A stretch of DNA of 64,000 nt from Pelomonas sp. BJYL3. GTDB taxonomy: Bacteria; Pseudomonadota; Gammaproteobacteria; Burkholderiales; Burkholderiaceae_C. Under the pieces are notes generated by a model, which made no database searches, was not told the DNA's origin, and saw only the letters and a list, made by a program, of their open reading frames with translations. Each line of letters starts with the position of its first letter. The stretch's first letter is position 1. The DNA lies in assembly GCF_027257975.1 (NCBI RefSeq), contig NZ_JANZKX010000002.1, positions 744,001-808,000 of the forward strand, in the 5' to 3' direction. Made by a program: the position numbers and the translations under genes. Shown here one piece after another: positions 1-64,000 of the stretch.

Positions 1-437
1 CCCAGGCTCAGGCCGGCGTAGAGCTCCAGGTTGTCATAGCGCTTGCTGCTGGCGACGCCGGGGGCGCTGTTGAGACGCGCGCCAGGGTAGACGTAGGCCA
101 GGGCGCCCAGGTCCAGCGAGCCCTCGCCCATCACCGGCAGCTTCACGCCGCCGTAGAGGTCCAGCTCCAGGCCGGCGCCGTTGTTGTAGCTGTTGCCGGA
201 GACGTTGGAGGCCCAGCTGCCGGCGTACCAGCCGCTCTTGTGAGCGTAGTCGAAGCCGCCCTGCACGGCGGGCAGGGCCCAGGTCTGGCTGATGCCGCGG
301 AAGCGGTAGTCGCTGACCAGGCTCAGGTTGCCGGTGAGGCTGTGTTCGGGCGTGGGCGCGGGTTCGTTGGCTTGCGCGTGGCTGGACAGCACGGTCGAGA
401 GCAGGAGGACAAGGGTCAAAGGGGCAAGCTTGTTCAT
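1..437 (-). CDS. TorF-family putative outer-membrane porin (3' part lies outside the window)
   Basis: The frame opens with ATG at 437 and runs off the left edge, so about 145 residues are visible. The first ~23 residues are a clear signal peptide (MNKLAPLTLVLLLSTVLSSH), followed by the family-typical start of the mature chain, with SLVSDYRFRGISQT around residues 38-51 and a repeated aromatic/glycine beta-strand pattern (YAHKSGWYAGSWASNV, LELDLYGGVK). This is the TIGR02001-type porin family. It lies directly downstream of kdpC in the same direction; in many Burkholderiales such a porin sits between kdpC and kdpD, so kdpDE is probably just outside the window (inference). The start is supported by the signal peptide. 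Confidence 0.85.
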   Translation of the reverse strand, partial: MNKLAPLTLVLLLSTVLSSHAQANEPAPTPEHSLTGNLSLVSDYRFRGISQTWALPAVQGGFDYAHKSGWYAGSWASNVSGNSYNNGAGLELDLYGGVKLPVMGEGSLDLGALAYVYPGARLNSAPGVASSKRYDNLELYAGLSL

Positions 438-461
438 GTCAGGTCGAGAGTCAGCGCGGCG

Positions 462-484
462 GCCAGCGGCGCAAGGCCGCTGGC
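462..484 (-). other. Intercistronic hairpin between kdpC and the porin gene
   Basis: A perfect 9-bp inverted repeat (GCCAGCGGC / GCCGCTGGC, loop GCAAG) lies in the ~100-base gap between kdpC and the porin start. There is no T-run, so it looks like an mRNA stem that could protect or attenuate transcript ends rather than a simple terminator. Confidence 0.4.
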
Positions 485-541
485 ACCGCCAGGGGTTCAG
501 AAGAAGAGGGTGCGGCGAAGAACGCGGGAGCAGGCGCTGAG

Positions 542-1120
542 TCAGCCTCGCCTGGCGCGGTCCAGGGCGAGGTTGAGCTTCAGCACGTTCACGCGGGGCT
601 CACCGAGCACGCGCAGGTCCGTGGGCTCGGTGTGGGCCTCGATCAGGCCCTGCACCTCCTTCATGGACAGGCCGCGCTCGCGGGCCACGCGCGGCGCCTG
701 GTAGCGCGCAGCGGCCAGGCTGATGTGCGGGTCCAGGCCGCTGGCCGACGCGGTGACCAGGTCCACCGGCACCGGCGCGGTGTTGCCCGGATCCGCCGCA
801 CGCAGCGCCTCCACGCGCGCCTTGACGGCCACCTCCAGTGCCGGGTTCAGCGGCCCCTGGTTGGAGCCGGCCGAGTTGGCCGCGTTGTGGCTCATCGGCC
901 CGGTCGCCGAGGGCCGGCCCCAGAAGTACCTGGGGCTGGAGAAGGACTGGCCGATCAGCTCGGAACCGATCAACTGCCCCTTCTCCTCGATGAGCGAGCC
1001 GTTGGCTTCCTTGGGCATGGTCAGCTGGGCGATGCCCGTGACGGCCAGCGGGTAGAGCAGCCCGGTCGCGGCGGAAAGCAGCAGCAGGCTCACCAGGGCG
1101 GGACGCAGATGTTGATTCAT
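542..1120 (-). CDS. kdpC: Potassium-transporting ATPase subunit C, KdpC
   Basis: 192 residues, the usual KdpC length. One N-terminal membrane anchor (residues ~8-30, PALVSLLLLSAATGLLYPLA) is followed by family motifs: the GQLIGSELIGQSF segment, YFWGRPSA, SGSNQG-like SAGSNQGPLNP, DLVTASASGLDPHIS near residues 125-140, and the C-terminal LNLAL. KdpC is the inner-membrane partner of KdpB in the KdpFABC high-affinity K+ pump and raises ATP affinity. The ATG at 1120 is preceded by GGAG, which overlaps the restored kdpB stop (TGAGGAG), so the two genes are probably translationally coupled. A longer frame reading upstream is only kdpB in another phase. Confidence 0.97.
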   Translation of the reverse strand: MNQHLRPALVSLLLLSAATGLLYPLAVTGIAQLTMPKEANGSLIEEKGQLIGSELIGQSFSSPRYFWGRPSATGPMSHNAANSAGSNQGPLNPALEVAVKARVEALRAADPGNTAPVPVDLVTASASGLDPHISLAAARYQAPRVARERGLSMKEVQGLIEAHTEPTDLRVLGEPRVNVLKLNLALDRARRG

Positions 1121-1157
1121 GATGGATCTCCTCAGATCAGGTGCAGGCCGACCAGGA

Positions 1158-3248
1158 TCAGGTCGATGGCCTTGATGCCGATGAAGGGCACGAGAGGCCG
1201 CCCAGGCCGTAGATCGCGAGGTTGCGGCGCAGCAGGGCCGCGGCACCGATGGCGCGGTAGCTGACGCCCTTCAGGGCCAGGGGAATGAGGGCGATGATGA
1301 TCAGCGCATTGAAGATCACCGCCGACAGGATGGCCGAGGCCGGGCTGTGCAGCTGCATCACGTTGAGCGACTGCAGCTGCGGGTACACGCCCACGAACAT
1401 GGCCGGGATGATGGCGAAGTACTTGGCGACGTCGTTCGCGATGGAGAAGGTCGTCAGCGAGCCGCGCGTCATCAGCAGCTGCTTGCCCGTCTCGACGATC
1501 TCCAGCAGCTTGGTGGGATTGGAGTCCAGGTCCACCATGTTGCCGGCCTCCTTGGCCGCCTGCGTGCCGCTGTTCATGGCCACGGCCACGTCGGCCTGCG
1601 CGAGGGCGGGGGCGTCGTTGGTGCCGTCGCCGGTCATGGCCACCAGGCGGCCTTCGCTCTGGTAGTCGCGGATCATCTTCAGCTTGGCCTCGGGCGTGGC
1701 CTCGGCCAGGAAGTCGTCCACGCCGGCCTCGGCAGCGATGGCCGCGGCGGTGAGCTTGTTGTCGCCGGTGATCATCACGGTCTTGATGCCCATGCGGCGC
1801 AGCTCGGCAAAGCGCTCCTTGATGCCGCCCTTGACGATGTCCTTGAGCTCGACGACGCCCAGCACGCGGGAACCATCGCTCACGACGAGAGGCGTGCTGC
1901 CCAGGCGGGCCACGTCGTCGACGGCTTGCTGGACCTCGGCCGGGTAGCGTGCCCCCTGCGCCTCGACATGGCGGCGGATGGCATCGGCCGCACCCTTGCG
2001 GATGCTGCGAAGCGGGCTGCTCGCGGTCTGCAGGTCGATGCCGCTCATGCGGGTCTGGGCCGTGAAGGGCACGAACTGGGCGCCCAGGCTCGCGAGCTCG
2101 CGCTCGCGCAGGCCGTAGCGCTGCTTGGCCAGGACCACGATGCTGCGCCCTTCCGGCGTCTCATCGGCCAGCGAGGCCAGCTGCGTCGCATCGGCCAGCT
2201 GCATCTCGCTCACGCCGGGCGCCGGCAGGAAGCGGCTGGCCTGGCGGTTGCCCAGGGTGATGGTGCCAGTCTTGTCCAGCATCAGCACATCCACATCGCC
2301 CGCGGCCTCGACGGCGCGGCCCGAGGTGGCGATGACATTGGCCTGCATCATGCGGCTCATGCCCGCCACGCCGATGGCCGAGAGCAGCGCGCCGATGGTC
2401 GTGGGGATCAGGCAGACCAGCAGGGCCACCAACGCCGTGATGGACACCACCGTGCCGCTGCCCGCGGCCTCCACGCTGAAGATGGAGAAGGGCAGCAGGG
2501 TCACGGTCACGACCAGGAAGACCAGGGTCAGCGCCACCAGCAGGATGGTCAGCGCGATCTCATTGGGCGTCTTCTGGCGCTTGGCGCCCTCCACCATGGC
2601 GATCATGCGGTCCAGGAAGGACTCACCCGGGTTGACCGCGATGCGCAGCACCAGCCAGTCCGAGAGCACGCGGGTACCGCCGGTCACCGAGGCGAAGTCG
2701 CCGCCGGACTCGCGGATCACCGGCGCCGATTCACCCGTGATGGCGCTCTCGTCCACCGAAGCCACGCCCTCGATCACCTCGCCGTCCAGCGGGATCAGGT
2801 CGCCCGCCTCCACCAGCACCACATGGCCCTTGCGCAGCTCATCGGAGGGGACCGGGTGCCAGCGCGCGCCATGCCGCGGCTCCTCCAGCTTCTTGGCCCA
2901 GGCCTTGGTCTTGAGCCCGCGCAGCGAGGCGGCCTGGGCCTTGGAGCGGCCCTCGGCCATGGCCTCGGCGAAGTTGGCGAAGAGCACGGTGAACCACAGC
3001 CACAGGGCGATGGCCAGCATGAAGCCCGAGCCCTCGCCGCCAGCCACGGCCGGATCGCCCAGGCTGGCGAGCCACAGGCCGGTGCACAGCAGGCTGCCCG
3101 CGTAGACCACGAACATCACCGGGTTGCGCCATTGGATGCGCGGGTCCAGCTTGGCGATGGCCTGGCCCAGGGCCTGCTTCATCAGGGCGGGGTCCAGCAG
3201 GGAGGCGCTGCTCGTCGTTGAGCTTGTTGCAGTTGTCGACTTGCTCAT
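1158..3248 (-). CDS. kdpB: Potassium-transporting P-type ATPase catalytic subunit KdpB, last codons frameshifted
   Basis: P-type ATPase that energises K+ uptake in KdpFABC. Visible motifs: the TGES actuator loop (AITGES), the phosphorylation site DKTGT ([12 protein letters not shown]), the nucleotide-domain [10 protein letters not shown] and the hinge [11 protein letters not shown]. The open frame gives 696 residues and stops at 1158. The last ~18 residues ([11 protein letters not shown]) do not fit the family. Inserting one base near 1193/1194 restores [14 protein letters not shown] and a stop at 1132-1134, only 11 bases before kdpC. I therefore see a single-base deletion, either a sequencing error or a real tail mutation; all catalytic parts are intact. 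The gap from kdpA is 9 bases. Confidence 0.95.
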
Positions 3249-3257
3249 GATGTTTCC

Positions 3258-5054
3258 TCAGGCGGTCCAGAGCATCAGCTGCTCGACGATGGGGCCCAAG
3301 GCCAGGGAAGGCACGTAGTTGAGGAGGCCGACCAGCAGCACCACGCCGATCAGCAGGGCCACGAAGAGCGGGCCGTGCGTGGGGAGCGTGCCGTTGCCGG
3401 TAGGGACGCGCTTCTTGGCGGCCAGGCTGCCCGCCAGGGCCAACACCGGCACGATCACGCCGAAGCGCCCCAGCCACATCACGATGCCCAGCAGGGTGTT
3501 GTAGAAGGGCGTGTTGGCCGAGAGGCCGGCGAAGGCGGAGCCGTTGTTGTTGCCGGCCGAGGTCAGCGCATAGAGGACCTCAGAGAAACCATGGGCGCCC
3601 GGGTTGGCGATGCCCGCCTTGCCGTCCGCCGCGAGCACCGCCAGCGCCGTGCCCATGAGCACGACCAGGGGCGTGACGAGGATGGCGATGGACACCATCT
3701 TCATCTCGTGGCTCTCGATCTTCTTGCCCAGGTACTCCGGCGTGCGGCCGATCATCAGCCCGGCGATGAAGACCGCGAGAATGGCGAAGACCAGCATGCC
3801 GTACAGCCCCGTTCCCACGCCGCCGAAGACCACCTCGCCCAGCTGCATCATCACCAGGGGGACCATGCCGCCGACGGGCGTCAGCGAGTCATGCATGGTG
3901 TTCACGGCGCCGCAGGAGGCGGCCGTCGTGACCACGGCGAAGAGGCTGCTGGCGTTGATGCCGAAGCGCGTCTCCTTGCCCTCCATGTTGCCGCCCGATT
4001 GCTCCATCGTGAGCCGCTGGTCCACCTGCAGCGCCTGCAGGCGAGGGTTGCCGGCCTGCTCTGCGGCGGTTGCGACGGCCACGCCGGCGATGAACAGAAC
4101 GCTCATCGCTGCCAGGATGGCCAGGCCTTGGCGCCAGTCCCCGACCAGCTGGCCGAAGCTGAAGCACAGCGCCGCCGGGATCAGGAAGATGGCCAGCATC
4201 TGCGCGAAGTTGCTCAGCGGCGTGGGGTTCTCGAAGGGGTGGGCCGAGTTGGCGTTGAAGAAGCCACCGCCGTTGGTGCCCAGCATCTTGATGGCCAGCT
4301 GCGAGGCCACCGGGCCCATGGCCAGCTGCTGGGTCGCGGCCTCGGCGGCCTCGGTCAGCGGCTCGCCCTTCTCGTTCTTCAAGGGCTGACCGTCGGCGCC
4401 CAGGCGCGGGGCGTCGTAGTGATTGACCTCCAGCGTGTGGGCGTCCCGGTAGGCGTCCAGGTTCTGGATCACGCCCTGGCTCACGAAGAAGAGCGCGAAG
4501 ACGAAGGACAGCGGCAGCAGCAGCCACAGCGTGATGCGGGTCAGGTCTTGCCAGACGTTGCCCACGTCGCCGCTGAGCTTGCGCGAGAAGCCGCGGATCA
4601 GCGCGAAGACCACCGCGATGCCGCTGGCGGCCGACAGGAAGTTCTGCACCGTCAGCGCCAGCATCTGGGTCAGGTAGCTCATGGTGGACTCGCCGCCATA
4701 GCCCTGCCAGTTGGTGTTGGTGACGAAGCTGATGGCGGTGTTGAACGCGGAGTCCGGGCTGATGGCGCCCATGCCTTGCGGGTTCAGCGGCAGCAGGTGC
4801 TGCAGGCGCTGCAGGCCGTAGACCGCCAGCACGCCCAGCAGGCTGAAGACCAGCAGGCCGACGGCGTAGTGCCGCCAGTGCATGCCTTCGTCAGCCTTCA
4901 CGCCGGCCAGGCGCAGCAGGCCGCCTTCGACCCGCAGCATCCAGCGCGGCAGCCGTCCCTCGGCCAGGGCCGAGAGCCAGCGCGACAGCGGCCACGCCGC
5001 CGCCAGGAGCACGCCCATGTAGAGCGCCAGTTGGATCCAGGCAGAGGGGCTCAT
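3258..5054 (-). CDS. kdpA: Potassium-transporting ATPase potassium-binding subunit KdpA
   Basis: 598-residue polytopic inner-membrane protein, the K+-conducting subunit of KdpFABC and a relative of the SKT channel family. The pore/selectivity-filter segments are recognisable: [28 protein letters not shown], and [14 protein letters not shown] near the C-terminus; the filter region around VNTMHD is also present. About ten hydrophobic segments span the chain. The start ATG at 5054 abuts the kdpF stop at 5055, so translation is likely coupled. Confidence 0.98.
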
Positions 5055-5144
5055 TCAGAACTCCTCTGCGCGCAGCAGCGCATGGACCAGGTAGACGAAC
5101 AAGGCCGCGGCCAGCAGGCCGCTGATCCAGTACAGCGCACTCAT
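5055..5144 (-). CDS. kdpF: KdpF small membrane subunit
   Basis: A 29-codon frame reading MSALYWISGLLAAALFVYLV followed by HALLRAEEF. One transmembrane helix with the family-typical YLV/ALLRAE end is exactly what KdpF looks like. It stabilises the KdpABC complex in the membrane. The stop adjoins the kdpA ATG without a gap, and the start lies in an ATGA overlap with the next upstream small frame. Confidence 0.93.
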   Translation of the reverse strand: MSALYWISGLLAAALFVYLVHALLRAEEF

Positions 5145-5233
5145 GACTTCTTCTCCAGCCGATGACTGGCCAGGGCGAGGCCGGCGGCCAGCGCGAACAG
5201 CGCCAGGCTCAGGCCCAAAAACACTCCGTCCAT
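5141..5233 (-). CDS. Small putative membrane protein at the head of the kdp operon
   Basis: A 30-residue frame begins at ATG 5233 and reads MDGVFLGLSLALFALAAGLA, then LASHRLEKKS. It is one hydrophobic helix followed by a short basic tail. It overlaps the kdpF start by four bases (TCATGA), the hallmark of translational coupling. Small membrane frames at this position occur in other betaproteobacterial kdp operons, as far as I recall, but no function is assigned. A purine-rich GAGAG lies upstream of the ATG. Confidence 0.6.
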   Translation of the reverse strand: MDGVFLGLSLALFALAAGLALASHRLEKKS

Positions 5234-5502
5234 AGACACTCTCAACAAGGGGTTGTGTGATGTCAGGAGCGTAGGTTTGGGGGCGTCAAGGCCGTGTAGA
5301 AGGTCGGAGGGGCGGCATCAAGAAGATGTAAAGACGCGGCGCGACAGCGTCAGCGGTCATCGCCGATGCGGCGTCAGGCCTTGCCGGGCAAGGGGCCGGC
5401 AGGGGCCGAGCCTCAAGCGAGCTGGGCCCTACTTGCGGGGGCGGATGCAGGCCGGAAGAGGGGCGAAAGGGGGGCGAAAGTGGGCCGAAAGTGGCGGCGG
5501 CC
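5234..5502 (-). promoter_or_regulatory. kdp operon leader/promoter region
   Basis: Gap of 269 bases between kdp and mnmE, both transcribed leftwards, so it must hold the kdp promoter and the end of the mnmE transcript. On the minus strand the element CGTCTTTACATC (5325-5336) resembles the TTTACA half of KdpE operators; this is a weak, single-site resemblance. No other gene is visible; longer frames here are low-complexity and lack homology. Confidence 0.3.
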
Positions 5503-6909
5503 TTACTTCCCGATGCAGAAGCGGCTGAAGATCTCCCCCAGCAGCTCGTCCGCCGAGAAGGCACCGGTGATCTCGCCCAGGGCGTCGTGGGCCAGGCGCA
5601 GTTCCTCGGCCATCAGGTCCAGGGCGGGCGGCTCCACTTCGACCTGGGCCAGCGCGAGCGCCAGGTGCTCGGCGGTGCGGCGCAGGGCCTGGACGTGCCG
5701 CTCGCGGGCGATGAAGAGGCCCTCGGGCACCGCGTGCCAGCCGGCATGGGCCAGCAGCTCGCGGCGCAGCTCGGCCAGGCCGGCGCCGGTCTTGGCGGAC
5801 AGCTGCACGGCGTCCGCCGGGAGGGTCAGGTCTTGCCTGCTGCGGGCCTCCGCGCCGGTGTCGGCCTTGTTGTAGACCTGCAGGAGGCGGGCGGGGTCGA
5901 CCTGGGCGAGGCGTTCGCGGATCTCGGCGTCCCCGGCCTCGTAGCCGGCCTCGCCCATGCGGGTGAGGTCGTGCAGGAAGAGCACCACGTCGGCCTCGGC
6001 GATGGCGTCCCAGCTGCGGGCCACGCCGATGCGCTCGACTTCATCGGAGGTTTCGCGCAGGCCGGCTGTGTCGGTGATGTGCAGGGGCACGCCCTCGATC
6101 TGGATGGTCTGGCTGACCTTGTCGCGCGTGGTGCCGGGGATGGGCGTCACGATGGCCAGCTCGGCGCCGGCCAGGGCGTTGAGCAGGGAGCTCTTGCCCA
6201 CATTGGGCTGGCCGGCCAGCACCACCTTGATGCCCTCGCGCAGCAGGGCGCCCTGGCGGGTGCGGTCCAGCACGCTGTCCAGGCGGGCCTGGATGCGGCG
6301 CAGCTTGCCCAGGGCGTCGGCCGCCTGGAGGAAGTCGATCTCCTCCTCGGGGAAGTCCAGCGTGGCCTCGACCAGCATGCGCAGGTTGATCAGGCCGTCG
6401 CGCAGCTCGCCCACCTCGGTGGACAGCGCGCCGGACAGCGCACGGCTGGCGCTGCGGGCCGCGGCCTCGGTGCTGGCGTCGATCAGGTCGGACACGGCCT
6501 CCGCCTGCGCCAGGTCCAGCTTGCCATTGAGGAAGGCCCGCTGCGTGAACTCGCCGGGTTCGGCCAGGCGCAGGTGCTTCAGTGATTCGATGGCGCTGCC
6601 CAGCTCCAGGCAGCGCGCCAGCAGCAGCTGCAGCACCACCGGGCCGCCGTGGGCCTGCAGCTCCAGCACGTGCTCGCCGGTGTAGGAGGCCGGCGCGGGG
6701 AAGTGCAGGGCCAGGCCGTGGTCGATGGCGTCGCCGTTGGCCGCACGCAAGGGCAGGTAGTGCGCCTCGCGCGGGCGCAGGGCGCGGCCGCACAGCTGCT
6801 CGATCAGCGGGGTCAGGTCTTGCGGGGACGAGACGCGCACGATGCCCACGGCGCCTCGTCCTGGGGCGGTGGCGATGGCGGCGATGGGGTCGAGGTGGCG
6901 GGCCAGCAT
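5503..6909 (-). CDS. mnmE: tRNA uridine-5-carboxymethylaminomethyl(34) GTPase MnmE
   Basis: 468-residue GTPase that with MnmG modifies U34 in tRNAs. The N-terminal tetrahydrofolate-binding domain begins [20 protein letters not shown]; the G domain has G1 GQPNVGKS, G2-region TTRDKVSQ, G3 DTAGLR and G4 NKAD. The chain ends in FCIGK, carrying the invariant catalytic Cys of the C-(I/L/V)-G-K tail. Length matches the family. It is the last gene of the rpmH-rnpA-yidD-yidC-mnmE series but is separated from yidC by two hairpins, so probably has its own promoter. Confidence 0.98.
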
Positions 6910-6963
6910 GGGCGCATTGTCCTATGCCTCGCCGGTGGACGGTGGCCGGCAGTGCCCATGAAA

Positions 6964-6992
6964 ACGGCCCCGGGCGCGATGCCAGGGGCCGT
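6964..6992 (-). terminator. Hairpin followed by TTTT upstream of mnmE
   Basis: Perfect 8-bp stem ACGGCCCC/GGGGCCGT with a 13-base loop. Read on the minus strand it is followed by TTTT. It lies 52 bases before the mnmE start, so it could terminate residual yidC readthrough or act as an attenuator for mnmE. Confidence 0.5.
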
Positions 6993-7126
6993 GGAAGATG
7001 GCGCGGGGGAGGCGGCCGCAGCGGTTCTCGTGAACCCCGCGGCGGGCCTGTGATGCAGCCCGGTTGAATGGACCTGCTGCATCAAGCTGCCCCGCATGAG
7101 CTCCATTAAAGGTGAGGGCCGGGGCG

Positions 7127-7164
7127 AAAAAAAGCCCCCGATCGCGGGGGCGATCGGAGGCTTT
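7127..7164 (-). terminator. Rho-independent terminator after yidC
   Basis: Arms at 7131-7145 and 7150-7164 pair over 15 bp with one G-U pair and a four-base loop, and on the minus strand the stem runs into a seven-base T tract (7127-7133). It sits 34 bases past the yidC stop, a textbook intrinsic terminator. Confidence 0.88.
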
Positions 7165-7197
7165 GTGCAGTAGTTCGCGAAGGCCTTCGCGCGATGC

Positions 7198-8916
7198 TCA
7201 GCTCTGCACGCCCATCTGCTTGTTGATGATCCACTGCTGGGCGATGGACAGCAGGTTGTTCACCAGCCAGTACAGCACCAGGCCGGCCGGGAAGAAGAAG
7301 AACATGAAGCTCAGCGCCAGCGGCATCATCCACATCATCTTGGCCTGGGTCGGGTCGGCCGGCGTGGGATTCAGCGCGACCTGCAGCAGGCTCGACGCCG
7401 TCATCAGGATGGGCAGGATCAGGAAGGGGTCGGCCGAGGAGAGGTCGGTGATCCAGCCGATCCAGGGCGCGTTGCGCATCTCGACCGTGCTCTGCAGCAC
7501 CCAGTACAGGGCGATGAAGAAGGGCATCTGCAGCAGCATGGGTAGGCAGGAACCCAGGGGGTTGACCTTCTCCTCGCGGTAGATGCGCATCATCTCCTGC
7601 TGCTGCTTTTGCGGGTCGTTCTTGTAGCGCTCGCGCAGCTCGTTGATGCGCGGGCCCACGGCCTTCATCTTGGCCATGGACCGGTAGGCGCTGGCATTCA
7701 GGCCGAAGAAGGCGATCTTCAGCAGCACCACCAGGGCCACGATGGACCAGCCCCAGTTGCCCAGCATGCCGTGGATCTTGTCCAGCAGCCAGAACAGCGG
7801 CTTGGCGATCACGTAGAACATGCCGTAGTCCTTGACGCGCTCCAGGCCCGGGGCGAGTTCGGTCAGCTTGTTTTCCTCCTGCGGACCGGCGTACAGCAGG
7901 TTCTCAGCCACGGCCGAGGCGCCGGGATTGATGGCGGGCAGGGGGAAGACCTGGCCCACGCTGTAGGCGCCGGACTCGGTCTTCTTCACGAAGAACTCGC
8001 GCGGACCGGCGGCGTTGTGCAGCCAGGCGGTGGTGAAGTAGTGCTGCACCATCGCGACCCAGCCGTCATCGGCGTGCTTGTCGTAATCGGCCTTGCCCTT
8101 GTCCAGGTCCTTGAAGTCGAACTTCTGGAACTTGTTCTTGTCCGTGTAGATGGCCGGGCCGATGAAGGAGGCGGGCGCCATGTAGCCGGACGAGGATTCC
8201 ACGGCCGTCGGGCGCACCAGCTGCACATAGAGCTGCGGGCTGACCGGCGCGGCGCCGGTGTTGACCACCTCGTGCTTGACGTCGATGGCGTAGTCGCCAC
8301 GCTTGAGCGTGTAGCTCTTCACCAGCTTGAGGCCGCCCTGCTCGGGGGACTCGAAGCGCACCGTCAGCGAGCTCGCGCCGTCCTTGAGCTGGCGCTCGGC
8401 GCCCACCACGTTCATCAGCGTGAAGTGGTTGGGGGCGCCGGGGGCGCCAATCAGGCCGGACTCGGGGCGGTAGCTGCTGGCGTCGAAGAGCACCACGGGC
8501 TCGGGCTTGAAGCCAGACGGCGCCTTGAGGCCCACGGCACGCATCAGCGGGTCCATGAGGCCGTGCGTCTCGGTCGTCAGATGCTTGAGCAGCTCCACGC
8601 GCACCAGGCTGCCGCCGCGGGTGTCGAAGGTCGCCTTGACCACATCGGTCGTGACCTCGAACTTCTCGCCAGCGGGCTGCGCCGCCGAGGCGGCCGCCGC
8701 GGGGGCTGCGGCGGCGCTGGCCGTGCCGGTGCCGCTGGCCGTGGGCAGGCCGGCCGATGCCGCGCTGCCGGGCGCAGGCGCCGCGCTGGCGGCGGGCTTG
8801 GCCGGCGTGGGGCTGAACATCGAGGGGTGCCCGTTGTATTTCTGCCAGCCGTCCCACAGCAGGACGAGCGACGCGGTGAACACCATCCACAACACGGTGC
8901 GGCGTATATCAGTCAT
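7198..8916 (-). CDS. yidC: Membrane protein insertase YidC
   Basis: 572 residues, normal for a Gram-negative YidC. The N-terminal anchor (MTDIRRTVLWMVFTASLVLL) is followed by an Ala/Pro-rich linker, the large periplasmic beta domain (FEVTTDVVKATFDTRGGSL onwards) and the conserved C-terminal insertase core with NWGWSIVALVVLLKIAF, the cytoplasmic hairpin MKAVGPRINELRERYKND, and NPLGSCLPMLLQMPFFIALY. YidC inserts membrane proteins alone or with SecYEG. It overlaps yidD by four bases (ATGA). Confidence 0.98.
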   Translation of the reverse strand: MTDIRRTVLWMVFTASLVLLWDGWQKYNGHPSMFSPTPAKPAASAAPAPGSAASAGLPTASGTGTASAAAAPAAAASAAQPAGEKFEVTTDVVKATFDTRGGSLVRVELLKHLTTETHGLMDPLMRAVGLKAPSGFKPEPVVLFDASSYRPESGLIGAPGAPNHFTLMNVVGAERQLKDGASSLTVRFESPEQGGLKLVKSYTLKRGDYAIDVKHEVVNTGAAPVSPQLYVQLVRPTAVESSSGYMAPASFIGPAIYTDKNKFQKFDFKDLDKGKADYDKHADDGWVAMVQHYFTTAWLHNAAGPREFFVKKTESGAYSVGQVFPLPAINPGASAVAENLLYAGPQEENKLTELAPGLERVKDYGMFYVIAKPLFWLLDKIHGMLGNWGWSIVALVVLLKIAFFGLNASAYRSMAKMKAVGPRINELRERYKNDPQKQQQEMMRIYREEKVNPLGSCLPMLLQMPFFIALYWVLQSTVEMRNAPWIGWITDLSSADPFLILPILMTASSLLQVALNPTPADPTQAKMMWMMPLALSFMFFFFPAGLVLYWLVNNLLSIAQQWIINKQMGVQS

Positions 8917-9224
8917 GGAGAAGCTTCTGGATTGGAAGAAGAGGGTGTCGCGCTGCCCCCGAGCCCGAGGCGCGAGAACAGACGGGGCGGATTGTCAGGC
9001 ACGGGGTCATGTCCGCCCAGACAGAATGGGTTGCAGCGCAGGATTCTCGCTGCGGCCAGGTAGCTGCCGGCGATGCCGCCGTGCCGGCGCACGGCCTCCA
9101 TGCCATAGGCGGAGCAGCTGGGGTAGTAGCGGCAGCCGGCCTGGATCCAGGAGCTGATCAGCAGCTGGTAGGCGCGGATCAGGCCCATCAGGAGCCATTG
9201 GAGGGGACTGCGGCGGGCCGTCAT
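8913..9224 (-). CDS. yidD: Membrane protein insertion efficiency factor YidD
   Basis: 103 residues with the family core LIRAYQLLISSW, then CRYYPSCSAYG and the Cys-rich ILRCNPFCLGGHDPVP. YidD is a small membrane-associated helper of YidC-dependent insertion. Position between rnpA and yidC and the four-base overlap with yidC agree with the conserved gene order. The Pro/Ser-rich tail after residue 80 is lineage-specific. Confidence 0.96.
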   Translation of the reverse strand: MTARRSPLQWLLMGLIRAYQLLISSWIQAGCRYYPSCSAYGMEAVRRHGGIAGSYLAAARILRCNPFCLGGHDPVPDNPPRLFSRLGLGGSATPSSSNPEASP

Positions 9225-9239
9225 GGCGGGCAGGAGGGC

Positions 9240-9779
9240 TCAGCCCTGGGCCGCGGCCGGGGCGGCCGGGCCGGCGGGTGTGGCTTGAGCCGCGCGGGCC
9301 AGCTTGGCGCGCAGCTGCAGCAGCTCCTCACGCACCAGGGCCTTGAGCGGGTCGGAGGCGGCGCTGGGGAACTGCTTGCGGTCCACGGGCAGGCGCAGGC
9401 GCACCACCCAGAGTCCGGGCGGCAGCAAGCCCGCGGCGTCAGCGAAGACGGCGCGGATCTGGCGTTTGATCAGGGATCGGGTCACCGCACGGCGCGCGTG
9501 CCGCTTGGGCACGACGCAGCCCAGCCACTGCCCGTCAGGGACGGCCACGGGGGCCGTCGCTTCGGGCTTCACCCCCTCGGCAGATGCCGATTCGTCCACA
9601 GGACTGTGGGCAAGTGGTGGGTGGCCTGTTGATAACTCGGATTTCACTGTGGAAAAACCGGGTCCGGGCAGGCTGGGAGCGGCCATGAGGTGATGCACAG
9701 CAAAATGCTTGCTGCGGGCGCGGCTGGGCTGACCCAGCACGCGCTCAAAGTCGGCCGATCGTTCGATGCGGCCGATCAT
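9240..9779 (-). CDS. rnpA: Ribonuclease P protein component RnpA with an extended internal loop
   Basis: 179 residues, longer than the usual ~120-150. The RNA-binding signature RRAVTRSLIKRQIR (residues ~95-108) and VVPKRHARRAV are intact. An insert of about 45 residues (roughly 33-80, LPGPGFSTVKSELSTGHPPL and beyond) replaces a short loop, and there is an Ala-rich tail. The DNA encoding that insert carries several DnaA-box-like nonamers (see separate entry). RnpA binds RNase P RNA for tRNA 5' maturation. The gene lies 18 bases downstream of rpmH. Confidence 0.95.
   Translation of the reverse strand: MIGRIERSADFERVLGQPSRARSKHFAVHHLMAAPSLPGPGFSTVKSELSTGHPPLAHSPVDESASAEGVKPEATAPVAVPDGQWLGCVVPKRHARRAVTRSLIKRQIRAVFADAAGLLPPGLWVVRLRLPVDRKQFPSAASDPLKALVREELLQLRAKLARAAQATPAGPAAPAAAQG
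9592..9657. promoter_or_regulatory. Cluster of DnaA-box-like nonamers inside rnpA
   Basis: Within 66 bases there are TCGTCCACA (9592-9600), TGTGGGCAA (9605-9613), TGTTGATAA (9627-9635) and TGTGGAAAA (9649-9657). Each differs from the TGTGGATAA / TTATCCACA consensus at one or two positions. They fall in the part of rnpA that encodes the extra loop, suggesting the origin extends into the gene. Confidence 0.5.
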
Positions 9780-9797
9780 GGTCTTGATACGGCTCGC

Positions 9798-9932
9798 TTA
9801 GACGGCCAGGCGCTTGCGGCCCTTGGCGCGACGGGCGCGGATCACGGCGCGGCCACCGCGGGTCTTCATGCGGACGAGGAAGCCGTGGGTGCGGGCGCGG
9901 CGGGTCTTGGAGCCTTGGTAGGTGCGTTTCAT
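9798..9932 (-). CDS. rpmH: 50S ribosomal protein L34
   Basis: 44 residues starting [20 protein letters not shown] and ending KGRKRLAV, the unmistakable bL34 sequence. The ATG at 9932 is preceded by a purine-rich stretch (GGTTTTCCAAC region). It heads the rpmH-rnpA-yidD-yidC operon and is divergent from dnaA. Confidence 0.99.
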
Positions 9933-10408
9933 GTTGGAAAACCTCTGTGGACGTCTGTGGACGCGATAGCTGATGGGCCGATCAAAGATGCGGGAGCATC
10001 TCGGAACTGCAAGCCGCCACCTCCGTAAAGGTGTCTGCCTGCCGCACCGCTGATGTGCGCCGCGCCGGGGCGCCGCTGCTGCGTGCGCCCACATCAGGTT
10101 CCTGCTCGGTCTGCCGTCCTGGCGTGAGGCCAGGGCGGTGTTCCGGGGCAGGGCCCCTTGTTGGCGCGGTGGACCTACCGCCAGGGGTTTGACCTCCCAA
10201 AGCAGGGAAAGCCACGCGCCCAAGCAAATACATCCGGCGTCCGGAAAAGCCCGCGATTACACCAAACTTCTGGCCGCCGGTCAACTTCCTCCGGGAGTGC
10301 CGGGCTGCCGTGCCGGGGTAAGGCGGGCACGAAAATTTCTGTGGATAACCTCGTCTTTTGGGGCCGTGGATCCGTACAATCCGGCCGCTCAAGAAGAAGT
10401 TTTCCACA
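9933..10408. other. Probable chromosomal replication origin region (rpmH-dnaA intergenic)
   Basis: This 476-base gap between rpmH and dnaA is the classical oriC position. It holds a perfect DnaA box TGTGGATAA at 10340-10348, a near box TTTTCCACA at 10400-10408 touching the dnaA start, and two tandem relaxed sites, TGTGGACGT (9946-9954) and TGTGGACGC (9956-9964). The more AT-rich stretch around 10215-10275 could be the unwinding element. The region also carries the divergent rpmH and dnaA promoters. Confidence 0.6.
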
Positions 10409-11893
10409 ATGAGCGCAGATCTCTGGCAACGCGGCTGTGAACGTCTGGCCGCCGAGCTGCCTGAACAACAATTCAATACCTGGATCCGTCCTCTCCCCCC
10501 GGCCGATGTGGCTGATGGCGGTGAGCAGGGCGTGACCGTGTCCCTGCGCGTGCCCAACCGCTTCAAGCTGGACTGGATCCGCAACCAGTACGCCGGGCGC
10601 ATCGAATCCATCCTCACCGAACTGGCCGGCCGCCCGGCGCGGCTGGAGCTGGCCGTGGCGCCGCGCGAGGCCATGCCGCGTGCGGCCACGGCCCTGCCGG
10701 CCAACCAGCCGGTGGCCGTGGGCCAGGTGCTGCACAACGGCCTGCGGCCGGTGCCCGTGAACCGCCCGGCGGCCGTGGAGCGGCCGGCGGTGAACGGCCT
10801 GGCTGCCGTGCAGCCGGCCATGGCGCAGGCGCCCGTGGCGGCCTCCGGCGCGACGCCCGCGCCGGGCAGCACGCGGCACCGCATCAACCCCGCGCTCACC
10901 TTCGACACCCTGGTCCCCGGCCGTGCCAACCAGATGGCCCGCACCGCGGCGCTGCACGTGGCCGGCGCGCCGGGGCAGATGTACAACCCGCTGTTCATCT
11001 ACGGCGGCGTGGGCCTGGGCAAGACCCACCTGATCCACGCCGTGGGCAATGCCCTGCTGAAGGACAAGCCGGACGCCCGCGTGCTCTACCTGCACGCCGA
11101 GCAGTTCATCTCCGACGTGGTGAAGAACTACCAGCGCAAGACCTTCGACGAGCTCAAGGCCAAGTACCACTCACTGGACCTGCTGCTGATCGATGACGTG
11201 CAGTTCTTCGCCGGCAAGGACCGCACGCAGGAGGAGTTCTTCAACGCCTTCGAGGCTCTGCTGGCCAAGCGCGCCCACATCATCATGACCTCGGACACCT
11301 ATCCGAAGGGCCTGGTGGACATCGACGAGCGCCTCACCAGCCGCTTCGACGCCGGCCTGACGGTGGCCATCGAGCCGCCCGAGCTGGAGATGCGCGTCGC
11401 CATCCTGATCAAGAAGGCCGAGGCGGAACAGGCGCCCATGCCGGAGGATGTCGCCTTCTTCATCGCCAAGAACGTGCGCGCCAATGTGCGCGAGCTCGAG
11501 GGCGCGCTGCGCAAGGTGCTGGCCTACAGCCGCTTCAGCCACAAGGAAATCAACATCCAGCTGGCCCGCGAGGCGCTCAAGGACCTGCTCTCCATCCAGA
11601 ATCGCCAGATCTCGGTCGAGAACATCCAGAAGACGGTGGCCGACTTCTACAAGATCAAGGTCGCCGACATGTACAGCAAGAAGCGCCCGGCCAGCATCGC
11701 CCGGCCGCGCCAGATTGCCATGTACCTGGCCAAGGAGCTGACCCAGAAGAGCCTGCCCGAGATCGGCGAGCTCTTCGGCGGCCGCGACCACACCACGGTG
11801 CTGCACGCCGTGCGCAAGATCGGCGGGGAGCGCCAGAAGAACACCGAGCTCAACCAGCAGCTGCACGTGCTGGAGCAGACGCTCAAAGGCTGA
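10409..11893 (+). CDS. dnaA: Chromosomal replication initiator protein DnaA
   Basis: 494 residues from the ATG at 10409. Domain I begins [20 protein letters not shown]; a long Pro/Ala/Val linker spans ~100-165; the AAA+ domain has Walker [11 protein letters not shown] (~residue 198) and Walker [10 protein letters not shown]; the C-terminal DnaA signature [13 protein letters not shown] binds DnaA boxes. The frame is open 17 codons further upstream, but that extension overlaps the DnaA-box region and has no homology, so the inner ATG fits better. Confidence 0.98.
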
Positions 11894-12109
11894 TCCGGCG
11901 CGCTCAGGAGGCCCCGGCGGGGCTTCCGGCGGGTCTACCCACACCGACTAGGTCAAAACCCTGGCTCGCCGGCCCTGGGAAACCCCCATTCCTGGGTGAC
12001 AATGCGCGCTGTCTCACGCGCGCGCGTCTTGCTTGTGACTGGCCCCAGGGCGCCGGTCGGGCCGGGAAGGCGGGCGCGGGTCGCCCCGAACAAGTGGAGA
12101 GAGGTTCAC
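11894..12109 (+). other. dnaA-dnaN intergenic spacer
   Basis: 216 bases with no gene. No clear cluster of DnaA boxes is visible here, which favours the rpmH side as the origin. A strong purine-rich ribosome site (GGAGAGAGG) ends it, ahead of dnaN. Confidence 0.5.
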
Positions 12110-13234
12110 ATGATTGTGTTGAAAGCCAGCCAGGACAAGGTGCTGAGTGCCCTGCAGGCCGTGTCCGGCATCGTCGAGCGCCGCCACACCCTGCCCATCC
12201 TGGCCAATGTGCTGATCCGCAAGCAGGGTTCGCAGGTGGAGCTGACCACCAGCGACCTCGAGATCCAGGTCCGCACCACCGTCGAGTTCGACGGCGATGA
12301 AGGCAACTTCTCCAGCACCGTGGGCGCCCGCAAGCTGATCGACATCCTGCGCTCCATGCCCTCGGACCAGACGGTGAGCCTCTCCAGCAACGCCAGCAAG
12401 ATGACCCTGCAGGGCGGCAAGAGCCGTTTCACGCTGCAGACCCTGCCGGCCGACGACTTCCCCCTCGTGCAGGAAGCCGCCGACTTCGGCCCCGCCTTCA
12501 GCGTGCCGCAAAAGACGCTCAAGCACCTGATCAACCAGGTGCACTTCGCGATGGCGGTGCACGACATCCGCTACTACCTCAACGGCATCCTCTTCGTGGC
12601 CGAGGGCAAGAGCCTGACGCTCGTGGCCACCGACGGCCACCGCCTGGCCCTCGCGCAGGCCGAGCTGGAGACGGACATCCCCAAGCAGGAAGTCATCCTG
12701 CCCCGCAAGACCGTGCTGGAGCTGATGCGCCTGCTGAAGGACGGCGGCAAGGATGGCTCGGATGACCAGCCCATCGAGATGCGCTTCGCCGGCAACCAGG
12801 CCAAGTTCAGCTTCTCGGGCATGGAGTTCGTGACCAAGCTGGTTGAGGGCAAGTTCCCCGACTACAACCGCGTCATCCCCAAGAACCACAAGTTCCGCGT
12901 GACCCTGGGCCGCGCGCCCCTGCTGTCGTCCCTGCAGCGTGCCGCCATCCTGACCAGCGAGAAGTTCAAGGCCGTGCGCCTGTCCTTCGAGCCGGGCCTG
13001 CTGTCCATTGCCTCCAGCAATGCCGAGCAGGAAGAGGCCAAGGAAGAGATCGAGATCGACTACGGCGGCGACCTGATCGAGACCGGCTTCAACGTGACCT
13101 ACCTGATGGACGCGCTGCAGAACATGGGCCAGGACATGGTCTCCATCGACCTGAACGACAGCGCCTCCAGCGCCCTGATCACCATCCCCGAGCAGAGCGG
13201 CTTCAAGTACGTCGTGATGCCGATGCGAATCTGA
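12110..13234 (+). CDS. dnaN: DNA polymerase III sliding clamp, beta subunit
   Basis: 374 residues beginning MIVLKASQDKVLSALQAVSG, the standard start after GGAGAGAGG; a longer in-frame extension upstream is not conserved. Clamp landmarks: RRHTLPILANVLI, HDIRYYLNGILF, ATDGHRLA, and the C-terminal YVVMPMRI. DnaN encircles DNA and tethers Pol III. It sits in the canonical dnaA-dnaN-gyrB order. Confidence 0.98.
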   Translation: MIVLKASQDKVLSALQAVSGIVERRHTLPILANVLIRKQGSQVELTTSDLEIQVRTTVEFDGDEGNFSSTVGARKLIDILRSMPSDQTVSLSSNASKMTLQGGKSRFTLQTLPADDFPLVQEAADFGPAFSVPQKTLKHLINQVHFAMAVHDIRYYLNGILFVAEGKSLTLVATDGHRLALAQAELETDIPKQEVILPRKTVLELMRLLKDGGKDGSDDQPIEMRFAGNQAKFSFSGMEFVTKLVEGKFPDYNRVIPKNHKFRVTLGRAPLLSSLQRAAILTSEKFKAVRLSFEPGLLSIASSNAEQEEAKEEIEIDYGGDLIETGFNVTYLMDALQNMGQDMVSIDLNDSASSALITIPEQSGFKYVVMPMRI

Positions 13235-13251
13235 TCGAGATCCAGAAATGA

Positions 13252-15891
<2,640 letters not shown>

Positions 15892-15931
15892 TGCCTTTGA
15901 ATGCCTCGCTTTGGTGAGGCAATGGAATGAG

Positions 15932-15957
15932 AAACGCCCGGCCGGTCCGGGCGTTTT
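15932..15957 (+). terminator. Intrinsic terminator after gyrB
   Basis: Ten-bp stem AAACGCCCGG / CCGGGCGTTT with loop CCGGT (15942-15946) and a TTTT run at 15954-15957, 41 bases past the gyrB stop. The A-rich 5' arm would make it partly bidirectional, helping insulate gyrB from the converging cassette. Confidence 0.88.
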
Positions 15958-16195
15958 GCATGGCCGAGGAGATCCAAGGCCTGTGACGGATTTCGCAGTG
16001 CAACGAACGCTCCACGGGGGGGGGGCGGTTGGCTGCTTTGCAGCGGGTGCTGTCCTACGTCAGGCTGAGTTCGACTCCTGGATGCGGTCGTTCAACGTCG
16101 GCTCTCATGCCGCACCTTTCGATCGACGCCCGCAACGGCTTGTTGGCGTCTCGGCGCGGACTAGCAGCAGTAACTTAGCATGTGGCAATCGACCT
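15958..16195. other. Boundary region between gyrB and the reverse transcriptase cassette
   Basis: No credible gene. It includes a run of nine G (16018-16026 area) and the element GCGGTCGTTCAACGTCGGCT at 16084, which has a looser match in the same orientation at 21756 beyond the cassette. GC content falls through this stretch, consistent with an insertion edge. Confidence 0.35.
16084..16112 (+). repeat. Left copy of an imperfect direct repeat bracketing the RT cassette
   Basis: Begins GCGGTCGTT and continues CAACGTCGGCTCTCA. The partner at 21756-21785 begins with the same nine bases and continues GTCGAACTTCCGCTTTCA. Nine bases are identical, the rest only similar. Could be a remnant of an insertion boundary or a common intergenic repeat. 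Confidence 0.3.
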
Positions 16196-17143
16196 TCACT
16201 CCGCAGTGAATAGCCGCATCGTAACTGGCGACGGTCCTTCCGGGGATGCAGACGTGGGAGCGATGCTAGCCATGAAGCCTGGCGGCAAGTGCTTGTACGT
16301 GGCCTTTGGCTTGGTATCAGAACCATGAATGGCTGCATCTAGATCGCGTACGGGAAGCGAAACGCATTGAGCGGTGAATAGCTGTCCTCCATCGACTGAA
16401 TATCCAATACGCTTGAATGCATCGTAGTACGGGGTGACTACCAGCGAGCCACCGAAATATCCGGTATTGCAAACCACCACGTTGCAGAAGATCGTCCTCG
16501 ATAGAGAAACGGCTAACGACTCAAAGAGCTTAACGTCCCGGTTATAGGCAATGACAAACAAATGGTGAACTCGGCCGCGATAGAGGAGGGCGCGTTCAAT
16601 ATCCATGAAGTCATAGCAAATGCTGACCCCGATACGCCCATAGGGCCCTGCATCGAAGACGTAGACGTTGGGATCGGCATCGAAAGTCCAAGGCGGTATG
16701 TACTTCGCGAGGTCAGACGCTTCGGCCGGTGCAGGGTCCCGTTTGCCGAACCAAACTCTGGCGGCATTGCGTGAAGGTATGCGTTTCCAAAAGTTCCTGG
16801 GTACGATGACAAGTCCTTCGTTCTTCGCTGATTTCTTCACATGGTCTAGACGGTAGTCGACCCCAACTATCGCTATTGCATTCATGGAACAGACTAGTTG
16901 CTCGAAGTCGTCCAATCGCGTTCTAGGAAGTGCCAGCTCCGGCAGAAGAACGATGCGAGGCTGATCGTCGTGATCGGCCAATGCCCTCATCGCTCTTCGA
17001 ATCTCGTGCCACGCGCGATTGTCCTCGCCTGCCGCAATTTTTGGCTCACCACTAGCGGCACTCCATGCAAGCTTTGAGTTCAATGTCGTCTGAATTACGC
17101 CGAGGGTAAGCGAATCAACCAGTGTTGGATTATCTTGGGTCAT
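16196..17143 (-). CDS. Nitrilase-superfamily (carbon-nitrogen hydrolase) protein, third gene of the RT cassette
   Basis: 315 residues. The nitrilase triad is visible: Glu69 in IVLLPELALP, Lys134 in WFGKRDPAP and Cys176 in GVSICYDFMD. The family usually hydrolyses or transfers C-N bonds. The ATG overlaps the reverse transcriptase stop by four bases (ATGA), so the two are translated together. In UG1/DRT1 defence reverse transcriptases a nitrilase domain is fused to the RT; here it is a separate protein (my comparison, from memory of that family). Base composition is lower in GC than the flanks. Substrate unknown. A free-standing metabolic amidase is the alternative but the overlap argues against it. 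Confidence 0.88.
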   Translation of the reverse strand: MTQDNPTLVDSLTLGVIQTTLNSKLAWSAASGEPKIAAGEDNRAWHEIRRAMRALADHDDQPRIVLLPELALPRTRLDDFEQLVCSMNAIAIVGVDYRLDHVKKSAKNEGLVIVPRNFWKRIPSRNAARVWFGKRDPAPAEASDLAKYIPPWTFDADPNVYVFDAGPYGRIGVSICYDFMDIERALLYRGRVHHLFVIAYNRDVKLFESLAVSLSRTIFCNVVVCNTGYFGGSLVVTPYYDAFKRIGYSVDGGQLFTAQCVSLPVRDLDAAIHGSDTKPKATYKHLPPGFMASIAPTSASPEGPSPVTMRLFTAE

Positions 17144-20100
17144 GCTGGGCCCATTTCAAAGTAGCGCTTCCAATCAGCATCGGTGAGATGCATTAGATTG
17201 ACTGGCGTGACCTGCCGAGACTGGTGATTGAAGGTTGATATCTGATTTTCTTCAAGTTCGTTTTGGGCGATCGAGATGATGCGCGCCAAATCAGCAGCGT
17301 CAATAAGGCTGACTGGATCGTGCATAGTGTCATCGTCGAAGTCGGCGCTCCATGCTGGGTGCAGGCCGGCGAATACGTTCTCGGTTGCACGAGGCTGGAG
17401 ACACGCCTCGAGAATTCCAAGAGTTGCTGATGAGTAGGTGATTTCATTCCGCAGGAGTTGCGGAAGATGCCTGAGCATGCTCTCGTGCCCTATCCCGTTC
17501 CATTGGGCTGGCAGGAGGAAGGAGCGTGAAAGCAGGGCAAATAGGCAAAGGCCCAGACCACGAATTGGATTCTGCGCAGCCCCTATGGCGCTCACGACCA
17601 GCGGGGCATATCGCCTGTCATAGATCTGACGCCGTTGTGGCACTTGCCGTAGAACTCCACCGTCAGGCTCGCGCATCTTTTGTTTCCACTCTTGCCAAGA
17701 GACTGCCGGAGTATCGATGAGATGGCTCGGCAGAGCGAAGTTGAGTGGATGTGCACAGCTGACGCGTATATCAGGGTTCTTGCGCGATGCACGTTTAAGA
17801 TAGCCTTGGTCTAGCGTCTCGGCGGTAGTCGATAGCAGCATCGCCGCTTGTCTAACGATCTCCAGGCACGTCCATTCGCCGAGCCGCCATTGCTTTGTGA
17901 TTCCGGGGTCATGACTAGCCCAAATCCTTGTCGCCCAGACTGGCAAAGGCAGCAGTTTCGCTGTCTCAGATCCATCTAATGCTTTCTGGACACGAGACGC
18001 TGCCGGTGACAACGCACATACGCGCTGGACCTCCGGCCGATCGAAGCGCCCCATCAAGGCGTCAAGCCACCAGCCTTCTTGATTCGCTTGCTTTGGCCTA
18101 GCTGATGACGCGATCCGCGCTAGAGGCGCCATCGGCGCATCCGCAGGAAAAAAGGTCCATAGATCATCGGACTCGGGTAAGCCATTGACGAGCGTTCCCA
18201 GGTGAAGAATCAGATCAGACGCTCGACGAATAGGCTTACGGAGGTCGAACTTGCATCCCCACCAGGCTAGCGCAACGCGCTGATCTGGTGTCACATCATC
18301 GTTACTTAGCAACGCGCGACCCTTGTCGACAAATGAACGACTCAGCCCTTGCCCCAAGAGTCGCAATGAGCCCGGAGATCGTTCTAACAATAGGGTGGCG
18401 CAGTACACGCCGACGAAGAACTGATTCAGGCTTTTCTGTACAAACCATCGGTCTGCTGCCGGAACACCTCGATTGGTGAGCCTTGCAATATCTCGCAGAG
18501 ATCGCAGCGCGGCGGCTCGTCGCCAGCCTGCAGCATTGGTGTCAATAAGCAACTGTGCAGCCCGAACGGTCTCTGCAGCGAGGACTGCGTAGGAGTTGCC
18601 GAGTATGTAGCTTGCCGCCAGTCGATTGACCGGGTCGCGCGCATAGCGATCAATGTCATCGAAGAGAAGTTCTAATCCCGTGGCGCCAAGGCGGCGCGCA
18701 ATCGTCAGCGCATGAGTCCACAGGCGGACGCGATCAGGCCGTTCGTGCAGGACTCTTCGGACCAAGCCAAATACTCTGTCGGCGATGCCGGCAAGTCGGG
18801 CGTGAATCTCGGCGTCGTTGATCCCAGTAAGACTCGCGTTTGCATCGAGTGTAGAGTCTTGGCCATTGCGGCCCTTAGCTTGACTTCCGGTCAGGCGGCT
18901 TTGCTGAGCACTACCGTTTCGAATACTGAGGGTTTCCGGTGCCGCGAGCCTAGCTTCGGCGATACGGGCAAGGCGAGTCGCCGCGAATGCCAGACGCGTG
19001 CGCCCCGGCATCTCAGATTCAGGAACCTCTACGAGCAATAGATGCTCCAACTGTTGGGACAGAATTGAGAGCTCGTTATCTTCGAGCACCGTGAAATCTG
19101 TTCTGCCAATTGCCGAAACAAGGGCAATCGTCTTCGTCATCAATGGCGTTGGAAATTCGGAATCTAGGCGGCACTCGTCCAGGGCCCGATTCCACTGATC
19201 CGACCCGGCAACGCGGTTGCTTGCATCGCTTGTTCCTAGCAGCTCACCTAAAGCTTTCGGTTCTGTTTTGGCCGGGTTGATGCTGGCGCCAGAGCCCATC
19301 CTTTCGATCACGTCCTTGTAGTGGTCGATCCAATTCACTAATTCCTCAAACGTCTTGGCCAATATCACATGGTCATCGACATAGCGAAAATGCGCGACGC
19401 GTCCCCTTGGAAGCGATTTCTGTACTTCTTGGTCAACCTGCAAGAGCGCTGCATTTGCGAGGAACCCTGACACCATGAGCCCAGTGGGAATTCTGCGGAA
19501 GGTCTTCCTTGACTCGGCAAGCTCTATGTGCCTTAGGTCAGTATCTGTCCAACCCTCAAGGTCCAATGGAAGCAGCGTGAGTGTTTTCAACAGCCTTTGA
19601 ACATCAGGGCGCAGTTCGACCGGGACGGACTGAGAGATTGCGTCAACGCAAGCTGCGAGGGGAATGGACGGATAGAACTTCTCCAAATCAACTGAAGCCC
19701 AGTAGACATCGCTCCTGTTTGCGTCAGTTGCCAAGGATGTCCAATAATCAGCGAAAACGAATGGACATCTATCGGCCTTGTGCATGCGATGTTGAAGGTC
19801 AAGCTCTTCGCGCTCATCCTCGTCGAGGTTGTCAACCTTTTCATGACCGTGCGCCGCAGCAGAAACCGCTAACGCAACGTGCCGCCTAAACAGTGGCCAG
19901 GCCTGCTGAAACGGGCGGTAGATTCGGCCGGATGAGTGTCTGTATGGGCCGACCTTCCTAATCTTGTTATTGTGAATGTCTTCTTCAATCCATGCAGACC
20001 GGAACAGTCGGTTACCATAGCTCCAAACAGGCATCTGCGCATCGACGTAGGGCCCAAGGACATTCACGACCGCCACCCAGGCGACTTGATCTCTAACCGC

Positions 20101-20364
20101 AAAGTGGAAGTACTGTCTAACTCTGGGGTTCCCATCTCCATCAGGGTTTTTTGGAAACGCCATGGGCCGAATCGGCGACATTCGGAATTTTCCAGTGCGT
20201 AGATCATCGCAAAGGCTCTGAAGCTCACGACCCAAATGAACTTCAAAAGAGGCAAGGTCCGCCTCGTCGATCCAGATGTCGCCAGGGACAGATGCTCTCT
20301 TCACTTTCTCCCAGGCCCAACGTATGTTCAGTTGATCGCATACCTGACTCAAGAAGCTACGCAT
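17140..20364 (-). CDS. UG/DRT-like reverse transcriptase with long alpha-helical C-terminal region
   Basis: 1074 residues. RT palm motifs are in order: motif A SVDLEKFYPSI (Asp226), a motif-B-like RIPTGLMVSGFLANAAL (~291-307), and motif C FRYVDDHVIL (328-331 YVDD), then a SINPAKTE segment. N-terminal to this lies RPMAFPKNPDGDGNPRVRQY, resembling the RT fingers. About 700 residues follow with no known enzyme domain, rich in helix and Leu/Arg repeats, as in the helical-repeat C-terminus of Abi/UG reverse transcriptases. There is no group II intron maturase or retron msr/msd signature. It overlaps the primase stop by eight bases and the nitrilase start by four. An abortive-infection or phage-defence role is inferred from family and operon, not shown. 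Confidence 0.9.
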   Translation of the reverse strand: MRSFLSQVCDQLNIRWAWEKVKRASVPGDIWIDEADLASFEVHLGRELQSLCDDLRTGKFRMSPIRPMAFPKNPDGDGNPRVRQYFHFAVRDQVAWVAVVNVLGPYVDAQMPVWSYGNRLFRSAWIEEDIHNNKIRKVGPYRHSSGRIYRPFQQAWPLFRRHVALAVSAAAHGHEKVDNLDEDEREELDLQHRMHKADRCPFVFADYWTSLATDANRSDVYWASVDLEKFYPSIPLAACVDAISQSVPVELRPDVQRLLKTLTLLPLDLEGWTDTDLRHIELAESRKTFRRIPTGLMVSGFLANAALLQVDQEVQKSLPRGRVAHFRYVDDHVILAKTFEELVNWIDHYKDVIERMGSGASINPAKTEPKALGELLGTSDASNRVAGSDQWNRALDECRLDSEFPTPLMTKTIALVSAIGRTDFTVLEDNELSILSQQLEHLLLVEVPESEMPGRTRLAFAATRLARIAEARLAAPETLSIRNGSAQQSRLTGSQAKGRNGQDSTLDANASLTGINDAEIHARLAGIADRVFGLVRRVLHERPDRVRLWTHALTIARRLGATGLELLFDDIDRYARDPVNRLAASYILGNSYAVLAAETVRAAQLLIDTNAAGWRRAAALRSLRDIARLTNRGVPAADRWFVQKSLNQFFVGVYCATLLLERSPGSLRLLGQGLSRSFVDKGRALLSNDDVTPDQRVALAWWGCKFDLRKPIRRASDLILHLGTLVNGLPESDDLWTFFPADAPMAPLARIASSARPKQANQEGWWLDALMGRFDRPEVQRVCALSPAASRVQKALDGSETAKLLPLPVWATRIWASHDPGITKQWRLGEWTCLEIVRQAAMLLSTTAETLDQGYLKRASRKNPDIRVSCAHPLNFALPSHLIDTPAVSWQEWKQKMREPDGGVLRQVPQRRQIYDRRYAPLVVSAIGAAQNPIRGLGLCLFALLSRSFLLPAQWNGIGHESMLRHLPQLLRNEITYSSATLGILEACLQPRATENVFAGLHPAWSADFDDDTMHDPVSLIDAADLARIISIAQNELEENQISTFNHQSRQVTPVNLMHLTDADWKRYFEMGPA

Positions 20365-21427
20365 TTATTCCTCGCGCGATAACGTCACTGGCATCCATGT
20401 CTTTAGGTGGAACTGCAAACCGAATGCTCTTGCTTCTAGCTCGAAATTCCTTTGCAAGGAACTTCATGAATTTTTCACCTGCAGCGTCACCGTCGGGAAC
20501 GCCCACCAACTCAAAAGGAAGTAATTCATCAACCCATTCAGACCGGAATGAGGTTGCCCCTAGAACCGCAACCGCTGCTAGCCCGGCGCCCTCCATTGCA
20601 ATTGCGTCTGGCACACCCTCGCAAATGTGGAGAAGACTCCCTGGCTGCAACTGGCTAAGTCGCTGGCTGTTAAACATGGGTTTGGGGATGCCACTCGGGC
20701 CGAAGAACTTCATCCTGCTCTGAAGGCAGCGAACCTGTAAGTACTGCGTAGTCGCCCCGGACTTGAAAGGGAACAGCAATGCGTACCCAAGCCAGCTTAG
20801 TGCTCGTCGATTTCCAGACAGCCCTGAGCTACGGATTCGTTCTGCACCCCAATGTTTTTCCAGTTCCCGATACGCCCTTATCGGATCCACGAGTTCAACG
20901 ACGCCGAATTTAAGCGCCAGCTCCGGTGCAATTCCGTGGGCTTGAAGATACGTAGTTCCCAGCGCTCCTTTGACCGGGCCACAGTGCGCTACTAGCCAGG
21001 TGTACAGCTCGGGGTCTGGATTCGTCGTGGTGGCCGGAAGAGGCGATTTGCTTGCCTTTGGGCTTGTCGCTCGCGAAATTGCATGAATGCGTCGGCTTGG
21101 CTGCACGTCGCCGCCGATGATGCCGAAGTGGCCGCAGAGCCACTTACAGGCATCCATAAACGCAAGGCCGTGCATCTTTTGGACTAGCGCGATTGCGTCG
21201 CCATGCTCACCGCATCCGAAGCATTTCCAGGTATTTCTCGTTCTGTTGACGGTGAAGCTTGGGCTCGCTGCGTCGTGGCCGTTAAAGCACATCGCCTTGT
21301 TGCCACGCAGGGTGATCCCTACGGCCGATGCGACGTCCGCCACTGGCAAGTCGCGAAGGCGCGCAAGCACCTGATCGCTCAATGGCCTCGGCTTGGCTGC
21401 TTGTAAGCTGGCTCGCCGCAAAAGCAC
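20357..21427 (-). CDS. DnaG-like primase (CHC2 zinc finger + Toprim), first gene of the RT cassette
   Basis: 356 residues. An N-terminal zinc ribbon has Cys47, His51, Cys69 and Cys72 (MCFNGHD ... WKCFGCGEHGDAI), the CHC2 pattern of bacterial primases and plasmid/phage primase-like proteins. The C-terminal Toprim domain shows HICEGVPDA (Glu270) and VGVPDGDAAGEK (Asp312, Asp314). There is no DnaB-binding C-terminal domain, so this is not the housekeeping DnaG. GTG at 21427 (or TTG at 21421) follows AAGGGGGG. The last codons overlap the RT start, which has GAGGAA as ribosome site. The likely biochemical link is RNA primer synthesis feeding the RT (inference). Confidence 0.87.
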   Translation of the reverse strand: MLLRRASLQAAKPRPLSDQVLARLRDLPVADVASAVGITLRGNKAMCFNGHDAASPSFTVNRTRNTWKCFGCGEHGDAIALVQKMHGLAFMDACKWLCGHFGIIGGDVQPSRRIHAISRATSPKASKSPLPATTTNPDPELYTWLVAHCGPVKGALGTTYLQAHGIAPELALKFGVVELVDPIRAYRELEKHWGAERIRSSGLSGNRRALSWLGYALLFPFKSGATTQYLQVRCLQSRMKFFGPSGIPKPMFNSQRLSQLQPGSLLHICEGVPDAIAMEGAGLAAVAVLGATSFRSEWVDELLPFELVGVPDGDAAGEKFMKFLAKEFRARSKSIRFAVPPKDMDASDVIARGINA

Positions 21428-21495
21428 CCCCCTTGCGCCAGTTTCTGGCTTCTTACAAAAATTGTCTCATGGAGATGACGAGATGGGGCTGCGAA

Positions 21496-21720
21496 TCATC
21501 TGACATCTGGACGCACTGAGTACGTAGATGCGGCGGCCATTGCAAGCAAAGTTGCTACGGCAAGGATCCCACCAGAGATCCATGTGCTCATCTCCCTTTG
21601 CATAGTGAACAGCAGCGTAAAGATCGACTTGATTTGCGCAAGGTCGGTAGCGAACCGGGCTTGGTGCAGCGCCTCAACGCAGGCTATCCGCCGTACGGCA
21701 GTTGCTAGCTGACTAGTATG
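21496..21720 (-). pseudogene. Remnant encoding a C-terminal coiled-coil/membrane segment
   Basis: The frame reads RFATDLAQIKSIFTLLFTMQ followed by REMSTWISGGILAVATLLAMA and stops at 21496. That is an amphipathic stretch then one transmembrane helix, the layout of tail-anchored coiled-coil proteins. No ATG, GTG or TTG occurs upstream within this conserved-looking part except the ATGs at 21603 and 21591, which would give only ~35 residues. I read it as a truncated gene lying upstream of the primase, or possibly a very short membrane peptide. Confidence 0.3.
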
Positions 21721-21755
21721 TGGTTGCTTAGGGCGGAAAACTGAAGTGCCGTGAA

Positions 21756-21785
21756 GCGGTCGTTGTCGAACTTCCGCTTTCAGCC
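21756..21785 (+). repeat. Right copy of the imperfect direct repeat
   Basis: Starts with the same GCGGTCGTT as 16084 and has a similar continuation (GTCGAACTTCCGCTTTCA). It lies just inside the point where host-like GC content resumes, 12 bases beyond it the NERD gene ends. Confidence 0.3.
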
Positions 21786-21797
21786 TTAACCCGCCCC

Positions 21798-22727
21798 TCA
21801 CCCACCCTGACACCCCCTGCAATACTGCAACCCCCCAAACCTCTCCCCCTGATTCCAACAAAACCTCCCCTCCGAAAAACTGATCTTCGCCTCGCACGTC
21901 GCGCAAACCAGTTTTCGATACAGGGGATGGCTGGAATCAGCCTGAGCGGAGGGCTCCGGCACAGAAACCTTCGGAGCCGGATCAGGCGCAATTACCGCCT
22001 TCGGCTTCATGAACTCCGGCAACTCCAGCGGATTCACCGGCCGATGCTGCCGGGCCAATTTCTCTGCCCAGCCGCGCAAGGTCTCGGTGCTGTGGATGTT
22101 CAGCAGCTTCCCGAACACATCCCCCACGCCCAGGGACTCGATGTACTGCTCATGCCAGCGCTGGATCATGTCGGCCTTGATCACGTCGCGGGTGTCGAAG
22201 CGCTTGGCGTCAGGCCGGCGGATGGTGGCCTTGGGGTGCAGCAGCACCACGTGGTGATAGGTCGGCTTCAAGCTGCCTCGCCCGGTGATATCCAGGCGCT
22301 CCAGCAGCTTGTCCAAAATGCGCTCATGCCGCCGGCTCTGCTCCAGCGGTGAGGGCACGCCATAGCGGCGGCCATTGGCGTAGGCAACGCTCCACTCGCC
22401 CTGCTCATTGATCTCCACATCCCCACCGAAGCACTTGGTCTCGAACAGATAGAAGTGCAGGGTGCGGCCGATGACCAGGTGGTCGATCTGCGCCGTCTCG
22501 CCATCGACCACGAAGCGCAGGTCGTGCAGCACGGCGTGGTGCTCGCTGTCCTTCTTCCAGTGGTCGATGTGATGGGCGGCCTCGCGCTCGCCCTGCTGCC
22601 CGCGCTGGCACCGCATCCGCTCGTCCTGCAGCCACTCCCGCTGACGCTGATCCAGCAAGGGCGACGACTGCAGGTCTTCCAGCAAGCGCATCCGCCGCTG
22701 CTTGTCATCCGCTGCTTTGATCAGCAT
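21798..22727 (-). CDS. NERD-domain protein with C-terminal zinc ribbon
   Basis: 309 residues. The NERD (nuclease-related) domain covers about residues 45-165: QGEREAAHHIDHW, then HDLRFVVDGETAQIDHLVIG and FYLFETKCFGGDVEIN, which carry the conserved Asp/Glu-x-Lys positions of the restriction-endonuclease-like fold. A Cys-rich tail (VCATCEAKISF ... YCRGCQGG) forms a probable zinc ribbon. NERD proteins are thought to process DNA. It is GC-rich like the host and separated from the primase by ~370 bases, so it is probably not part of the RT operon although it stands next to it. Confidence 0.85.
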   Translation of the reverse strand: MLIKAADDKQRRMRLLEDLQSSPLLDQRQREWLQDERMRCQRGQQGEREAAHHIDHWKKDSEHHAVLHDLRFVVDGETAQIDHLVIGRTLHFYLFETKCFGGDVEINEQGEWSVAYANGRRYGVPSPLEQSRRHERILDKLLERLDITGRGSLKPTYHHVVLLHPKATIRRPDAKRFDTRDVIKADMIQRWHEQYIESLGVGDVFGKLLNIHSTETLRGWAEKLARQHRPVNPLELPEFMKPKAVIAPDPAPKVSVPEPSAQADSSHPLYRKLVCATCEAKISFSEGRFCWNQGERFGGLQYCRGCQGG

Positions 22728-22820
22728 GTGTCATGACCCCCTGAGTGCGAGTCATTTTGGCCGTGCGCCTGCCGTACAAGCAGGTCACATGTCACGCTTC
22801 AGGGGCCTGGCAGACGCGGG

Positions 22821-22836
22821 TTTGCGCTGACGCAAA
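22821..22836. promoter_or_regulatory. Inverted repeat upstream of the NERD gene
   Basis: TTTGCG / CGCAAA arms around CTGA, about 95 bases before the NERD start. A plausible operator-like dyad; no known factor recognised. Confidence 0.3.
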
Positions 22837-22900
22837 CGGTCAGAAGCCCCGCCAATGCTGGCTTTGCGGCCTGCGGGATGAGATGGGGATCAGATCGGTG

Positions 22901-22917
22901 GCTGACTCAATGAGTCA
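22901..22917. promoter_or_regulatory. 17-base palindrome near the end of the phosphatidyltransferase gene
   Basis: CTGACTCA and TGAGTCAG separated by one base form a perfect dyad, 20 bases past the stop of the gene ending at 22938. No T-run follows, so it may be a protein-binding site rather than a terminator. Confidence 0.35.
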
Positions 22918-22937
22918 GTGGCTCTGGCGCCATACGG

Positions 22938-23576
22938 TCACAGCCCGGCGCCCAGCACCCGGCACCAGGCGCCCCCCAGCAGCACAGGCACCACCGCCAT
23001 CCACGGGTAGAAGCCGATCCCCCGCTTCGGAAACGGAAACGACAGGTTCATCGCCACCGCGAGGGCCAGGGCCAGGCCGCTCAGTGCGAGGTCGGGCCAG
23101 CGCCCTGGCTGCGGCAGCCACTGATGCCCCATCACGCCCGCCATCAGCAGGATGGCGGCCACCGAGCTGGGCAGGCCCTGGAAGCACTCGCCGAATCGAT
23201 TGCGGATCAGGCCGCGCTGGCTGTAGCGGGCCAGCCTCAGCGTCGCAGCAAGGACGTAGGCGACGCAAGGGACGGCCGCGCCCCACGACGGCGTGCCGGC
23301 GGGGTTCAGCACCTTGCCCATCGTGAAGGCCGGCAGCAGGCCGAAGGCGAGCAGGTCCGCTAGGCTGTCCAGCTGCGCGCCCAGGGGCGAGCTCACGCCC
23401 AGGGCCCGCGCCAGCTTGCCGTCCAGCACGTCGCAGAGCAGGGAGAGGGCCAGGCACAGCAGGGCCACGGCCAGGGCCTGGTCCACCGGCGTCCAGCCGA
23501 GGTACAGCAGGCCGGTGCTGGCCGAGGCGGCCGAGGCGAGGGTGATGGCATGGGGGAGGGCGGCGTACTTCGGCAT
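22938..23576 (-). CDS. CDP-alcohol phosphatidyltransferase (phosphatidylserine-synthase type)
   Basis: 212 residues with 6-7 hydrophobic helices. The family signature D-x2-D-G-x2-A-R-x8-G-x3-D-x3-D is complete: DVLDGKLARALG, then LGAQLDSLADLL. The phrase GLPSSVAAILL resembles PssA-type enzymes, which join CDP-diacylglycerol to serine; other alcohols are possible. It is divergent from a cdsA paralogue that makes CDP-diacylglycerol, so substrate supply and use are encoded side by side. The ATG at 23576 precedes PKYAALPHAITL; the frame stays open far upstream because of high GC, without homology. Confidence 0.87.
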   Translation of the reverse strand: MPKYAALPHAITLASAASASTGLLYLGWTPVDQALAVALLCLALSLLCDVLDGKLARALGVSSPLGAQLDSLADLLAFGLLPAFTMGKVLNPAGTPSWGAAVPCVAYVLAATLRLARYSQRGLIRNRFGECFQGLPSSVAAILLMAGVMGHQWLPQPGRWPDLALSGLALALAVAMNLSFPFPKRGIGFYPWMAVVPVLLGGAWCRVLGAGL

Positions 23577-23599
23577 GGGCGACAAGTTCGGAGGCGGGG

Positions 23600-23627
23600 C
23601 GTAAGCCGGCCGTGGCCGGCGCTTACG
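23600..23627. promoter_or_regulatory. Palindrome in the divergent lipid-gene promoter region
   Basis: CGTAAGC (23600-23606) and GCTTACG (23621-23627) flank GC-rich complementary bases, giving an almost continuous dyad with a two-base bulge. It lies midway between two divergent starts (23576 and 23694), the right place for a shared operator. Confidence 0.4.
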
Positions 23628-23693
23628 TGGCTTATCCCGCAAACATGCGGCCTGCGGCACAGGGCGCGCTCGGGGCAGGCCGCGCGGGCGGGC

Positions 23694-24680
23694 ATGATCG
23701 CACCTTTGCCGTTTTTTGCTCCGCTCTTGAAGACTGATTTCTCTGCGCTCTGGCAGCTCTCGCCCGCTCCGGCGGACCTCTGGGTCCTCGTGGGTGGCGG
23801 CCTGGCCGCCATCTCCATCGCCACGGCGGTGACTTATCTGCATCCGGCCCTGCGCCCGCAGCGCCGCGTGCAGCAGGCCGTGCAATCCTGGGTGCCCGTC
23901 ATCCTGATGGCGGCGCTGACGCTGCTGCTGGGCTCGGGGCTGAGCTGGCTGGTGTGTGGCCTCACGTCCCTGCTGCTGCTGCGCGAGGGCCTGCGGCTGC
24001 TGCCGCTGACGCCCGCGGAGCAGCGTCTGCATGGCGGGCTGGCGGCGCTGCTGAGCCTGGCGGCGCATGGGCTGGTCGCCCTCGGGCAGATGCCTTGGGC
24101 GCTGGGCCTGTGCCTGGTCTACTGCGGACTGCTGCTGGGCCCGGTGCAGATGCTGGCCAGCGGCCCGGAGCGCTTCATCCCCCGCGTCGGCGGGCTCATG
24201 CTGGTGCTCAATGCCTGCGTCACGCTCTTCCTCTTCGTCAGCCTGCTGGTGCTGCAGGCGCCTGCGGGCCGGCCGCTGGGCGGGCCCGGCCAGGGCGGTT
24301 TCTTCTTCGTGCTGGTGATCTTCTCGGACGCCATGCAGTACATCGGCGGCAAGTGCTGGGGCCGCCATGCGCTGGCGCCGTCCATCAGCCCGGCCAAGAC
24401 CTGGGAGGGCCTGGCCTTCGCCTCGCTGATCTGCGGGCTGCTGGGCTTCGGCCTGGCGCCCTGGCTGCTGGGCCTGCCGGCCTGGGCGGGCCTGCTGCTG
24501 GCGCTGGCCATGGTCGGCCTGGGCCTGGTGGGGGACCTGCTGGTCTCCTGCTGGAAGCGCGACGCGGGCGTGAAGGACACCGGCACCCTGCTGCCCGGGC
24601 AGGGCGGCGTGCTGGACCGCTGCGACAGCCTGATCTTCGTCGCCCCCTGGTTCTGGCTGCTGATGCAGGTGAGCGCATGA
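23694..24680 (+). CDS. Phosphatidate cytidylyltransferase (CdsA family)
   Basis: 328 residues, about eight transmembrane helices. The C-terminal signature is present: SPAKTWEGL, then GDLLVSCWKRDAGVKDTG and LPGQGGVLDRCDSLI, with the metal-binding Asp and Lys residues of CDP-diacylglycerol synthases. It makes CDP-diacylglycerol from phosphatidate and CTP. It is likely a second copy rather than the housekeeping cdsA, because it sits in an accessory cluster with a phosphatidyltransferase and a desaturase. Its stop overlaps the next start by four bases. Confidence 0.9.
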   Translation: MIAPLPFFAPLLKTDFSALWQLSPAPADLWVLVGGGLAAISIATAVTYLHPALRPQRRVQQAVQSWVPVILMAALTLLLGSGLSWLVCGLTSLLLLREGLRLLPLTPAEQRLHGGLAALLSLAAHGLVALGQMPWALGLCLVYCGLLLGPVQMLASGPERFIPRVGGLMLVLNACVTLFLFVSLLVLQAPAGRPLGGPGQGGFFFVLVIFSDAMQYIGGKCWGRHALAPSISPAKTWEGLAFASLICGLLGFGLAPWLLGLPAWAGLLLALAMVGLGLVGDLLVSCWKRDAGVKDTGTLLPGQGGVLDRCDSLIFVAPWFWLLMQVSA

Positions 24681-25771
24681 AGCTTGAGACGCAAGACCTG
24701 ACCCCTGTGCAGTCCGTCCCCGAGCCGGGCATCCCCGAGCCAGCCGTTCCTGAAACATCCGGTACCGATGCTGCCGCACCCGACCTCGCCGTGCTTCGCG
24801 CCCAGCTGGAGGCCGCCGGCTGCTTCGAGCGCAAGCCGGGCCGGGCGGTGGCGGAGCTGCTCTTCAATCTGCTGGGCAGCGCCCTGGCCTTCCTGGCCGC
24901 ACGCGAGGCGGCCCTGGCCTGGTCGGTCTGGGCGGGCCTGCCCCTCTTCGTGCTGGGCAGCTTTCTCTTCTACCGCAACGGCTGGCTGATGCACGACGCC
25001 GCGCATGGCGGCAGCTGGCCGGGCATCCAGGCCAACCGGCGCTTTGCGGCGCTCACCGCCGGCCTCCTGGGGGAGTTCCCCAGCGGCTGGCGGCACGGCC
25101 ACAACCGCCACCACGCCCGCACCAATGTGCTGGGCGAGGACTGGGACCAGCGCGAGCGCTGGGACCCCACGCGCCGCTACCACTCGCGCCTGACGGCCTG
25201 GCTGGGCCTCTTCCTCTTCACCCGCTACAACGGTGTCTACCTGCCGGCCACGCTGATCTTCATGGCCCTGCGCGACGGCTACTACTGCTTCCGCCACCAC
25301 CGCGAGCGCTTCGCCGCCGAGCTGCTGGCGGTGCTGCTGGGCCTGGGCTCGCAGCTCGCCTTCTTCGTGCTGCTGACGGGGTCCTGGCTGGGCGTGCTGC
25401 TGTTCCTGCTGCACACGCATGTGGGCATGCTCTACCTGAACTCGGCCTTCGCGGGCAACCACTACGACCTGGAGACCTTCACGCCCGAACAGGCGCGCCA
25501 GCTCGATGTGCTCAGCCTGCAATCGCGCACCACGCGCAACTACGCCGGCGGCTGGTGGACGCACTTCGTCTTTGGCGGCCTGGAGAAGCAGCTGGAGCAC
25601 CACCTCTTCCCGCACCTGCCCCGCCACCACCTGCATCGCGCCGCGCCCTATGTGCGCGCCTTCGTGGCGGCGCACGGCCTGCCCTATCACGAGGCGCCGT
25701 TCTGGCATTGCTACATGCGGGTGCTGGATTTCCATGTCGACCCGCGGCCCGCCGCTGCGCCCTCCGCATGA
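24677..25771 (+). CDS. Membrane fatty acid desaturase
   Basis: 364 residues. Histidine boxes of the membrane di-iron desaturases are visible: HDAAHG (~residue 112), HGHNRHHARTN (~137) and QLEHHLFPHLPRHH (~305); the QxxHH third box is typical of acyl-lipid, front-end type enzymes. Two hydrophobic pairs separate the boxes. The first ~35 residues are Pro/Glu-rich and contain QDLTP encoded by the repeated motif GCAAGACCTGACCC (24691-24704). ATGA overlaps join it to cdsA before and the MFS-like gene after. Confidence 0.88.
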   Translation: MKLETQDLTPVQSVPEPGIPEPAVPETSGTDAAAPDLAVLRAQLEAAGCFERKPGRAVAELLFNLLGSALAFLAAREAALAWSVWAGLPLFVLGSFLFYRNGWLMHDAAHGGSWPGIQANRRFAALTAGLLGEFPSGWRHGHNRHHARTNVLGEDWDQRERWDPTRRYHSRLTAWLGLFLFTRYNGVYLPATLIFMALRDGYYCFRHHRERFAAELLAVLLGLGSQLAFFVLLTGSWLGVLLFLLHTHVGMLYLNSAFAGNHYDLETFTPEQARQLDVLSLQSRTTRNYAGGWWTHFVFGGLEKQLEHHLFPHLPRHHLHRAAPYVRAFVAAHGLPYHEAPFWHCYMRVLDFHVDPRPAAAPSA

Positions 25772-27024
25772 GCGGCACCGGACCCTGGACCGCAGGGCGC
25801 CAGCGCTGGGCGCGCAACCTGGCCTTCCTGTCCTTCTCCTTCGCCAACACGGCCTGCATCACCGTCTTCCCCCAGCACCGCTTCTGGGGCCATCCGCAGG
25901 AGGCGATGTGGACTTCGGCGGTGCTGCTGGGCGGTGCGCTGGCGGCCCTGCTGGGCCAGGCTTGGGCCACGCGCCGGCGCGGCGCCGCCCTGCGCCCCGC
26001 GACGACGGGGGCGGGCTGGGCGGCCTACGCGGCCCTGCTGCTGGTGGCCGGCAGCAAGGCCGTTCCCAGCCCCCTGGCCTACGCGCTGCTGGTCTGGGCC
26101 CTGTCCTTCAGCTCGGGCGCGCTGATGCAGCGCTTCGACGAGTGCTCGGTGCAGCAGGCCGGCCCGGACGGGCGGGTGGCGAATGACCTGAGCATCTCCC
26201 TGCTGCGCTTCCTGGGCATGCTGCTGGCCCCCGGCGCCTTCAGCCTGATGCCGCCGGGCAGCGCGGCCGCGCAGGGGCTGCTGCTGGGGATGGTGGCGCT
26301 GGTGGCCTTGAGCGGCTGGCGCCTGCTGGCGTCCGCCGAGGCTGGGGCGCCGGGCGCGGCGGTGTCCGCCCCCGCGGTCGAAGCCATGCCAGCGTCAGCG
26401 TCTGCAGCCCTCGCCCGGTCGGAATGGGCCTTGTGGGCGGCTGGCGTGCTGGTCTATGCCAACTACTGCGTGCTGGCCAGCGCCGCGCCCTTCCTGCTGC
26501 GCGACCTGCTGGCCCAGCCGGGCGCGATGGCGCGGGCCTGGCTGCTGATCTCGGCGGTCTACGCCGCGGCCATGCTCAGCAATGCCCTCGTGCAATGGCG
26601 GCGCTGGGCCCCGCGCCTGGCCTGGCTGCCGGTGGCGCCGGTCACGCTGATGCTCGTGGGTGCCAGCCTGCTCATGCCCGCCGCGGCCAGCGCGGGTGGC
26701 CTGGTGCTGCAGCTGGGCGCCAGCGTGGCCCTGGGCGCGGCCTTCGGCCTCTTCATGATGGGCTACCGCGACCACCTCACCCGCCAGGCGGTCCAGCTCC
26801 AGCGGCCGGCACTGCTGGCTCGCTACAACCAGTTGCCGCGGTGGGCCACCCTGCTGGCCTTCGGTGTGATGGCGGCCTTGTCCGGGCTGGCGTCCCTGCC
26901 TGGCGGCGCGCCGCGACTGGCGGGCAGCGTGGCGGCCTACCTGCTGCTGTCGTCGCTGGTGGTGCTGGGGGCGATGGGGGCGATGAGGCCGATGCGCGTG
27001 GGGACGCCAGGCGGCAAGACCTGA
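25768..27024 (+). CDS. MFS-like multi-pass membrane protein, function unknown
   Basis: 418 residues with about 11-12 hydrophobic segments and an Ala/Pro-rich central loop (~residues 190-215), like a two-bundle transporter. I recognise no substrate motif. It is the last of three genes joined by four-base overlaps with cdsA and a desaturase, so a role in lipid or lysolipid transport is possible (inference only). The stop overlaps another GCAAGACCTGACCC copy (27014-27027), and it converges on rtcR three bases away. Confidence 0.7.
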   Translation: MSGTGPWTAGRQRWARNLAFLSFSFANTACITVFPQHRFWGHPQEAMWTSAVLLGGALAALLGQAWATRRRGAALRPATTGAGWAAYAALLLVAGSKAVPSPLAYALLVWALSFSSGALMQRFDECSVQQAGPDGRVANDLSISLLRFLGMLLAPGAFSLMPPGSAAAQGLLLGMVALVALSGWRLLASAEAGAPGAAVSAPAVEAMPASASAALARSEWALWAAGVLVYANYCVLASAAPFLLRDLLAQPGAMARAWLLISAVYAAAMLSNALVQWRRWAPRLAWLPVAPVTLMLVGASLLMPAAASAGGLVLQLGASVALGAAFGLFMMGYRDHLTRQAVQLQRPALLARYNQLPRWATLLAFGVMAALSGLASLPGGAPRLAGSVAAYLLLSSLVVLGAMGAMRPMRVGTPGGKT

Positions 27025-27027
27025 CCC

Positions 27028-28665
27028 TCAGCCCAGCCCCTTCACATCCTCCCACCCGACCCCGAACCTCATCAGGTACTTCCTCAGGCGATCTGCATCG
27101 TTGACCACGCTGCGCTGCGTGCGCGACTGGTCGAACAGGCGCCGCCCGGCTTCGGAGAGCGTGGCGCAGTCGCGGCAGACCTGCAGCACGGACTGCAGCT
27201 GCAGCTGGTCGAAGAGGTCCATGCTGGTGAGAGTCTCTTCGGGGAGCAGCTTGCTGAGGTCGATGCCATCAGTCCCGCCTGTGCGCGCCCCCCCGCCCTT
27301 GCGCACAGGCGCCTCGCCCGCCGGCTCCCACAGCCAGCGCAGGCGCTGGATCTCGGCGTCGACCAATCCGGCGGCAATGCGCCCGCCCTCCGCCAGCGTC
27401 GCCATGCGGGTGATGCTGGCGCTGAGGTCGCGGAAGTTGCCGCTCCACAGGGCCTCGGCGCTGCGGGCGAACTGCAGGTAGCGGGACTTGGCCTCCACAT
27501 TGAAGCGCACGGCATGGCCCAATTCGGCGGCGCAGCGGGCCAGCAGGTGATCGACATTGGGCTCGATGTCCTCCGGCCGCTGGGCCAGACCGGGCAGGGT
27601 GTAGGCCCAGAGGTTGATGCGGGCGAAGAGGTCCTCGCGGAAGCGGCCCTGGGCCACGTCCACGCGCAGGTCGCGGTTGGTGCCGGCGATCAGCTGGAAG
27701 TCGCTGCTGACCTCGCGGTCGCTGCCCATGGGGAAGAAGCGCTTCTCCTCCACGGCCTTGAGCAGCATGGCCTGCTCGTCCAGCCCCAGTTCGCCGATTT
27801 CATCCAGGAACAGCACGCCCTGGTGCGCCGTGCGCAGCAGGCCGGCGCGGTCCGAGGCGGCGCCGGTGAAGGCGCCCTTCTTGTGGCCGAAGAGGGTGGA
27901 GGCCGCGCTGTCTCCGCGCAGGGTGGCGCAGTTCACCTCGACGAACTCGCCCTCCACCCGGTGCTGGGCCTTCTTGAGCTCGAACATGCGCCGTGCCAGA
28001 TGCGACTTGCCCGCGCCCGTGGGGCCGGTCAGCAGCACGGGCGCCTGCGAGCGCACGGCCACGCGCTCGATCTCCTCGATCAGCGCATTGAAGCGCTTGT
28101 TGCGCGTCGCAATGCCGCTCTTGAGGAAATCCTGCGCCTCCGCCTGCGCCTGGCTGAAGCGCCGGGCCAGCACGTCGTAGCGGGAAAGATCCAGGTCGAT
28201 CAGGGTGTAGCTGCCCGGATCGCCCTGGCGCTGCTTGCGCGGCGGCGCGGTCTGCAGCAGCACGCCGGGAATGAAGCGCGACTCCACCATCAGGAACATG
28301 CAGATCTGCGCCACATGCGTGCCGGTGGTGATGTGGGCCCAGTACTGCTCGTGCGCGGGGTCGAAGCGGTAGGCGCGCGCCCAGTCGTAGAGCGCGGCAT
28401 ACATCTCGCCGAAGTCCCAGGGATCGGCCACGTCCATGGGCACGAGGTTCACGACGGTGTCGGGCGAAACGGTGGCCACGTCGCGCTGCACCTGCTGGGC
28501 CAGCGCGGTGTGCTGGCGCGCATGCAGCAGCTCGATGCGGTCGACCACCATGTCCTCGTGCTGGACCAGCGAGACCGTCGGCCGCCATTTCTCCCAGCGG
28601 CCCGCGCCCTGGCCGGCGTCCAGCTGGGAACCGAGGAAGCCGATGACGACGGTTTTCTTGGGCAT
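27028..28665 (-). CDS. rtcR: Sigma-54-dependent RNA-repair regulator RtcR
   Basis: 545 residues. The N-terminal CARF-type sensor starts with KTVVIGFLGSQLD and includes HITTGTHVAQICMF. The sigma-54 AAA+ domain has Walker A GPTGAGKSHLARRMF, the GAFTGA loop (KKGAFTGAASD), Walker B VLFLDEIGEL, and RFREDLFARINLW. The C-terminal helix-turn-helix follows (SEAGRRLFDQSRTQRSVVND). RtcR senses damaged tRNA ends through CARF and activates rtcBA in enterobacteria. Here it is divergent from rsr and its -24/-12 promoter. Confidence 0.97.
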   Translation of the reverse strand: MPKKTVVIGFLGSQLDAGQGAGRWEKWRPTVSLVQHEDMVVDRIELLHARQHTALAQQVQRDVATVSPDTVVNLVPMDVADPWDFGEMYAALYDWARAYRFDPAHEQYWAHITTGTHVAQICMFLMVESRFIPGVLLQTAPPRKQRQGDPGSYTLIDLDLSRYDVLARRFSQAQAEAQDFLKSGIATRNKRFNALIEEIERVAVRSQAPVLLTGPTGAGKSHLARRMFELKKAQHRVEGEFVEVNCATLRGDSAASTLFGHKKGAFTGAASDRAGLLRTAHQGVLFLDEIGELGLDEQAMLLKAVEEKRFFPMGSDREVSSDFQLIAGTNRDLRVDVAQGRFREDLFARINLWAYTLPGLAQRPEDIEPNVDHLLARCAAELGHAVRFNVEAKSRYLQFARSAEALWSGNFRDLSASITRMATLAEGGRIAAGLVDAEIQRLRWLWEPAGEAPVRKGGGARTGGTDGIDLSKLLPEETLTSMDLFDQLQLQSVLQVCRDCATLSEAGRRLFDQSRTQRSVVNDADRLRKYLMRFGVGWEDVKGLG

Positions 28666-28809
28666 GGCGCAAAAGATAAATGACTAGCCAGGAGTCTAGC
28701 AATCCGGCGGCGGGATCTGGGGCTTGCCGACCCATGAAAACGGGCAGGAAACTTTTTTCTTCAATGAAATCAACAATTTGCAGTCCTTCTGCCAGCTGGA
28801 GGCAAGACC

Positions 28810-28824
28810 TGGCACGGCCGTTGC
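28810..28824 (+). promoter_or_regulatory. Sigma-54 (-24/-12) promoter of the RNA-repair operon
   Basis: TGGCACGGCCGTTGC matches the consensus TGGCAC-N5-TTGC perfectly: GG at 28811-28812 and GC at 28823-28824, 12 bases apart. Transcription should start near 28835, 38 bases before rsr. The upstream ~140 bases to rtcR would hold RtcR-binding sites. Confidence 0.93.
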
Positions 28825-28872
28825 AATGAAGAAGGCGCGAACAAGACGTTGAATGAAAAAGAGGAGTACCTC

Positions 28873-30447
28873 ATGGTCAACACCCAGCTTTTCCACACGA
28901 TCAAGGGCGCGCTGCTGCCCGCCGCCACGGCGCGCAATGCGCAGCAGGCGCCGGCCTATGCCTTCAGCCCCCGCCACCAGCTGGCGCAGCTGGCGGCCAC
29001 GGGTTGCCTGAGCCGCACCTTCTATGCCTCGGCTGAGGACCAGCTCGACCAGGTGCTGGCCCTGACCCAGGAGCTGGAGCCCGCCTTCGTGGCCAAGGCG
29101 GCGATCTACGGCCGCCAGTCCGGCCACATGAAGGACATGCCGGCCTTGCTGGCCGCCAGCCTGGCCCAGCGTGACGTGGCCCTGCTGAGCCAGGTGTTCT
29201 CCCGCGTGGTGGACAACGGCAAGATGCTGCGCAACTTCGTGCAGATCCTGCGCAGCGGCGCGGTGGGTCGCAAGTCCCTGGGCTCACGGCCCAAGAAGCT
29301 GGTGCAGCAGTGGCTGCTGACGGCCACCGAGAAGCAGCTGCTGAACGCCGCCGTGGGCAACACGCCCTCGCTGGCGGACGTGGTGAAGATGGTGCACCCC
29401 AAGCCCGCCGAGGCCTGGCGCGCCGCCTGGTTCGCGTGGCTGATCGGCCGCCCCTTCGATGAAGCGGCGCTGCCCCCCATCACGCAGGCCTTCGAACGCT
29501 TCAAGCGTGACGCGGCGCAGGGCGTGGCGGCCGAGGTGCCCGAGGTGCCGTTCCAGATGCTGACCGCGCTGGCGCTGAACGCTGCTCAGTGGGCGCAGAT
29601 CGCTCGCCAGGGCTCGTGGCAGATGGTGCGTCAGAACCTGAACACCTTCGCCCGGCACGGCGTGTTCGAGCTGCCCGGCATGGCCGAGGCCGTGGCCGCT
29701 ACGCTGAGCGACGCGCAGGCCGTGGCCAAGGCCAAGGTGATGCCCTACCAGCTGCTGTCGGCCTTCAAGGCGGCGGGGGAGGCCGTGCCGGCGCCGGTGC
29801 GCGAGGCGCTGCAGGACGCGATGGAGCTGTCGCTGGCGAACGTCCCGGCGTTGGCAGGCCGTGTGGTGGTGTGCCCCGACGTGTCGGGTTCGATGAGCTC
29901 ACCCGTCACCGGCCATCGCGGCTCGGCGACGTCGACCGTGCGCTGCATCGACGTGGCGGCTCTGGTGGCCGCTGCCGTGCTGCGCAAGAACCGCCAGGCC
30001 CGGGTGCTGCCCTTCGAGCAGGACGTGGTGAAGCTGTCGCTGAATGCTCGCGATTCGGTGATGAGCAATGCCCAGGCGCTGGCCAGCATCGGTGGTGGTG
30101 GCACGAACTGCAGCGCGCCGCTGGCCCTGTTGAACCAGGAGCGTGCGAAGGTCGATGTGGTGATCCTGGTCTCGGACAACGAGTCCTGGGTCGACGCCAC
30201 CCGCCATGGCGCGACGCAGACCCTGCGCGAGTGGGAGCTGCTCAAGCAGCGCAACCCGCAGGCGCGCCTGGTGTGCATCGACATCCAGCCGACGGCGAGC
30301 ACGCAGGCGGTGGAGCGGCACGACATCCTGAATGTCGGCGGCTTCTCGGACGCCGTGTTCACGATGGTGGCGCGCTTCGCCGCCGGCACGATGGACGCCG
30401 AGCACTGGATCGGCGAGATTGAAAAGGTGCCGCTGGCCGCGCAGTAA
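28873..30447 (+). CDS. rsr: Ro60-family TROVE/VWA RNA-binding protein Rsr
   Basis: 524 residues. The TROVE HEAT-like ring domain fills ~residues 20-300 (LSRTFYASAEDQLDQVLAL, AAIYGRQSGHMKDMPALL, LRNFVQILRSG). The VWA domain carries a MIDAS motif DVSGSMSS near residue 336 and ends in SDNESWVD. Bacterial Ro binds Y RNAs and, with PNPase, takes part in RNA quality control. I choose the ATG at 28873 because GAGGAG lies 7 bases before it; an in-frame ATG at 28849 is also within the transcript. Y-RNA-like genes follow at once. Confidence 0.95.
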   Translation: MVNTQLFHTIKGALLPAATARNAQQAPAYAFSPRHQLAQLAATGCLSRTFYASAEDQLDQVLALTQELEPAFVAKAAIYGRQSGHMKDMPALLAASLAQRDVALLSQVFSRVVDNGKMLRNFVQILRSGAVGRKSLGSRPKKLVQQWLLTATEKQLLNAAVGNTPSLADVVKMVHPKPAEAWRAAWFAWLIGRPFDEAALPPITQAFERFKRDAAQGVAAEVPEVPFQMLTALALNAAQWAQIARQGSWQMVRQNLNTFARHGVFELPGMAEAVAATLSDAQAVAKAKVMPYQLLSAFKAAGEAVPAPVREALQDAMELSLANVPALAGRVVVCPDVSGSMSSPVTGHRGSATSTVRCIDVAALVAAAVLRKNRQARVLPFEQDVVKLSLNARDSVMSNAQALASIGGGGTNCSAPLALLNQERAKVDVVILVSDNESWVDATRHGATQTLREWELLKQRNPQARLVCIDIQPTASTQAVERHDILNVGGFSDAVFTMVARFAAGTMDAEHWIGEIEKVPLAAQ

Positions 30448-30473
30448 GGCCACGGCAATCAAGGTTGGAAGGT

Positions 30474-30580
30474 GTCCCGGGCGAATGCCTGCAGGAGTAC
30501 AGCGCCCCTTGGCCGCGCGGGCCCGCAAGCCCGCAACGGAGACCCCGTAGGCCGCTCCTGCAACTCTGGTCGCCCGGGGC
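30474..30580 (+). ncRNA. Y-RNA-like gene 1
   Basis: Closing stem: GTCCCGGGCGA (30474-30484) pairs with TCGCCCGGGGC (30570-30580) over 11 positions. An internal loop carrying AUGCCU then leads to GCAGGAG (30491-30497) paired with CTCCTGC (30555-30561). The left strand has the shared motif GCGAATGC (30481-30488). The apical part can fold as a three-way junction (GCGGGC/GCCCGC and ACGG/CCGT inside GGCC/GGCC). It begins 26 bases after rsr. Confidence 0.7.
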
Positions 30581-30608
30581 ACTGACCGATCAACACGACA
30601 CGCGTCGT

Positions 30609-30671
30609 CGCGTGGCGAATGCTGGGGGGACTACATCCAAAAGAGTCTCACCGACTGTTCGTCGCCACGCG
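30609..30671 (+). ncRNA. Y-RNA-like gene 2 (minimal, no effector module)
   Basis: A 63-base hairpin. CGCGTGGCGA (30609-30618) pairs perfectly with TCGCCACGCG (30662-30671). After the AUGCU loop, GGGGGGACT pairs with AGTCTCACC with one mismatch. It has GCGAATGC (30615-30622) and GGACTACATCC (30628-30638), the latter identical to gene 3. No tRNA-like part is present, so it is just the Ro-binding stem. Confidence 0.65.
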
Positions 30672-30687
30672 GGGGCCTTCAGTTTCA

Positions 30688-30786
30688 GCGCGAATGCAGG
30701 CAGGACTACATCCGGTACGCCGGGGGTTCAAGTCCCCAGCTGGGCAACCAGTGGCAGCGTCTTGCCGCCCTTGTCGCGCCTTTTTG
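30688..30786 (+). ncRNA. Y-RNA-like gene 3 with T-arm-like module
   Basis: Stems: GCGCGA (30688-30693)/TCGCGC (30774-30779) and GGCAGGAC (30699-30706)/GTCTTGCC (30759-30766). GCGAATGCA and GGACTACATCC (30703-30713) are present. The loop holds a T-arm, GGGGGTTCAAGTCCCC, followed by CTGG-GCAA-CCAG, an acceptor-like stem closed by a GCAA tetraloop. A TTTTT run at 30781-30785 follows the closing stem, so this gene may carry its own terminator. Confidence 0.75.
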
Positions 30787-30791
30787 TTTGA

Positions 30792-30940
30792 GATGCCCTG
30801 CGGCGAATGCAGGTGGAACTACAGCCTTCTCAGCTCGTGGTCGCGGGTTCGAGTCCCGCCGGTCCCGTATCAGGGGGACCGTAGCTCAGCGGTAGAGCAC
30901 GATGTTTCACCCCACCTTGTCGTCGCAAGGCATCGCTTTT
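30792..30940 (+). ncRNA. YrlA-like Y RNA with permuted tRNA-like module
   Basis: Closing stem GATGCCCTGCGGCGA (30792-30806) with TCGTCGCAAGGCATC (30920-30934), two G-U pairs; then GGTGGAAC/GTTTCACC. Motifs GCGAATGC (30803-30810) and GGAACTACAGCC (30815-30826) match the array. The apical module contains, in order, a T-arm GCGGGTTCGAGTCCCGC (30843-30859), an acceptor-like hairpin CGGTCCC (30860-30866)/GGGACCG (30875-30881), and a D-arm with GCTC AGCGGTA GAGC (30884-30898). This is tRNA parts in circularly permuted order, as in bacterial YrlA RNAs. TTTT follows. Confidence 0.85.
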
Positions 30941-31031
30941 GATTGCGGGCGCGCTGGCACAGAAGGGAGCGCCACTGCCAAAAATGTTTGTCATGCCGGC
31001 AGCCTGGGTAAAGCCAGGTGCAGCAGGCAAG

Positions 31032-31115
31032 CCGGTGGGCGAGCACGGTTGAGGATGCAGGTGCGGGCTCCGATGACGGGTCTGTCACTGGCGCGCGTTT
31101 CCAATCGCCCACTGG
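31032..31115 (+). ncRNA. Possible fifth Y-RNA-like hairpin
   Basis: CCGGTGGGCGA (31032-31042) pairs with TCGCCCACTGG (31105-31115) over 11 positions with one G-U pair, and the closing ...GCGA/TCGC... phase matches the other four. It lacks the GCGAATGC and ACTACATCC motifs, so it is uncertain. Confidence 0.35.
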
Positions 31116-31119
31116 GCCA

Positions 31120-31176
31120 CCGGCCTCGAAACCGTGGTTGCTGCATTGATGCGGGTTCGAATCCCGTCGCGTCCAC
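31120..31176 (+). ncRNA. tRNA-3'-half-like sequence in the rtcB leader
   Basis: Contains an anticodon-arm-like CCTCGAAA flanked by CCAC..GG/CCGTGG and then GCGGGTTCGAATCCCGT with CGCGTCCACC, the look of a T-arm and acceptor 3' strand. No matching 5' half lies at tRNA spacing (a partner GGGCGCG occurs only at ~30948). It ends about 35 bases before rtcB. It could be leader structure, an RtcB target or a decayed tRNA. Confidence 0.4.
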
Positions 31177-31211
31177 CCACAGACAATGAACGAAGAAAGA
31201 CAGAGGAAGTC

Positions 31212-32429
31212 ATGAACTACAAGATCGAACAGCCCGAGGGGGGCGTCCCCATCAAGATGTGGACGAACGGCGTCCCCGTCGAACCCGAGGCCATGCAGCA
31301 GCTGAGCAATGCCGCCAAGCTGCCCATCGTCTTCAAGCACGTCGCCGCCATGCCCGACGTCCACCTGGGCATCGGCGCCACCGTGGGCTCGGTGATCCCC
31401 ACGCTGAAGGCCATCATCCCTGCCGCGGTGGGGGTGGACATCGGCTGCGGCATGATGGCCGCCAAGACCACGCTGCGTGCCGAGGACCTGCCGGACAACC
31501 TGGCCGCGATGCGCTCGGCCATCGAGCGTGCCGTGCCGCACGGCCTGACGCCCAAGCACCGCGGCCGTGATGCCGGCAGCTGGGAGAACCCGCCCGCGCT
31601 GGTGGACCAGGCCTGGGCCACGCTGGTGGACGAGTTCGAGGCGCTGTGCGAGCTGCACCCGCGCCTGAGGAACACCAACAACCACAAGCACCTGGGCACG
31701 CTGGGCACGGGCAACCACTTCATCGAGGTCTGTCTCGATGAGGCGGGCTTCGTCTGGTTCATGCTGCACTCGGGCTCGCGCGGCGTGGGCAATGCCATCG
31801 GCACTCACTTCATCGAGCTGGCCAAGAAGGACGCCGAGCGCCACCAGCGCAACCTGCCGGACCAGGACCTGGCCTACTTCGAGGAAGGCGCCCAGTACTT
31901 CGGTGACTACGTGCGCGGCGTGTCCTGGGCCCAGAAGTTCGCGATGAAGAACCGCGAGGTGATGATGGCCCACCTCATCGCCACCGTGCGCACCGTCATC
32001 AAGAAGCCCTTCGAGGCCCATGTGGAGGCGGTGAACTGCCACCACAACTATGTGCAGCAGGAGCGCCACTTCGGGCAGGACGTCTTCGTGACCCGCAAGG
32101 GCGCGGTGAGCGCCAAGCGCGGCCAGATGGGCATCATCCCCGGCAGCATGGGCGCCCGCAGCTACATCGTGCGCGGCCTGGGCAACCCGGAGAGCTTCGA
32201 GAGCTGCAGCCACGGCGCGGGCCGCGTCATGAGCCGCACCAAGGCCAAGAAGCTGTTCACCGTGGCGGACCAGGTCAAGGCGACCGAGGGCGTGGAATGC
32301 CGCAAGGACGCCAACGTGATCGACGAGATCCCCATGGCCTACAAGGACATCGACGCCGTCATGGCCGCGCAGAGCGACCTGGTGGAAGTGGTGCACACGT
32401 TGAAGCAGGTGGTGTGCGTGAAGGGATAG
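31212..32429 (+). CDS. rtcB: RNA-splicing ligase RtcB
   Basis: 405 residues. Manganese/GTP-dependent ligase joining 2',3'-cyclic phosphate (or 3'-P) ends to 5'-OH ends. Visible active-site elements: VDIGCGMMA (metal-binding Cys), TLGTGNHFIE, LHSGSRGVGN, GSMGARSYIV and the guanylated-His loop CSHGAGRVMSR. ATG 31212 follows AGAGGAAG. Stop and next start are two bases apart. Confidence 0.98.
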   Translation: MNYKIEQPEGGVPIKMWTNGVPVEPEAMQQLSNAAKLPIVFKHVAAMPDVHLGIGATVGSVIPTLKAIIPAAVGVDIGCGMMAAKTTLRAEDLPDNLAAMRSAIERAVPHGLTPKHRGRDAGSWENPPALVDQAWATLVDEFEALCELHPRLRNTNNHKHLGTLGTGNHFIEVCLDEAGFVWFMLHSGSRGVGNAIGTHFIELAKKDAERHQRNLPDQDLAYFEEGAQYFGDYVRGVSWAQKFAMKNREVMMAHLIATVRTVIKKPFEAHVEAVNCHHNYVQQERHFGQDVFVTRKGAVSAKRGQMGIIPGSMGARSYIVRGLGNPESFESCSHGAGRVMSRTKAKKLFTVADQVKATEGVECRKDANVIDEIPMAYKDIDAVMAAQSDLVEVVHTLKQVVCVKG

Positions 32430-32431
32430 TC

Positions 32432-33784
32432 ATGGGACTGAAGCTGTTCAGCCGCCTGTGGGAGGCGCCCGATCGAGATCTTGAGCGCTGGGTCGAACGC
32501 GGCCGCTCCGGCAATGGCTATGAGCGTGAGGCCGCCGTGCATGCGCTCGCCGCCTTGCGGACCGGCGAGGCCATCCCGAGCTTGCTGGCGCGCGCGAATG
32601 ACTGGGTCCCCGAGGTCAGCCACGCTGCGCGACGTGCCCTGACGGGGCTCATGTCTCCGGAGCATGTGCCGCACTGGCTGGCCTGCCTGGAGCAGATCGT
32701 GGCACTGCAGCGGGCGACGCGCGTGGATCACCGTGCGCTGCTGCAGGGACTCCGTTCTCTGCTGGGCTCTCCTGATGTGCTGCCCATGACCTTGAGCGCG
32801 TCGCGTACGGGGAGTCTGGCGGTCCGGCGTTGGGTGTTCGCGCTGCAGATCGATGCCCTGGCCGAGCAGGCGGCCGGCCAGGCGCTGCTGCAGGACGCCC
32901 TGCGCGGCAAGGATATCTTCACCGCAAGACAGGCCTTGCGTCATATCCTGCAATGGCCGCTCGGACCGGTGCGCGATGGCTTGCTGCGTGAGGCTCTCCA
33001 ATGCAGGTTTTCCTCGGTCCGAGCCGCGGCATTGCGCTGGGTGCTGGCGAGTCAGCCGGAGCTTCTTCCTGCCGAGACGCTGAGAGCTTTGTGCTTCGAC
33101 ATCAGCGCTGCCGTGCGCGGCGTTGCGCTCCATGTGATCCGTGGCACTGCCGTTGAGGCGGCCGCGGCGCAGGCGGCTCTGGGACGATGGGAGCAAGCGG
33201 ACTTGCCAGGCCGCGCCCGCGCTGCGGCGCTGCTGGTGCTTCTGACACTCCGGCCGGAGGAGTCCGGCCCCTGGCTGCCTGCTGCGCTACAGGATTCCTC
33301 AGCCCAAGTGCGCGCTCGGGCCTATGCCAGCCAGATCGCCTGCACGCCTCCAGATCAGCAGACGGCGCTGGCGCTGCAGGCCTTCAAGGATTCGTCGGGC
33401 CGGGTCCAGCGTGTGGCGATGGACAGCCTGAGGCGCGGGGCGTTGGCGCCAGCAGCCGAGGATCTGCTGGCGGTCGCTGTGCAGCATGGCACCCCAGGAA
33501 GTCTGGACCGCGGGCTGGCGATGATGGGCTATTGCTCCTTCTGGTCCCGCTTTCTCTGCGTGCTTCGCGCGCTGTGCCAACCCGGCTGCGCGGATCCAGT
33601 ACGCATGCTCGCTGCCTTGAACGCCTGGACGCGGCAGGGCAGTCGTATGGCACTGGAGCCAAGCCCGGCGCAGTCCAAAGCGCTGGTCCGGCTGTGGCCC
33701 GAGGCGGTGGAGCGTGTGCCGGAGCCGCTTCTGGCGGAGATCCGCTTCATGCTGGCCTCGTTCGAAATCCGACTGTCCGCGTGA
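32432..33784 (+). CDS. HEAT-repeat protein between rtcB and rtcA
   Basis: 450 residues of repeated ~30-residue helical pairs (AAVHALAALRTGEAIPSLL, EVSHAARRALTGL, SSVRAAALRWVLAS, AQVRARAYASQIA, GRVQRVAMDSLRRGAL), so an alpha-solenoid. No catalytic motif. Start ATG 32432 is two bases past the rtcB stop, and rtcA follows 30 bases later, so it is a component of the RNA-repair operon. It may act as an RNA or protein scaffold (inference). Not present in the enterobacterial rtcBA operons I know. Confidence 0.8.
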   Translation: MGLKLFSRLWEAPDRDLERWVERGRSGNGYEREAAVHALAALRTGEAIPSLLARANDWVPEVSHAARRALTGLMSPEHVPHWLACLEQIVALQRATRVDHRALLQGLRSLLGSPDVLPMTLSASRTGSLAVRRWVFALQIDALAEQAAGQALLQDALRGKDIFTARQALRHILQWPLGPVRDGLLREALQCRFSSVRAAALRWVLASQPELLPAETLRALCFDISAAVRGVALHVIRGTAVEAAAAQAALGRWEQADLPGRARAAALLVLLTLRPEESGPWLPAALQDSSAQVRARAYASQIACTPPDQQTALALQAFKDSSGRVQRVAMDSLRRGALAPAAEDLLAVAVQHGTPGSLDRGLAMMGYCSFWSRFLCVLRALCQPGCADPVRMLAALNAWTRQGSRMALEPSPAQSKALVRLWPEAVERVPEPLLAEIRFMLASFEIRLSA

Positions 33785-33814
33785 ACTGAAAAGAATCAAA
33801 GGGAAACCAAGAAG

Positions 33815-34855
33815 ATGATCGAGATCGACGGCTCCACCGGCGAGGGCGGTGGGCAGATCCTGCGGACCTCGCTGGCCCTGGCCATGTGCACCGGCCAGGC
33901 TTTCGAGCTGAGCCGCATCCGTGCCGGCCGCCCCAAGCCCGGCCTGATGCGCCAGCACCTGACCTGCGTGAACGCTGCGACCGAAGTGTGCGGAGCGCAG
34001 GTGCAGGGCGCCGAACTGAACTCGCAGTCCCTGCGCTTCGTGCCGGGCCCGGTGCGGGCGGGGGACTACGCCTTCAGCGTCGGCACGGCGGGCAGCTGCA
34101 CGCTGGTGCTGCAGACCGTCTGGCCGGCGCTGATGTTGGCCGCGGCGCCCAGCCGCGTGAAGCTGGGCGGCGGCACGCACAACCCCATGGCGCCGCCCTT
34201 CCATTTCCTGGCCCGCAGCTATGCGCCCTTGCTGTGCCGTCTGGGCGCGGAGGCCGAGCTCGTGCTGCGTCGACTGGGCTTCTATCCCGCCGGAGGAGGC
34301 GAGATCGAGGCCCTCATCCGGCCGGCGCGGGACCTGCTCCAGCCCTTCGACCTGAACGAGCGCGGCGCCCTGCGCGAGGCCCACGCCGAGTGCTTCGCGC
34401 CCGCCCTGCCGCGCTCCGTCGCGCGCCGCGAGCTGCAGCAGCTGGGCGCGCTCCTGGACTGGCCCCAGGCGCAGCTGCGCGAAGTCGCCACACGGCAGAA
34501 CGAAGGGCCGGGCAACGCCCTGATCGCGACCCTTGCGTACGAGCACGTCACCGAGGTCTTCACCGCCTTTGGCGAGAAGGGCGTCAGCAGCGAGCAGGTG
34601 GCGCAGGCCGTGGCGAACGAGCTGCGGGCCTACGAGGCCGGTGAGGCCGCCCTGGGCCCGCATCTGGCGGACCAGTGGGCCCTGCCGCTGGCCCTGGCCC
34701 TGTGGCAGCGCGGCGGCCAGGCGTCCTACACCTGCACCGAGCTGACGCCCCATGCGAAGACCAACTTCGAAGTGATCGAGAAGTTCCTGCCGGTGAAGTT
34801 TGCGACGGAGCCGATGGGCCGCGGCTGGCGGGTGCGTGCCAGCGCGCAGCCTTGA
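33815..34855 (+). CDS. rtcA: RNA 3'-terminal phosphate cyclase
   Basis: 346 residues. RtcA converts RNA 3'-phosphate to 2',3'-cyclic phosphate using ATP. The start EIDGSTGEGGGQILR is the family N-terminus; RAGRPKPGLMRQHL, PGGGTHNP-like LGGGTHNPMAPP and GFYPAGGGEIEA are conserved; the adenylated His lies in TPHAKTNFEVIEKFLPV near residue 310. It completes the rsr-Y RNA-rtcB-HEAT-rtcA series. AAGAAG precedes the ATG. Confidence 0.97.
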   Translation: MIEIDGSTGEGGGQILRTSLALAMCTGQAFELSRIRAGRPKPGLMRQHLTCVNAATEVCGAQVQGAELNSQSLRFVPGPVRAGDYAFSVGTAGSCTLVLQTVWPALMLAAAPSRVKLGGGTHNPMAPPFHFLARSYAPLLCRLGAEAELVLRRLGFYPAGGGEIEALIRPARDLLQPFDLNERGALREAHAECFAPALPRSVARRELQQLGALLDWPQAQLREVATRQNEGPGNALIATLAYEHVTEVFTAFGEKGVSSEQVAQAVANELRAYEAGEAALGPHLADQWALPLALALWQRGGQASYTCTELTPHAKTNFEVIEKFLPVKFATEPMGRGWRVRASAQP

Positions 34856-34946
34856 TCCTTGTGCGCCAGCGCCGCTTCCGAAGCCATGAGCAGCCGATAT
34901 AGTCGATGCGCCGAATCAATTCAAAAGAGCGCATCTGGGGGGGAAT

Positions 34947-37900
34947 ATGCTGAAGTGGGTCGCCACGCTGCTGGGGAACGCGTCGTTCGAGCTGCCTGAG
35001 GGCGTTCCCGAGGTATGGGTCCAGCGCATGGAGGCGCTGCTCTCGCCGCTCGACGCAGCAGCGCCGCCCAAGGGCCGCGTTGGCCTTGCGCGCGACATGC
35101 TCGAGTTCGTGCTGCATGGCAGCAGCGCCGCCGTGCTGGGAGAGGTCGCCGCGAGTGAGTTCGTGGCCGAGCACCTGCATCTCTCCGGCTATCACTACGG
35201 CCACGCCAAGGGCGTGCCGGATGTCTATGAGCACTTCAACGCGCTGCCGCCCGCCGTGGGCTTGCGCTGGGCCCAGCTGCTCGCGGCCAGCACCTCCTCG
35301 CTCACGCGGATGTTCTCCTTCCAATTGCCTCGCGGCCTGAGGTGGCCGGAAGCGCTGCTCCAGCACAGTGCCGGCCACAGCCTGACGGGGTGGTCCGGCA
35401 GGCGGGCGAGGGCGCGCCACCTCTCCGCGGCGTGCCTGGAGGCCTTGCAACTCGAGGATGGGATTGAGGCCAGCGCCCTGCTGGTGTCAGCGTTCAGCAC
35501 ACCCTTGTCCTCCAGCTACTTCGCAGAGCAGCGCCTGCTCCTGGTGACCGATCTCAAGGGCTATGCCCAGATGCTGGACTGTCACCTGCTGAGTGTGCGT
35601 CCCTTCTTGCTGGCGGAAGCCGTTCCCCAGCGTCTGCATGTGTTGAAGCTGCTGGAGACCGCGGAAGTGAGCACCCTGCAGAAGCTGCTGCCTCAGCTGA
35701 GCCTGCTGGCCACTGCCAGCAGCAAGCAGGTCCGTGCGGCCGCCGAGCCCCTGCTGCGCCGGTGTGGCTCGGCGGGCGTGGACGCGCTGGCGGCGCTCGC
35801 GACCGGCGGCAAGCCGGACCAGCGCTACCAGGCCCTGGCGCTGCTCTTCAAGCTGGCCTCGGAGCAGGAAGACGGTGCACGCATGGACTGGGCGCGTCAG
35901 GTTGCGGGCGCCGACAAGGCGGCCTCGGTCCAGGCCCTGCGGGCCGAGTGGGAGGAGAGTCAGGCGGCCCTGGACGCCGGGCCCGAGCGCTATGACTACG
36001 TCCTTCCTGTCATCGACTGGGCCAGTGATCTTCATCGCCTGCCTGGCCATGTGCAGGTGAAGTTCTGGCACGAGGTCACCGAGGCCATCACCCAGGCCAA
36101 CCAGCAGGCGCGTGAGCACCACGCCCGGATGGCTGCCCAGGGGCACAAGTTCCAGCTCCGGGAGACGGAGCACTACACGGCTGCCGACCAGCAGGCGTTG
36201 GCGCAATACCTGGCCGCCGCGGTCGCCACGCCGCCCCGGCGCGAGGAGCAACGGCAAAGGGTCTGGCAGCATGTGACACCCGCTCTGGAGACGCTGGTCG
36301 AGTCCGGCGCCCTGACGCCGGTCAGTGCGATGAAGATGCTGGCCTTCTTCCAGGTGGACACGGCGCCGGACGGCTCTTTGCTGATGCCGGCCCGCAGGGT
36401 CTTCGAGCGCCTCTACCGACGCAGTGGCCATCCGACCTTGCTGGAGATCTCGGTCCTGCTGGACCAGTCCGGCCATATGGGCCGGGCCCTGCTGCTGGAC
36501 TACTGCAGCAGCTGGAACCCCTTTGCTGCGGACTGGGCAGCGGCGGATGTCTGGCCCTTCTTCGCACACCACCTGGACTGGCTGGTCGAGGTGCTGATGA
36601 ACAACCCGATCAAGTCCTATTCCTTTGATCGCAAGGGCCTCTATCGCGCGCTGGCGACCCTGCCCAGCCCGCCCGCCGTGGCCGTCAGCGCGCTGTTCGG
36701 CCTGGCGATGGGGCCCACCAAGACCGATAGGAAGCCGGCACAGGAGGCCCTGCAGCATCTGCCAGGCAAGGAGCAGCGCATCATCGAGGCGCTGGGCAGT
36801 GGCAAGGCGGAGGTGCGCATGCTGGCTGCACAATGGCTCGGCCGCCTGCGGCATGAGCCGGCCGTGCCCTCGCTGGAGCAGGCCCTGCGCAAGGAGAAAA
36901 ACGACCTGACCAAGGGCGCGCTGCTCGATGCGCTTCAGCAGCTGGGGCAGGCTGTCGAGAAGTACCTGGACCGCGAAGCTTTGGCCACCGAGGCCGCCAA
37001 GTCACTGGCCAAGGGGCTGCCCAAGGACCTGGACTGGTTCCCCTGGAGCGCCATGCCCCGGGTCCGCTGGGCCGATGGTCAAGGCCAGGTGCCGACCGAG
37101 GTGCTGCAATGGATGCTGGCCCAGGCCGTCAGGCAGAAGCTGCCTGAGCCCAATGCCGTGCTGCGCAAGTACTGCGGCATGTTCGAGGCGCGCGACCGCG
37201 AGGCCCTCGGCCAGTTCGTGCTCGAGGCGTGGCTGCAGGAGGATGTTCGCCCCATCTCGCCCGACGAAGCGATGACCCTGGCAAAGAACTCGGCCCTGTC
37301 TACGCAGCAGTCGATGACCCAGTTCCCCCAGTACTACCAGGAGCATCCGCACTGGGGAAAGTCGGTCGAGGAGATGACCGCGGCCTACCTGCCCGCCTGC
37401 CTGCGCCATCCGGCGGGCTCCGCGACGGGCAGCAAGGGCCTGCTGGCCGTCGCCGCCGCCTGCGCGGCAGAGCGCGCCGCGGCACCGACGCAGCGCTATC
37501 TGAAGGAGTGGTACGGCTCGCGTGCCTCGCAGGGCAAGGCGCTGATCGCCATGCTGGCCTGGATCGAGCATCCGAGCGCCACGCAGCTGATGCTGGCCAT
37601 TGGCTCGCGCTTCCGTACGCGCAGCTTCCAGGAGGAGGCCACGCGCCAGGCCCAGGCACTGGCCGAGCGCAAGGGCTGGACCCTGGCCGAGCTGGCCGAC
37701 CGCACCATTCCCTCGGCAGGCTTCGATGAGAACGGCGTCCTGGAGCTCAGCTATGGGCCGCGGGTGTTCCAGGCCCGGCTGCTGCCCGACTTCAAGGTCG
37801 AGCTCTTCAACCCCGATGGCAAGAAGATCGCGGCCCTGCCCGAGCCCCGGCAGGACGACGATGCGGACACCGCCAAGCAGTCCAGAAAGGCCCTCAGCGC

Positions 37901-38672
37901 CGCCAAGAAGGAGCTCAAGAGCATTGTTGACCTCCAGACGGACCGCCTCTACGAAGCGCTGTGCACGCAGCGCGAATGGTCGTACGCCGACTGGCGCGCC
38001 TACCTGTTCGAACACCCGGTGGCGCGGCACCTGGTGCAGCGCCTGGTCTGGGTCCAGGTCGAGGACGGCCAGGCGGTGCAGGTCTTCCGCCCCCTGGACG
38101 ACGGCAGCCTCACTGACTGCGAGGACGAGGCCGTGACCCTGCCGGACGACGCATGTATCCGCCTGGCCCACGATTCCCTGCTCGATGACGAGGTCGTCGC
38201 CGGCTGGCAGCAGCACCTCGTGGACTACGAGGTCAAACCTCTATTCCAGCAGCTGGGCAAGGGGCGCTACACGCTGCCCGCCGAGCAGGCACAGTCGGAC
38301 GAGATCCTGGACTTCAAGGGCCACATGCTGGAGGCCTTCGCCCTGCGCGGCCGAGCCCTCAAGCTGGGCTACACGCGCGGGCCCGCGGAGGACGGCGGCT
38401 GGTTCCATGTCTATGAGAAGCGCTTCCCCACCCTGGGTCTCACCGCCACCCTCGAGTTCACCGGCAATCCGCTGCCGGAAGAGAACCGCAGCGTCGCCTT
38501 GATCAAGCTGACCTTCTCGGCGACCCAGTCCGGTGACCGCTGGGATGCCAGCCACCTGCTTCTGTCCAAGGTGCCGCCTGTCCTGCTGTCCGAGTGCTAC
38601 AACGACCTGCGCCTGATTGCCGCCGAGGGGGCAGGTTTTGACCCGGCATGGGAAAAGAAGAGTGAGTACTGA
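34947..38672 (+). CDS. yehI: DUF4132 protein (YehI/MolR-like)
   Basis: 1241 residues, close to E. coli YehI. The N-terminal ~900 residues are helical with HEAT-like units (VRMLAAQWLGRLRHEPAVPS at ~630). The C-terminal DUF4132 region starts about LQTDRLYEALCTQREWSYAD and includes HLVQRLVWVQVE and LDFKGHMLEAFALRGRALKLG. Function unproven. GGGGGGG lies before the ATG at 34947. The 91-base gap after rtcA holds a TATAGT-like -10 candidate, so it may have its own promoter while also receiving RNA-repair transcription. Confidence 0.85.
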   Translation: MLKWVATLLGNASFELPEGVPEVWVQRMEALLSPLDAAAPPKGRVGLARDMLEFVLHGSSAAVLGEVAASEFVAEHLHLSGYHYGHAKGVPDVYEHFNALPPAVGLRWAQLLAASTSSLTRMFSFQLPRGLRWPEALLQHSAGHSLTGWSGRRARARHLSAACLEALQLEDGIEASALLVSAFSTPLSSSYFAEQRLLLVTDLKGYAQMLDCHLLSVRPFLLAEAVPQRLHVLKLLETAEVSTLQKLLPQLSLLATASSKQVRAAAEPLLRRCGSAGVDALAALATGGKPDQRYQALALLFKLASEQEDGARMDWARQVAGADKAASVQALRAEWEESQAALDAGPERYDYVLPVIDWASDLHRLPGHVQVKFWHEVTEAITQANQQAREHHARMAAQGHKFQLRETEHYTAADQQALAQYLAAAVATPPRREEQRQRVWQHVTPALETLVESGALTPVSAMKMLAFFQVDTAPDGSLLMPARRVFERLYRRSGHPTLLEISVLLDQSGHMGRALLLDYCSSWNPFAADWAAADVWPFFAHHLDWLVEVLMNNPIKSYSFDRKGLYRALATLPSPPAVAVSALFGLAMGPTKTDRKPAQEALQHLPGKEQRIIEALGSGKAEVRMLAAQWLGRLRHEPAVPSLEQALRKEKNDLTKGALLDALQQLGQAVEKYLDREALATEAAKSLAKGLPKDLDWFPWSAMPRVRWADGQGQVPTEVLQWMLAQAVRQKLPEPNAVLRKYCGMFEARDREALGQFVLEAWLQEDVRPISPDEAMTLAKNSALSTQQSMTQFPQYYQEHPHWGKSVEEMTAAYLPACLRHPAGSATGSKGLLAVAAACAAERAAAPTQRYLKEWYGSRASQGKALIAMLAWIEHPSATQLMLAIGSRFRTRSFQEEATRQAQALAERKGWTLAELADRTIPSAGFDENGVLELSYGPRVFQARLLPDFKVELFNPDGKKIAALPEPRQDDDADTAKQSRKALSAAKKELKSIVDLQTDRLYEALCTQREWSYADWRAYLFEHPVARHLVQRLVWVQVEDGQAVQVFRPLDDGSLTDCEDEAVTLPDDACIRLAHDSLLDDEVVAGWQQHLVDYEVKPLFQQLGKGRYTLPAEQAQSDEILDFKGHMLEAFALRGRALKLGYTRGPAEDGGWFHVYEKRFPTLGLTATLEFTGNPLPEENRSVALIKLTFSATQSGDRWDASHLLLSKVPPVLLSECYNDLRLIAAEGAGFDPAWEKKSEY

Positions 38673-38673
38673 G

Positions 38674-39777
38674 ATGAGCACTTCCGCGCCGCAAGGCATC
38701 CTCCGTGCGCCGGCCGAGCAGACCCATGCGCAGGAGCTGGCCCTTTTGGCCGAGAAAGACACCGGGCCGCGGCCCGAGGGATGGAAGCTCTCCCCACGGG
38801 CCGTGCGCCGCTTCATCGTGGGCGACGAAAAGCTGGGCATCACGCGCAAGTTCTACGGCGACGATGCTCTGGTGGACCGCTGCGTGGTCACCTTGATGAG
38901 CGACCGCGGCCTGCTGCTTGTGGGAGAGCCGGGCACGGCGAAGTCCATGCTGTCGGAGCTGCTCACCGCGGCCATCTCCGGCCGCTCGGACCGGACCATC
39001 CAGGGCACCGCCGGCACGACCGAGGATCAGATCAAGTACACCTGGAACTTCGCCCTGCTGCTGGCACAGGGGCCCAGCACGCGTGCCCTGGTCAAGGGCC
39101 CCTTGTTCGAGGCGATGGCGGGCGGCTGCCTCTGCCGCTTCGAGGAGCTGACCCGTGTCCAGCCCGAGATTCAGGACAGCCTGATCAGCCTGCTCTCCGA
39201 CAAGGTGCTGCACGTGCCCGAGCTGGCCGGCGAGGATTCGATGGTGTTCGCCGCCCGCGGCTTCAATGTGCTGGCGACAGCCAATATACGCGACCGCGGC
39301 GTGCACGAGATGTCCAGCGCCCTCAAGCGCCGCTTCAACTTCGAGACGGTGCGGCCCATCAACGATCGCAAGCTGGAGATCCAGCTCGTGCGCGAGCGGA
39401 CCCAGGCCCTGCTGGCGCGCGCGCAGGTGGAGGTGGACTTGCAACCCGACGTCGTCGAGCTGCTGGTGACGGCCTTCCACGACCTGCGCCACGGCGTGAC
39501 CGGGGAGGGCGTGGTGGTCGAGAAGCCCACGGCGGTGATGTCATCCGCGGAGGCCGTGTCCGTGGGTTACGCCGCCTGCCTGGATGCTCACTACCTTGGC
39601 GGCGGCAGCGTGGCGGGCGAGCATGTGGCCAAGCAGCTGATTGGTACCGTGCTCAAGGACAACCCGGACGACGGCAAGAAGCTGCGCCACTACTTCGATG
39701 TGGTGGTTAAGCAGCGTGCCCAGCGGGACAGCCAGTGGAAGCGCGTGCTCGATGCCCGCCGCGAGCTCGAGCGCTGA
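38674..39777 (+). CDS. yehL: MoxR-family AAA+ ATPase (YehL-like)
   Basis: 367 residues. Walker A GEPGTAKS (residues 84-91), Walker B-like CRFEELTR, sensor ATANIRDRG and the arginine-finger region LKRRFNFETV mark a MoxR AAA+ protein, often a chaperone-like partner of VWA proteins. ATG is one base past the DUF4132 stop. E. coli has the same order in yehI-yehL-yehM-yehP-yehQ. Confidence 0.92.
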   Translation: MSTSAPQGILRAPAEQTHAQELALLAEKDTGPRPEGWKLSPRAVRRFIVGDEKLGITRKFYGDDALVDRCVVTLMSDRGLLLVGEPGTAKSMLSELLTAAISGRSDRTIQGTAGTTEDQIKYTWNFALLLAQGPSTRALVKGPLFEAMAGGCLCRFEELTRVQPEIQDSLISLLSDKVLHVPELAGEDSMVFAARGFNVLATANIRDRGVHEMSSALKRRFNFETVRPINDRKLEIQLVRERTQALLARAQVEVDLQPDVVELLVTAFHDLRHGVTGEGVVVEKPTAVMSSAEAVSVGYAACLDAHYLGGGSVAGEHVAKQLIGTVLKDNPDDGKKLRHYFDVVVKQRAQRDSQWKRVLDARRELER

Positions 39778-39790
39778 ACCGCGGCACGGC

Positions 39791-42223
39791 ATGCTGCAGA
39801 CCTCCGACGCGATCCGTGCGCTGTCCGCGAGTCTGGTCCGGCCGGACCTCATCGTATTTCCGGTCCGGCACCACAGCCCAGGTTGTGCCTGGCAGCTGCA
39901 GGCGCTGCTGACGCGCGTGCGGCCGGCGGCGGTGCTGGTGGAGGGGCCTGCGGGCTTCACACCAATGATCCCCTTGCTGGTGCATGCCGAGGCACGCATG
40001 CCGCTGGCCCTCTACACCTATGCCGTCCGCAAGGCGCAAGGAGAGACGCCCGAGAAGCGGCGCGCGGCCTACTACCCCTTCTGCGACCATTCGCCGGAGC
40101 TTGTAGCCTTGCGGGCCGCAGCGGCCCTGGGCGTGCCCGCCCGCTTCATCGACCTGGACTTTGCCGCGCAATCGCTCCTGGACGACGCGAGCGCGAGTGA
40201 GGAGGCGCTGTCCCTGCTGGACGAACGGCACTTCAGGCGCAGTCAGGCGCTGGCAGCACTGGCCCGCCAGCTGGGCTGCCGGGACCATGAGGAGCTGTGG
40301 GAGCACCTGTTCGAGGCGCCCGCGATGGGGCGTGAGCTGGAGGCGCATGTCACGGACATGGCGGCCTACTGCCAGCTGGCCCGGGCTGAGTACAGCAATG
40401 AGATGCTGGCCGCCGACGGCACCTTGCCTCGGGAGGCCGAGATGGCCTGGCACATCCAGAAGGCGCTTTCGGACCGCCGGGACGGCGACGGGCCGGTGCT
40501 GGCTGTCGTTGGGGGCTTTCATGCGGTGGCCCTGCCCGCGCTGCTGAGCCGGCCCGTGCAGCGGCCGGACATCGCCTGCGGTGCCATCATCGAGGCCTCG
40601 TCCGCCTTGATCCGCTACTCATTCGACCGGTTGGACCGGCTCAACGGCTATGTCGCGGGCATGAGTTCGCCGGCCTGGCACCAGCGCCTGTGGGAGCTGT
40701 CCCAGAAGCCGGCGAAGCCCTCCCGGGCCGGCGCGCCCCAGCTGCGCCAGGAGCTGGCGCTGTCATTCCTGTTCGACATCGCCACGGAGCTGCGCGAGCG
40801 CTTCAGGCTCGCACTGCCCCTGCCTGCCCTGATGGCCGCCTTCGAGCAACTGCTGCGCCTGGCCGAGCTGCGCGGGCGACCCGCGCCGGTGCGCGAGGAC
40901 CTGCTGGACGCCGTGACCAGCTGCTTCGTCAAGGGGGATGCCGATGGCGACGGCGCCTTGGTGCTGGGCGTGGCCCGGCGCATGCTCAGCGGCCAGTCCA
41001 TGGGCAAGGTCCCGCCTGGCGGCAGCACGCCGCCGCTGGTGCGCGACTTCGAGTACCGGGCCCGGCGCCAGCGCCTGAAGATCGACGACGCCCAGCCCCG
41101 CCGGGCCGTCCTGGACCTCTACCGGCGCGCCGAGCATCGCCTGACCAGCCGGCTCTTCCATGGCCTTGTCCTGTTAGGTGTCCCGCTGGCCACGCGCATG
41201 GCCGGCCCGGATTTTGTGAATGGCATCGGGCTGGACCGACTTCAGGAGCATTGGGAGTACGCCCATTCGGCGGCCACGGAAGCAGCCCTGGTCGAGGCCT
41301 CTGTCTTCGGCACAACCCTGGCGCTGGCTGTGGCCAACCGCTTTGATGCTAGGCTAGAACGCTTTGAGACCGGCCAGCTCAGCCGCGACGCGGAGACGGC
41401 CGCCAGCCTGTTGACGCAAGCCTGCGTGCTGGGCCTGCATGATCACCTGTCGCGTGTGGCCGGGCTGCTGGGCCAGGTCATGGCGGCGGATGCGAGCTTT
41501 GCCTCCCTGGCTTCGGCGGCCAGCACCCTGGGCCTGTTGCGCGAATCGCGCGAGCCGCTGGAGGCCGAGGGCCTGCGGGAGCTGCCCCAGTTGCTTCAGG
41601 CCGCCTTCGAGCGCGCCATCTTCCTGGGGCGCGAGCTCAGGGGAGGCGACAGCCCCGAGGTCGTCGAGGGCCTGGCCCGCTTGCGGGAGCTGCTGCACAG
41701 CGAGGCGGGACGGGCGCTGGATGCCTCCCTGTTCTGGGAGATGGTGGCGGGCCTGCAGGCCAACCACGAAGCCGCCCTGACCCGGGGCGCAGCGGCCGGC
41801 CTTCTGTACAGCGCCGGCCGCCTGTCCGACGAGGCGCTGGGCGAGATCCTGGCCGGGCATCTCCAGGGCCTAATCGCCCCGCAGGACGCCGTGGCCTTCC
41901 TGCGTGGGCTGTTGCAGACCGCCCGCGAGGCGGCCTGGCAGCAGCGCTCTTTGCTGCAGGTACTGGACGCCACGCTGCAGGGCTGGGACGAGACGACCTT
42001 TGTCGCCAACCTGCCGGAACTCCGTCTTGCATTTGCCGACATGACGCCCAAGGAGACCGACCGGATCGCCGAAGCCGCGGCCCGGCTCCACGGCCGAGAA
42101 GATCTGGGCCGCCTGGTGCGACATGACCTCTCCGCGGAACAGGTGCAGACCCATCTGCAAGCCTCGCGCCTGCTGCATGAGACCCTGGCCGCTGATGGAC
42201 TGGAAGGATGGGTGAAACCATGA
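39791..42223 (+). CDS. yehM: DUF5682 protein (YehM-like)
   Basis: 810 residues. The N-terminal part (FPVRHHSPGCAWQLQALL, VLVEGPAGF, PLALYTYAV, FCDHSPE) is the diagnostic region of the family; VVGGFHAVALPALL follows. The later part is helical and of unknown fold. The frame is open 50 codons upstream inside yehL without homology, so I use ATG 39791. The yehP start overlaps its stop. Confidence 0.88.
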   Translation: MLQTSDAIRALSASLVRPDLIVFPVRHHSPGCAWQLQALLTRVRPAAVLVEGPAGFTPMIPLLVHAEARMPLALYTYAVRKAQGETPEKRRAAYYPFCDHSPELVALRAAAALGVPARFIDLDFAAQSLLDDASASEEALSLLDERHFRRSQALAALARQLGCRDHEELWEHLFEAPAMGRELEAHVTDMAAYCQLARAEYSNEMLAADGTLPREAEMAWHIQKALSDRRDGDGPVLAVVGGFHAVALPALLSRPVQRPDIACGAIIEASSALIRYSFDRLDRLNGYVAGMSSPAWHQRLWELSQKPAKPSRAGAPQLRQELALSFLFDIATELRERFRLALPLPALMAAFEQLLRLAELRGRPAPVREDLLDAVTSCFVKGDADGDGALVLGVARRMLSGQSMGKVPPGGSTPPLVRDFEYRARRQRLKIDDAQPRRAVLDLYRRAEHRLTSRLFHGLVLLGVPLATRMAGPDFVNGIGLDRLQEHWEYAHSAATEAALVEASVFGTTLALAVANRFDARLERFETGQLSRDAETAASLLTQACVLGLHDHLSRVAGLLGQVMAADASFASLASAASTLGLLRESREPLEAEGLRELPQLLQAAFERAIFLGRELRGGDSPEVVEGLARLRELLHSEAGRALDASLFWEMVAGLQANHEAALTRGAAAGLLYSAGRLSDEALGEILAGHLQGLIAPQDAVAFLRGLLQTAREAAWQQRSLLQVLDATLQGWDETTFVANLPELRLAFADMTPKETDRIAEAAARLHGREDLGRLVRHDLSAEQVQTHLQASRLLHETLAADGLEGWVKP

Positions 42224-43341
42224 ATCCGCTCGACCGCTGGCGTCTCGTGCTGGGCAAGTACGCCGCCCGCCGCCTGTCGGTCGGCGGGCCGGGCCTGCAA
42301 GGTGTACAGCAGCGGATGGACCAGGCGCTGGACTACCTCTACGGCCGTGAGTACCAGGGCCGCGGCCTGCGCACCGGCACGGGGCCAGGATCGCTGGATC
42401 CGTCCCAGCTGACCCTGGTGACCTGGCTGGGCGAGGTGCGCGAGCTCTTCCCCCAGGAGACCGTCGAGATCATCGAGAAGCATGCGCTGGACCGCTACGG
42501 CCTGACCGAACTGGTGACCGACCCGCAGACCCTTGAGCGCCTGGAACCCAACCAGCAACTGCTGCGGGCCCTACTGACGCTGCGCGGCCATCTGCACGGC
42601 GAAGTGCTGGACATGGCGCGCCGCATCATCCGGCAGGTCGTGGACGAGATCCGGCGCCGACTGGAGCCGGAGGTGCGCCAGGCGCTCGCAGGCCGCTTGA
42701 ACCGCTTCAGGCACTCGCCCCTGGCCGTGGCACGCAACTTCGATGCCATCGGGACCTTGCGCAGCAACCTTCGGCATTTCGACCAGTCCCGGCAGCAGAT
42801 GGTCATCGAGCAGCTGCGCTTCTTTGAGCGCAATGCGCGGCGCCTGCCCTGGGACGTCATTCTGTGCGTGGACCAGAGCGGCAGCATGGCCGACTCGGTG
42901 ATCCACAGCGCGGTGATGGCAGGCATCCTGGCGGCTCTGCCGGCGTTCCGGGTCCGGATCGTCGTCTTTGATACCCAGGTGGTAGACCTCAGCGACCATG
43001 CCGGCGATCCAGTGGAGACACTCATGCGCGTGCAGCTCGGTGGTGGCACCGACATCGCACAGGCCGTGCGCTACTGCAGCCAGCTGGTGGCGCACCCTCA
43101 GCGCACGGTGCTGGCCCTGGTGACGGACTTCTGCGAGGGCGCGTCACCGGACGAGCTGGTGCGCGCGGTCAAGCAGCTGGCGGAGGCCCGCGTCCGCCTG
43201 CTGGGACTGGCTTCGCTGGATGCCCAGGCCCATCCGGTCTACGACCGCCAGATCGCAGAACGGCTGGCGGGCTGCGGCATGGAGATTGCCGCGCTGACGC
43301 CTCAGAAGCTGGCGCACTGGCTGGTCAAGGTGATCTCATGA
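42220..43341 (+). CDS. yehP: VWA-domain protein (YehP-like)
   Basis: 373 residues. The C-terminal VWA domain has the MIDAS DQSGSMADS near residue 216 and the second-site GGGTDIAQA and TDFCEG. The N-terminal half has WLGEVRELFPQETVEIIEKH. I take ATG 42220 (ATGA overlap with yehM); an ATG at 42208 would add four residues. Expected to work with the MoxR ATPase. Confidence 0.9.
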   Translation: MNPLDRWRLVLGKYAARRLSVGGPGLQGVQQRMDQALDYLYGREYQGRGLRTGTGPGSLDPSQLTLVTWLGEVRELFPQETVEIIEKHALDRYGLTELVTDPQTLERLEPNQQLLRALLTLRGHLHGEVLDMARRIIRQVVDEIRRRLEPEVRQALAGRLNRFRHSPLAVARNFDAIGTLRSNLRHFDQSRQQMVIEQLRFFERNARRLPWDVILCVDQSGSMADSVIHSAVMAGILAALPAFRVRIVVFDTQVVDLSDHAGDPVETLMRVQLGGGTDIAQAVRYCSQLVAHPQRTVLALVTDFCEGASPDELVRAVKQLAEARVRLLGLASLDAQAHPVYDRQIAERLAGCGMEIAALTPQKLAHWLVKVIS

Positions 43342-45488
43342 GCACGCTCAGGCAGGGGCTGCTCGAGCAGTTGTCTCGATTCGACGAAGACGCCTTTGTC
43401 GCGCTGTCCAACCGCGGCCTGTACCGCCGGGCTGTGAAGGACCTGGAGAAGCAGGCCGCCGCCGTGATCGAGGAGGGCGCGGACGTGCTCGTCGTCAGTG
43501 TGGCGGAGCACCGGGTCAGCTTCGATGCCCGTGGGCCTGCGCACGCCCGATGCAGCTGCCCGGCCTCGGGGGTCTGCCAGCACATCGTGGCCGCGGCCCT
43601 CGGCCTGCAGCGCCTGGGCGTGGGAGGCGCCAACCCGGAGCTCGGCGCTGAAGGGCTGCACGGTGAACCGGGCGTCGCCCCTGGCGAGGACCCGCTGGCA
43701 CGGCTGGGCGACGAACTGCTGGCGATTCCGGCAGAAGCGCTGCAGAATCATGCCGGCCGCGCCGGCTACCGCTGGGCCTGGCAGTTCGTGGCCGATCTGG
43801 AGCCGGAGCAGGCCCTGCGCATAGGAGGCAGCGCCCACCTGGTGCTGGGCTTCCAGCGCCCGCGCCTGAACCTCCGCTACATGGGCGGCGGGATCGGAAA
43901 CCTGCTGCCAGACATCGAGCTGGCGCAACTCGAGAAATACCGCGTGGCCGCCGTACTGGCCTTTCGGCGGGCCCATGGGCAAGACCTGCCCCCGCCGGAG
44001 CCCGCAGCGCGAGAGCGCTCTGCCGCGCTGGATCTCGGCCAGGATCATGCCGTGCCACCGAACGGTGCAGGCACCCTGCAGGACTCCCGAGCGCGACTGC
44101 GCGAGCGGGTCAGTCGCTTGCTGGGCGAGTGCCTGGAGCTAGGCCTGGCGCATCTGTCGCGCGGCATCCACGAACGCTTCTCGACGATGGCTGTGTGGGC
44201 CCAGGGCGCCGAGTACCACCGCCTGGCCCTGGCGCTGCGGCGCATCGCCGACCACGTCGAGCAGCTTCTCGAGCGAGTGGGCGGCGCGGACGAGCACCGC
44301 CTGCTGGATGAGCTGACGCTCTGCTACGGCCTGGTGTCGGCGCTGGATGCTGCGGCAGCCCGCGGCGCTGCGCCCTCGCAGCTGCTGGGGCGCGCCCGCT
44401 CCAGCTATGAGCCGGTGGGCTCTCTTGTCCTGCATGGCCTGGGCGCCTGGGCCTGGCGCTCGGGATCGGGCTACGTGGGCTTGACGATGCTGTTCTGGTC
44501 GGCTCGCGAGCAGCGCTTCCTGGCCTGCACGGAGGCGCGGCCGCAGAGCCAGCGCGGCTTCAACGCCAGGGCGCGTTACAAGGCGGCCGGACCCTGGAGC
44601 GGCATGTGGGCACCGGCGCAGTTGACAGGGCGTGTCCTGACGCTGTTGCACGCACAATTGAACTCGAGCGGTCGCCTGTCCGCTGCGGACAGCACCGTGG
44701 TCGCTGTCATGCCGGAGCAGGCACAGGCGGACTTCGCCGCAGGCCTGCAGGCCATCAACCGCTGGTCCGTCCTGCGGCAGCGCCGATGCGAGCACCGACG
44801 CAGCCTGCTGGCTGAGCCGGCACCCATGGAAGACTGGGTCGTGCTGAAGCCTGAACGCTTCGGCGCTCCGTACTTCGACGCCCCGCGGCAGTTGCTGGTC
44901 TGGCCCCTGCTGGACGGCGAGGGCGCGCGGCTCGACGCGGAGCTGGCCTTCTCCGAATTCGCGGACCATGCCATCGGGCGCATTGAGGCCATGAACGAAA
45001 GCCCGCCTGCTCCCGGGACGCTACTGGTGGCCCGGCTTCGGCAGTCCATGGACCGCCTGCGCGTCGAGCCGCTGAGCCTGGTGCGGGTCGATGGGCCGGT
45101 CGCGCCCGAGGGCGGTCTGCCGGTCGACGCCTTGCACTTCGATGCCGCCCCCGGTGCCAGGGACCGGGTGGCGGGTGTGCCGAGGCCGGGAGGCGCTGCG
45201 GCCGGGGCCGAGGCGCCCGAATTGCAGGGCGAGCTGCTGCCTGAGGTCTTGAGGCGCTTCCGCTCGGCCTTGCAGGGAGCAGCCGAGCGCGGCCTCGCGG
45301 ACCAGCAGCGCGCTTTGTGGCAGTCGGCGCTCAAGTCCTGGGTGGCAAGCGCGTCGCAGGCGGGATTCAGCGCCTTCGACCGCATGGCGATGGAGACGGC
45401 GACGTTGGCGGAGGCCACCCTGCGGGCCAACTACCTTTGCCTCCAGTTGGAGCGCCTGCTGGTGGGTGAGGGTGCCTCGCAGGACTGA
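43338..45488 (+). CDS. yehQ: SWIM zinc-finger protein (YehQ-like)
   Basis: 716 residues. A SWIM motif CxCx(n)CxH (ARCSCPASGVCQHIVAAAL, ~residues 71-89) suggests nucleic-acid or protein binding. The remainder is uncharacterised. Four-base overlap with yehP completes a five-gene unit. After its stop there is no clear terminator in the ~100 bases before the convergent SDR gene. Confidence 0.88.
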   Translation: MSTLRQGLLEQLSRFDEDAFVALSNRGLYRRAVKDLEKQAAAVIEEGADVLVVSVAEHRVSFDARGPAHARCSCPASGVCQHIVAAALGLQRLGVGGANPELGAEGLHGEPGVAPGEDPLARLGDELLAIPAEALQNHAGRAGYRWAWQFVADLEPEQALRIGGSAHLVLGFQRPRLNLRYMGGGIGNLLPDIELAQLEKYRVAAVLAFRRAHGQDLPPPEPAARERSAALDLGQDHAVPPNGAGTLQDSRARLRERVSRLLGECLELGLAHLSRGIHERFSTMAVWAQGAEYHRLALALRRIADHVEQLLERVGGADEHRLLDELTLCYGLVSALDAAAARGAAPSQLLGRARSSYEPVGSLVLHGLGAWAWRSGSGYVGLTMLFWSAREQRFLACTEARPQSQRGFNARARYKAAGPWSGMWAPAQLTGRVLTLLHAQLNSSGRLSAADSTVVAVMPEQAQADFAAGLQAINRWSVLRQRRCEHRRSLLAEPAPMEDWVVLKPERFGAPYFDAPRQLLVWPLLDGEGARLDAELAFSEFADHAIGRIEAMNESPPAPGTLLVARLRQSMDRLRVEPLSLVRVDGPVAPEGGLPVDALHFDAAPGARDRVAGVPRPGGAAAGAEAPELQGELLPEVLRRFRSALQGAAERGLADQQRALWQSALKSWVASASQAGFSAFDRMAMETATLAEATLRANYLCLQLERLLVGEGASQD

Positions 45489-45587
45489 TCAGGCGTGGAG
45501 GCTCAGGGGGCTGCGCGCTCCGTTCGGCGGCATCCGTGCCTCATCCACCGTGTTTGCCTCATCCCGACCCTGACGCGGCCCGAGTTC

Positions 45588-46361
45588 TCAATTCCTCCCC
45601 GCCATCACCCCCCCATCCACATCCCACACCGCCCCCGTCACCCAGTCCGCCTTGTCGGACAGCAGGAAGGCGATGGCCTCGGCCACGTCCTGTGGCCGGC
45701 CCACGCGGCCGATGGGGTGGAAGCTGTTGAAGCCCTGCAGCGTGGCGGCGACCTGGTCCCTGGGGATGAAGCGCTCATAGACGGGGGTCTCCACCACGGC
45801 GGGCGAGACCGCATTGACGCGAATGCGGTGCGGCGCCAGCTCCATGGCCAGGTGCTGGGTCAGCGCATGCAGCCCGGCCTTGGCCATGGAATAGGCGGAG
45901 GACGGCGTGGCCGCGATGGCCTGGCGTGCCCACATGGACCCGATGTTGACGATGGCGCCCGGCCGTTTCTGGCCCACCCACTGCCGCGCCATGGCCTGGG
46001 TGATGAAGAAGAAGGCCTTGTTCAGGGCCATGTAGCGCTCGTAGTCCGCGGCCTCGTGGTCCAGGAAGGGCTTGGGGAAGAAGACGCCCGCCGCATTGAC
46101 CAGCAGGTCGATGTCGGCATGCCGGCTGCTCAGCACCTCCAGCAGGGCGGCCACGCCCAGATCGCTGCCCAGGTCCGCCGTGATGGCCTGGACCGGACCC
46201 AGCGGGGCCAGCTGCGCCCGTGCGGCCTCCGCCTTGCCGGCGTCGTGGCCGACGATCACTGCGCTGCCGCCCTGGCCCAGCACCAGGCGTGCGGTCTCCA
46301 GACCCATGCCGCTCGTCCCACCCAGCACCAGCAGCTTCCTGCCTTGAAATGCATCACTCAT
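45588..46361 (-). CDS. SDR-family NAD(P)-dependent oxidoreductase
   Basis: 257 residues with the Rossmann TGxxxGxG variant GGTSGMGLE, the NAAG motif (VNAAGVFF), catalytic Ser in NIGSM and YSMAK (Tyr-x3-Lys), then [16 protein letters not shown]. Classical SDR; substrate unknown. Divergent from a LysR-type gene that probably controls it. Confidence 0.92.
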
Positions 46362-46562
46362 CGCACACCTCTTCTGTCCTTGGAATTGATGCCGACGGGG
46401 CGCGAGCGGATCAGAAAGAAAAGCTATCCGGCCCAGGCCCGCCGACTGACGGAACGATCTGGCCGCCTCCTGGAGGCGGGCTCAGTCGTCGGAATGGATT
46501 CTTCGCGGCGGCCCTCAGGGTGACAAACGAGATAATCTGTCCGCACCGGAAAGAAAATCTTC
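46362..46562. promoter_or_regulatory. Divergent SDR / LysR promoter region
   Basis: 201 bases between two divergent starts, the standard layout for a LysR regulator and its target. The stretch near 46525-46560 is AT-richer (ATAATCTGT, AAAGAAAATC) and could hold the LysR gene promoter. No distinct T-N11-A pair stands out. Confidence 0.4.
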
Positions 46563-47489
46563 ATGAATGGCAAGACCCTGGTCCACCTCAACGCCCTGCG
46601 GGCCTTCGAGGCCTCGGCGCGGCACCAGAGCTTTGCGCTGGCGGCCGGAGAGCTGCATGTCACGCCCGCGGCCGTGGGGCAGCTGGTGCGTTCGCTGGAG
46701 GACTGGCTGGGCACGCCGCTGTTCCTGCGCGGCAGCAGCGGCCGCGCCCGCCTGCAGCCCACCGAGGCGGCCGAGCGCGCGCTGCCGGACATCCGCGCCG
46801 GCCTGGATCGCCTGGCCCTGGGGATGGAGCGCCTGCGCGAAGGGGCGGGCCACGGGGTGCTGACTCTGACGGTCAGCCCGGCCTTCGCGGCCAAGTGGCT
46901 GCTGCCGCGACTGGAGCGTTTCCAGCAGCGCCACCCTGACACGGACGTCCGCCTGGAAACCCGGCTGAAGGCGGTGGACTTCCTCGCTCAGCGCGTGGAC
47001 ATCGGCGTGCGCTACGGCCTGGGCCACTGGCCTGGCCTGAGCGCGGTGAAGCTGCTGGACGAAGACCTGTTCCCCGTCTGCGCGCCGCGCCTGCTGCAGT
47101 CACCGGACCGCCTGCGCCAGCCCGAGGACCTGCTGCGCGAGACGCTGATCCACGACGAGTCCATGGACGATCACGCCGGCTTCCCCGGCTGGGCGACCTG
47201 GCTGGAGGCCGCCGGCGTGCGCACCCGGCTGTCGCGCTGCCCCCTGCGCATCAACAATTCGGCCGCCGTGCTGCAGGCCGCGGCGGAGGGCCAGGGTATC
47301 GCTCTGGCCCGCAGCGTGATGGTCCGCGACGACCTGGCGGCAGGGCGGCTGGTCCGGCTCTTCCCGGCAGTCGAGTACCGCTCGCCGCTGTCCTACTACG
47401 TGGTCTACCGCGGCGAATGCGCCGGCCTGCCCCGCCTGGCGGCCTTCCGCGACTGGCTGCTGGAGGAGGCGGGGCAGTCACCCGTCTGA
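46563..47489 (+). CDS. LysR-family regulator (GcvA-like)
   Basis: 308 residues. The N-terminal winged helix reads HLNALRAFEASARHQSFALA then AAGELHVTPAAVGQLVRSLE, the GcvA/AmpR branch of LysR proteins. The substrate-binding domain follows (LTLTVSPAFAAKWLLPRL). Probably regulates the divergent SDR gene. Confidence 0.92.
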   Translation: MNGKTLVHLNALRAFEASARHQSFALAAGELHVTPAAVGQLVRSLEDWLGTPLFLRGSSGRARLQPTEAAERALPDIRAGLDRLALGMERLREGAGHGVLTLTVSPAFAAKWLLPRLERFQQRHPDTDVRLETRLKAVDFLAQRVDIGVRYGLGHWPGLSAVKLLDEDLFPVCAPRLLQSPDRLRQPEDLLRETLIHDESMDDHAGFPGWATWLEAAGVRTRLSRCPLRINNSAAVLQAAAEGQGIALARSVMVRDDLAAGRLVRLFPAVEYRSPLSYYVVYRGECAGLPRLAAFRDWLLEEAGQSPV

Positions 47490-47542
47490 CCACGCTGCCT
47501 GGTGCGGGCGAATGCCGGCCCGGCACCCCTGGCCCCGGCCGC

Positions 47543-48694
47543 TCACGGGCCTGTCGCCATCTCGCTCTCCACCCGCCGGCACAGCTCATGCACGCTGCCC
47601 ACGCCCAGTGCGCGATAGATCTTGCGGATGTGATCCACCACCGTGCTGTGGGCCACGCCCTGGAGCTGGGCGATGTCCGCGGCGCCATGCCCCTGGCACA
47701 GCGCCGCGCAGACCTGCAGCTGCCCAGCGGTGAGGGGAAGCTGGCGCAGGGTGCGGTGCAGGGCCACGGCATGGGGCTCCAGGCGCCGCAGGGTGACGAG
47801 GGTGGCGGGGCTGCCCGGCCCGTCCAGATGACCGAGCAGGGCGCGGGCCTCGGCGGTGAAGCGGCCATGGGCATTGATCAGGGTCAGCGAGCGGGCGCGG
47901 CCGAGGGCTGCGGGGCCGGAGTCGAAGACACGTCGCAGCGCAGCCTCCATGCCGGCACGGCCTTCGGCCAGGGCGTCCATGGTCAGGCCGCCGGTCGCCA
48001 GCAGCAGCAGGCGCGCCGCACCGGCCGTGGCATCGAGCAGATGCCCTTCGGCATCCAGCAGCAGGGTCTCGGCCAGCTCTGGGGCAGGGAGGTAGCGCGG
48101 CGCAGCCTCCTCGCTCGCCGGACCGCTGCGCGTTCCCTGAAGGCGGGCGGCCTGGCCCGCCTGCAGGCCTCGCGCCACCCAGGGCAACACGGCGGCCAGG
48201 GCCTGCTCTTCATCGCTGCTGAAGGGGGCGTCGTCCGGCCCCCGGTACAGCACCAGGCTGCCCAGCAGTCGCCCCCCGGCATCGCGCACCACGCCCTCCA
48301 GCCGGCTGTGCAGGCCCTGGGGCTTCCAGATCTCGTGGTACAGGGCCGAGTTGTAGAACTGCGGCGTCATCAGGGGGCGGGCGCTGCGCACGCCGCCCGG
48401 TGCCAGGGCCAGTGACTGGAAGGCCGGCATGCAGTCCGCCTCGCGGCGGTTGTGGAAGTGCTCGAAGTAGTGCTGCGCAATGTCCTCGTCCACCGGGCCT
48501 TCGACGTAGTAGTGAAGCAGGCTGCCCTGGGCGTCCGTGTGATCGAAGAGGTTGCGGGCGCTGGGGATGACCTCGTGCAAGGCCTCCAGCAGGGCAGGAA
48601 TGAAGTCCCCCGGTGCCAGGCCTGCGCCCAGCAGGGCGGGAAGCTGGGCCAGGCGGCGTTTGGAGACGGTGGGGCTGCGCAGCATGGGCGTCAT
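47543..48694 (-). CDS. LuxR-family helix-turn-helix regulator
   Basis: About 383 residues. The C-terminal LuxR-type HTH is clear: LTAGQLQVCAALCQGHGAAD, then IAQLQGVAHSTVVDHIRKIY. The N-terminal half is a PAS/GAF-like sensor (LGSLVLYRGPDDAPFSSDEEQ). No TTG/GTG/ATG has a strong ribosome site; ATG 48694 is chosen, ATG 48721 is possible. No autoinducer-binding domain is recognisable. Divergent from the envelope cluster starting at 48847. Confidence 0.85.
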   Translation of the reverse strand: MTPMLRSPTVSKRRLAQLPALLGAGLAPGDFIPALLEALHEVIPSARNLFDHTDAQGSLLHYYVEGPVDEDIAQHYFEHFHNRREADCMPAFQSLALAPGGVRSARPLMTPQFYNSALYHEIWKPQGLHSRLEGVVRDAGGRLLGSLVLYRGPDDAPFSSDEEQALAAVLPWVARGLQAGQAARLQGTRSGPASEEAAPRYLPAPELAETLLLDAEGHLLDATAGAARLLLLATGGLTMDALAEGRAGMEAALRRVFDSGPAALGRARSLTLINAHGRFTAEARALLGHLDGPGSPATLVTLRRLEPHAVALHRTLRQLPLTAGQLQVCAALCQGHGAADIAQLQGVAHSTVVDHIRKIYRALGVGSVHELCRRVESEMATGP

Positions 48695-48846
48695 GGTGAA
48701 ACCACTGTCAATCACCAGCATCAATCAAACTGATGACGTCAGCGCGACAACTTTGTGCTTCTTGCCGGCGTTTGCCCTCATCCCATGGGGCGCAAGGTGG
48801 ACGCTGACTTTGCATATTGGAGGCATCACCACACGGGGAGCGAGCG

Positions 48847-49320
48847 ATGTCTCTGAATCTTGAATCCGCCAGCTTTGACAAGGTCGAACTGGGTGTCAGC
48901 GGCGCCCGCACCGAGGATGGGCAGGTGCTGTCCATCCTGTTCACCGGCCTGGAGGTGGCCAGCCACCCGGACGACCAGGACGCCGCGCCTCAGGCCGTGC
49001 GTGCCGATGGCCTGGTGCGCTGCCGCGGAACGGGCTGGGTCAGCGTGCAGGTGCGCGGCGGCAGCCAGCTCAGCGGCCCGCGCGGCCTGGCCCACGTGAT
49101 GGTCTGGGCCAATGGCCGTCGCATTGCCTTGATGCCGGACTCGCCCGAGGAGCCGCTGGCCGGCGCCACTACGGCGCGCGTCGGCGTGGACGGCGAGCTG
49201 CGCCTGTCCCTGACCCTGCTGGCCCAGCGTGACCTGGCCGAGCCGGGGTCCGGCGCCCTGTGCTGGGTGGATTCCATCGATCTCCGGGTCCTCGACCCCG
49301 TCGAGCGCCGCCGGGGCTGA
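48847..49320 (+). CDS. Unknown beta-rich protein, first gene of the envelope cluster
   Basis: 157 residues, no signal peptide, alternating hydrophobic/polar pattern (LVRCRGTGWVSVQVRGGSQL, AHVMVWANGRRIALM) suggesting a beta-sandwich. I recognise no family. GGGGAG precedes ATG 48847. It is followed by three envelope-associated genes in the same direction. Confidence 0.7.
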   Translation: MSLNLESASFDKVELGVSGARTEDGQVLSILFTGLEVASHPDDQDAAPQAVRADGLVRCRGTGWVSVQVRGGSQLSGPRGLAHVMVWANGRRIALMPDSPEEPLAGATTARVGVDGELRLSLTLLAQRDLAEPGSGALCWVDSIDLRVLDPVERRRG

Positions 49321-49531
49321 CGGCCGCGGCCTGGCGCCGCTGCCGCTGCATCGGCGCGAGACCGAGGGGCGTGCGAGAAAGGCGTTGCACGCCCCTGCGC
49401 AAGAGGGCGTCGATTGCAACCCGGCCTTGCCAGACATCGTGCGCCGCGCCCTGTTGCGGTCGGGCTGCAGGCGTGCGTGGCTGGACGCCGGTGGCGACAG
49501 CCGACATCGAAGAAGAAATGAAGGGGACCCT
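49321..49531 (+). other. Spacer with hairpin 49365-49396
   Basis: No gene. AGGGGCGTGC (49365-49374) pairs perfectly with GCACGCCCCT (49387-49396) around a 12-base loop; no T-run follows. It may be a processing or attenuation stem inside the cluster transcript. Confidence 0.4.
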
Positions 49532-51307
49532 ATGCCTCGACTGGAACAGATGGCGACATCGCCAGCGCCGCTCCGGCGCGTGGGTGGACAGCGCTGGGGG
49601 CTGCTGGCGCTGCCTGCTTCGGCCCTGCTGGCGGCGGCCTGCGCGCCCCTCAGCCCGCAGACCAGCGACCTGCGCCCGCAGTACGGCTTCACGTCACGTG
49701 CCGCCAGTGCACCACAGGGACTGTACGGGCAGTTGTGCGGTCCGTCGCTCACCGACGCGCAGCTGGAAGCCGCCGGTTGTCCCCGCTTCTACGGCCTGCT
49801 GCCCGCCGCCGTCGACGATGCCGACGCCGCCCGGCTGCGCATCCTGCGCGCCGAGATCGATGATTCCGGCGCCCCCTGGCTGGTCTCCGCGGCGGCCTAC
49901 CCCGTGGGGGCCTATGCCTTGTATCGCAGTCTGTTCGGCCATGGCGACGAGGTGCGCCGCGAGGTGACGCGCCTGGGGCTGGCGGGCAGCGCCGCCTTTG
50001 GCTGGGTCAAGAGTCGGGAATCGCCGCAACGCCAACAGATCCGCCTGGCCGCGGTGGATGCGCTGAGTTGCGCCATGTACGGCTCGGTGGCGCGCTACCT
50101 GTACGAGCGCAAGTACATCCAGGGCGACACGGCACGAAGCGCCGGCGAGGCAGCGTCCGGGCCCGGCGAGGGCCAGGGAGCATCAGCGGCCGTCGCCACC
50201 CGGGCAGGGGCCGGAAGCGCATCCCTGGACAATGAGGCCAGCCTGATCCAGAGCCGCAGCGCCCTGCGCAGGGCGATCCGGACGCTGAATGACGCGTTGA
50301 TCAGCCTGCGTGCGGCCTTGGCGGTCACCCCGGAGGCCTTCCAGCGTGTCGGGGCCTACCGCAATGGCTGCGACAGCCGCGGCGCCACGAGCACCACCTG
50401 TCAGTCGCGGGGGCAGGGTGAAGCGCCGGTCGTGTCGGACGCCAACACTGAGCATGGGCTGGCGCGGCAGACGCTCGAAGAGGCCGAACAGCGGCTGCTG
50501 ACGGCGGGTCGCTCGCTCAGGGCGGCCCAGGGCCTGCAGGACCGCATCGACAACGCACCGCACGCCTTGCTGCACACCGTGCGCACCATCGAGGCCGCCG
50601 CCAACAAGGCGGTGCAGGCCACGGAGGCCGATGTCGATTCGCTGCGTCGCGCCGTGGGCGGCATGAAGCTGGGGAGCCAGGATCTCTCCAGTGTGCTGTC
50701 GCAGGCCGCGACCCCGCCGTCGACGTCGCCCACTGCGCCAGGTGGCGGCACTGCGGAAGGCCAGAGCGGTACGAGCAAGGCGCGCAAGGCCGGTCCGGCC
50801 AAGGCCGCATTGAAGCTCAGCGCTGATGAGCTCAGTGCACGTGTCGACGTCAATCGAGCTCTGGTGAAGTCCCATGCCGAGGTCCGCACTGCGCTGTTCA
50901 AGTTGATCGCCGCGGAGGAGCAGATCCAGGCCTATCTGGAGGTGGACCGCGAGCGTGCCGCCGCCCTGCAGGGCCGGGACGAATGCCAGTTCCTGCCGCC
51001 CGGGCTCAAGCTGGTGGTCGACCCGCAGGAGGCCGTCATCACGGTCGCGCCCGGCGGGACGCAGCGCTTTGTCGCTCAGGGGGGCATCCAGATGCCCACG
51101 ATTTCCCTGGCCGGCACCTCCAGCCTGCGGACCTCGGACCTGCTGCGCACGGAGCCGGATGCCACGGCTGGACGCCAGTCGCTGACCGTGGTGATCAGCC
51201 CGGCGGCCAGTGCGCCGGAGCAGGACCTCCAGCTGGTGTTCCGCAACGGGGACCTCCTGCAGCAGCGCACGGTGGCCATCCGCAAGCCTGCCGGGGGCGG
51301 CAAGTGA
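49532..51307 (+). CDS. Large putative lipoprotein with coiled-coil regions
   Basis: 591 residues. A signal peptide with lipobox LLAAAC (Cys ~37) after an Arg-containing start suggests lipid anchoring. The middle is Ala/Gln/Glu-rich helical (AALRRAIRTLND-like stretches, LARQTLEEAEQRLLTAGRSL, residues ~240-500); the C-terminus is beta-rich (LKLVVDPQEAVITVAPGGTQ). GAAGGGGA precedes ATG 49532. No known family. The next gene starts GTGA within its stop codon. Confidence 0.75.
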   Translation: MPRLEQMATSPAPLRRVGGQRWGLLALPASALLAAACAPLSPQTSDLRPQYGFTSRAASAPQGLYGQLCGPSLTDAQLEAAGCPRFYGLLPAAVDDADAARLRILRAEIDDSGAPWLVSAAAYPVGAYALYRSLFGHGDEVRREVTRLGLAGSAAFGWVKSRESPQRQQIRLAAVDALSCAMYGSVARYLYERKYIQGDTARSAGEAASGPGEGQGASAAVATRAGAGSASLDNEASLIQSRSALRRAIRTLNDALISLRAALAVTPEAFQRVGAYRNGCDSRGATSTTCQSRGQGEAPVVSDANTEHGLARQTLEEAEQRLLTAGRSLRAAQGLQDRIDNAPHALLHTVRTIEAAANKAVQATEADVDSLRRAVGGMKLGSQDLSSVLSQAATPPSTSPTAPGGGTAEGQSGTSKARKAGPAKAALKLSADELSARVDVNRALVKSHAEVRTALFKLIAAEEQIQAYLEVDRERAAALQGRDECQFLPPGLKLVVDPQEAVITVAPGGTQRFVAQGGIQMPTISLAGTSSLRTSDLLRTEPDATAGRQSLTVVISPAASAPEQDLQLVFRNGDLLQQRTVAIRKPAGGGK

Positions 51308-52764
51308 GCGGGCGCGAGCTGCAGTGCCTCTGGCGCGCGATCCAGGCCTGGGCCGAAGCCCTGGGCCAGCAGCGCTGCGGCGTCGGGGCCCTGTCCTGGG
51401 TGCGGCCGGAGATCATCGAGGGCTTCAGCATCGGCGGACGGCCCGGGCACCTTCATGTCCGGGTGCATCTGGCGGAGGGCTGGCCGGCGTCGCTGCTGCC
51501 GCGCCGCGTGGAGACGACCCTGGGCGAGGTGCCCCTGCAGGCCTGGCGCAGTGCTCGGCCCACGGCCCAGTGCGCCACCCTGCAAGGCCTGCGTACCAGT
51601 CCCTCCGGCGAGGCAATCCTGGGGGCCTTGGGCTTTCTGGCAGCGGACCAGCATGCGGCGGACCACTACTACCTGGTGACCGCCGGCCATGTGCTGGCGG
51701 CTCGCAGCGGCGTGGGCTTTGATGAGCCCTTCGAGATCTTCACGACACCCGACGGCGTGCGAATCGGGCGGGCCTATCTGGCGCAGACCAGCATCACCGG
51801 CGGCGCGGAGGTGAGCGCCTACGAGCTGGACGCGGGCCTGCTGCGCGTGTCCGCCCAGGTCTGGCACTCGTTGATCCGCGAGGTGCCCGCGGCATTGCCG
51901 CAGCGCCTGGGCCAGACGCCCGTGCTGGGGGACCGCCTGCAGGTGTGCCTGCCCGGCGGCGATGTGGTGGCGGGGCGCTGCCAGGGCATGAGCGCGGCCA
52001 TGAACATCAATACCCACCGGGTGGCGCCGGACGGCAGCACCGAGGAGGTGACCCTGCGCGTGCAGTCCTTGGTGGCGGCACGGCTGGACCGTGCCACCCA
52101 GGCCGGTGACAGCGGTGCGTCCGTGCAGGACCCAGGCGGCGCGCTGCTGGGCCTGCACTGTGCAGGCCTGGACACCGATGGCGATGAGGCCAACGCCTGG
52201 TTCACGCCGGCGCAGGCGGCCATCAGCTACTTCGGCATTCTGCCCATCACCCGGGAGACCCTCGGTCGACCGCTGCCAGTAACGCCGCGGCCCTCCCTGC
52301 GCGCCGCCCTGCCGCGCTCGGTGCCAGGCACGGCCACAGGCGCCGCGGCCGGTGCCGCCCCTTCTCGTGAGGTGGCCGTGGACACCCTGGCGCGCACGCT
52401 GTGGGCGGAGGCCCGCGGCGAAGGGCGGCGCGGCATGGAGGCGGTGGCCTGCGTGGTCATGAACCGGGTCCACCGCCAGACCTGGTGGGGACGCAACGTC
52501 GTGGACGTCTGCCGCAAGCCCTGGCAGTTCAGCTGCTGGAACCCTGGTACGCCGTCACTGGAGCGCTTGCTGAAGGTCAGCCCGGCAGACGCCGCCTTCG
52601 CCCAGGCGCTCGACATCGCCGACCTGGCCGTCAAGGCGGACTGGAAGGACTTCACCGACGACGCCTGCCACTACCACACCGTCGACATCCTGCCCGACTG
52701 GGCGGCGGGCCAGACCCCCTGCTTCCGGCTCGGGCGGCATGTCTTCTACAACCGGATCCGCTGA
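51304..52764 (+). CDS. Trypsin-like serine protease fused to a SleB-type cell-wall hydrolase
   Basis: 486 residues from GTG 51304 (GTGA overlap). The N-terminal ~320 residues look like a chymotrypsin-fold peptidase: His in YYLVTAGHVLA, Asp in ELDAGLLRV, Ser in AGDSGASVQDPGG. The C-terminal ~140 residues are hydrolase_2/SleB-like: LARTLWAEARGEGRRGMEAV and ACVVMNRVHRQTWWG, CRKPWQFSCWNPGTPS. SleB-type enzymes cut peptidoglycan. No obvious signal peptide, so export is unclear. The fusion is unusual. Confidence 0.82.
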   Translation: MSGRELQCLWRAIQAWAEALGQQRCGVGALSWVRPEIIEGFSIGGRPGHLHVRVHLAEGWPASLLPRRVETTLGEVPLQAWRSARPTAQCATLQGLRTSPSGEAILGALGFLAADQHAADHYYLVTAGHVLAARSGVGFDEPFEIFTTPDGVRIGRAYLAQTSITGGAEVSAYELDAGLLRVSAQVWHSLIREVPAALPQRLGQTPVLGDRLQVCLPGGDVVAGRCQGMSAAMNINTHRVAPDGSTEEVTLRVQSLVAARLDRATQAGDSGASVQDPGGALLGLHCAGLDTDGDEANAWFTPAQAAISYFGILPITRETLGRPLPVTPRPSLRAALPRSVPGTATGAAAGAAPSREVAVDTLARTLWAEARGEGRRGMEAVACVVMNRVHRQTWWGRNVVDVCRKPWQFSCWNPGTPSLERLLKVSPADAAFAQALDIADLAVKADWKDFTDDACHYHTVDILPDWAAGQTPCFRLGRHVFYNRIR

Positions 52765-52776
52765 GCGAGGCCGCTG

Positions 52777-55353
52777 ATGAACAACGCCATGATCGATCTC
52801 GCCCTGGGCATGGTCCTGATGTACGCCGTGCTCAGCCTCTTCGTCACCACCCTCCAGGAGTTCGTGGTCAACGCCCTCCTGCGCTCGCGGGGGAGCACCC
52901 TGAAGAAGCTGGTGCGTTCCGCCTTCGGCGAGGACAAGGGGCTGACCGAGGCCTTCTTCCAGCAGCCCTTGATCGTGTCCCTGGCGGAGGGGACGGGGCG
53001 GCGCCGACCGTCCTACATCCCGCCGACGCTGATGGCCAAGGGCTTCCTGGCCGTGCTGGGGCATGGCGAGCACCCGGCTCGCAGCGGCATGTCGCCCAGG
53101 AGCTTCGTGGCGGCGTTGCGGGCGGGGGGGCAGGCTCCGGCGTCCGCCGGGCGGGTCGTGGGCAGCAGCGCCATCGGGAGCGCGCTGGCACTGGCCACCT
53201 CGGAGACGCAGGACTGGGAGGCATTCGAGAAGGAGGTGGCGGTGTGGATCGCCTCCATCGGCGACCGTTCCGAAGGCTGGTACAAGCGCACCGCCCAGGG
53301 CTGGACTTTTGGCATCGCCCTGGCGCTGGCGATGGGGCTGAACGTGGACTCGGTGAGCATCGCCCGCACGCTGTGGAGTGACGCCGAGCTGCGCACGCAG
53401 CTGGCGGAGGCCGCGGTAGCGGTGAATGCTGCACGGCAGTCCGGCGCCTCGGCGCCCGCGGCGGCCCAGACAGTGGCTTCGACGGCTGCCCCGCGCGACT
53501 TCGCCGGCCGCTACGAGCAGGTCGAGAAGTCGGTCGGCGCCCTGGAGACGGCCTTGCGCGACAAGAGCTTCCTGCAGGAAGACCAGCTCTTCACCTTCAA
53601 GTGCACGGTGCGCGAGAAGACCTGTGTCTTGGACCTGCGGCTGGGCCGGCGCTGCAAGCTGGATCGTCGCTTCACGCCCGAGGAGCTGGCGGCCTGCGTG
53701 CCGGCGGACCCGGGAGGGAAGCCGGCCCAGGAGACCACGCCTGCCACCGAATGGCTGGACGACCTGCACGCCCTGCGCGAGGAACTGCGCGAAGGGCGCG
53801 TCCAGGCCTCGAAGCAGGGCGCCAGGCTTGAGCGCACGCAGGAGCTGGAGAACCGCATCGACACCGTGGACCAGACCCTGGCCCACATCATCGGCGAGAT
53901 GCAGTGGCTGTCCTTCAAGCTGCCGGATCCCAATGGCAAGGCGGCACGCACCATGGCCGGCCTCACGCGCAGCGCGCTGGACCTGCAGCGCGAGATCGCC
54001 CAGCTGTACCGCACGCCGGGCACAGCGCTCGGCAGGGTGCGCGCCGAATGCGGCCTCTCCTTGGGAAAGGACACGGACGAGTTCCGGGCCTGCGTGCTGC
54101 GGCGGGACGGTGAGACCACCTTCCACCTGCCCATGGGCTTCGCACCGGAGGTGCTGGCGCGCCAGCTGTCGCTCGAGGATCTCAAGGCTTGCGAATCCGG
54201 GCAGTGCGGCACGCTGGGCCTGCTGTGCCGCGCCCTTCGCAACGGTGCGCTGTTGGGGTGGTTGCTCACGGCCACCGCCCTCAGCCTGGGGGCGCCTTTC
54301 TGGTTCGATACCCTGGGACGCCTGGTCAAGCTGCGGGCGGCCGGTGCGCCCACCAAGGAGACCGACGGCGGCGGGAAGGGCGGCGACGCCAAGACCAGCC
54401 CCCCCACGACCGCTCCGGCGCCTGGGCCGGGACCCACCCCCGGCCCTGCCGGGGGAGGACGCAGCGGCACCAGCGACCACACCACCTCGATCGAGGGCAC
54501 GCTCAGCGTCGACGAGATCAAGGAAGTGCAGCGGCGCCTCAGCGTGCCCGACACGGGCGTCTGGGACGAACGCACCCGCCTGGCCCTGGCCCAGCGGCGC
54601 GAGGCACTGCGCATGCCCCAGGGCGCCGAACTGGATGGCTCGCTGTACGAGGCCATCATGGAACGGCGCAGCCTGCTGGTCGAAGCCCGCCCCGTGCTGA
54701 AGCTTGGGTCCCAGAGCGATCAGGTCCCGGCCCTGCGGACGCGACTGAGCCAGGCCCTGGCCCTGCCTGAGCTGGCTAGAGGCCAGGGCGAGGGCTTTGA
54801 CAGCCTGCTCCGCGACGCGGTGCGCCTGTACCAGGGGCGCAGCGGCCTCGTACCGGACGGTGTCGTGGGCGAGCAGACGTGGCGCGCGCTGGACAGCGGC
54901 GGCGGCGACGGCGCTGCGGACGTCTGGATGAAGCGTGCCATCTCGGCCCTGGGTCTGAACGAGGTGCAGCACAAGGCCGAGATCAGGGCCATGCTGGGCA
55001 TCGTCCACGAGGAAGCGCAGGATCCAGCGACCTACGCCTGGTGCGCCTGCTTCGTGTCCTGGGTCCTGTCCCCCAGGGATGCCACCGGACTGCCCGCCGC
55101 ACCCATGCGGGCCGCGAACTGGTCGGGTTGGGGCACGGCGATCGATGAGCCCTGCTACGGCGCTGTGCTGCTGCTGCGCAACCGGGCAGAGCCCAGCCAG
55201 CACCACCTGGCCTTCCTGGTGGGCGAGGTCGCGGATGGTTGGGTAGTCCTGGGCGGCAACCAGGGCACGCCGGGGAAGGTGTCGGTGACCCTGTTCTCCG
55301 GCGATCACTGGGAGCGCGCCCACATGGCCCTGCCGCCCGCCGGGCAGACTTGA
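52777..55353 (+). CDS. Membrane protein with peptidoglycan-binding and NlpC/P60-like domains
   Basis: 858 residues. N-terminal helix (~5-30: DLALGMVLMYAVLSLFVTTL), a second near residues 490-510, a coiled region (~245-400), and a Pro/Gly linker (~540-570). Then two peptidoglycan-binding-like units (LSVDEIKEVQRRLSVPDTG; LRDAVRLYQGRSGLVPDGVV) and a C-terminal WCACFVSWVL ... HHLAFLVGEV ... VVLGGNQG segment, matching TIGR02594-type NlpC/P60 with Cys and His. Starts 12 bases past the protease gene. Confidence 0.78.
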   Translation: MNNAMIDLALGMVLMYAVLSLFVTTLQEFVVNALLRSRGSTLKKLVRSAFGEDKGLTEAFFQQPLIVSLAEGTGRRRPSYIPPTLMAKGFLAVLGHGEHPARSGMSPRSFVAALRAGGQAPASAGRVVGSSAIGSALALATSETQDWEAFEKEVAVWIASIGDRSEGWYKRTAQGWTFGIALALAMGLNVDSVSIARTLWSDAELRTQLAEAAVAVNAARQSGASAPAAAQTVASTAAPRDFAGRYEQVEKSVGALETALRDKSFLQEDQLFTFKCTVREKTCVLDLRLGRRCKLDRRFTPEELAACVPADPGGKPAQETTPATEWLDDLHALREELREGRVQASKQGARLERTQELENRIDTVDQTLAHIIGEMQWLSFKLPDPNGKAARTMAGLTRSALDLQREIAQLYRTPGTALGRVRAECGLSLGKDTDEFRACVLRRDGETTFHLPMGFAPEVLARQLSLEDLKACESGQCGTLGLLCRALRNGALLGWLLTATALSLGAPFWFDTLGRLVKLRAAGAPTKETDGGGKGGDAKTSPPTTAPAPGPGPTPGPAGGGRSGTSDHTTSIEGTLSVDEIKEVQRRLSVPDTGVWDERTRLALAQRREALRMPQGAELDGSLYEAIMERRSLLVEARPVLKLGSQSDQVPALRTRLSQALALPELARGQGEGFDSLLRDAVRLYQGRSGLVPDGVVGEQTWRALDSGGGDGAADVWMKRAISALGLNEVQHKAEIRAMLGIVHEEAQDPATYAWCACFVSWVLSPRDATGLPAAPMRAANWSGWGTAIDEPCYGAVLLLRNRAEPSQHHLAFLVGEVADGWVVLGGNQGTPGKVSVTLFSGDHWERAHMALPPAGQT

Positions 55354-55355
55354 GC

Positions 55356-55387
55356 CACTGCCGGCGTGCCTGGGCGCGCCGGCAGTG
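55356..55387. terminator. Bidirectional hairpin between convergent genes
   Basis: CACTGCCGGCG (55356-55366) and CGCCGGCAGTG (55377-55387) pair perfectly over 11 bp. No T-run on either side, but the position immediately after a stop and before a convergent gene suggests transcript end formation. Confidence 0.6.
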
Positions 55388-55395
55388 AGCCTGGC

Positions 55396-55806
55396 TCAAT
55401 CCAGCGGCACCTGCGCATCCTCCCGCGTGTTCACCTCGATCACCAACCCGCCCGGGGCCTCGCAGAAGAAGCGCGTGCCGCGCATGGCGTGGTGCAGGGT
55501 CTGCGTGAAGCGAACGCCCTGGGCGGTGAAGCGCTCGAAGAGGTCGACCACGGCCTGGCGGGTCGGCAGCTCGAAGCCGATGTGGAAGTTGTGCGGCCAG
55601 TCGACGGCGCTGAGGCCGTGCAGGCGGCCGTCCTCGATGACGATGTCGAAGCCCTGGTGCTTGAGGAAGTTGAAGGCGCCCATGCGGCGCACGGTGCAGC
55701 CCAGCTGCTGCTCGAAGAAGGCGGTGGTGGCCTCCAGGTCGGGCGCAGGGAAGCTGAGGTGGTTGAGGGTCTGGGTGGCGGGGGCCTGGTGGCGGGACTG
55801 GGGCAT
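55396..55806 (-). CDS. VOC-superfamily (glyoxalase-like) protein
   Basis: 136 residues. LNHLSFPAPDLEATTAFFEQ at the start, then GAFNFLKHQGFDIVIED, FHIGFELP and FCEAPGGLVIEVN follow the beta-alpha-beta-beta-beta VOC pattern with candidate metal ligands His and Glu. Substrate unknown. GGAG before ATG 55806. Confidence 0.88.
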   Translation of the reverse strand: MPQSRHQAPATQTLNHLSFPAPDLEATTAFFEQQLGCTVRRMGAFNFLKHQGFDIVIEDGRLHGLSAVDWPHNFHIGFELPTRQAVVDLFERFTAQGVRFTQTLHHAMRGTRFFCEAPGGLVIEVNTREDAQVPLD

Positions 55807-55933
55807 GGAATCTCCGTGCGTTGAAAAGTCCGCCCATGCTAGGGAGCGGGCCTGCGTCCCGGTACTCGCATCCCGGCCGTGTGTGGCCTGCCGGCGGGAT
55901 CGGGCCGGATCGGCACCCGCCTGCATGTCCGAC

Positions 55934-56578
55934 TCACATGCCCGACTCGCATTCACGGCCTTGCCCGCCCGGTGCAGCGGCCGCGGCCCGTTCAAGGTAG
56001 CCGAAGACGGCCGCCTCCACGCGGCGCTGCAGATGCGCCAGATCGGTCTCCCGCCGCTCGCCCGCGCCATCCACCAGGCCGCGGATCAGGGCGGCGACAT
56101 CGGCCGCGGCGAGCGCGGCGTCCCCCTGCCGGGGCAGGCCCGGGCGCTGCAGCAGCGTGCCGATCAGCTGGCCGAACCGGCCCTTGTCCAGATGGGCACG
56201 CAGCTCGGGCCGGCCCTCCTGCTCGTCCAGCAGCCGGGCCAGCTCGGCACGCTCCAGCTGCTGGCGCACGGAGGCCCGGATCAGGTGACGCAGGGCGGCG
56301 GGCCCGTCGGGCACCTCCAGCGCGGCCAGGGCATCGGCCTCGAAGCGGGCCGCCTCGCGTTCCAGCAGGGCCAGGGTCAGGGCGTCCTTGGACGGAAAGT
56401 ACTGGTACAGCGAGCCGATGCCCACGCCCGCGCGCTCGGCCACCGCATTGGTGTTGAAGCCCTCCAGGCCCTGCGTCTCCAGGAGCTGGGCCGCGGCCTC
56501 CAGGAGGCTGGCGACGGTCAGCTGCGAACGGCGCTGGCGCGGGGACTTGCGAGGCAGCAGGGGCGGCGTGGAGCGCAT
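55934..56578 (-). CDS. TetR-family transcriptional regulator
   Basis: 214 residues. The N-terminal HTH has LLEAAAQLLETQGLEGFNTN and AVAERAGVGIGSLYQYFPSK, the TetR signature. The C-terminal ligand domain is not recognisable. It lies upstream of the VOC gene in the same direction and may control it. Confidence 0.93.
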   Translation of the reverse strand: MRSTPPLLPRKSPRQRRSQLTVASLLEAAAQLLETQGLEGFNTNAVAERAGVGIGSLYQYFPSKDALTLALLEREAARFEADALAALEVPDGPAALRHLIRASVRQQLERAELARLLDEQEGRPELRAHLDKGRFGQLIGTLLQRPGLPRQGDAALAAADVAALIRGLVDGAGERRETDLAHLQRRVEAAVFGYLERAAAAAPGGQGRECESGM

Positions 56579-56832
56579 GGGGGGAGTCAGCGGAACAGGG
56601 GGCGGTCCTCAGTCTAGTGCGGGCCGGCGTCTGCCGGGCGTAGGCGCCACGCGGCCTGCTCAGGGGTTCGCTGTGGGAACCCCGCGGCCCGGCATCCCCC
56701 TAGGTTGGCGCGCGTTCGGGGCCGGGTCTCCCTAGGTCGTGGGCTGCTTCGGGGCGCGGGGCTCCTAGAGTCTGAAGGCCAAGCCGCGCGTCCTGCGTGG
56801 CCGCCTTTGCCCTCATCAAGGGAGTCCTCATC

Positions 56833-57234
56833 ATGAACATCGACAAGCAACGCGGTTCGGAGAAGCTGCTGGCCGCCTGGAAGGCTCGCCAGCTCACCGA
56901 GGAGTCCGTGCGGGAGATCGCACAGGCCATGGACAAGTCCCCCGCCCGCATCGAGGAGGCCACGGTCTACGGCGGCGCCAACGCCACGGGCATGCGGCTC
57001 TCGCTGAGCTATGCGGGCGATGACGTGCCCATGTGCGGCAACGATCTGCTCTTCTGGCTCAAGTGGCATCGCACGCATGGCGGCGAGGTCAAGCCGCCGC
57101 GCATCCTGATCGACGGCACGCCCTGGCCGGACCTGATCCGCATGCAGCTGGACTTCGGCCATGTGGTGCAGCCCGGCAATGTGCTGGAAGGCGGCATCAG
57201 CCAGCTCGGCGCGCGCGGGGCCTTGGGTGGCTGA
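56833..57234 (+). CDS. Small protein paired with a radical SAM enzyme
   Basis: 133 residues, no signal peptide: a helical N-terminus (RGSEKLLAAWKARQLTEESV), then GGANATGMRLSLSYAGDDVP and LIDGTPWPDLIRMQLDFGHV, ending in GG. I recognise no family. The radical SAM gene begins 8 bases before its stop, so they form a unit. It may be a peptide-modification substrate or a partner protein. Confidence 0.72.
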   Translation: MNIDKQRGSEKLLAAWKARQLTEESVREIAQAMDKSPARIEEATVYGGANATGMRLSLSYAGDDVPMCGNDLLFWLKWHRTHGGEVKPPRILIDGTPWPDLIRMQLDFGHVVQPGNVLEGGISQLGARGALGG

Positions 57235-58381
57235 GAGCTTCGCCCCCTGGACAGCGCCGGGCGCCATCGCCCGCCCGGCGCTGCAGTCCGGCTGCGGTGG
57301 GCCCACGGGCGTGGCGCCCATCATCCAGCTGCATCCCACGCGGCTGTGCAACCTGGCCTGCGCGCATTGCTACACCTCGTCCGGCCCGCGCGAGACGCAG
57401 CAGCTGCCCCTGCCGCTGCTGCGGGCCGTGCTGGACGACGCCGCGGCGCTGGGCTACCGGCAGCTGGCGGTCTCCGGGGGCGAGCCCCTGCTGTACGAGG
57501 CGCTGCCGGGCCTGCTGCAGCATGCCCGCCGCCTGGGGATGCTGACCAGCCTCACGAGCAACGGCCTGCTGCTGAGCCCGCAGCGCTGGGCGGCCATCGC
57601 GCCGCATCTGGACCGCCTGGCCATTTCCGTCGATGGCCGCGAGGCCACGCACGATGCCCTGCGCGGGCAGGCCGGCGCCCTGGCGCGCACCCTGCGGCTG
57701 CTGGCCCAGCCGCGCGCCACGGGCACGCCCTTCGGCTTCATCTTCACCCTGACCCAGCACAACGTCGACGAGCTGGAGGACGTCGTGGGACTGGCCGCCG
57801 CGCACGGCGCGCAAGGCGTGCAGGTGCATCCGCTGACGCTGCATGGGCGCGCCCGCGAGACGCTGGCCGGCGCGCGGCCCGATGGCCAGGAGCTGCTCGC
57901 GGCCATCGTCGAGGCGCAGCGGCTGGCGCAGGCCCTGCAGACCCGCAGCGGCGTGCGGGTCCAGGTGGACGCGCTGAGCCAGGACCAGATCCTGGCCCAC
58001 CGCGAACGTCTGGTGCCCGCCTGGCCGGCGCCAGGCTTGACGGCACTGGCGCCCGTGCTGGTGCTGCAGTCCGACGGCCAGCTGCTGCCGCTGACGCACG
58101 AGCTGCCGCGCGCGCTGTGGCTGGGATCCGTGCACGAGGCGCCACTGAAGGCCCTGGCCGCACGCTGGTTGCACAGCAGCGCGAGCCGGCGCCTGGTGCA
58201 GGCGCTGGAGCGCACCTGGCAGGCCCTCGCCGAGGGCGCGCAGCCCGCGGCCTACTGGTATGACGAGGTGGCGGCGCGTGTAGGTCCGGCCGAGGTGCAC
58301 GTGCCGGTTCCGCCGCTGCCGTCCAGAGGGCTCATGCCGCGAGGCCCTGCCCTGGCACAGGGGCGTGCGGCGCAGGCGTGA
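57227..58381 (+). CDS. Radical SAM protein
   Basis: 384 residues from GTG 57227. The 4Fe-4S motif CxxxCxxC is in LCNLACAHCYTSS (~residues 45-50), followed by the GGEP-type loop VSGGEPLLYE and a TIM-barrel core. No SPASM-like Cys cluster is seen at the C-terminus. Function unknown; overlap with the upstream small gene suggests joint action. An upstream start in the same frame would overlap that gene wholly. Confidence 0.85.
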   Translation: MAESFAPWTAPGAIARPALQSGCGGPTGVAPIIQLHPTRLCNLACAHCYTSSGPRETQQLPLPLLRAVLDDAAALGYRQLAVSGGEPLLYEALPGLLQHARRLGMLTSLTSNGLLLSPQRWAAIAPHLDRLAISVDGREATHDALRGQAGALARTLRLLAQPRATGTPFGFIFTLTQHNVDELEDVVGLAAAHGAQGVQVHPLTLHGRARETLAGARPDGQELLAAIVEAQRLAQALQTRSGVRVQVDALSQDQILAHRERLVPAWPAPGLTALAPVLVLQSDGQLLPLTHELPRALWLGSVHEAPLKALAARWLHSSASRRLVQALERTWQALAEGAQPAAYWYDEVAARVGPAEVHVPVPPLPSRGLMPRGPALAQGRAAQA

Positions 58382-58396
58382 CGCAGGCCGGGGCGC

Positions 58397-58930
58397 TCAG
58401 GCCTCGTCCGGCCCGCGATGCCGGTACACCAGGCCCTGGCCGCCGCGGAAGGGAATGCGCTGCTCCAGCTGCGCACCCAGACGCTCGGCCACGGCGCTGG
58501 AGGCGCTGTTGCCCTCCGCCACCACGCTGACGGCGGTGCGCCAACCGAAGTGGCCATAGGCCGCGGCCAGTGCACCGCGGGCGGCCTCGGTGGCATAGCC
58601 CCGGCCCTGGGCCTCGGGCAGCAGGGCCCAGGTGATCTCGGGCTCCACCCAGCCCTCGGGATTCCACAGGCCGCTGAGGCCGACGAAGGCACCGTCGCCC
58701 TTGCTTTCGAGCGCCCAGGGGCCGTAGCCGCGCAGGGCCCAGTGGCCCAGGTAGGCGGCGAACTTGCGCCAGGCTTCCTCACGCGAACAGGGGCCGCCGT
58801 AGGTGGCCGAGACCGGGCTGGCGAAGAAGCGCGCCAGGCCGTCGAAGTCCGCCTCGCGAAACGGGCGCAGCCAGAGGCGTTCGGTCTCGAAGCGCGGAAT
58901 CTGCAGGCCGCCCAGGGACGTGCCGTTCAT
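58397..58930 (-). CDS. GNAT-family N-acetyltransferase (RimJ/RimL type)
   Basis: 177 residues. TERLWLRPFREADFDGLARF opens a RimJ/RimL-like GNAT; the acetyl-CoA loop is PEAQGRGYATEAARGAL. Start ATG 58930 overlaps the XRE gene stop by four bases. Confidence 0.88.
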   Translation of the reverse strand: MNGTSLGGLQIPRFETERLWLRPFREADFDGLARFFASPVSATYGGPCSREEAWRKFAAYLGHWALRGYGPWALESKGDGAFVGLSGLWNPEGWVEPEITWALLPEAQGRGYATEAARGALAAAYGHFGWRTAVSVVAEGNSASSAVAERLGAQLEQRIPFRGGQGLVYRHRGPDEA

Positions 58931-59196
58931 GCGCCGGCCTCGCCTGCCGCAGCGGCCTGCGGCGCGGCGGTGAGCCCGTACAGCGCCAGCAGCCCCAGCA
59001 CGTGGCCGATCGCCACGCCGGGCTCGCCGGACTCGATGCGGCCGATGGTCTGCACGTGTACGCCCAGCCGGGCCGCCGCGGCGGCCTGGCCCTCGCCGGC
59101 CTGCAGCCGGGCCTGGCGGGCGGCCGCACCCAGGGCCTGGATGGCCTGGAGGGCGGCGGGATGGATGTCGACGGAGATGCGTTTGCCTTGTGCCAT
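58927..59196 (-). CDS. XRE-family helix-turn-helix regulator
   Basis: 89 residues. The HTH covers ~residues 27-72: RQARLQAGEGQAAAAARLGV, HVQTIGRIESGEPGVAIGHV. Upstream partner of the GNAT gene with a four-base overlap. Confidence 0.85.
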   Translation of the reverse strand: MAQGKRISVDIHPAALQAIQALGAAARQARLQAGEGQAAAAARLGVHVQTIGRIESGEPGVAIGHVLGLLALYGLTAAPQAAAAGEAGA

Positions 59197-59220
59197 GCCG
59201 CCATTGTGGCCGCTGCCGGC

Positions 59221-60210
59221 TCAGTGGGCCCGCCGCCTTTGCCTGGCCTGCCGCCAGGCCCGCTGCAGCGGCCCCTGCGCGCTGACCAGGCCGATGCCCG
59301 CCAGCACCAGCACGCTGCTGGCGAGGAAGGAGGCCTCCAGTGTCTCGTCCAGCAGGGCCGCGCCCAGCAGCACGCCGAACAGCGGTGTCAGGAAGGAGAA
59401 CATGCCCAGCTGCGAGGCCAGGTAGCGGCGCAGCAGCCAGCACCAGGTCAGGAAGCTGGCAAAGGACACCACCAGGCTCTGGAAGCCCAGGTGGGCCAGC
59501 ACGCGCGGCGTGCAGGTGAACTGCGCCTGGCCGCTCAGCAGGGCCGCGGGCAGCAGGAGCAGGGCCGCGCCCATCAGCTGGTACATCAGCGTTTCCGTGG
59601 CCGGCGCCTCGACGAGGCGGGTGCTGCGCAGCGTCACGGTCGTCGCGCCCCAGGCCAGGGCGGCCAGCAGGGCCAGGGCATCTCCCGCCAGGGCCTGGCC
59701 GCCGGCGTGTCCCGGCGCCCCGGCACGCGGGCCCAGGAAGGCGCAGGCGATGCCCGCGAAGGCCAGCAGGGCGCCGGCCCATTGCCAGGCGCCCATGCGC
59801 TCCGCCGGCCAGCGCAGGTGCAGGCCCAGGGCCGCGAAGATGGGGGCGGTGTAGAGGAACACGATCACATGGGCTGCCTGTGTGCGCTGCAGGGCCTCGG
59901 ACACCAGCAGGAACTCCAGCCCGAACAGCAGCCCCGCCAGCGCGCCGGCACGCCAGCGCTCGCGGGCCAGGCGCTCGCCGCGGCTGCGCATCAGCAGGCC
60001 CAGCAGCGCCAGGGCGATGCAGGAGCGCAGCGCGATCATCAGCATGGGGCTCATCTCCCCGGCCGCCGCCTTCAGCGAGACCTGCTGCAGGCTCCACAGC
60101 AGGCACAGCATCAGCATGGTGGCGGTGGCGCGCAGGTCCAGCGCGCCGGGGGCGGCAGCGGCGGCCTGGGGCCGGGGTCCGGCGGGCAGGGTGGGGGTCA
60201 GCAGGCTCAT
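59221..60210 (-). CDS. DMT-superfamily (EamA) membrane transporter
   Basis: 329 residues, ten hydrophobic helices in two EamA repeats (LMLCLLWSLQQVSLKAAAGE; ALAWGATTVTLRS). Such proteins export small metabolites. Divergent from a LysR gene 77 bases away, which is the likely regulator. Confidence 0.9.
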   Translation of the reverse strand: MSLLTPTLPAGPRPQAAAAAPGALDLRATATMLMLCLLWSLQQVSLKAAAGEMSPMLMIALRSCIALALLGLLMRSRGERLARERWRAGALAGLLFGLEFLLVSEALQRTQAAHVIVFLYTAPIFAALGLHLRWPAERMGAWQWAGALLAFAGIACAFLGPRAGAPGHAGGQALAGDALALLAALAWGATTVTLRSTRLVEAPATETLMYQLMGAALLLLPAALLSGQAQFTCTPRVLAHLGFQSLVVSFASFLTWCWLLRRYLASQLGMFSFLTPLFGVLLGAALLDETLEASFLASSVLVLAGIGLVSAQGPLQRAWRQARQRRRAH

Positions 60211-60287
60211 GAGGGCCTCACTGTGAGTGCGGACGTGATTGCTGAAAAGCGCATAATTCGTGAACCATCCATGCGCTTATCGAAAGC

Positions 60288-61148
60288 ATGCGCGACCTCC
60301 AGATCGATTGGCTCAAGTGCTTCGTGGCCACCGTGGACGCCGGCTCCCTGAGCAGCGCCGCGCCGGAGATCCACCGCTCGCAGTCTGCCGTCAGCATGCA
60401 GATCAAGAAGCTGGAGGCGGCCCTGGGCCACCCGGTCTTGCTGCGTGGGCCGCGCCAGTTGCAGCTCACGCATGAGGGTCAGGTCTTGCTGGGCTATGCC
60501 CGCCGCATGCTGGACCTGCACGCGGAGGCGCAGGCTGCCCTGCACGAGGAGGCCCTGACCGGCCTCGTGCGCCTGGGCGTGCCGGACGACTACGCCAGCA
60601 AATACCTCACGCCCGTGCTCAAGCGCTTCGCGCCGCGCCACGGCGGGGTCGAGATCCAGCTGGACTGCGAGCAGTCCACCTCGCTGATCCCCCGGGTCAG
60701 CCGGGGCGAGCTGGACCTGGCCCTGGTCTCGCGCGACAACGCCCGGCGTGGCACCCTGCTGTTCCACGAGCCCATGGTGTGGGTGGGCTCCACACAGTTC
60801 GATGTCTGGACCCGCAGCCCCCTGCCCATTGCGGTCTACGAGCCCGCCAGCCCCGGCCGTCGCAGCGCCCTGAATGCGCTGGCGCTGCAGGGGCGCCCCT
60901 ACCGGATCGTCTACAACAGTTCCAGTCTGGCCGGCCAGATCGCCGCGGTGGAGAGTGGCCTGGCCGTGGCGGTGCTGACCCAGTGCAGCGCGCCGCCGCA
61001 CCTGCAGGTGCTGGGCGAGCAGCACGGCCTGGGCCCGCTGGCGCCCATGGAGGTGGCCGTCTACCGCAGCCGTGCCTCGCAGGGCAACAAGGCCGTGGAC
61101 AGCCTGCACCGCATGCTGGTGCAGACGCTGCGCCAGGCGGGGCGCTGA
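60288..61148 (+). CDS. LysR-family transcriptional regulator
   Basis: 286 residues. WHTH: QIDWLKCFVATVDAGSLSSA, HRSQSAVSMQIKKLEAALG. Ligand domain: VRLGVPDDYASKYLTPVLKR. Codes another motif copy, GGGTCAGGTCTTGC, at 60476-60489 (EGQVLLG). Confidence 0.93.
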   Translation: MRDLQIDWLKCFVATVDAGSLSSAAPEIHRSQSAVSMQIKKLEAALGHPVLLRGPRQLQLTHEGQVLLGYARRMLDLHAEAQAALHEEALTGLVRLGVPDDYASKYLTPVLKRFAPRHGGVEIQLDCEQSTSLIPRVSRGELDLALVSRDNARRGTLLFHEPMVWVGSTQFDVWTRSPLPIAVYEPASPGRRSALNALALQGRPYRIVYNSSSLAGQIAAVESGLAVAVLTQCSAPPHLQVLGEQHGLGPLAPMEVAVYRSRASQGNKAVDSLHRMLVQTLRQAGR

Positions 61149-61181
61149 GCCCCGCTGGGCGCTGCGAGACAATTTGCCGCC

Positions 61182-61364
61182 ATGAACCCGCCTGACCCCG
61201 CTTCCGTCGACGACGACCCCAAGCCCCAGCCCCCCGAGCCGCCCGCGCTGGAGGACTGCTGCGGCAATGGCTGCGACCCCTGCATCTTCGACGCCCATGA
61301 CCTCGCCATGGATGCCTACCGCCAGGCCCTGCGCGCCTGGCAGGCCCGCCATCCGCAGGCCTGA
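61182..61364 (+). CDS. Oxidoreductase-like domain mini-protein
   Basis: 60 residues: PPEPPALEDCCGNGCDPCIF then DAHDLAMDAYRQALRAW. This is the DCCGxGCxxC motif of the PF09791 oxidoreductase-like family, probably metal-binding. Common as a short free-standing protein in betaproteobacteria. Confidence 0.85.
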   Translation: MNPPDPASVDDDPKPQPPEPPALEDCCGNGCDPCIFDAHDLAMDAYRQALRAWQARHPQA

Positions 61365-61484
61365 CGCGTCATGTGAACATTAGAGAGGGCTCTCACTCCG
61401 TCCCTCGAAATGATCTGAGTCAAGAGGCCGCGAACGCTCCTGCGAAGAATGGGCCGCATCCATTTCTTCACAGGGAGCATTCCA

Positions 61485-63044
61485 ATGAAAGCCCATTTCC
61501 TCGGCAGCGGCATCGGTTCACTGGCCGGCGCCGCCTTCATGATCCGCGACGCCGGCGTGCCCGGCACGGACATCACGATCTACGAAAGCCAGCCCCAGAG
61601 CGGCGGCAGCCTGGACGCCGCCTGGCGCCCCGAGCAGGGCTACAGCCTGCGCGGCGGCCGCATGCTCACCACGGACCACTACGAGTGCCTGTGGGACCTG
61701 ATGAAGTCCATCCCCTCGCTGGACCAGCCCGAGCTCTCGGTCTACGAGGAGACCGTGCGCTTCAACGAGCAGAACCCCGCGCACTCCAAGGCCCGGCTGG
61801 TGGACCGCCGCCGCCACAAGCTGGACGTCAGCCACATGGGCTTCAGCAACGCCGACCGCCTGGAGCTGCTGCGCCTCACCGAGGCCAGCGAGGAGGCCCT
61901 GGGCACCAGCAAGATCAGCGACTGGCTCTCGCCCGCCTTCTTCGACACCAACTTCTGGTGGATGTGGCAGACCACCTTCGCCTTCCAGCCCTGGCACAGT
62001 GCGGTGGAGTTCAAGCGCTACCTGCACCGCTTCATGAACGAGTTCCCGCGCATCGAGACCCTGGGCGGCGTCAAGCGCACGGTCTACAACCAGTACGACT
62101 CCCTCGTGCGGCCGCTGGAGACCTGGCTGCGGCAGCGCGGCGTGAACTTCGTGCACGGCACCACCGCGACGGACGTGGCCCTGGACGAGGCGGACGGCCA
62201 GACCGTGGCCCGCGCCCTCACCCTGCGCGACGCCCAGGGCGAGCGCACCGTCGGGATCGCGCCCGAGGACCTGGTCTTCGTGCAGAACGCCTCCATGACC
62301 GATGCCTCCAGCGTGGGCAGCATGAGCGCGCCCGCGCCGCGCCTCACCAAGGCGGACAGCCAGGGCTGGGCCCTGTGGGAAAAGCTCGCGAAAGGGCGGC
62401 CGCAGTTCGGCAATCCGGCGGCCTTCAACAGCCGCCTGGCGGAGTCCTACTGGCTGTCCTTCACCGTCACCTGCTCTCAGCCGGCCTTCTTCGATCAGAT
62501 GGAGGCGTTCACCGGCAACCGCGCCGGCACTGGCGGCCTCGTGACCTTCAAGGACTCGGCCTGGCAGATGTCCGTGGTGCTCTACCACCAGCCGCACTTC
62601 CGCGGCCAGCCCGAGGGCCTGCAGGTGTTCTGGGGCTATGCGCTGCAGCCGGACCGCATCGGCGACTTCGTGGCCAAGCCCATGAGCGAATGCAGCGGGG
62701 CGGAGATCCTGCAGGAGCTGCGCGGCCACCTGAACCTCGACCCCGAGGTGCTGGAGCGCGCCGTGTGCATCCCCTGCCGCATGCCCTACATCACGAGCAT
62801 GTTCATGCCTCGCGCCCACGCCGACCGGCCGCTGCCGGTGCCGCCGGGTTCGCGCAATGTGGCCTTCGTGAGCCAGTTCGTGGAGATCGCGGACGACGTG
62901 GTCTTCACCGTCGAGTACTCGGTGCGCGCTGCGCAGATGGCCGTCTACCAGCTGCTGGGCGTGCAGCGCCCCGTGCCGCCGATCACGCGGCATGACCGCT
63001 CGCTGAAGGTGCTGATGGACTCGCTGGTGAAGTCCCTGCGCTGA
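61485..63044 (+). CDS. ohyA: Oleate hydratase
   Basis: 519 residues. FAD-binding start FLGSGIGSLAGAAFMIRDAG, the conserved YESQPQSGGSLDA and RGGRML, then FNEQNPAHSKARLVD, and WWMWQTTFAFQPWHSA, TCSQPAFFDQ. It adds water to oleate to give 10-hydroxystearate, detoxifying unsaturated fatty acids. GGGAG precedes ATG 61485. A hydrolase gene lies convergent downstream. Confidence 0.95.
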   Translation: MKAHFLGSGIGSLAGAAFMIRDAGVPGTDITIYESQPQSGGSLDAAWRPEQGYSLRGGRMLTTDHYECLWDLMKSIPSLDQPELSVYEETVRFNEQNPAHSKARLVDRRRHKLDVSHMGFSNADRLELLRLTEASEEALGTSKISDWLSPAFFDTNFWWMWQTTFAFQPWHSAVEFKRYLHRFMNEFPRIETLGGVKRTVYNQYDSLVRPLETWLRQRGVNFVHGTTATDVALDEADGQTVARALTLRDAQGERTVGIAPEDLVFVQNASMTDASSVGSMSAPAPRLTKADSQGWALWEKLAKGRPQFGNPAAFNSRLAESYWLSFTVTCSQPAFFDQMEAFTGNRAGTGGLVTFKDSAWQMSVVLYHQPHFRGQPEGLQVFWGYALQPDRIGDFVAKPMSECSGAEILQELRGHLNLDPEVLERAVCIPCRMPYITSMFMPRAHADRPLPVPPGSRNVAFVSQFVEIADDVVFTVEYSVRAAQMAVYQLLGVQRPVPPITRHDRSLKVLMDSLVKSLR

Positions 63045-63046
63045 GC

Positions 63047-63865
63047 TCAGGCCCGCAGCGCCGCCGCTTCGCGAGGCCCCAGCGAGGCGCGCAGCGCCTG
63101 CTCGATCAGCTGCGGATGGGTGATGTGCGGGCAGTGGCCCGAGTTCTCCAGCAACTGCAGTGTCGAGCCCCGCAGCTGCCGGTGGAGGTACTCGCCGACG
63201 TGCACCGGCGCGAAGGTATCGTGCGTGCTCTGCAGCACCAGGCAGGGGTGGCGCACCTCGGCCAGGCGCGCCCGGCAGTCCACATAGAAGGTCAGCCGGG
63301 CGAAGCGGGTGGCGATCAGCGGATCCAGGGCATGGAGGCCGCGGCCGAAGGCCTCGATGTGGTGCGCGGGGTTGTCCGGCCCGATGGCCACGGGGGCCAG
63401 GAAGGCGGCGGTGGCCGGGTAGTCGGCGTCCATGCGTGCGAGCAGCTCGGCGATCTGCCGGCGCTGGAAGCCCCCGCGGTAGCCGGTCTCGTCGATGAAG
63501 TGCGGCGAGGTGTTGAGCAGCACCAGACGCGCAAAGCGCCGCGGTGCACGCAGGCTGGCCAGCAGGCCAATGACGCCGCCGATGGAGTGGCCCACATAGA
63601 CCACGTCGCTGAGGTCCTGGTCCTCGAGGATGTCCACCAGGTCCTGGGCATAGCCATCCAGCGAGCTGTGGCGCTGGTCGCAATGGGCCAGGCGGTCCGA
63701 GCGGCCGAAGCCGACGTGGTCGAAGAGCAGCACGCGGTGCGTGGAGGCCATGGCCTCGGCCACGCGGCTCCAGGCGGCCTGGTCTGAGCCAAAACCATGG
63801 CCGAAGACCAGGGTGGGCCCGCCCTGGCCCAGCAGCCTCAGGTGATTGCGAGAAGGATCGACCAT
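63047..63865 (-). CDS. Alpha/beta-fold hydrolase (RsbQ-like)
   Basis: 272 residues. Oxyanion region VFGHGFGSDQAAWSR, nucleophile GHSIGG, acid Asp in QSTHDTFAP, and His in NSGHCPHI. The start ATG 63865 has GGGAG upstream; the frame is open further but without homology. Similar to RsbQ/KAI2-type hydrolases. The 95 bases from its upstream side to the window end show no other gene. Confidence 0.88.
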   Translation of the reverse strand: MVDPSRNHLRLLGQGGPTLVFGHGFGSDQAAWSRVAEAMASTHRVLLFDHVGFGRSDRLAHCDQRHSSLDGYAQDLVDILEDQDLSDVVYVGHSIGGVIGLLASLRAPRRFARLVLLNTSPHFIDETGYRGGFQRRQIAELLARMDADYPATAAFLAPVAIGPDNPAHHIEAFGRGLHALDPLIATRFARLTFYVDCRARLAEVRHPCLVLQSTHDTFAPVHVGEYLHRQLRGSTLQLLENSGHCPHITHPQLIEQALRASLGPREAAALRA

Positions 63866-64000
63866 GCCGAGCTCCCTGGACGCACAGGCCCTGCCGTGGC
63901 GAGGGGCCGCTGGCGTCGTGCTGTTTTCGGCAAGCTTAGGAGCAGACCTCAACCGGGAGCAAGACCCGTCAATCAGGGGCGCGGGGCCGATGGCCGGCGG

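What the first reader, a model, noticed from the sequence alone, without database searches (positions are those of the whole stretch)
16196..21427. Three-gene primase / reverse transcriptase / nitrilase cassette next to gyrB
Seen in sequence: three minus-strand frames overlap by 8 and 4 bases: DnaG-like primase (CHC2 Cys47-His51-Cys69-Cys72; Toprim Glu270, Asp312, Asp314), a 1074-residue RT (Asp226, YVDD 328-331, ~700-residue helical tail) and a nitrilase (Glu69, Lys134, Cys176). All catalytic residues are present. GC is visibly lower than in gyrB. Known: UG1/DRT1 reverse transcriptases in phage defence carry a nitrilase domain fused to the RT, and UG/Abi RTs have helical-repeat C-termini. Inference: this is a related defence module in which the nitrilase is free and a primase is added, perhaps supplying an RNA primer for template-independent or specific cDNA synthesis. 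I do not recall a characterised system with this trio.
Basis: partly seen in the sequence, partly recalled or inferred. Interest (0 to 1): 0.88.

Follow-up and report, generated by a model that had tools for sequence, protein, structure and literature searches.

The report
Bacterial antiviral operon with added primase
Three overlapping bacterial genes encode a primase, a reverse transcriptase and a nitrilase that look like a split-up relative of a known anti-phage system (DRT1) with a primase added; the family is already catalogued, but I found no account of what the primase does.

Summary
In detail: three minus-strand genes overlap by 8 and 4 bases, and the named catalytic residues are invariant in the relatives aligned. 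The kind is not new: PADLOC-DB 2.0.0 has a DRT model for each protein (RT_UG6, RTasDnaG-like, RTasNitrilase), all matched at E below 1e-110. All 8 genomes found with this RT carry the trio, with the same order and overlaps; they are close relatives (RT identity 79-86%). The RT aligns to DRT1-type RTs over 407 columns (E 8.7e-18) and the nitrilase to the DRT1 C-terminus (E 4.1e-15), whose essential Cys1116 matches Cys176. So it reads as a split DRT1 plus a minimal DnaG-type primase. A second catalogued class, UG29, holds primase, RT and a putative nitrilase in one chain. Best explanation: abortive-infection defence in which RT-made DNA controls the nitrilase and the primase starts strands for the RT, most likely the second strand. 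Membership in UG6 is solid; defence activity and the primase step are inferred.

The parts
20357..21427 (-). DnaG-type primase, 356 aa: CHC2 zinc finger (C47, H51, C69, C72), basic region, Toprim (E270, D312, D314); ends just after Toprim, no helicase-binding domain
   Evidence: PADLOC RTasDnaG-like E 1.4e-114; Pfam Zn_ribbon_DnaG and Toprim_2; hhalign to 23 DnaG sequences from other genomes E 1.7e-21, 322 columns, residues 7-356
17140..20364 (-). UG6 reverse transcriptase, 1074 aa: region homologous to the DRT1 RT up to about residue 472 (D226, YVDD 328-331), then a ~600-residue C-terminal tail
   Evidence: PADLOC RT_UG6 E 0, 1245.8 bits; Pfam RVT_1; hhalign to 3 Drt1a proteins E 8.7e-18, 407 columns
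16196..17143 (-). Free nitrilase, 315 aa, Glu69-Lys134-Cys176
   Evidence: PADLOC RTasNitrilase E 2.5e-113; no Pfam match at E<=0.1; only PDB match at E<=0.1 is DRT1 9YFD, E 5.1e-11, C176 on C1116
21428..21794 (-). Upstream block without a recognised gene, shared in pieces (about 70-83% identity) with trio loci in otherwise different surroundings: probable promoter or regulatory region
   Evidence: no convincing conserved fold, no Rfam family above its gathering score
16021..16195 (-). Downstream block shared with several other trio loci, after which similarity ends: probable end of the transferred cassette

Best explanation
This is a UG6-type defence-associated reverse transcriptase operon: in effect DRT1 with its nitrilase split off as a separate protein and a minimal DnaG-type primase added. 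Shown here: gene order, homology of RT and nitrilase to DRT1, intact catalytic residues, purifying selection, presence in different genomic surroundings, constant co-occurrence among close relatives. Inferred from DRT1 (PMC13275509): on phage infection the RT makes DNA without a nucleic-acid template, and this DNA controls assembly of the nitrilase, whose unknown reaction stops the infected cell. Inferred here: the primase starts DNA strands for the RT; since DnaG enzymes copy single-stranded DNA (established knowledge), the likeliest step is laying a primer on RT-made single strands so that the RT completes a duplex, as DRT7 (preprint, second-hand) and DRT3 are also reported to end in duplex products.
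For: All three proteins match DRT models. The RT aligns to DRT1-type RTs from residue 5 to 472 (E 8.7e-18) and the nitrilase to the DRT1 C-terminus (E 4.1e-15). The nitrilase's only PDB hit is DRT1, with the catalytic Cys on Cys1116, whose C1116A mutation abolished immunity in the paper. In 220 genomes of the family the nitrilase model (E<=1e-10) was found in 11: as the free gene in 2 trio genomes, as the C-terminus of Drt1a fusions in 3 (scanned), in 1017-1070 aa frames in 4 and in short frames in 2 (these 6 not scanned); 1 of 14 control genomes also rang. The trio is in 8 of 8 genomes with identical overlaps. UG29 proteins hold primase, RT and a putative nitrilase in one chain in the same order (3 of 3 examined). 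A different primase fold is fused to the RT in UG10/DRT7. Two of two congeners lack the trio beside gyrB and have no UG6 RT or RTasNitrilase match at the thresholds used.
Against: No phage assay, product or structure for UG6 was found in anything I could read. DRT1 works without a primase, and none was found in three Drt1a and two UG5 loci, so the primase need not prime the RT. DRT7, the primase-RT with data, is reported as protein-primed. A DRT1-like priming serine was not excluded: one alignment gives Pro in 6 of 7 at that place, but an invariant Ser417 lies 15 residues further on. Of three short plasmid DnaG-like proteins put in a tree, the two near-identical ones from Manganitrophus group with this primase and sit beside a UvrD helicase, with no RT annotated within 7 kb. 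A published table lists a UG6 RT with only a nitrilase named in its neighbourhood. Defence-island context is not general: of 8 flanking proteins from five trio loci, defence models I would credit matched at two loci (L005, L009); a UvrA-like protein (read by eye) in L008 also matched mad3 strongly, probably as a related ATPase.
Confidence: 0.5

Rival explanations
1. Same DRT1-like defence, but the primase is the sensor or a regulator: it binds single-stranded DNA or replication proteins of the phage and passes the signal to the RT or nitrilase, without making primers that the RT uses.
For: DRT1 activity needs a phage single-strand DNA helicase, Dda; the zinc finger and Toprim core bind single-stranded DNA in DnaG (established knowledge).
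Against: The Toprim metal-binding residues are invariant in 8 of 8, which a pure sensor would not need; the domain that binds helicase in DnaG is absent.
Confidence: 0.2
2. The primase-like protein is a second effector: its Toprim domain cuts nucleic acid, as a Toprim effector does in retron Eco2, and the nitrilase and Toprim act together.
For: Eco2 is an RT-Toprim fusion with an effector role (abstract, passage); Toprim domains also occur in OLD-type nucleases (established knowledge).
Against: The protein aligns end to end with DnaG including the CHC2 finger and basic region; no OLD model matched it.
Confidence: 0.12
3. The trio is not defence: a mobile element's own replication or retrotransposition genes, such as a group II intron or retron.
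For: The RT matches the group II RT model weakly, best over residues 13-124 (53.6 bits), and the cassette looks mobile.
Against: The group II score is far below its cutoff of 300; no intron or retron RNA in 15850-22800; no maturase or endonuclease domain; RT_UG6 at 1245.8 bits.
Confidence: 0.06

Closest known systems
UG6 RT with RTasDnaG-like and RTasNitrilase (PADLOC-DB 2.0.0 models)
   Same: All three proteins match at E 0, 1.4e-114 and 2.5e-113.
   Different: The primase covers only positions 29-376 of a 550-position model and the nitrilase only 122-395 of 397.
DRT1 (UG1; Drt1a; structure 9YFD)
   Same: Homologous RT (407 columns) and homologous nitrilase with the same catalytic Cys.
   Different: DRT1 is one chain, with no primase in the three Drt1a loci examined; here the nitrilase is free and a primase leads the operon.
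UG29 (PADLOC RT_UG29; e.g. Polaromonas plasmid pPNAP05, WP_011798575.1)
   Same: Primase, RT and nitrilase-like module, in that order.
   Different: Single chain of about 2500 aa; nitrilase relation weak by profile (E 0.0094); its primase does not group with the UG6 primase in the tree.
UG10/DRT7 (RT fused to primase-polymerase)
   Same: A primase joined to a defence RT.
   Different: AE_Prim_S-like primase rather than DnaG; no nitrilase named in the passages seen.
UG5-nitrilase RTs
   Same: Homologous nitrilase (E 1.8e-14).
   Different: Fused to the RT; RT more distant (E 4.2e-5).

Membership tests
UG6 RT class (PADLOC) | RT matches the RT_UG6 profile better than any other model | tested here: met
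   1245.8 bits against 69.4 for the next model
UG6 RT class (PADLOC) | Accompanied by RTasDnaG-like and RTasNitrilase (their link to UG6 rather than another UG class is my reading of the names; the system rule was not seen) | tested here: met
   model matches for the window; homologues in 8 of 8 genomes
[quoted passage not shown]
Class 3 UG/Abi RT | Placement in the class 3 clade of a full UG/Abi phylogeny | not tested
   only pairwise profile comparisons with UG1, UG5 and UG29 were made
DRT1 (UG1) | RT and nitrilase in one chain | tested here: not met
   separate genes with a 4-base overlap
DRT1 (UG1) | Conserved priming serine (S402 in 9YFD) | tested here: inconclusive
   aligned column is Ser in 1 of 7 and Pro in 6 of 7, but the loop alignment is unsure and Ser417 is invariant
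DRT1 (UG1) | Template-free DNA synthesis, filament, nitrilase-dependent abortive infection | not testable with these tools
   needs experiment
DnaG-type primase | CHC2 finger, basic region and Toprim with Glu and DxD in one collinear alignment | tested here: met
   (E 1.7e-21)
DnaG-type primase | C-terminal helicase-binding domain (housekeeping DnaG) | tested here: not met
   protein ends at residue 356, 42 residues after D314
DRT7/UG10 | RT fused to an AEP-type primase | tested here: not met
   separate DnaG-type primase; no UG10 model among the 25 best of 44 for the RT
Group II intron RT | Group II RT model above cutoff, maturase domain, intron RNA | tested here: not met
   53.6 against cutoff 300; no maturase domain; no Rfam family above gathering score
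Retron | Retron RT model above cutoff and retron RNA | tested here: not met
   30.6 bits against cutoff 235; no Rfam family above gathering score

The most novel reading that the evidence does not exclude
UG6 and UG29 are minimal de novo DNA-writing modules that carry their own primase: the RT makes a single strand without template, the DnaG-type primase lays an RNA primer on it and the RT completes a duplex (or the primase starts the first strand itself), and this RNA-started DNA, not only a protein-linked adduct, switches the nitrilase. Primases of two unrelated folds (DnaG in UG6 and UG29, an AEP-type one in UG10) would then have been recruited independently by defence RTs.
Probability: 0.3. 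Interest if true: 0.8.

Novelty: new member of a known kind. Interest (0 to 1): 0.58.

Why it matters
How defence RTs start a DNA strand is an active question: DRT1 and DRT3b are shown to be protein-primed. UG6 offers the RT and nitrilase of DRT1 with a separate primase and a free effector, so each activity can be removed on its own. It could show whether the DNA must be covalently bound to the RT chain that carries the effector, and help find the nitrilase substrate.

Tried and rejected
AlphaFold2 of the RT (7 sequences) and primase (8 sequences) failed: mean pLDDT 33.6 and 36.1, so no fold search was run. Group II intron and retron: rejected. A conserved non-coding RNA upstream: 8 sequences of 150-160 bases gave a consensus fold of -4.26 kcal/mol with an unfavourable covariation term of +1.45; not supported, not excluded. 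The NERD gene at 21801-22727 as a fourth member: rejected, no homologue by tblastn in the other trio loci held, and a congener without the trio has similar DNA over about 490 bases around its N-terminal end at the same place. Reverse co-occurrence from the primase model was uninformative, since it rang in 385 of 399 genomes and 10 of 14 controls, evidently through DnaG. A single origin of the UG6 and UG29 primases was not supported by the tree, with very long branches. A single-sequence PDB search with the UG29 C-terminus found no nitrilase. The UG29 profile search also rang in one control genome, Thermotoga maritima, which I did not examine. No RT or nitrilase relatives in viral contigs, two weak primase relatives not followed; no RT relatives in plasmids or phages, no near DNA match to the trio in E. 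coli genomes. In the alignment four rows labelled UG5 (L075, L076, L077, L080) were partial or wrongly started and were used for no claim.

Full report
Observation. Three minus-strand ORFs lie at 20357-21427, 17140-20364 and 16196-17143, overlapping by 8 and 4 bases, at 55% GC in a window of about 69% GC.

Identity. PADLOC-DB assigns RT_UG6 (E 0), RTasDnaG-like (E 1.4e-114) and RTasNitrilase (E 2.5e-113). Pfam finds RVT_1, the DnaG zinc ribbon and Toprim_2, but nothing at E<=0.1 for the nitrilase. The kind is therefore catalogued as a candidate defence RT. I found no functional account in the held library: 'UG6' with 'reverse transcriptase' occurs in three papers, one of them on bacterial RTs; 'UG29' in none; and the searches on nitrilase, primase and defence RTs listed no study of this trio. 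The classification paper (Mestre 2022) is not held; nothing of it was seen.

Distribution. With the UG6 RT profile at E<=1e-30, matches were 1 of 398 genomes in the phylum draw (this genome only), 3 of 399 in the family draw and 1 of 369 in the class draw (this genome only). The genome-contig scan used two short peptide patterns and returned 8 loci from 7 genomes: Roseateles, Leptothrix, Hydrogenophaga, two Variovorax, Burkholderia sp. D-99 and Candidimonas, all of the order Burkholderiales (recalled). With the window that makes 8 genomes. All 8 carry primase, RT and nitrilase in this order with the same 8- and 4-base overlaps (window; six loci; Variovorax paradoxus 110B, whose RT is split between two contigs). 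RT identity to the window is 79-86%, so this says nothing about distant UG6 members. A published table names only a nitrilase beside one UG6 RT (PMC8934634, passages).

Mobility. The two congeners examined have no match to the trio between gyrB and the next shared DNA and no UG6 RT match in their genomes. The other loci have different neighbours. The cassette is 51-56% GC against 58-74% in the flanks (window and six loci). Shared DNA without a recognised gene extends about 230-515 bases upstream and about 145-193 bases downstream, 490 between the two Variovorax, and then stops; the Leptothrix locus shows no upstream match, and the Leptothrix and Candidimonas loci no downstream match, in those comparisons (only 299 bases of Leptothrix downstream DNA are held). 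Selection is purifying on all three genes.

Relation to DRT1. Profile comparison aligns the UG6 RT, residues 5-472, with three Drt1a proteins from the same bacterial family (E 8.7e-18, 407 columns), against 4.2e-5 for two UG5 and 3.1e-5 for three UG29 proteins; the nitrilase aligns with the Drt1a C-terminus (E 4.1e-15) and with UG5-nitrilase (E 1.8e-14) (Drt1a identity). In the PDB the nitrilase profile finds one sequence at E<=0.1, DRT1 9YFD, with Cys176 on Cys1116. Among plasmids it finds 14 records: 8 annotated as RT proteins; 5 annotated hypothetical or not at all in E. coli (2) and Sinorhizobium (3), of which one each was scanned and is RT_UG5-nitrilase; and one Bradyrhizobium protein with no RT model match outside its nitrilase part. 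No primase was found by tblastn or HMM in the three Drt1a and two UG5 loci, while the same search found the trio primase and the UG29 N-termini. For DRT1 I read the abstract and sections 5, 7, 9 and 10 of PMC13275509: template-free DNA synthesis primed from Ser402, a quiescent filament with a nitrilase core, loss of immunity on mutating either active site, and T4 escape mutants in the helicase gene dda.

The primase. It aligns collinearly with 23 DnaG sequences from residue 7 to 356 (E 1.7e-21), so it is a DnaG core that stops after Toprim. A tree of 26 sequences groups it with a short Toprim protein of Manganitrophus plasmids (support 97/93), which sits beside a UvrD helicase with no RT annotated nearby, and not with the UG29 primases; branches are long and placements unsure.

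UG29. Profile support for homology to the UG6 nitrilase is weak (E 0.0094), against 6.9e-16 for the primase. In 200 genomes around the L042 genome only that genome had a match.

How it may work. Inferred: infection raises or exposes RT-made DNA; the DNA state sets nitrilase assembly; nitrilase action ends the infection. The primase step is the open one. UG10/DRT7 joins an RT to a primase-polymerase and is reported, in a preprint known to me only through passages of PMC13213688, to make protein-primed, duplex-like DNA; DRT3 makes double-stranded DNA with two RTs (PMC13174585, abstract start and passages). A DnaG primase that starts the second strand would fit that pattern. Whether UG6 is also protein-primed is undecided.

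Verdict. An intact, conserved and apparently mobile member of a catalogued but, as far as I could see, uncharacterised kind, best described as split DRT1 plus primase.

Noticed in passing
window 21460-21479, minus strand; same place in L009, L011: An imperfect palindrome (ATTGTCTC ... GGGACAAT in the two Variovorax loci) about 30-55 bases before the primase start, possibly an operator; seen by eye in the alignment.
   Followed up: no
window 21801-22727: NERD nuclease-domain protein with a weak zinc-ribbon match, just upstream of the trio. A congener without the trio has similar DNA over about 490 bases here; no homologue by tblastn in the other trio loci held.
   Followed up: partly
L005:7001-8818: A NERD-UvrD helicase protein lies directly upstream of the Leptothrix trio and also matches PADLOC RTasNERD-Hel.
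   Followed up: no
L009:94-3755: ZorA3 and ZorB3 model matches about 5 kb upstream of the Variovorax sp. 679 trio; could be an ordinary chromosomal DUF802/OmpA pair.
   Followed up: no
DQ115810.1, 1108-2406: A 2438-base record labelled Cyanobacteria phage AS-1 encodes a stretch 48.8% identical to residues 785-1228 of the UG29 protein; perhaps a mislabelled fragment.
   Followed up: no
L060:7028-9899 and L061:6998-9869: Manganitrophus plasmids pair a short DnaG-like protein with an overlapping UvrD-type helicase.
   Followed up: partly
L064:4849-6726: Bradyrhizobium plasmid protein of 625 aa with apparently two nitrilase regions and no RT-domain match.
   Followed up: no
L081:8-6196 and L082:4827-6812: Two Drt1a genes sit behind a similar ~660-residue gene; in L081 a large methyltransferase-like gene (read by eye) precedes it, which may be a restriction island.
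   Followed up: no
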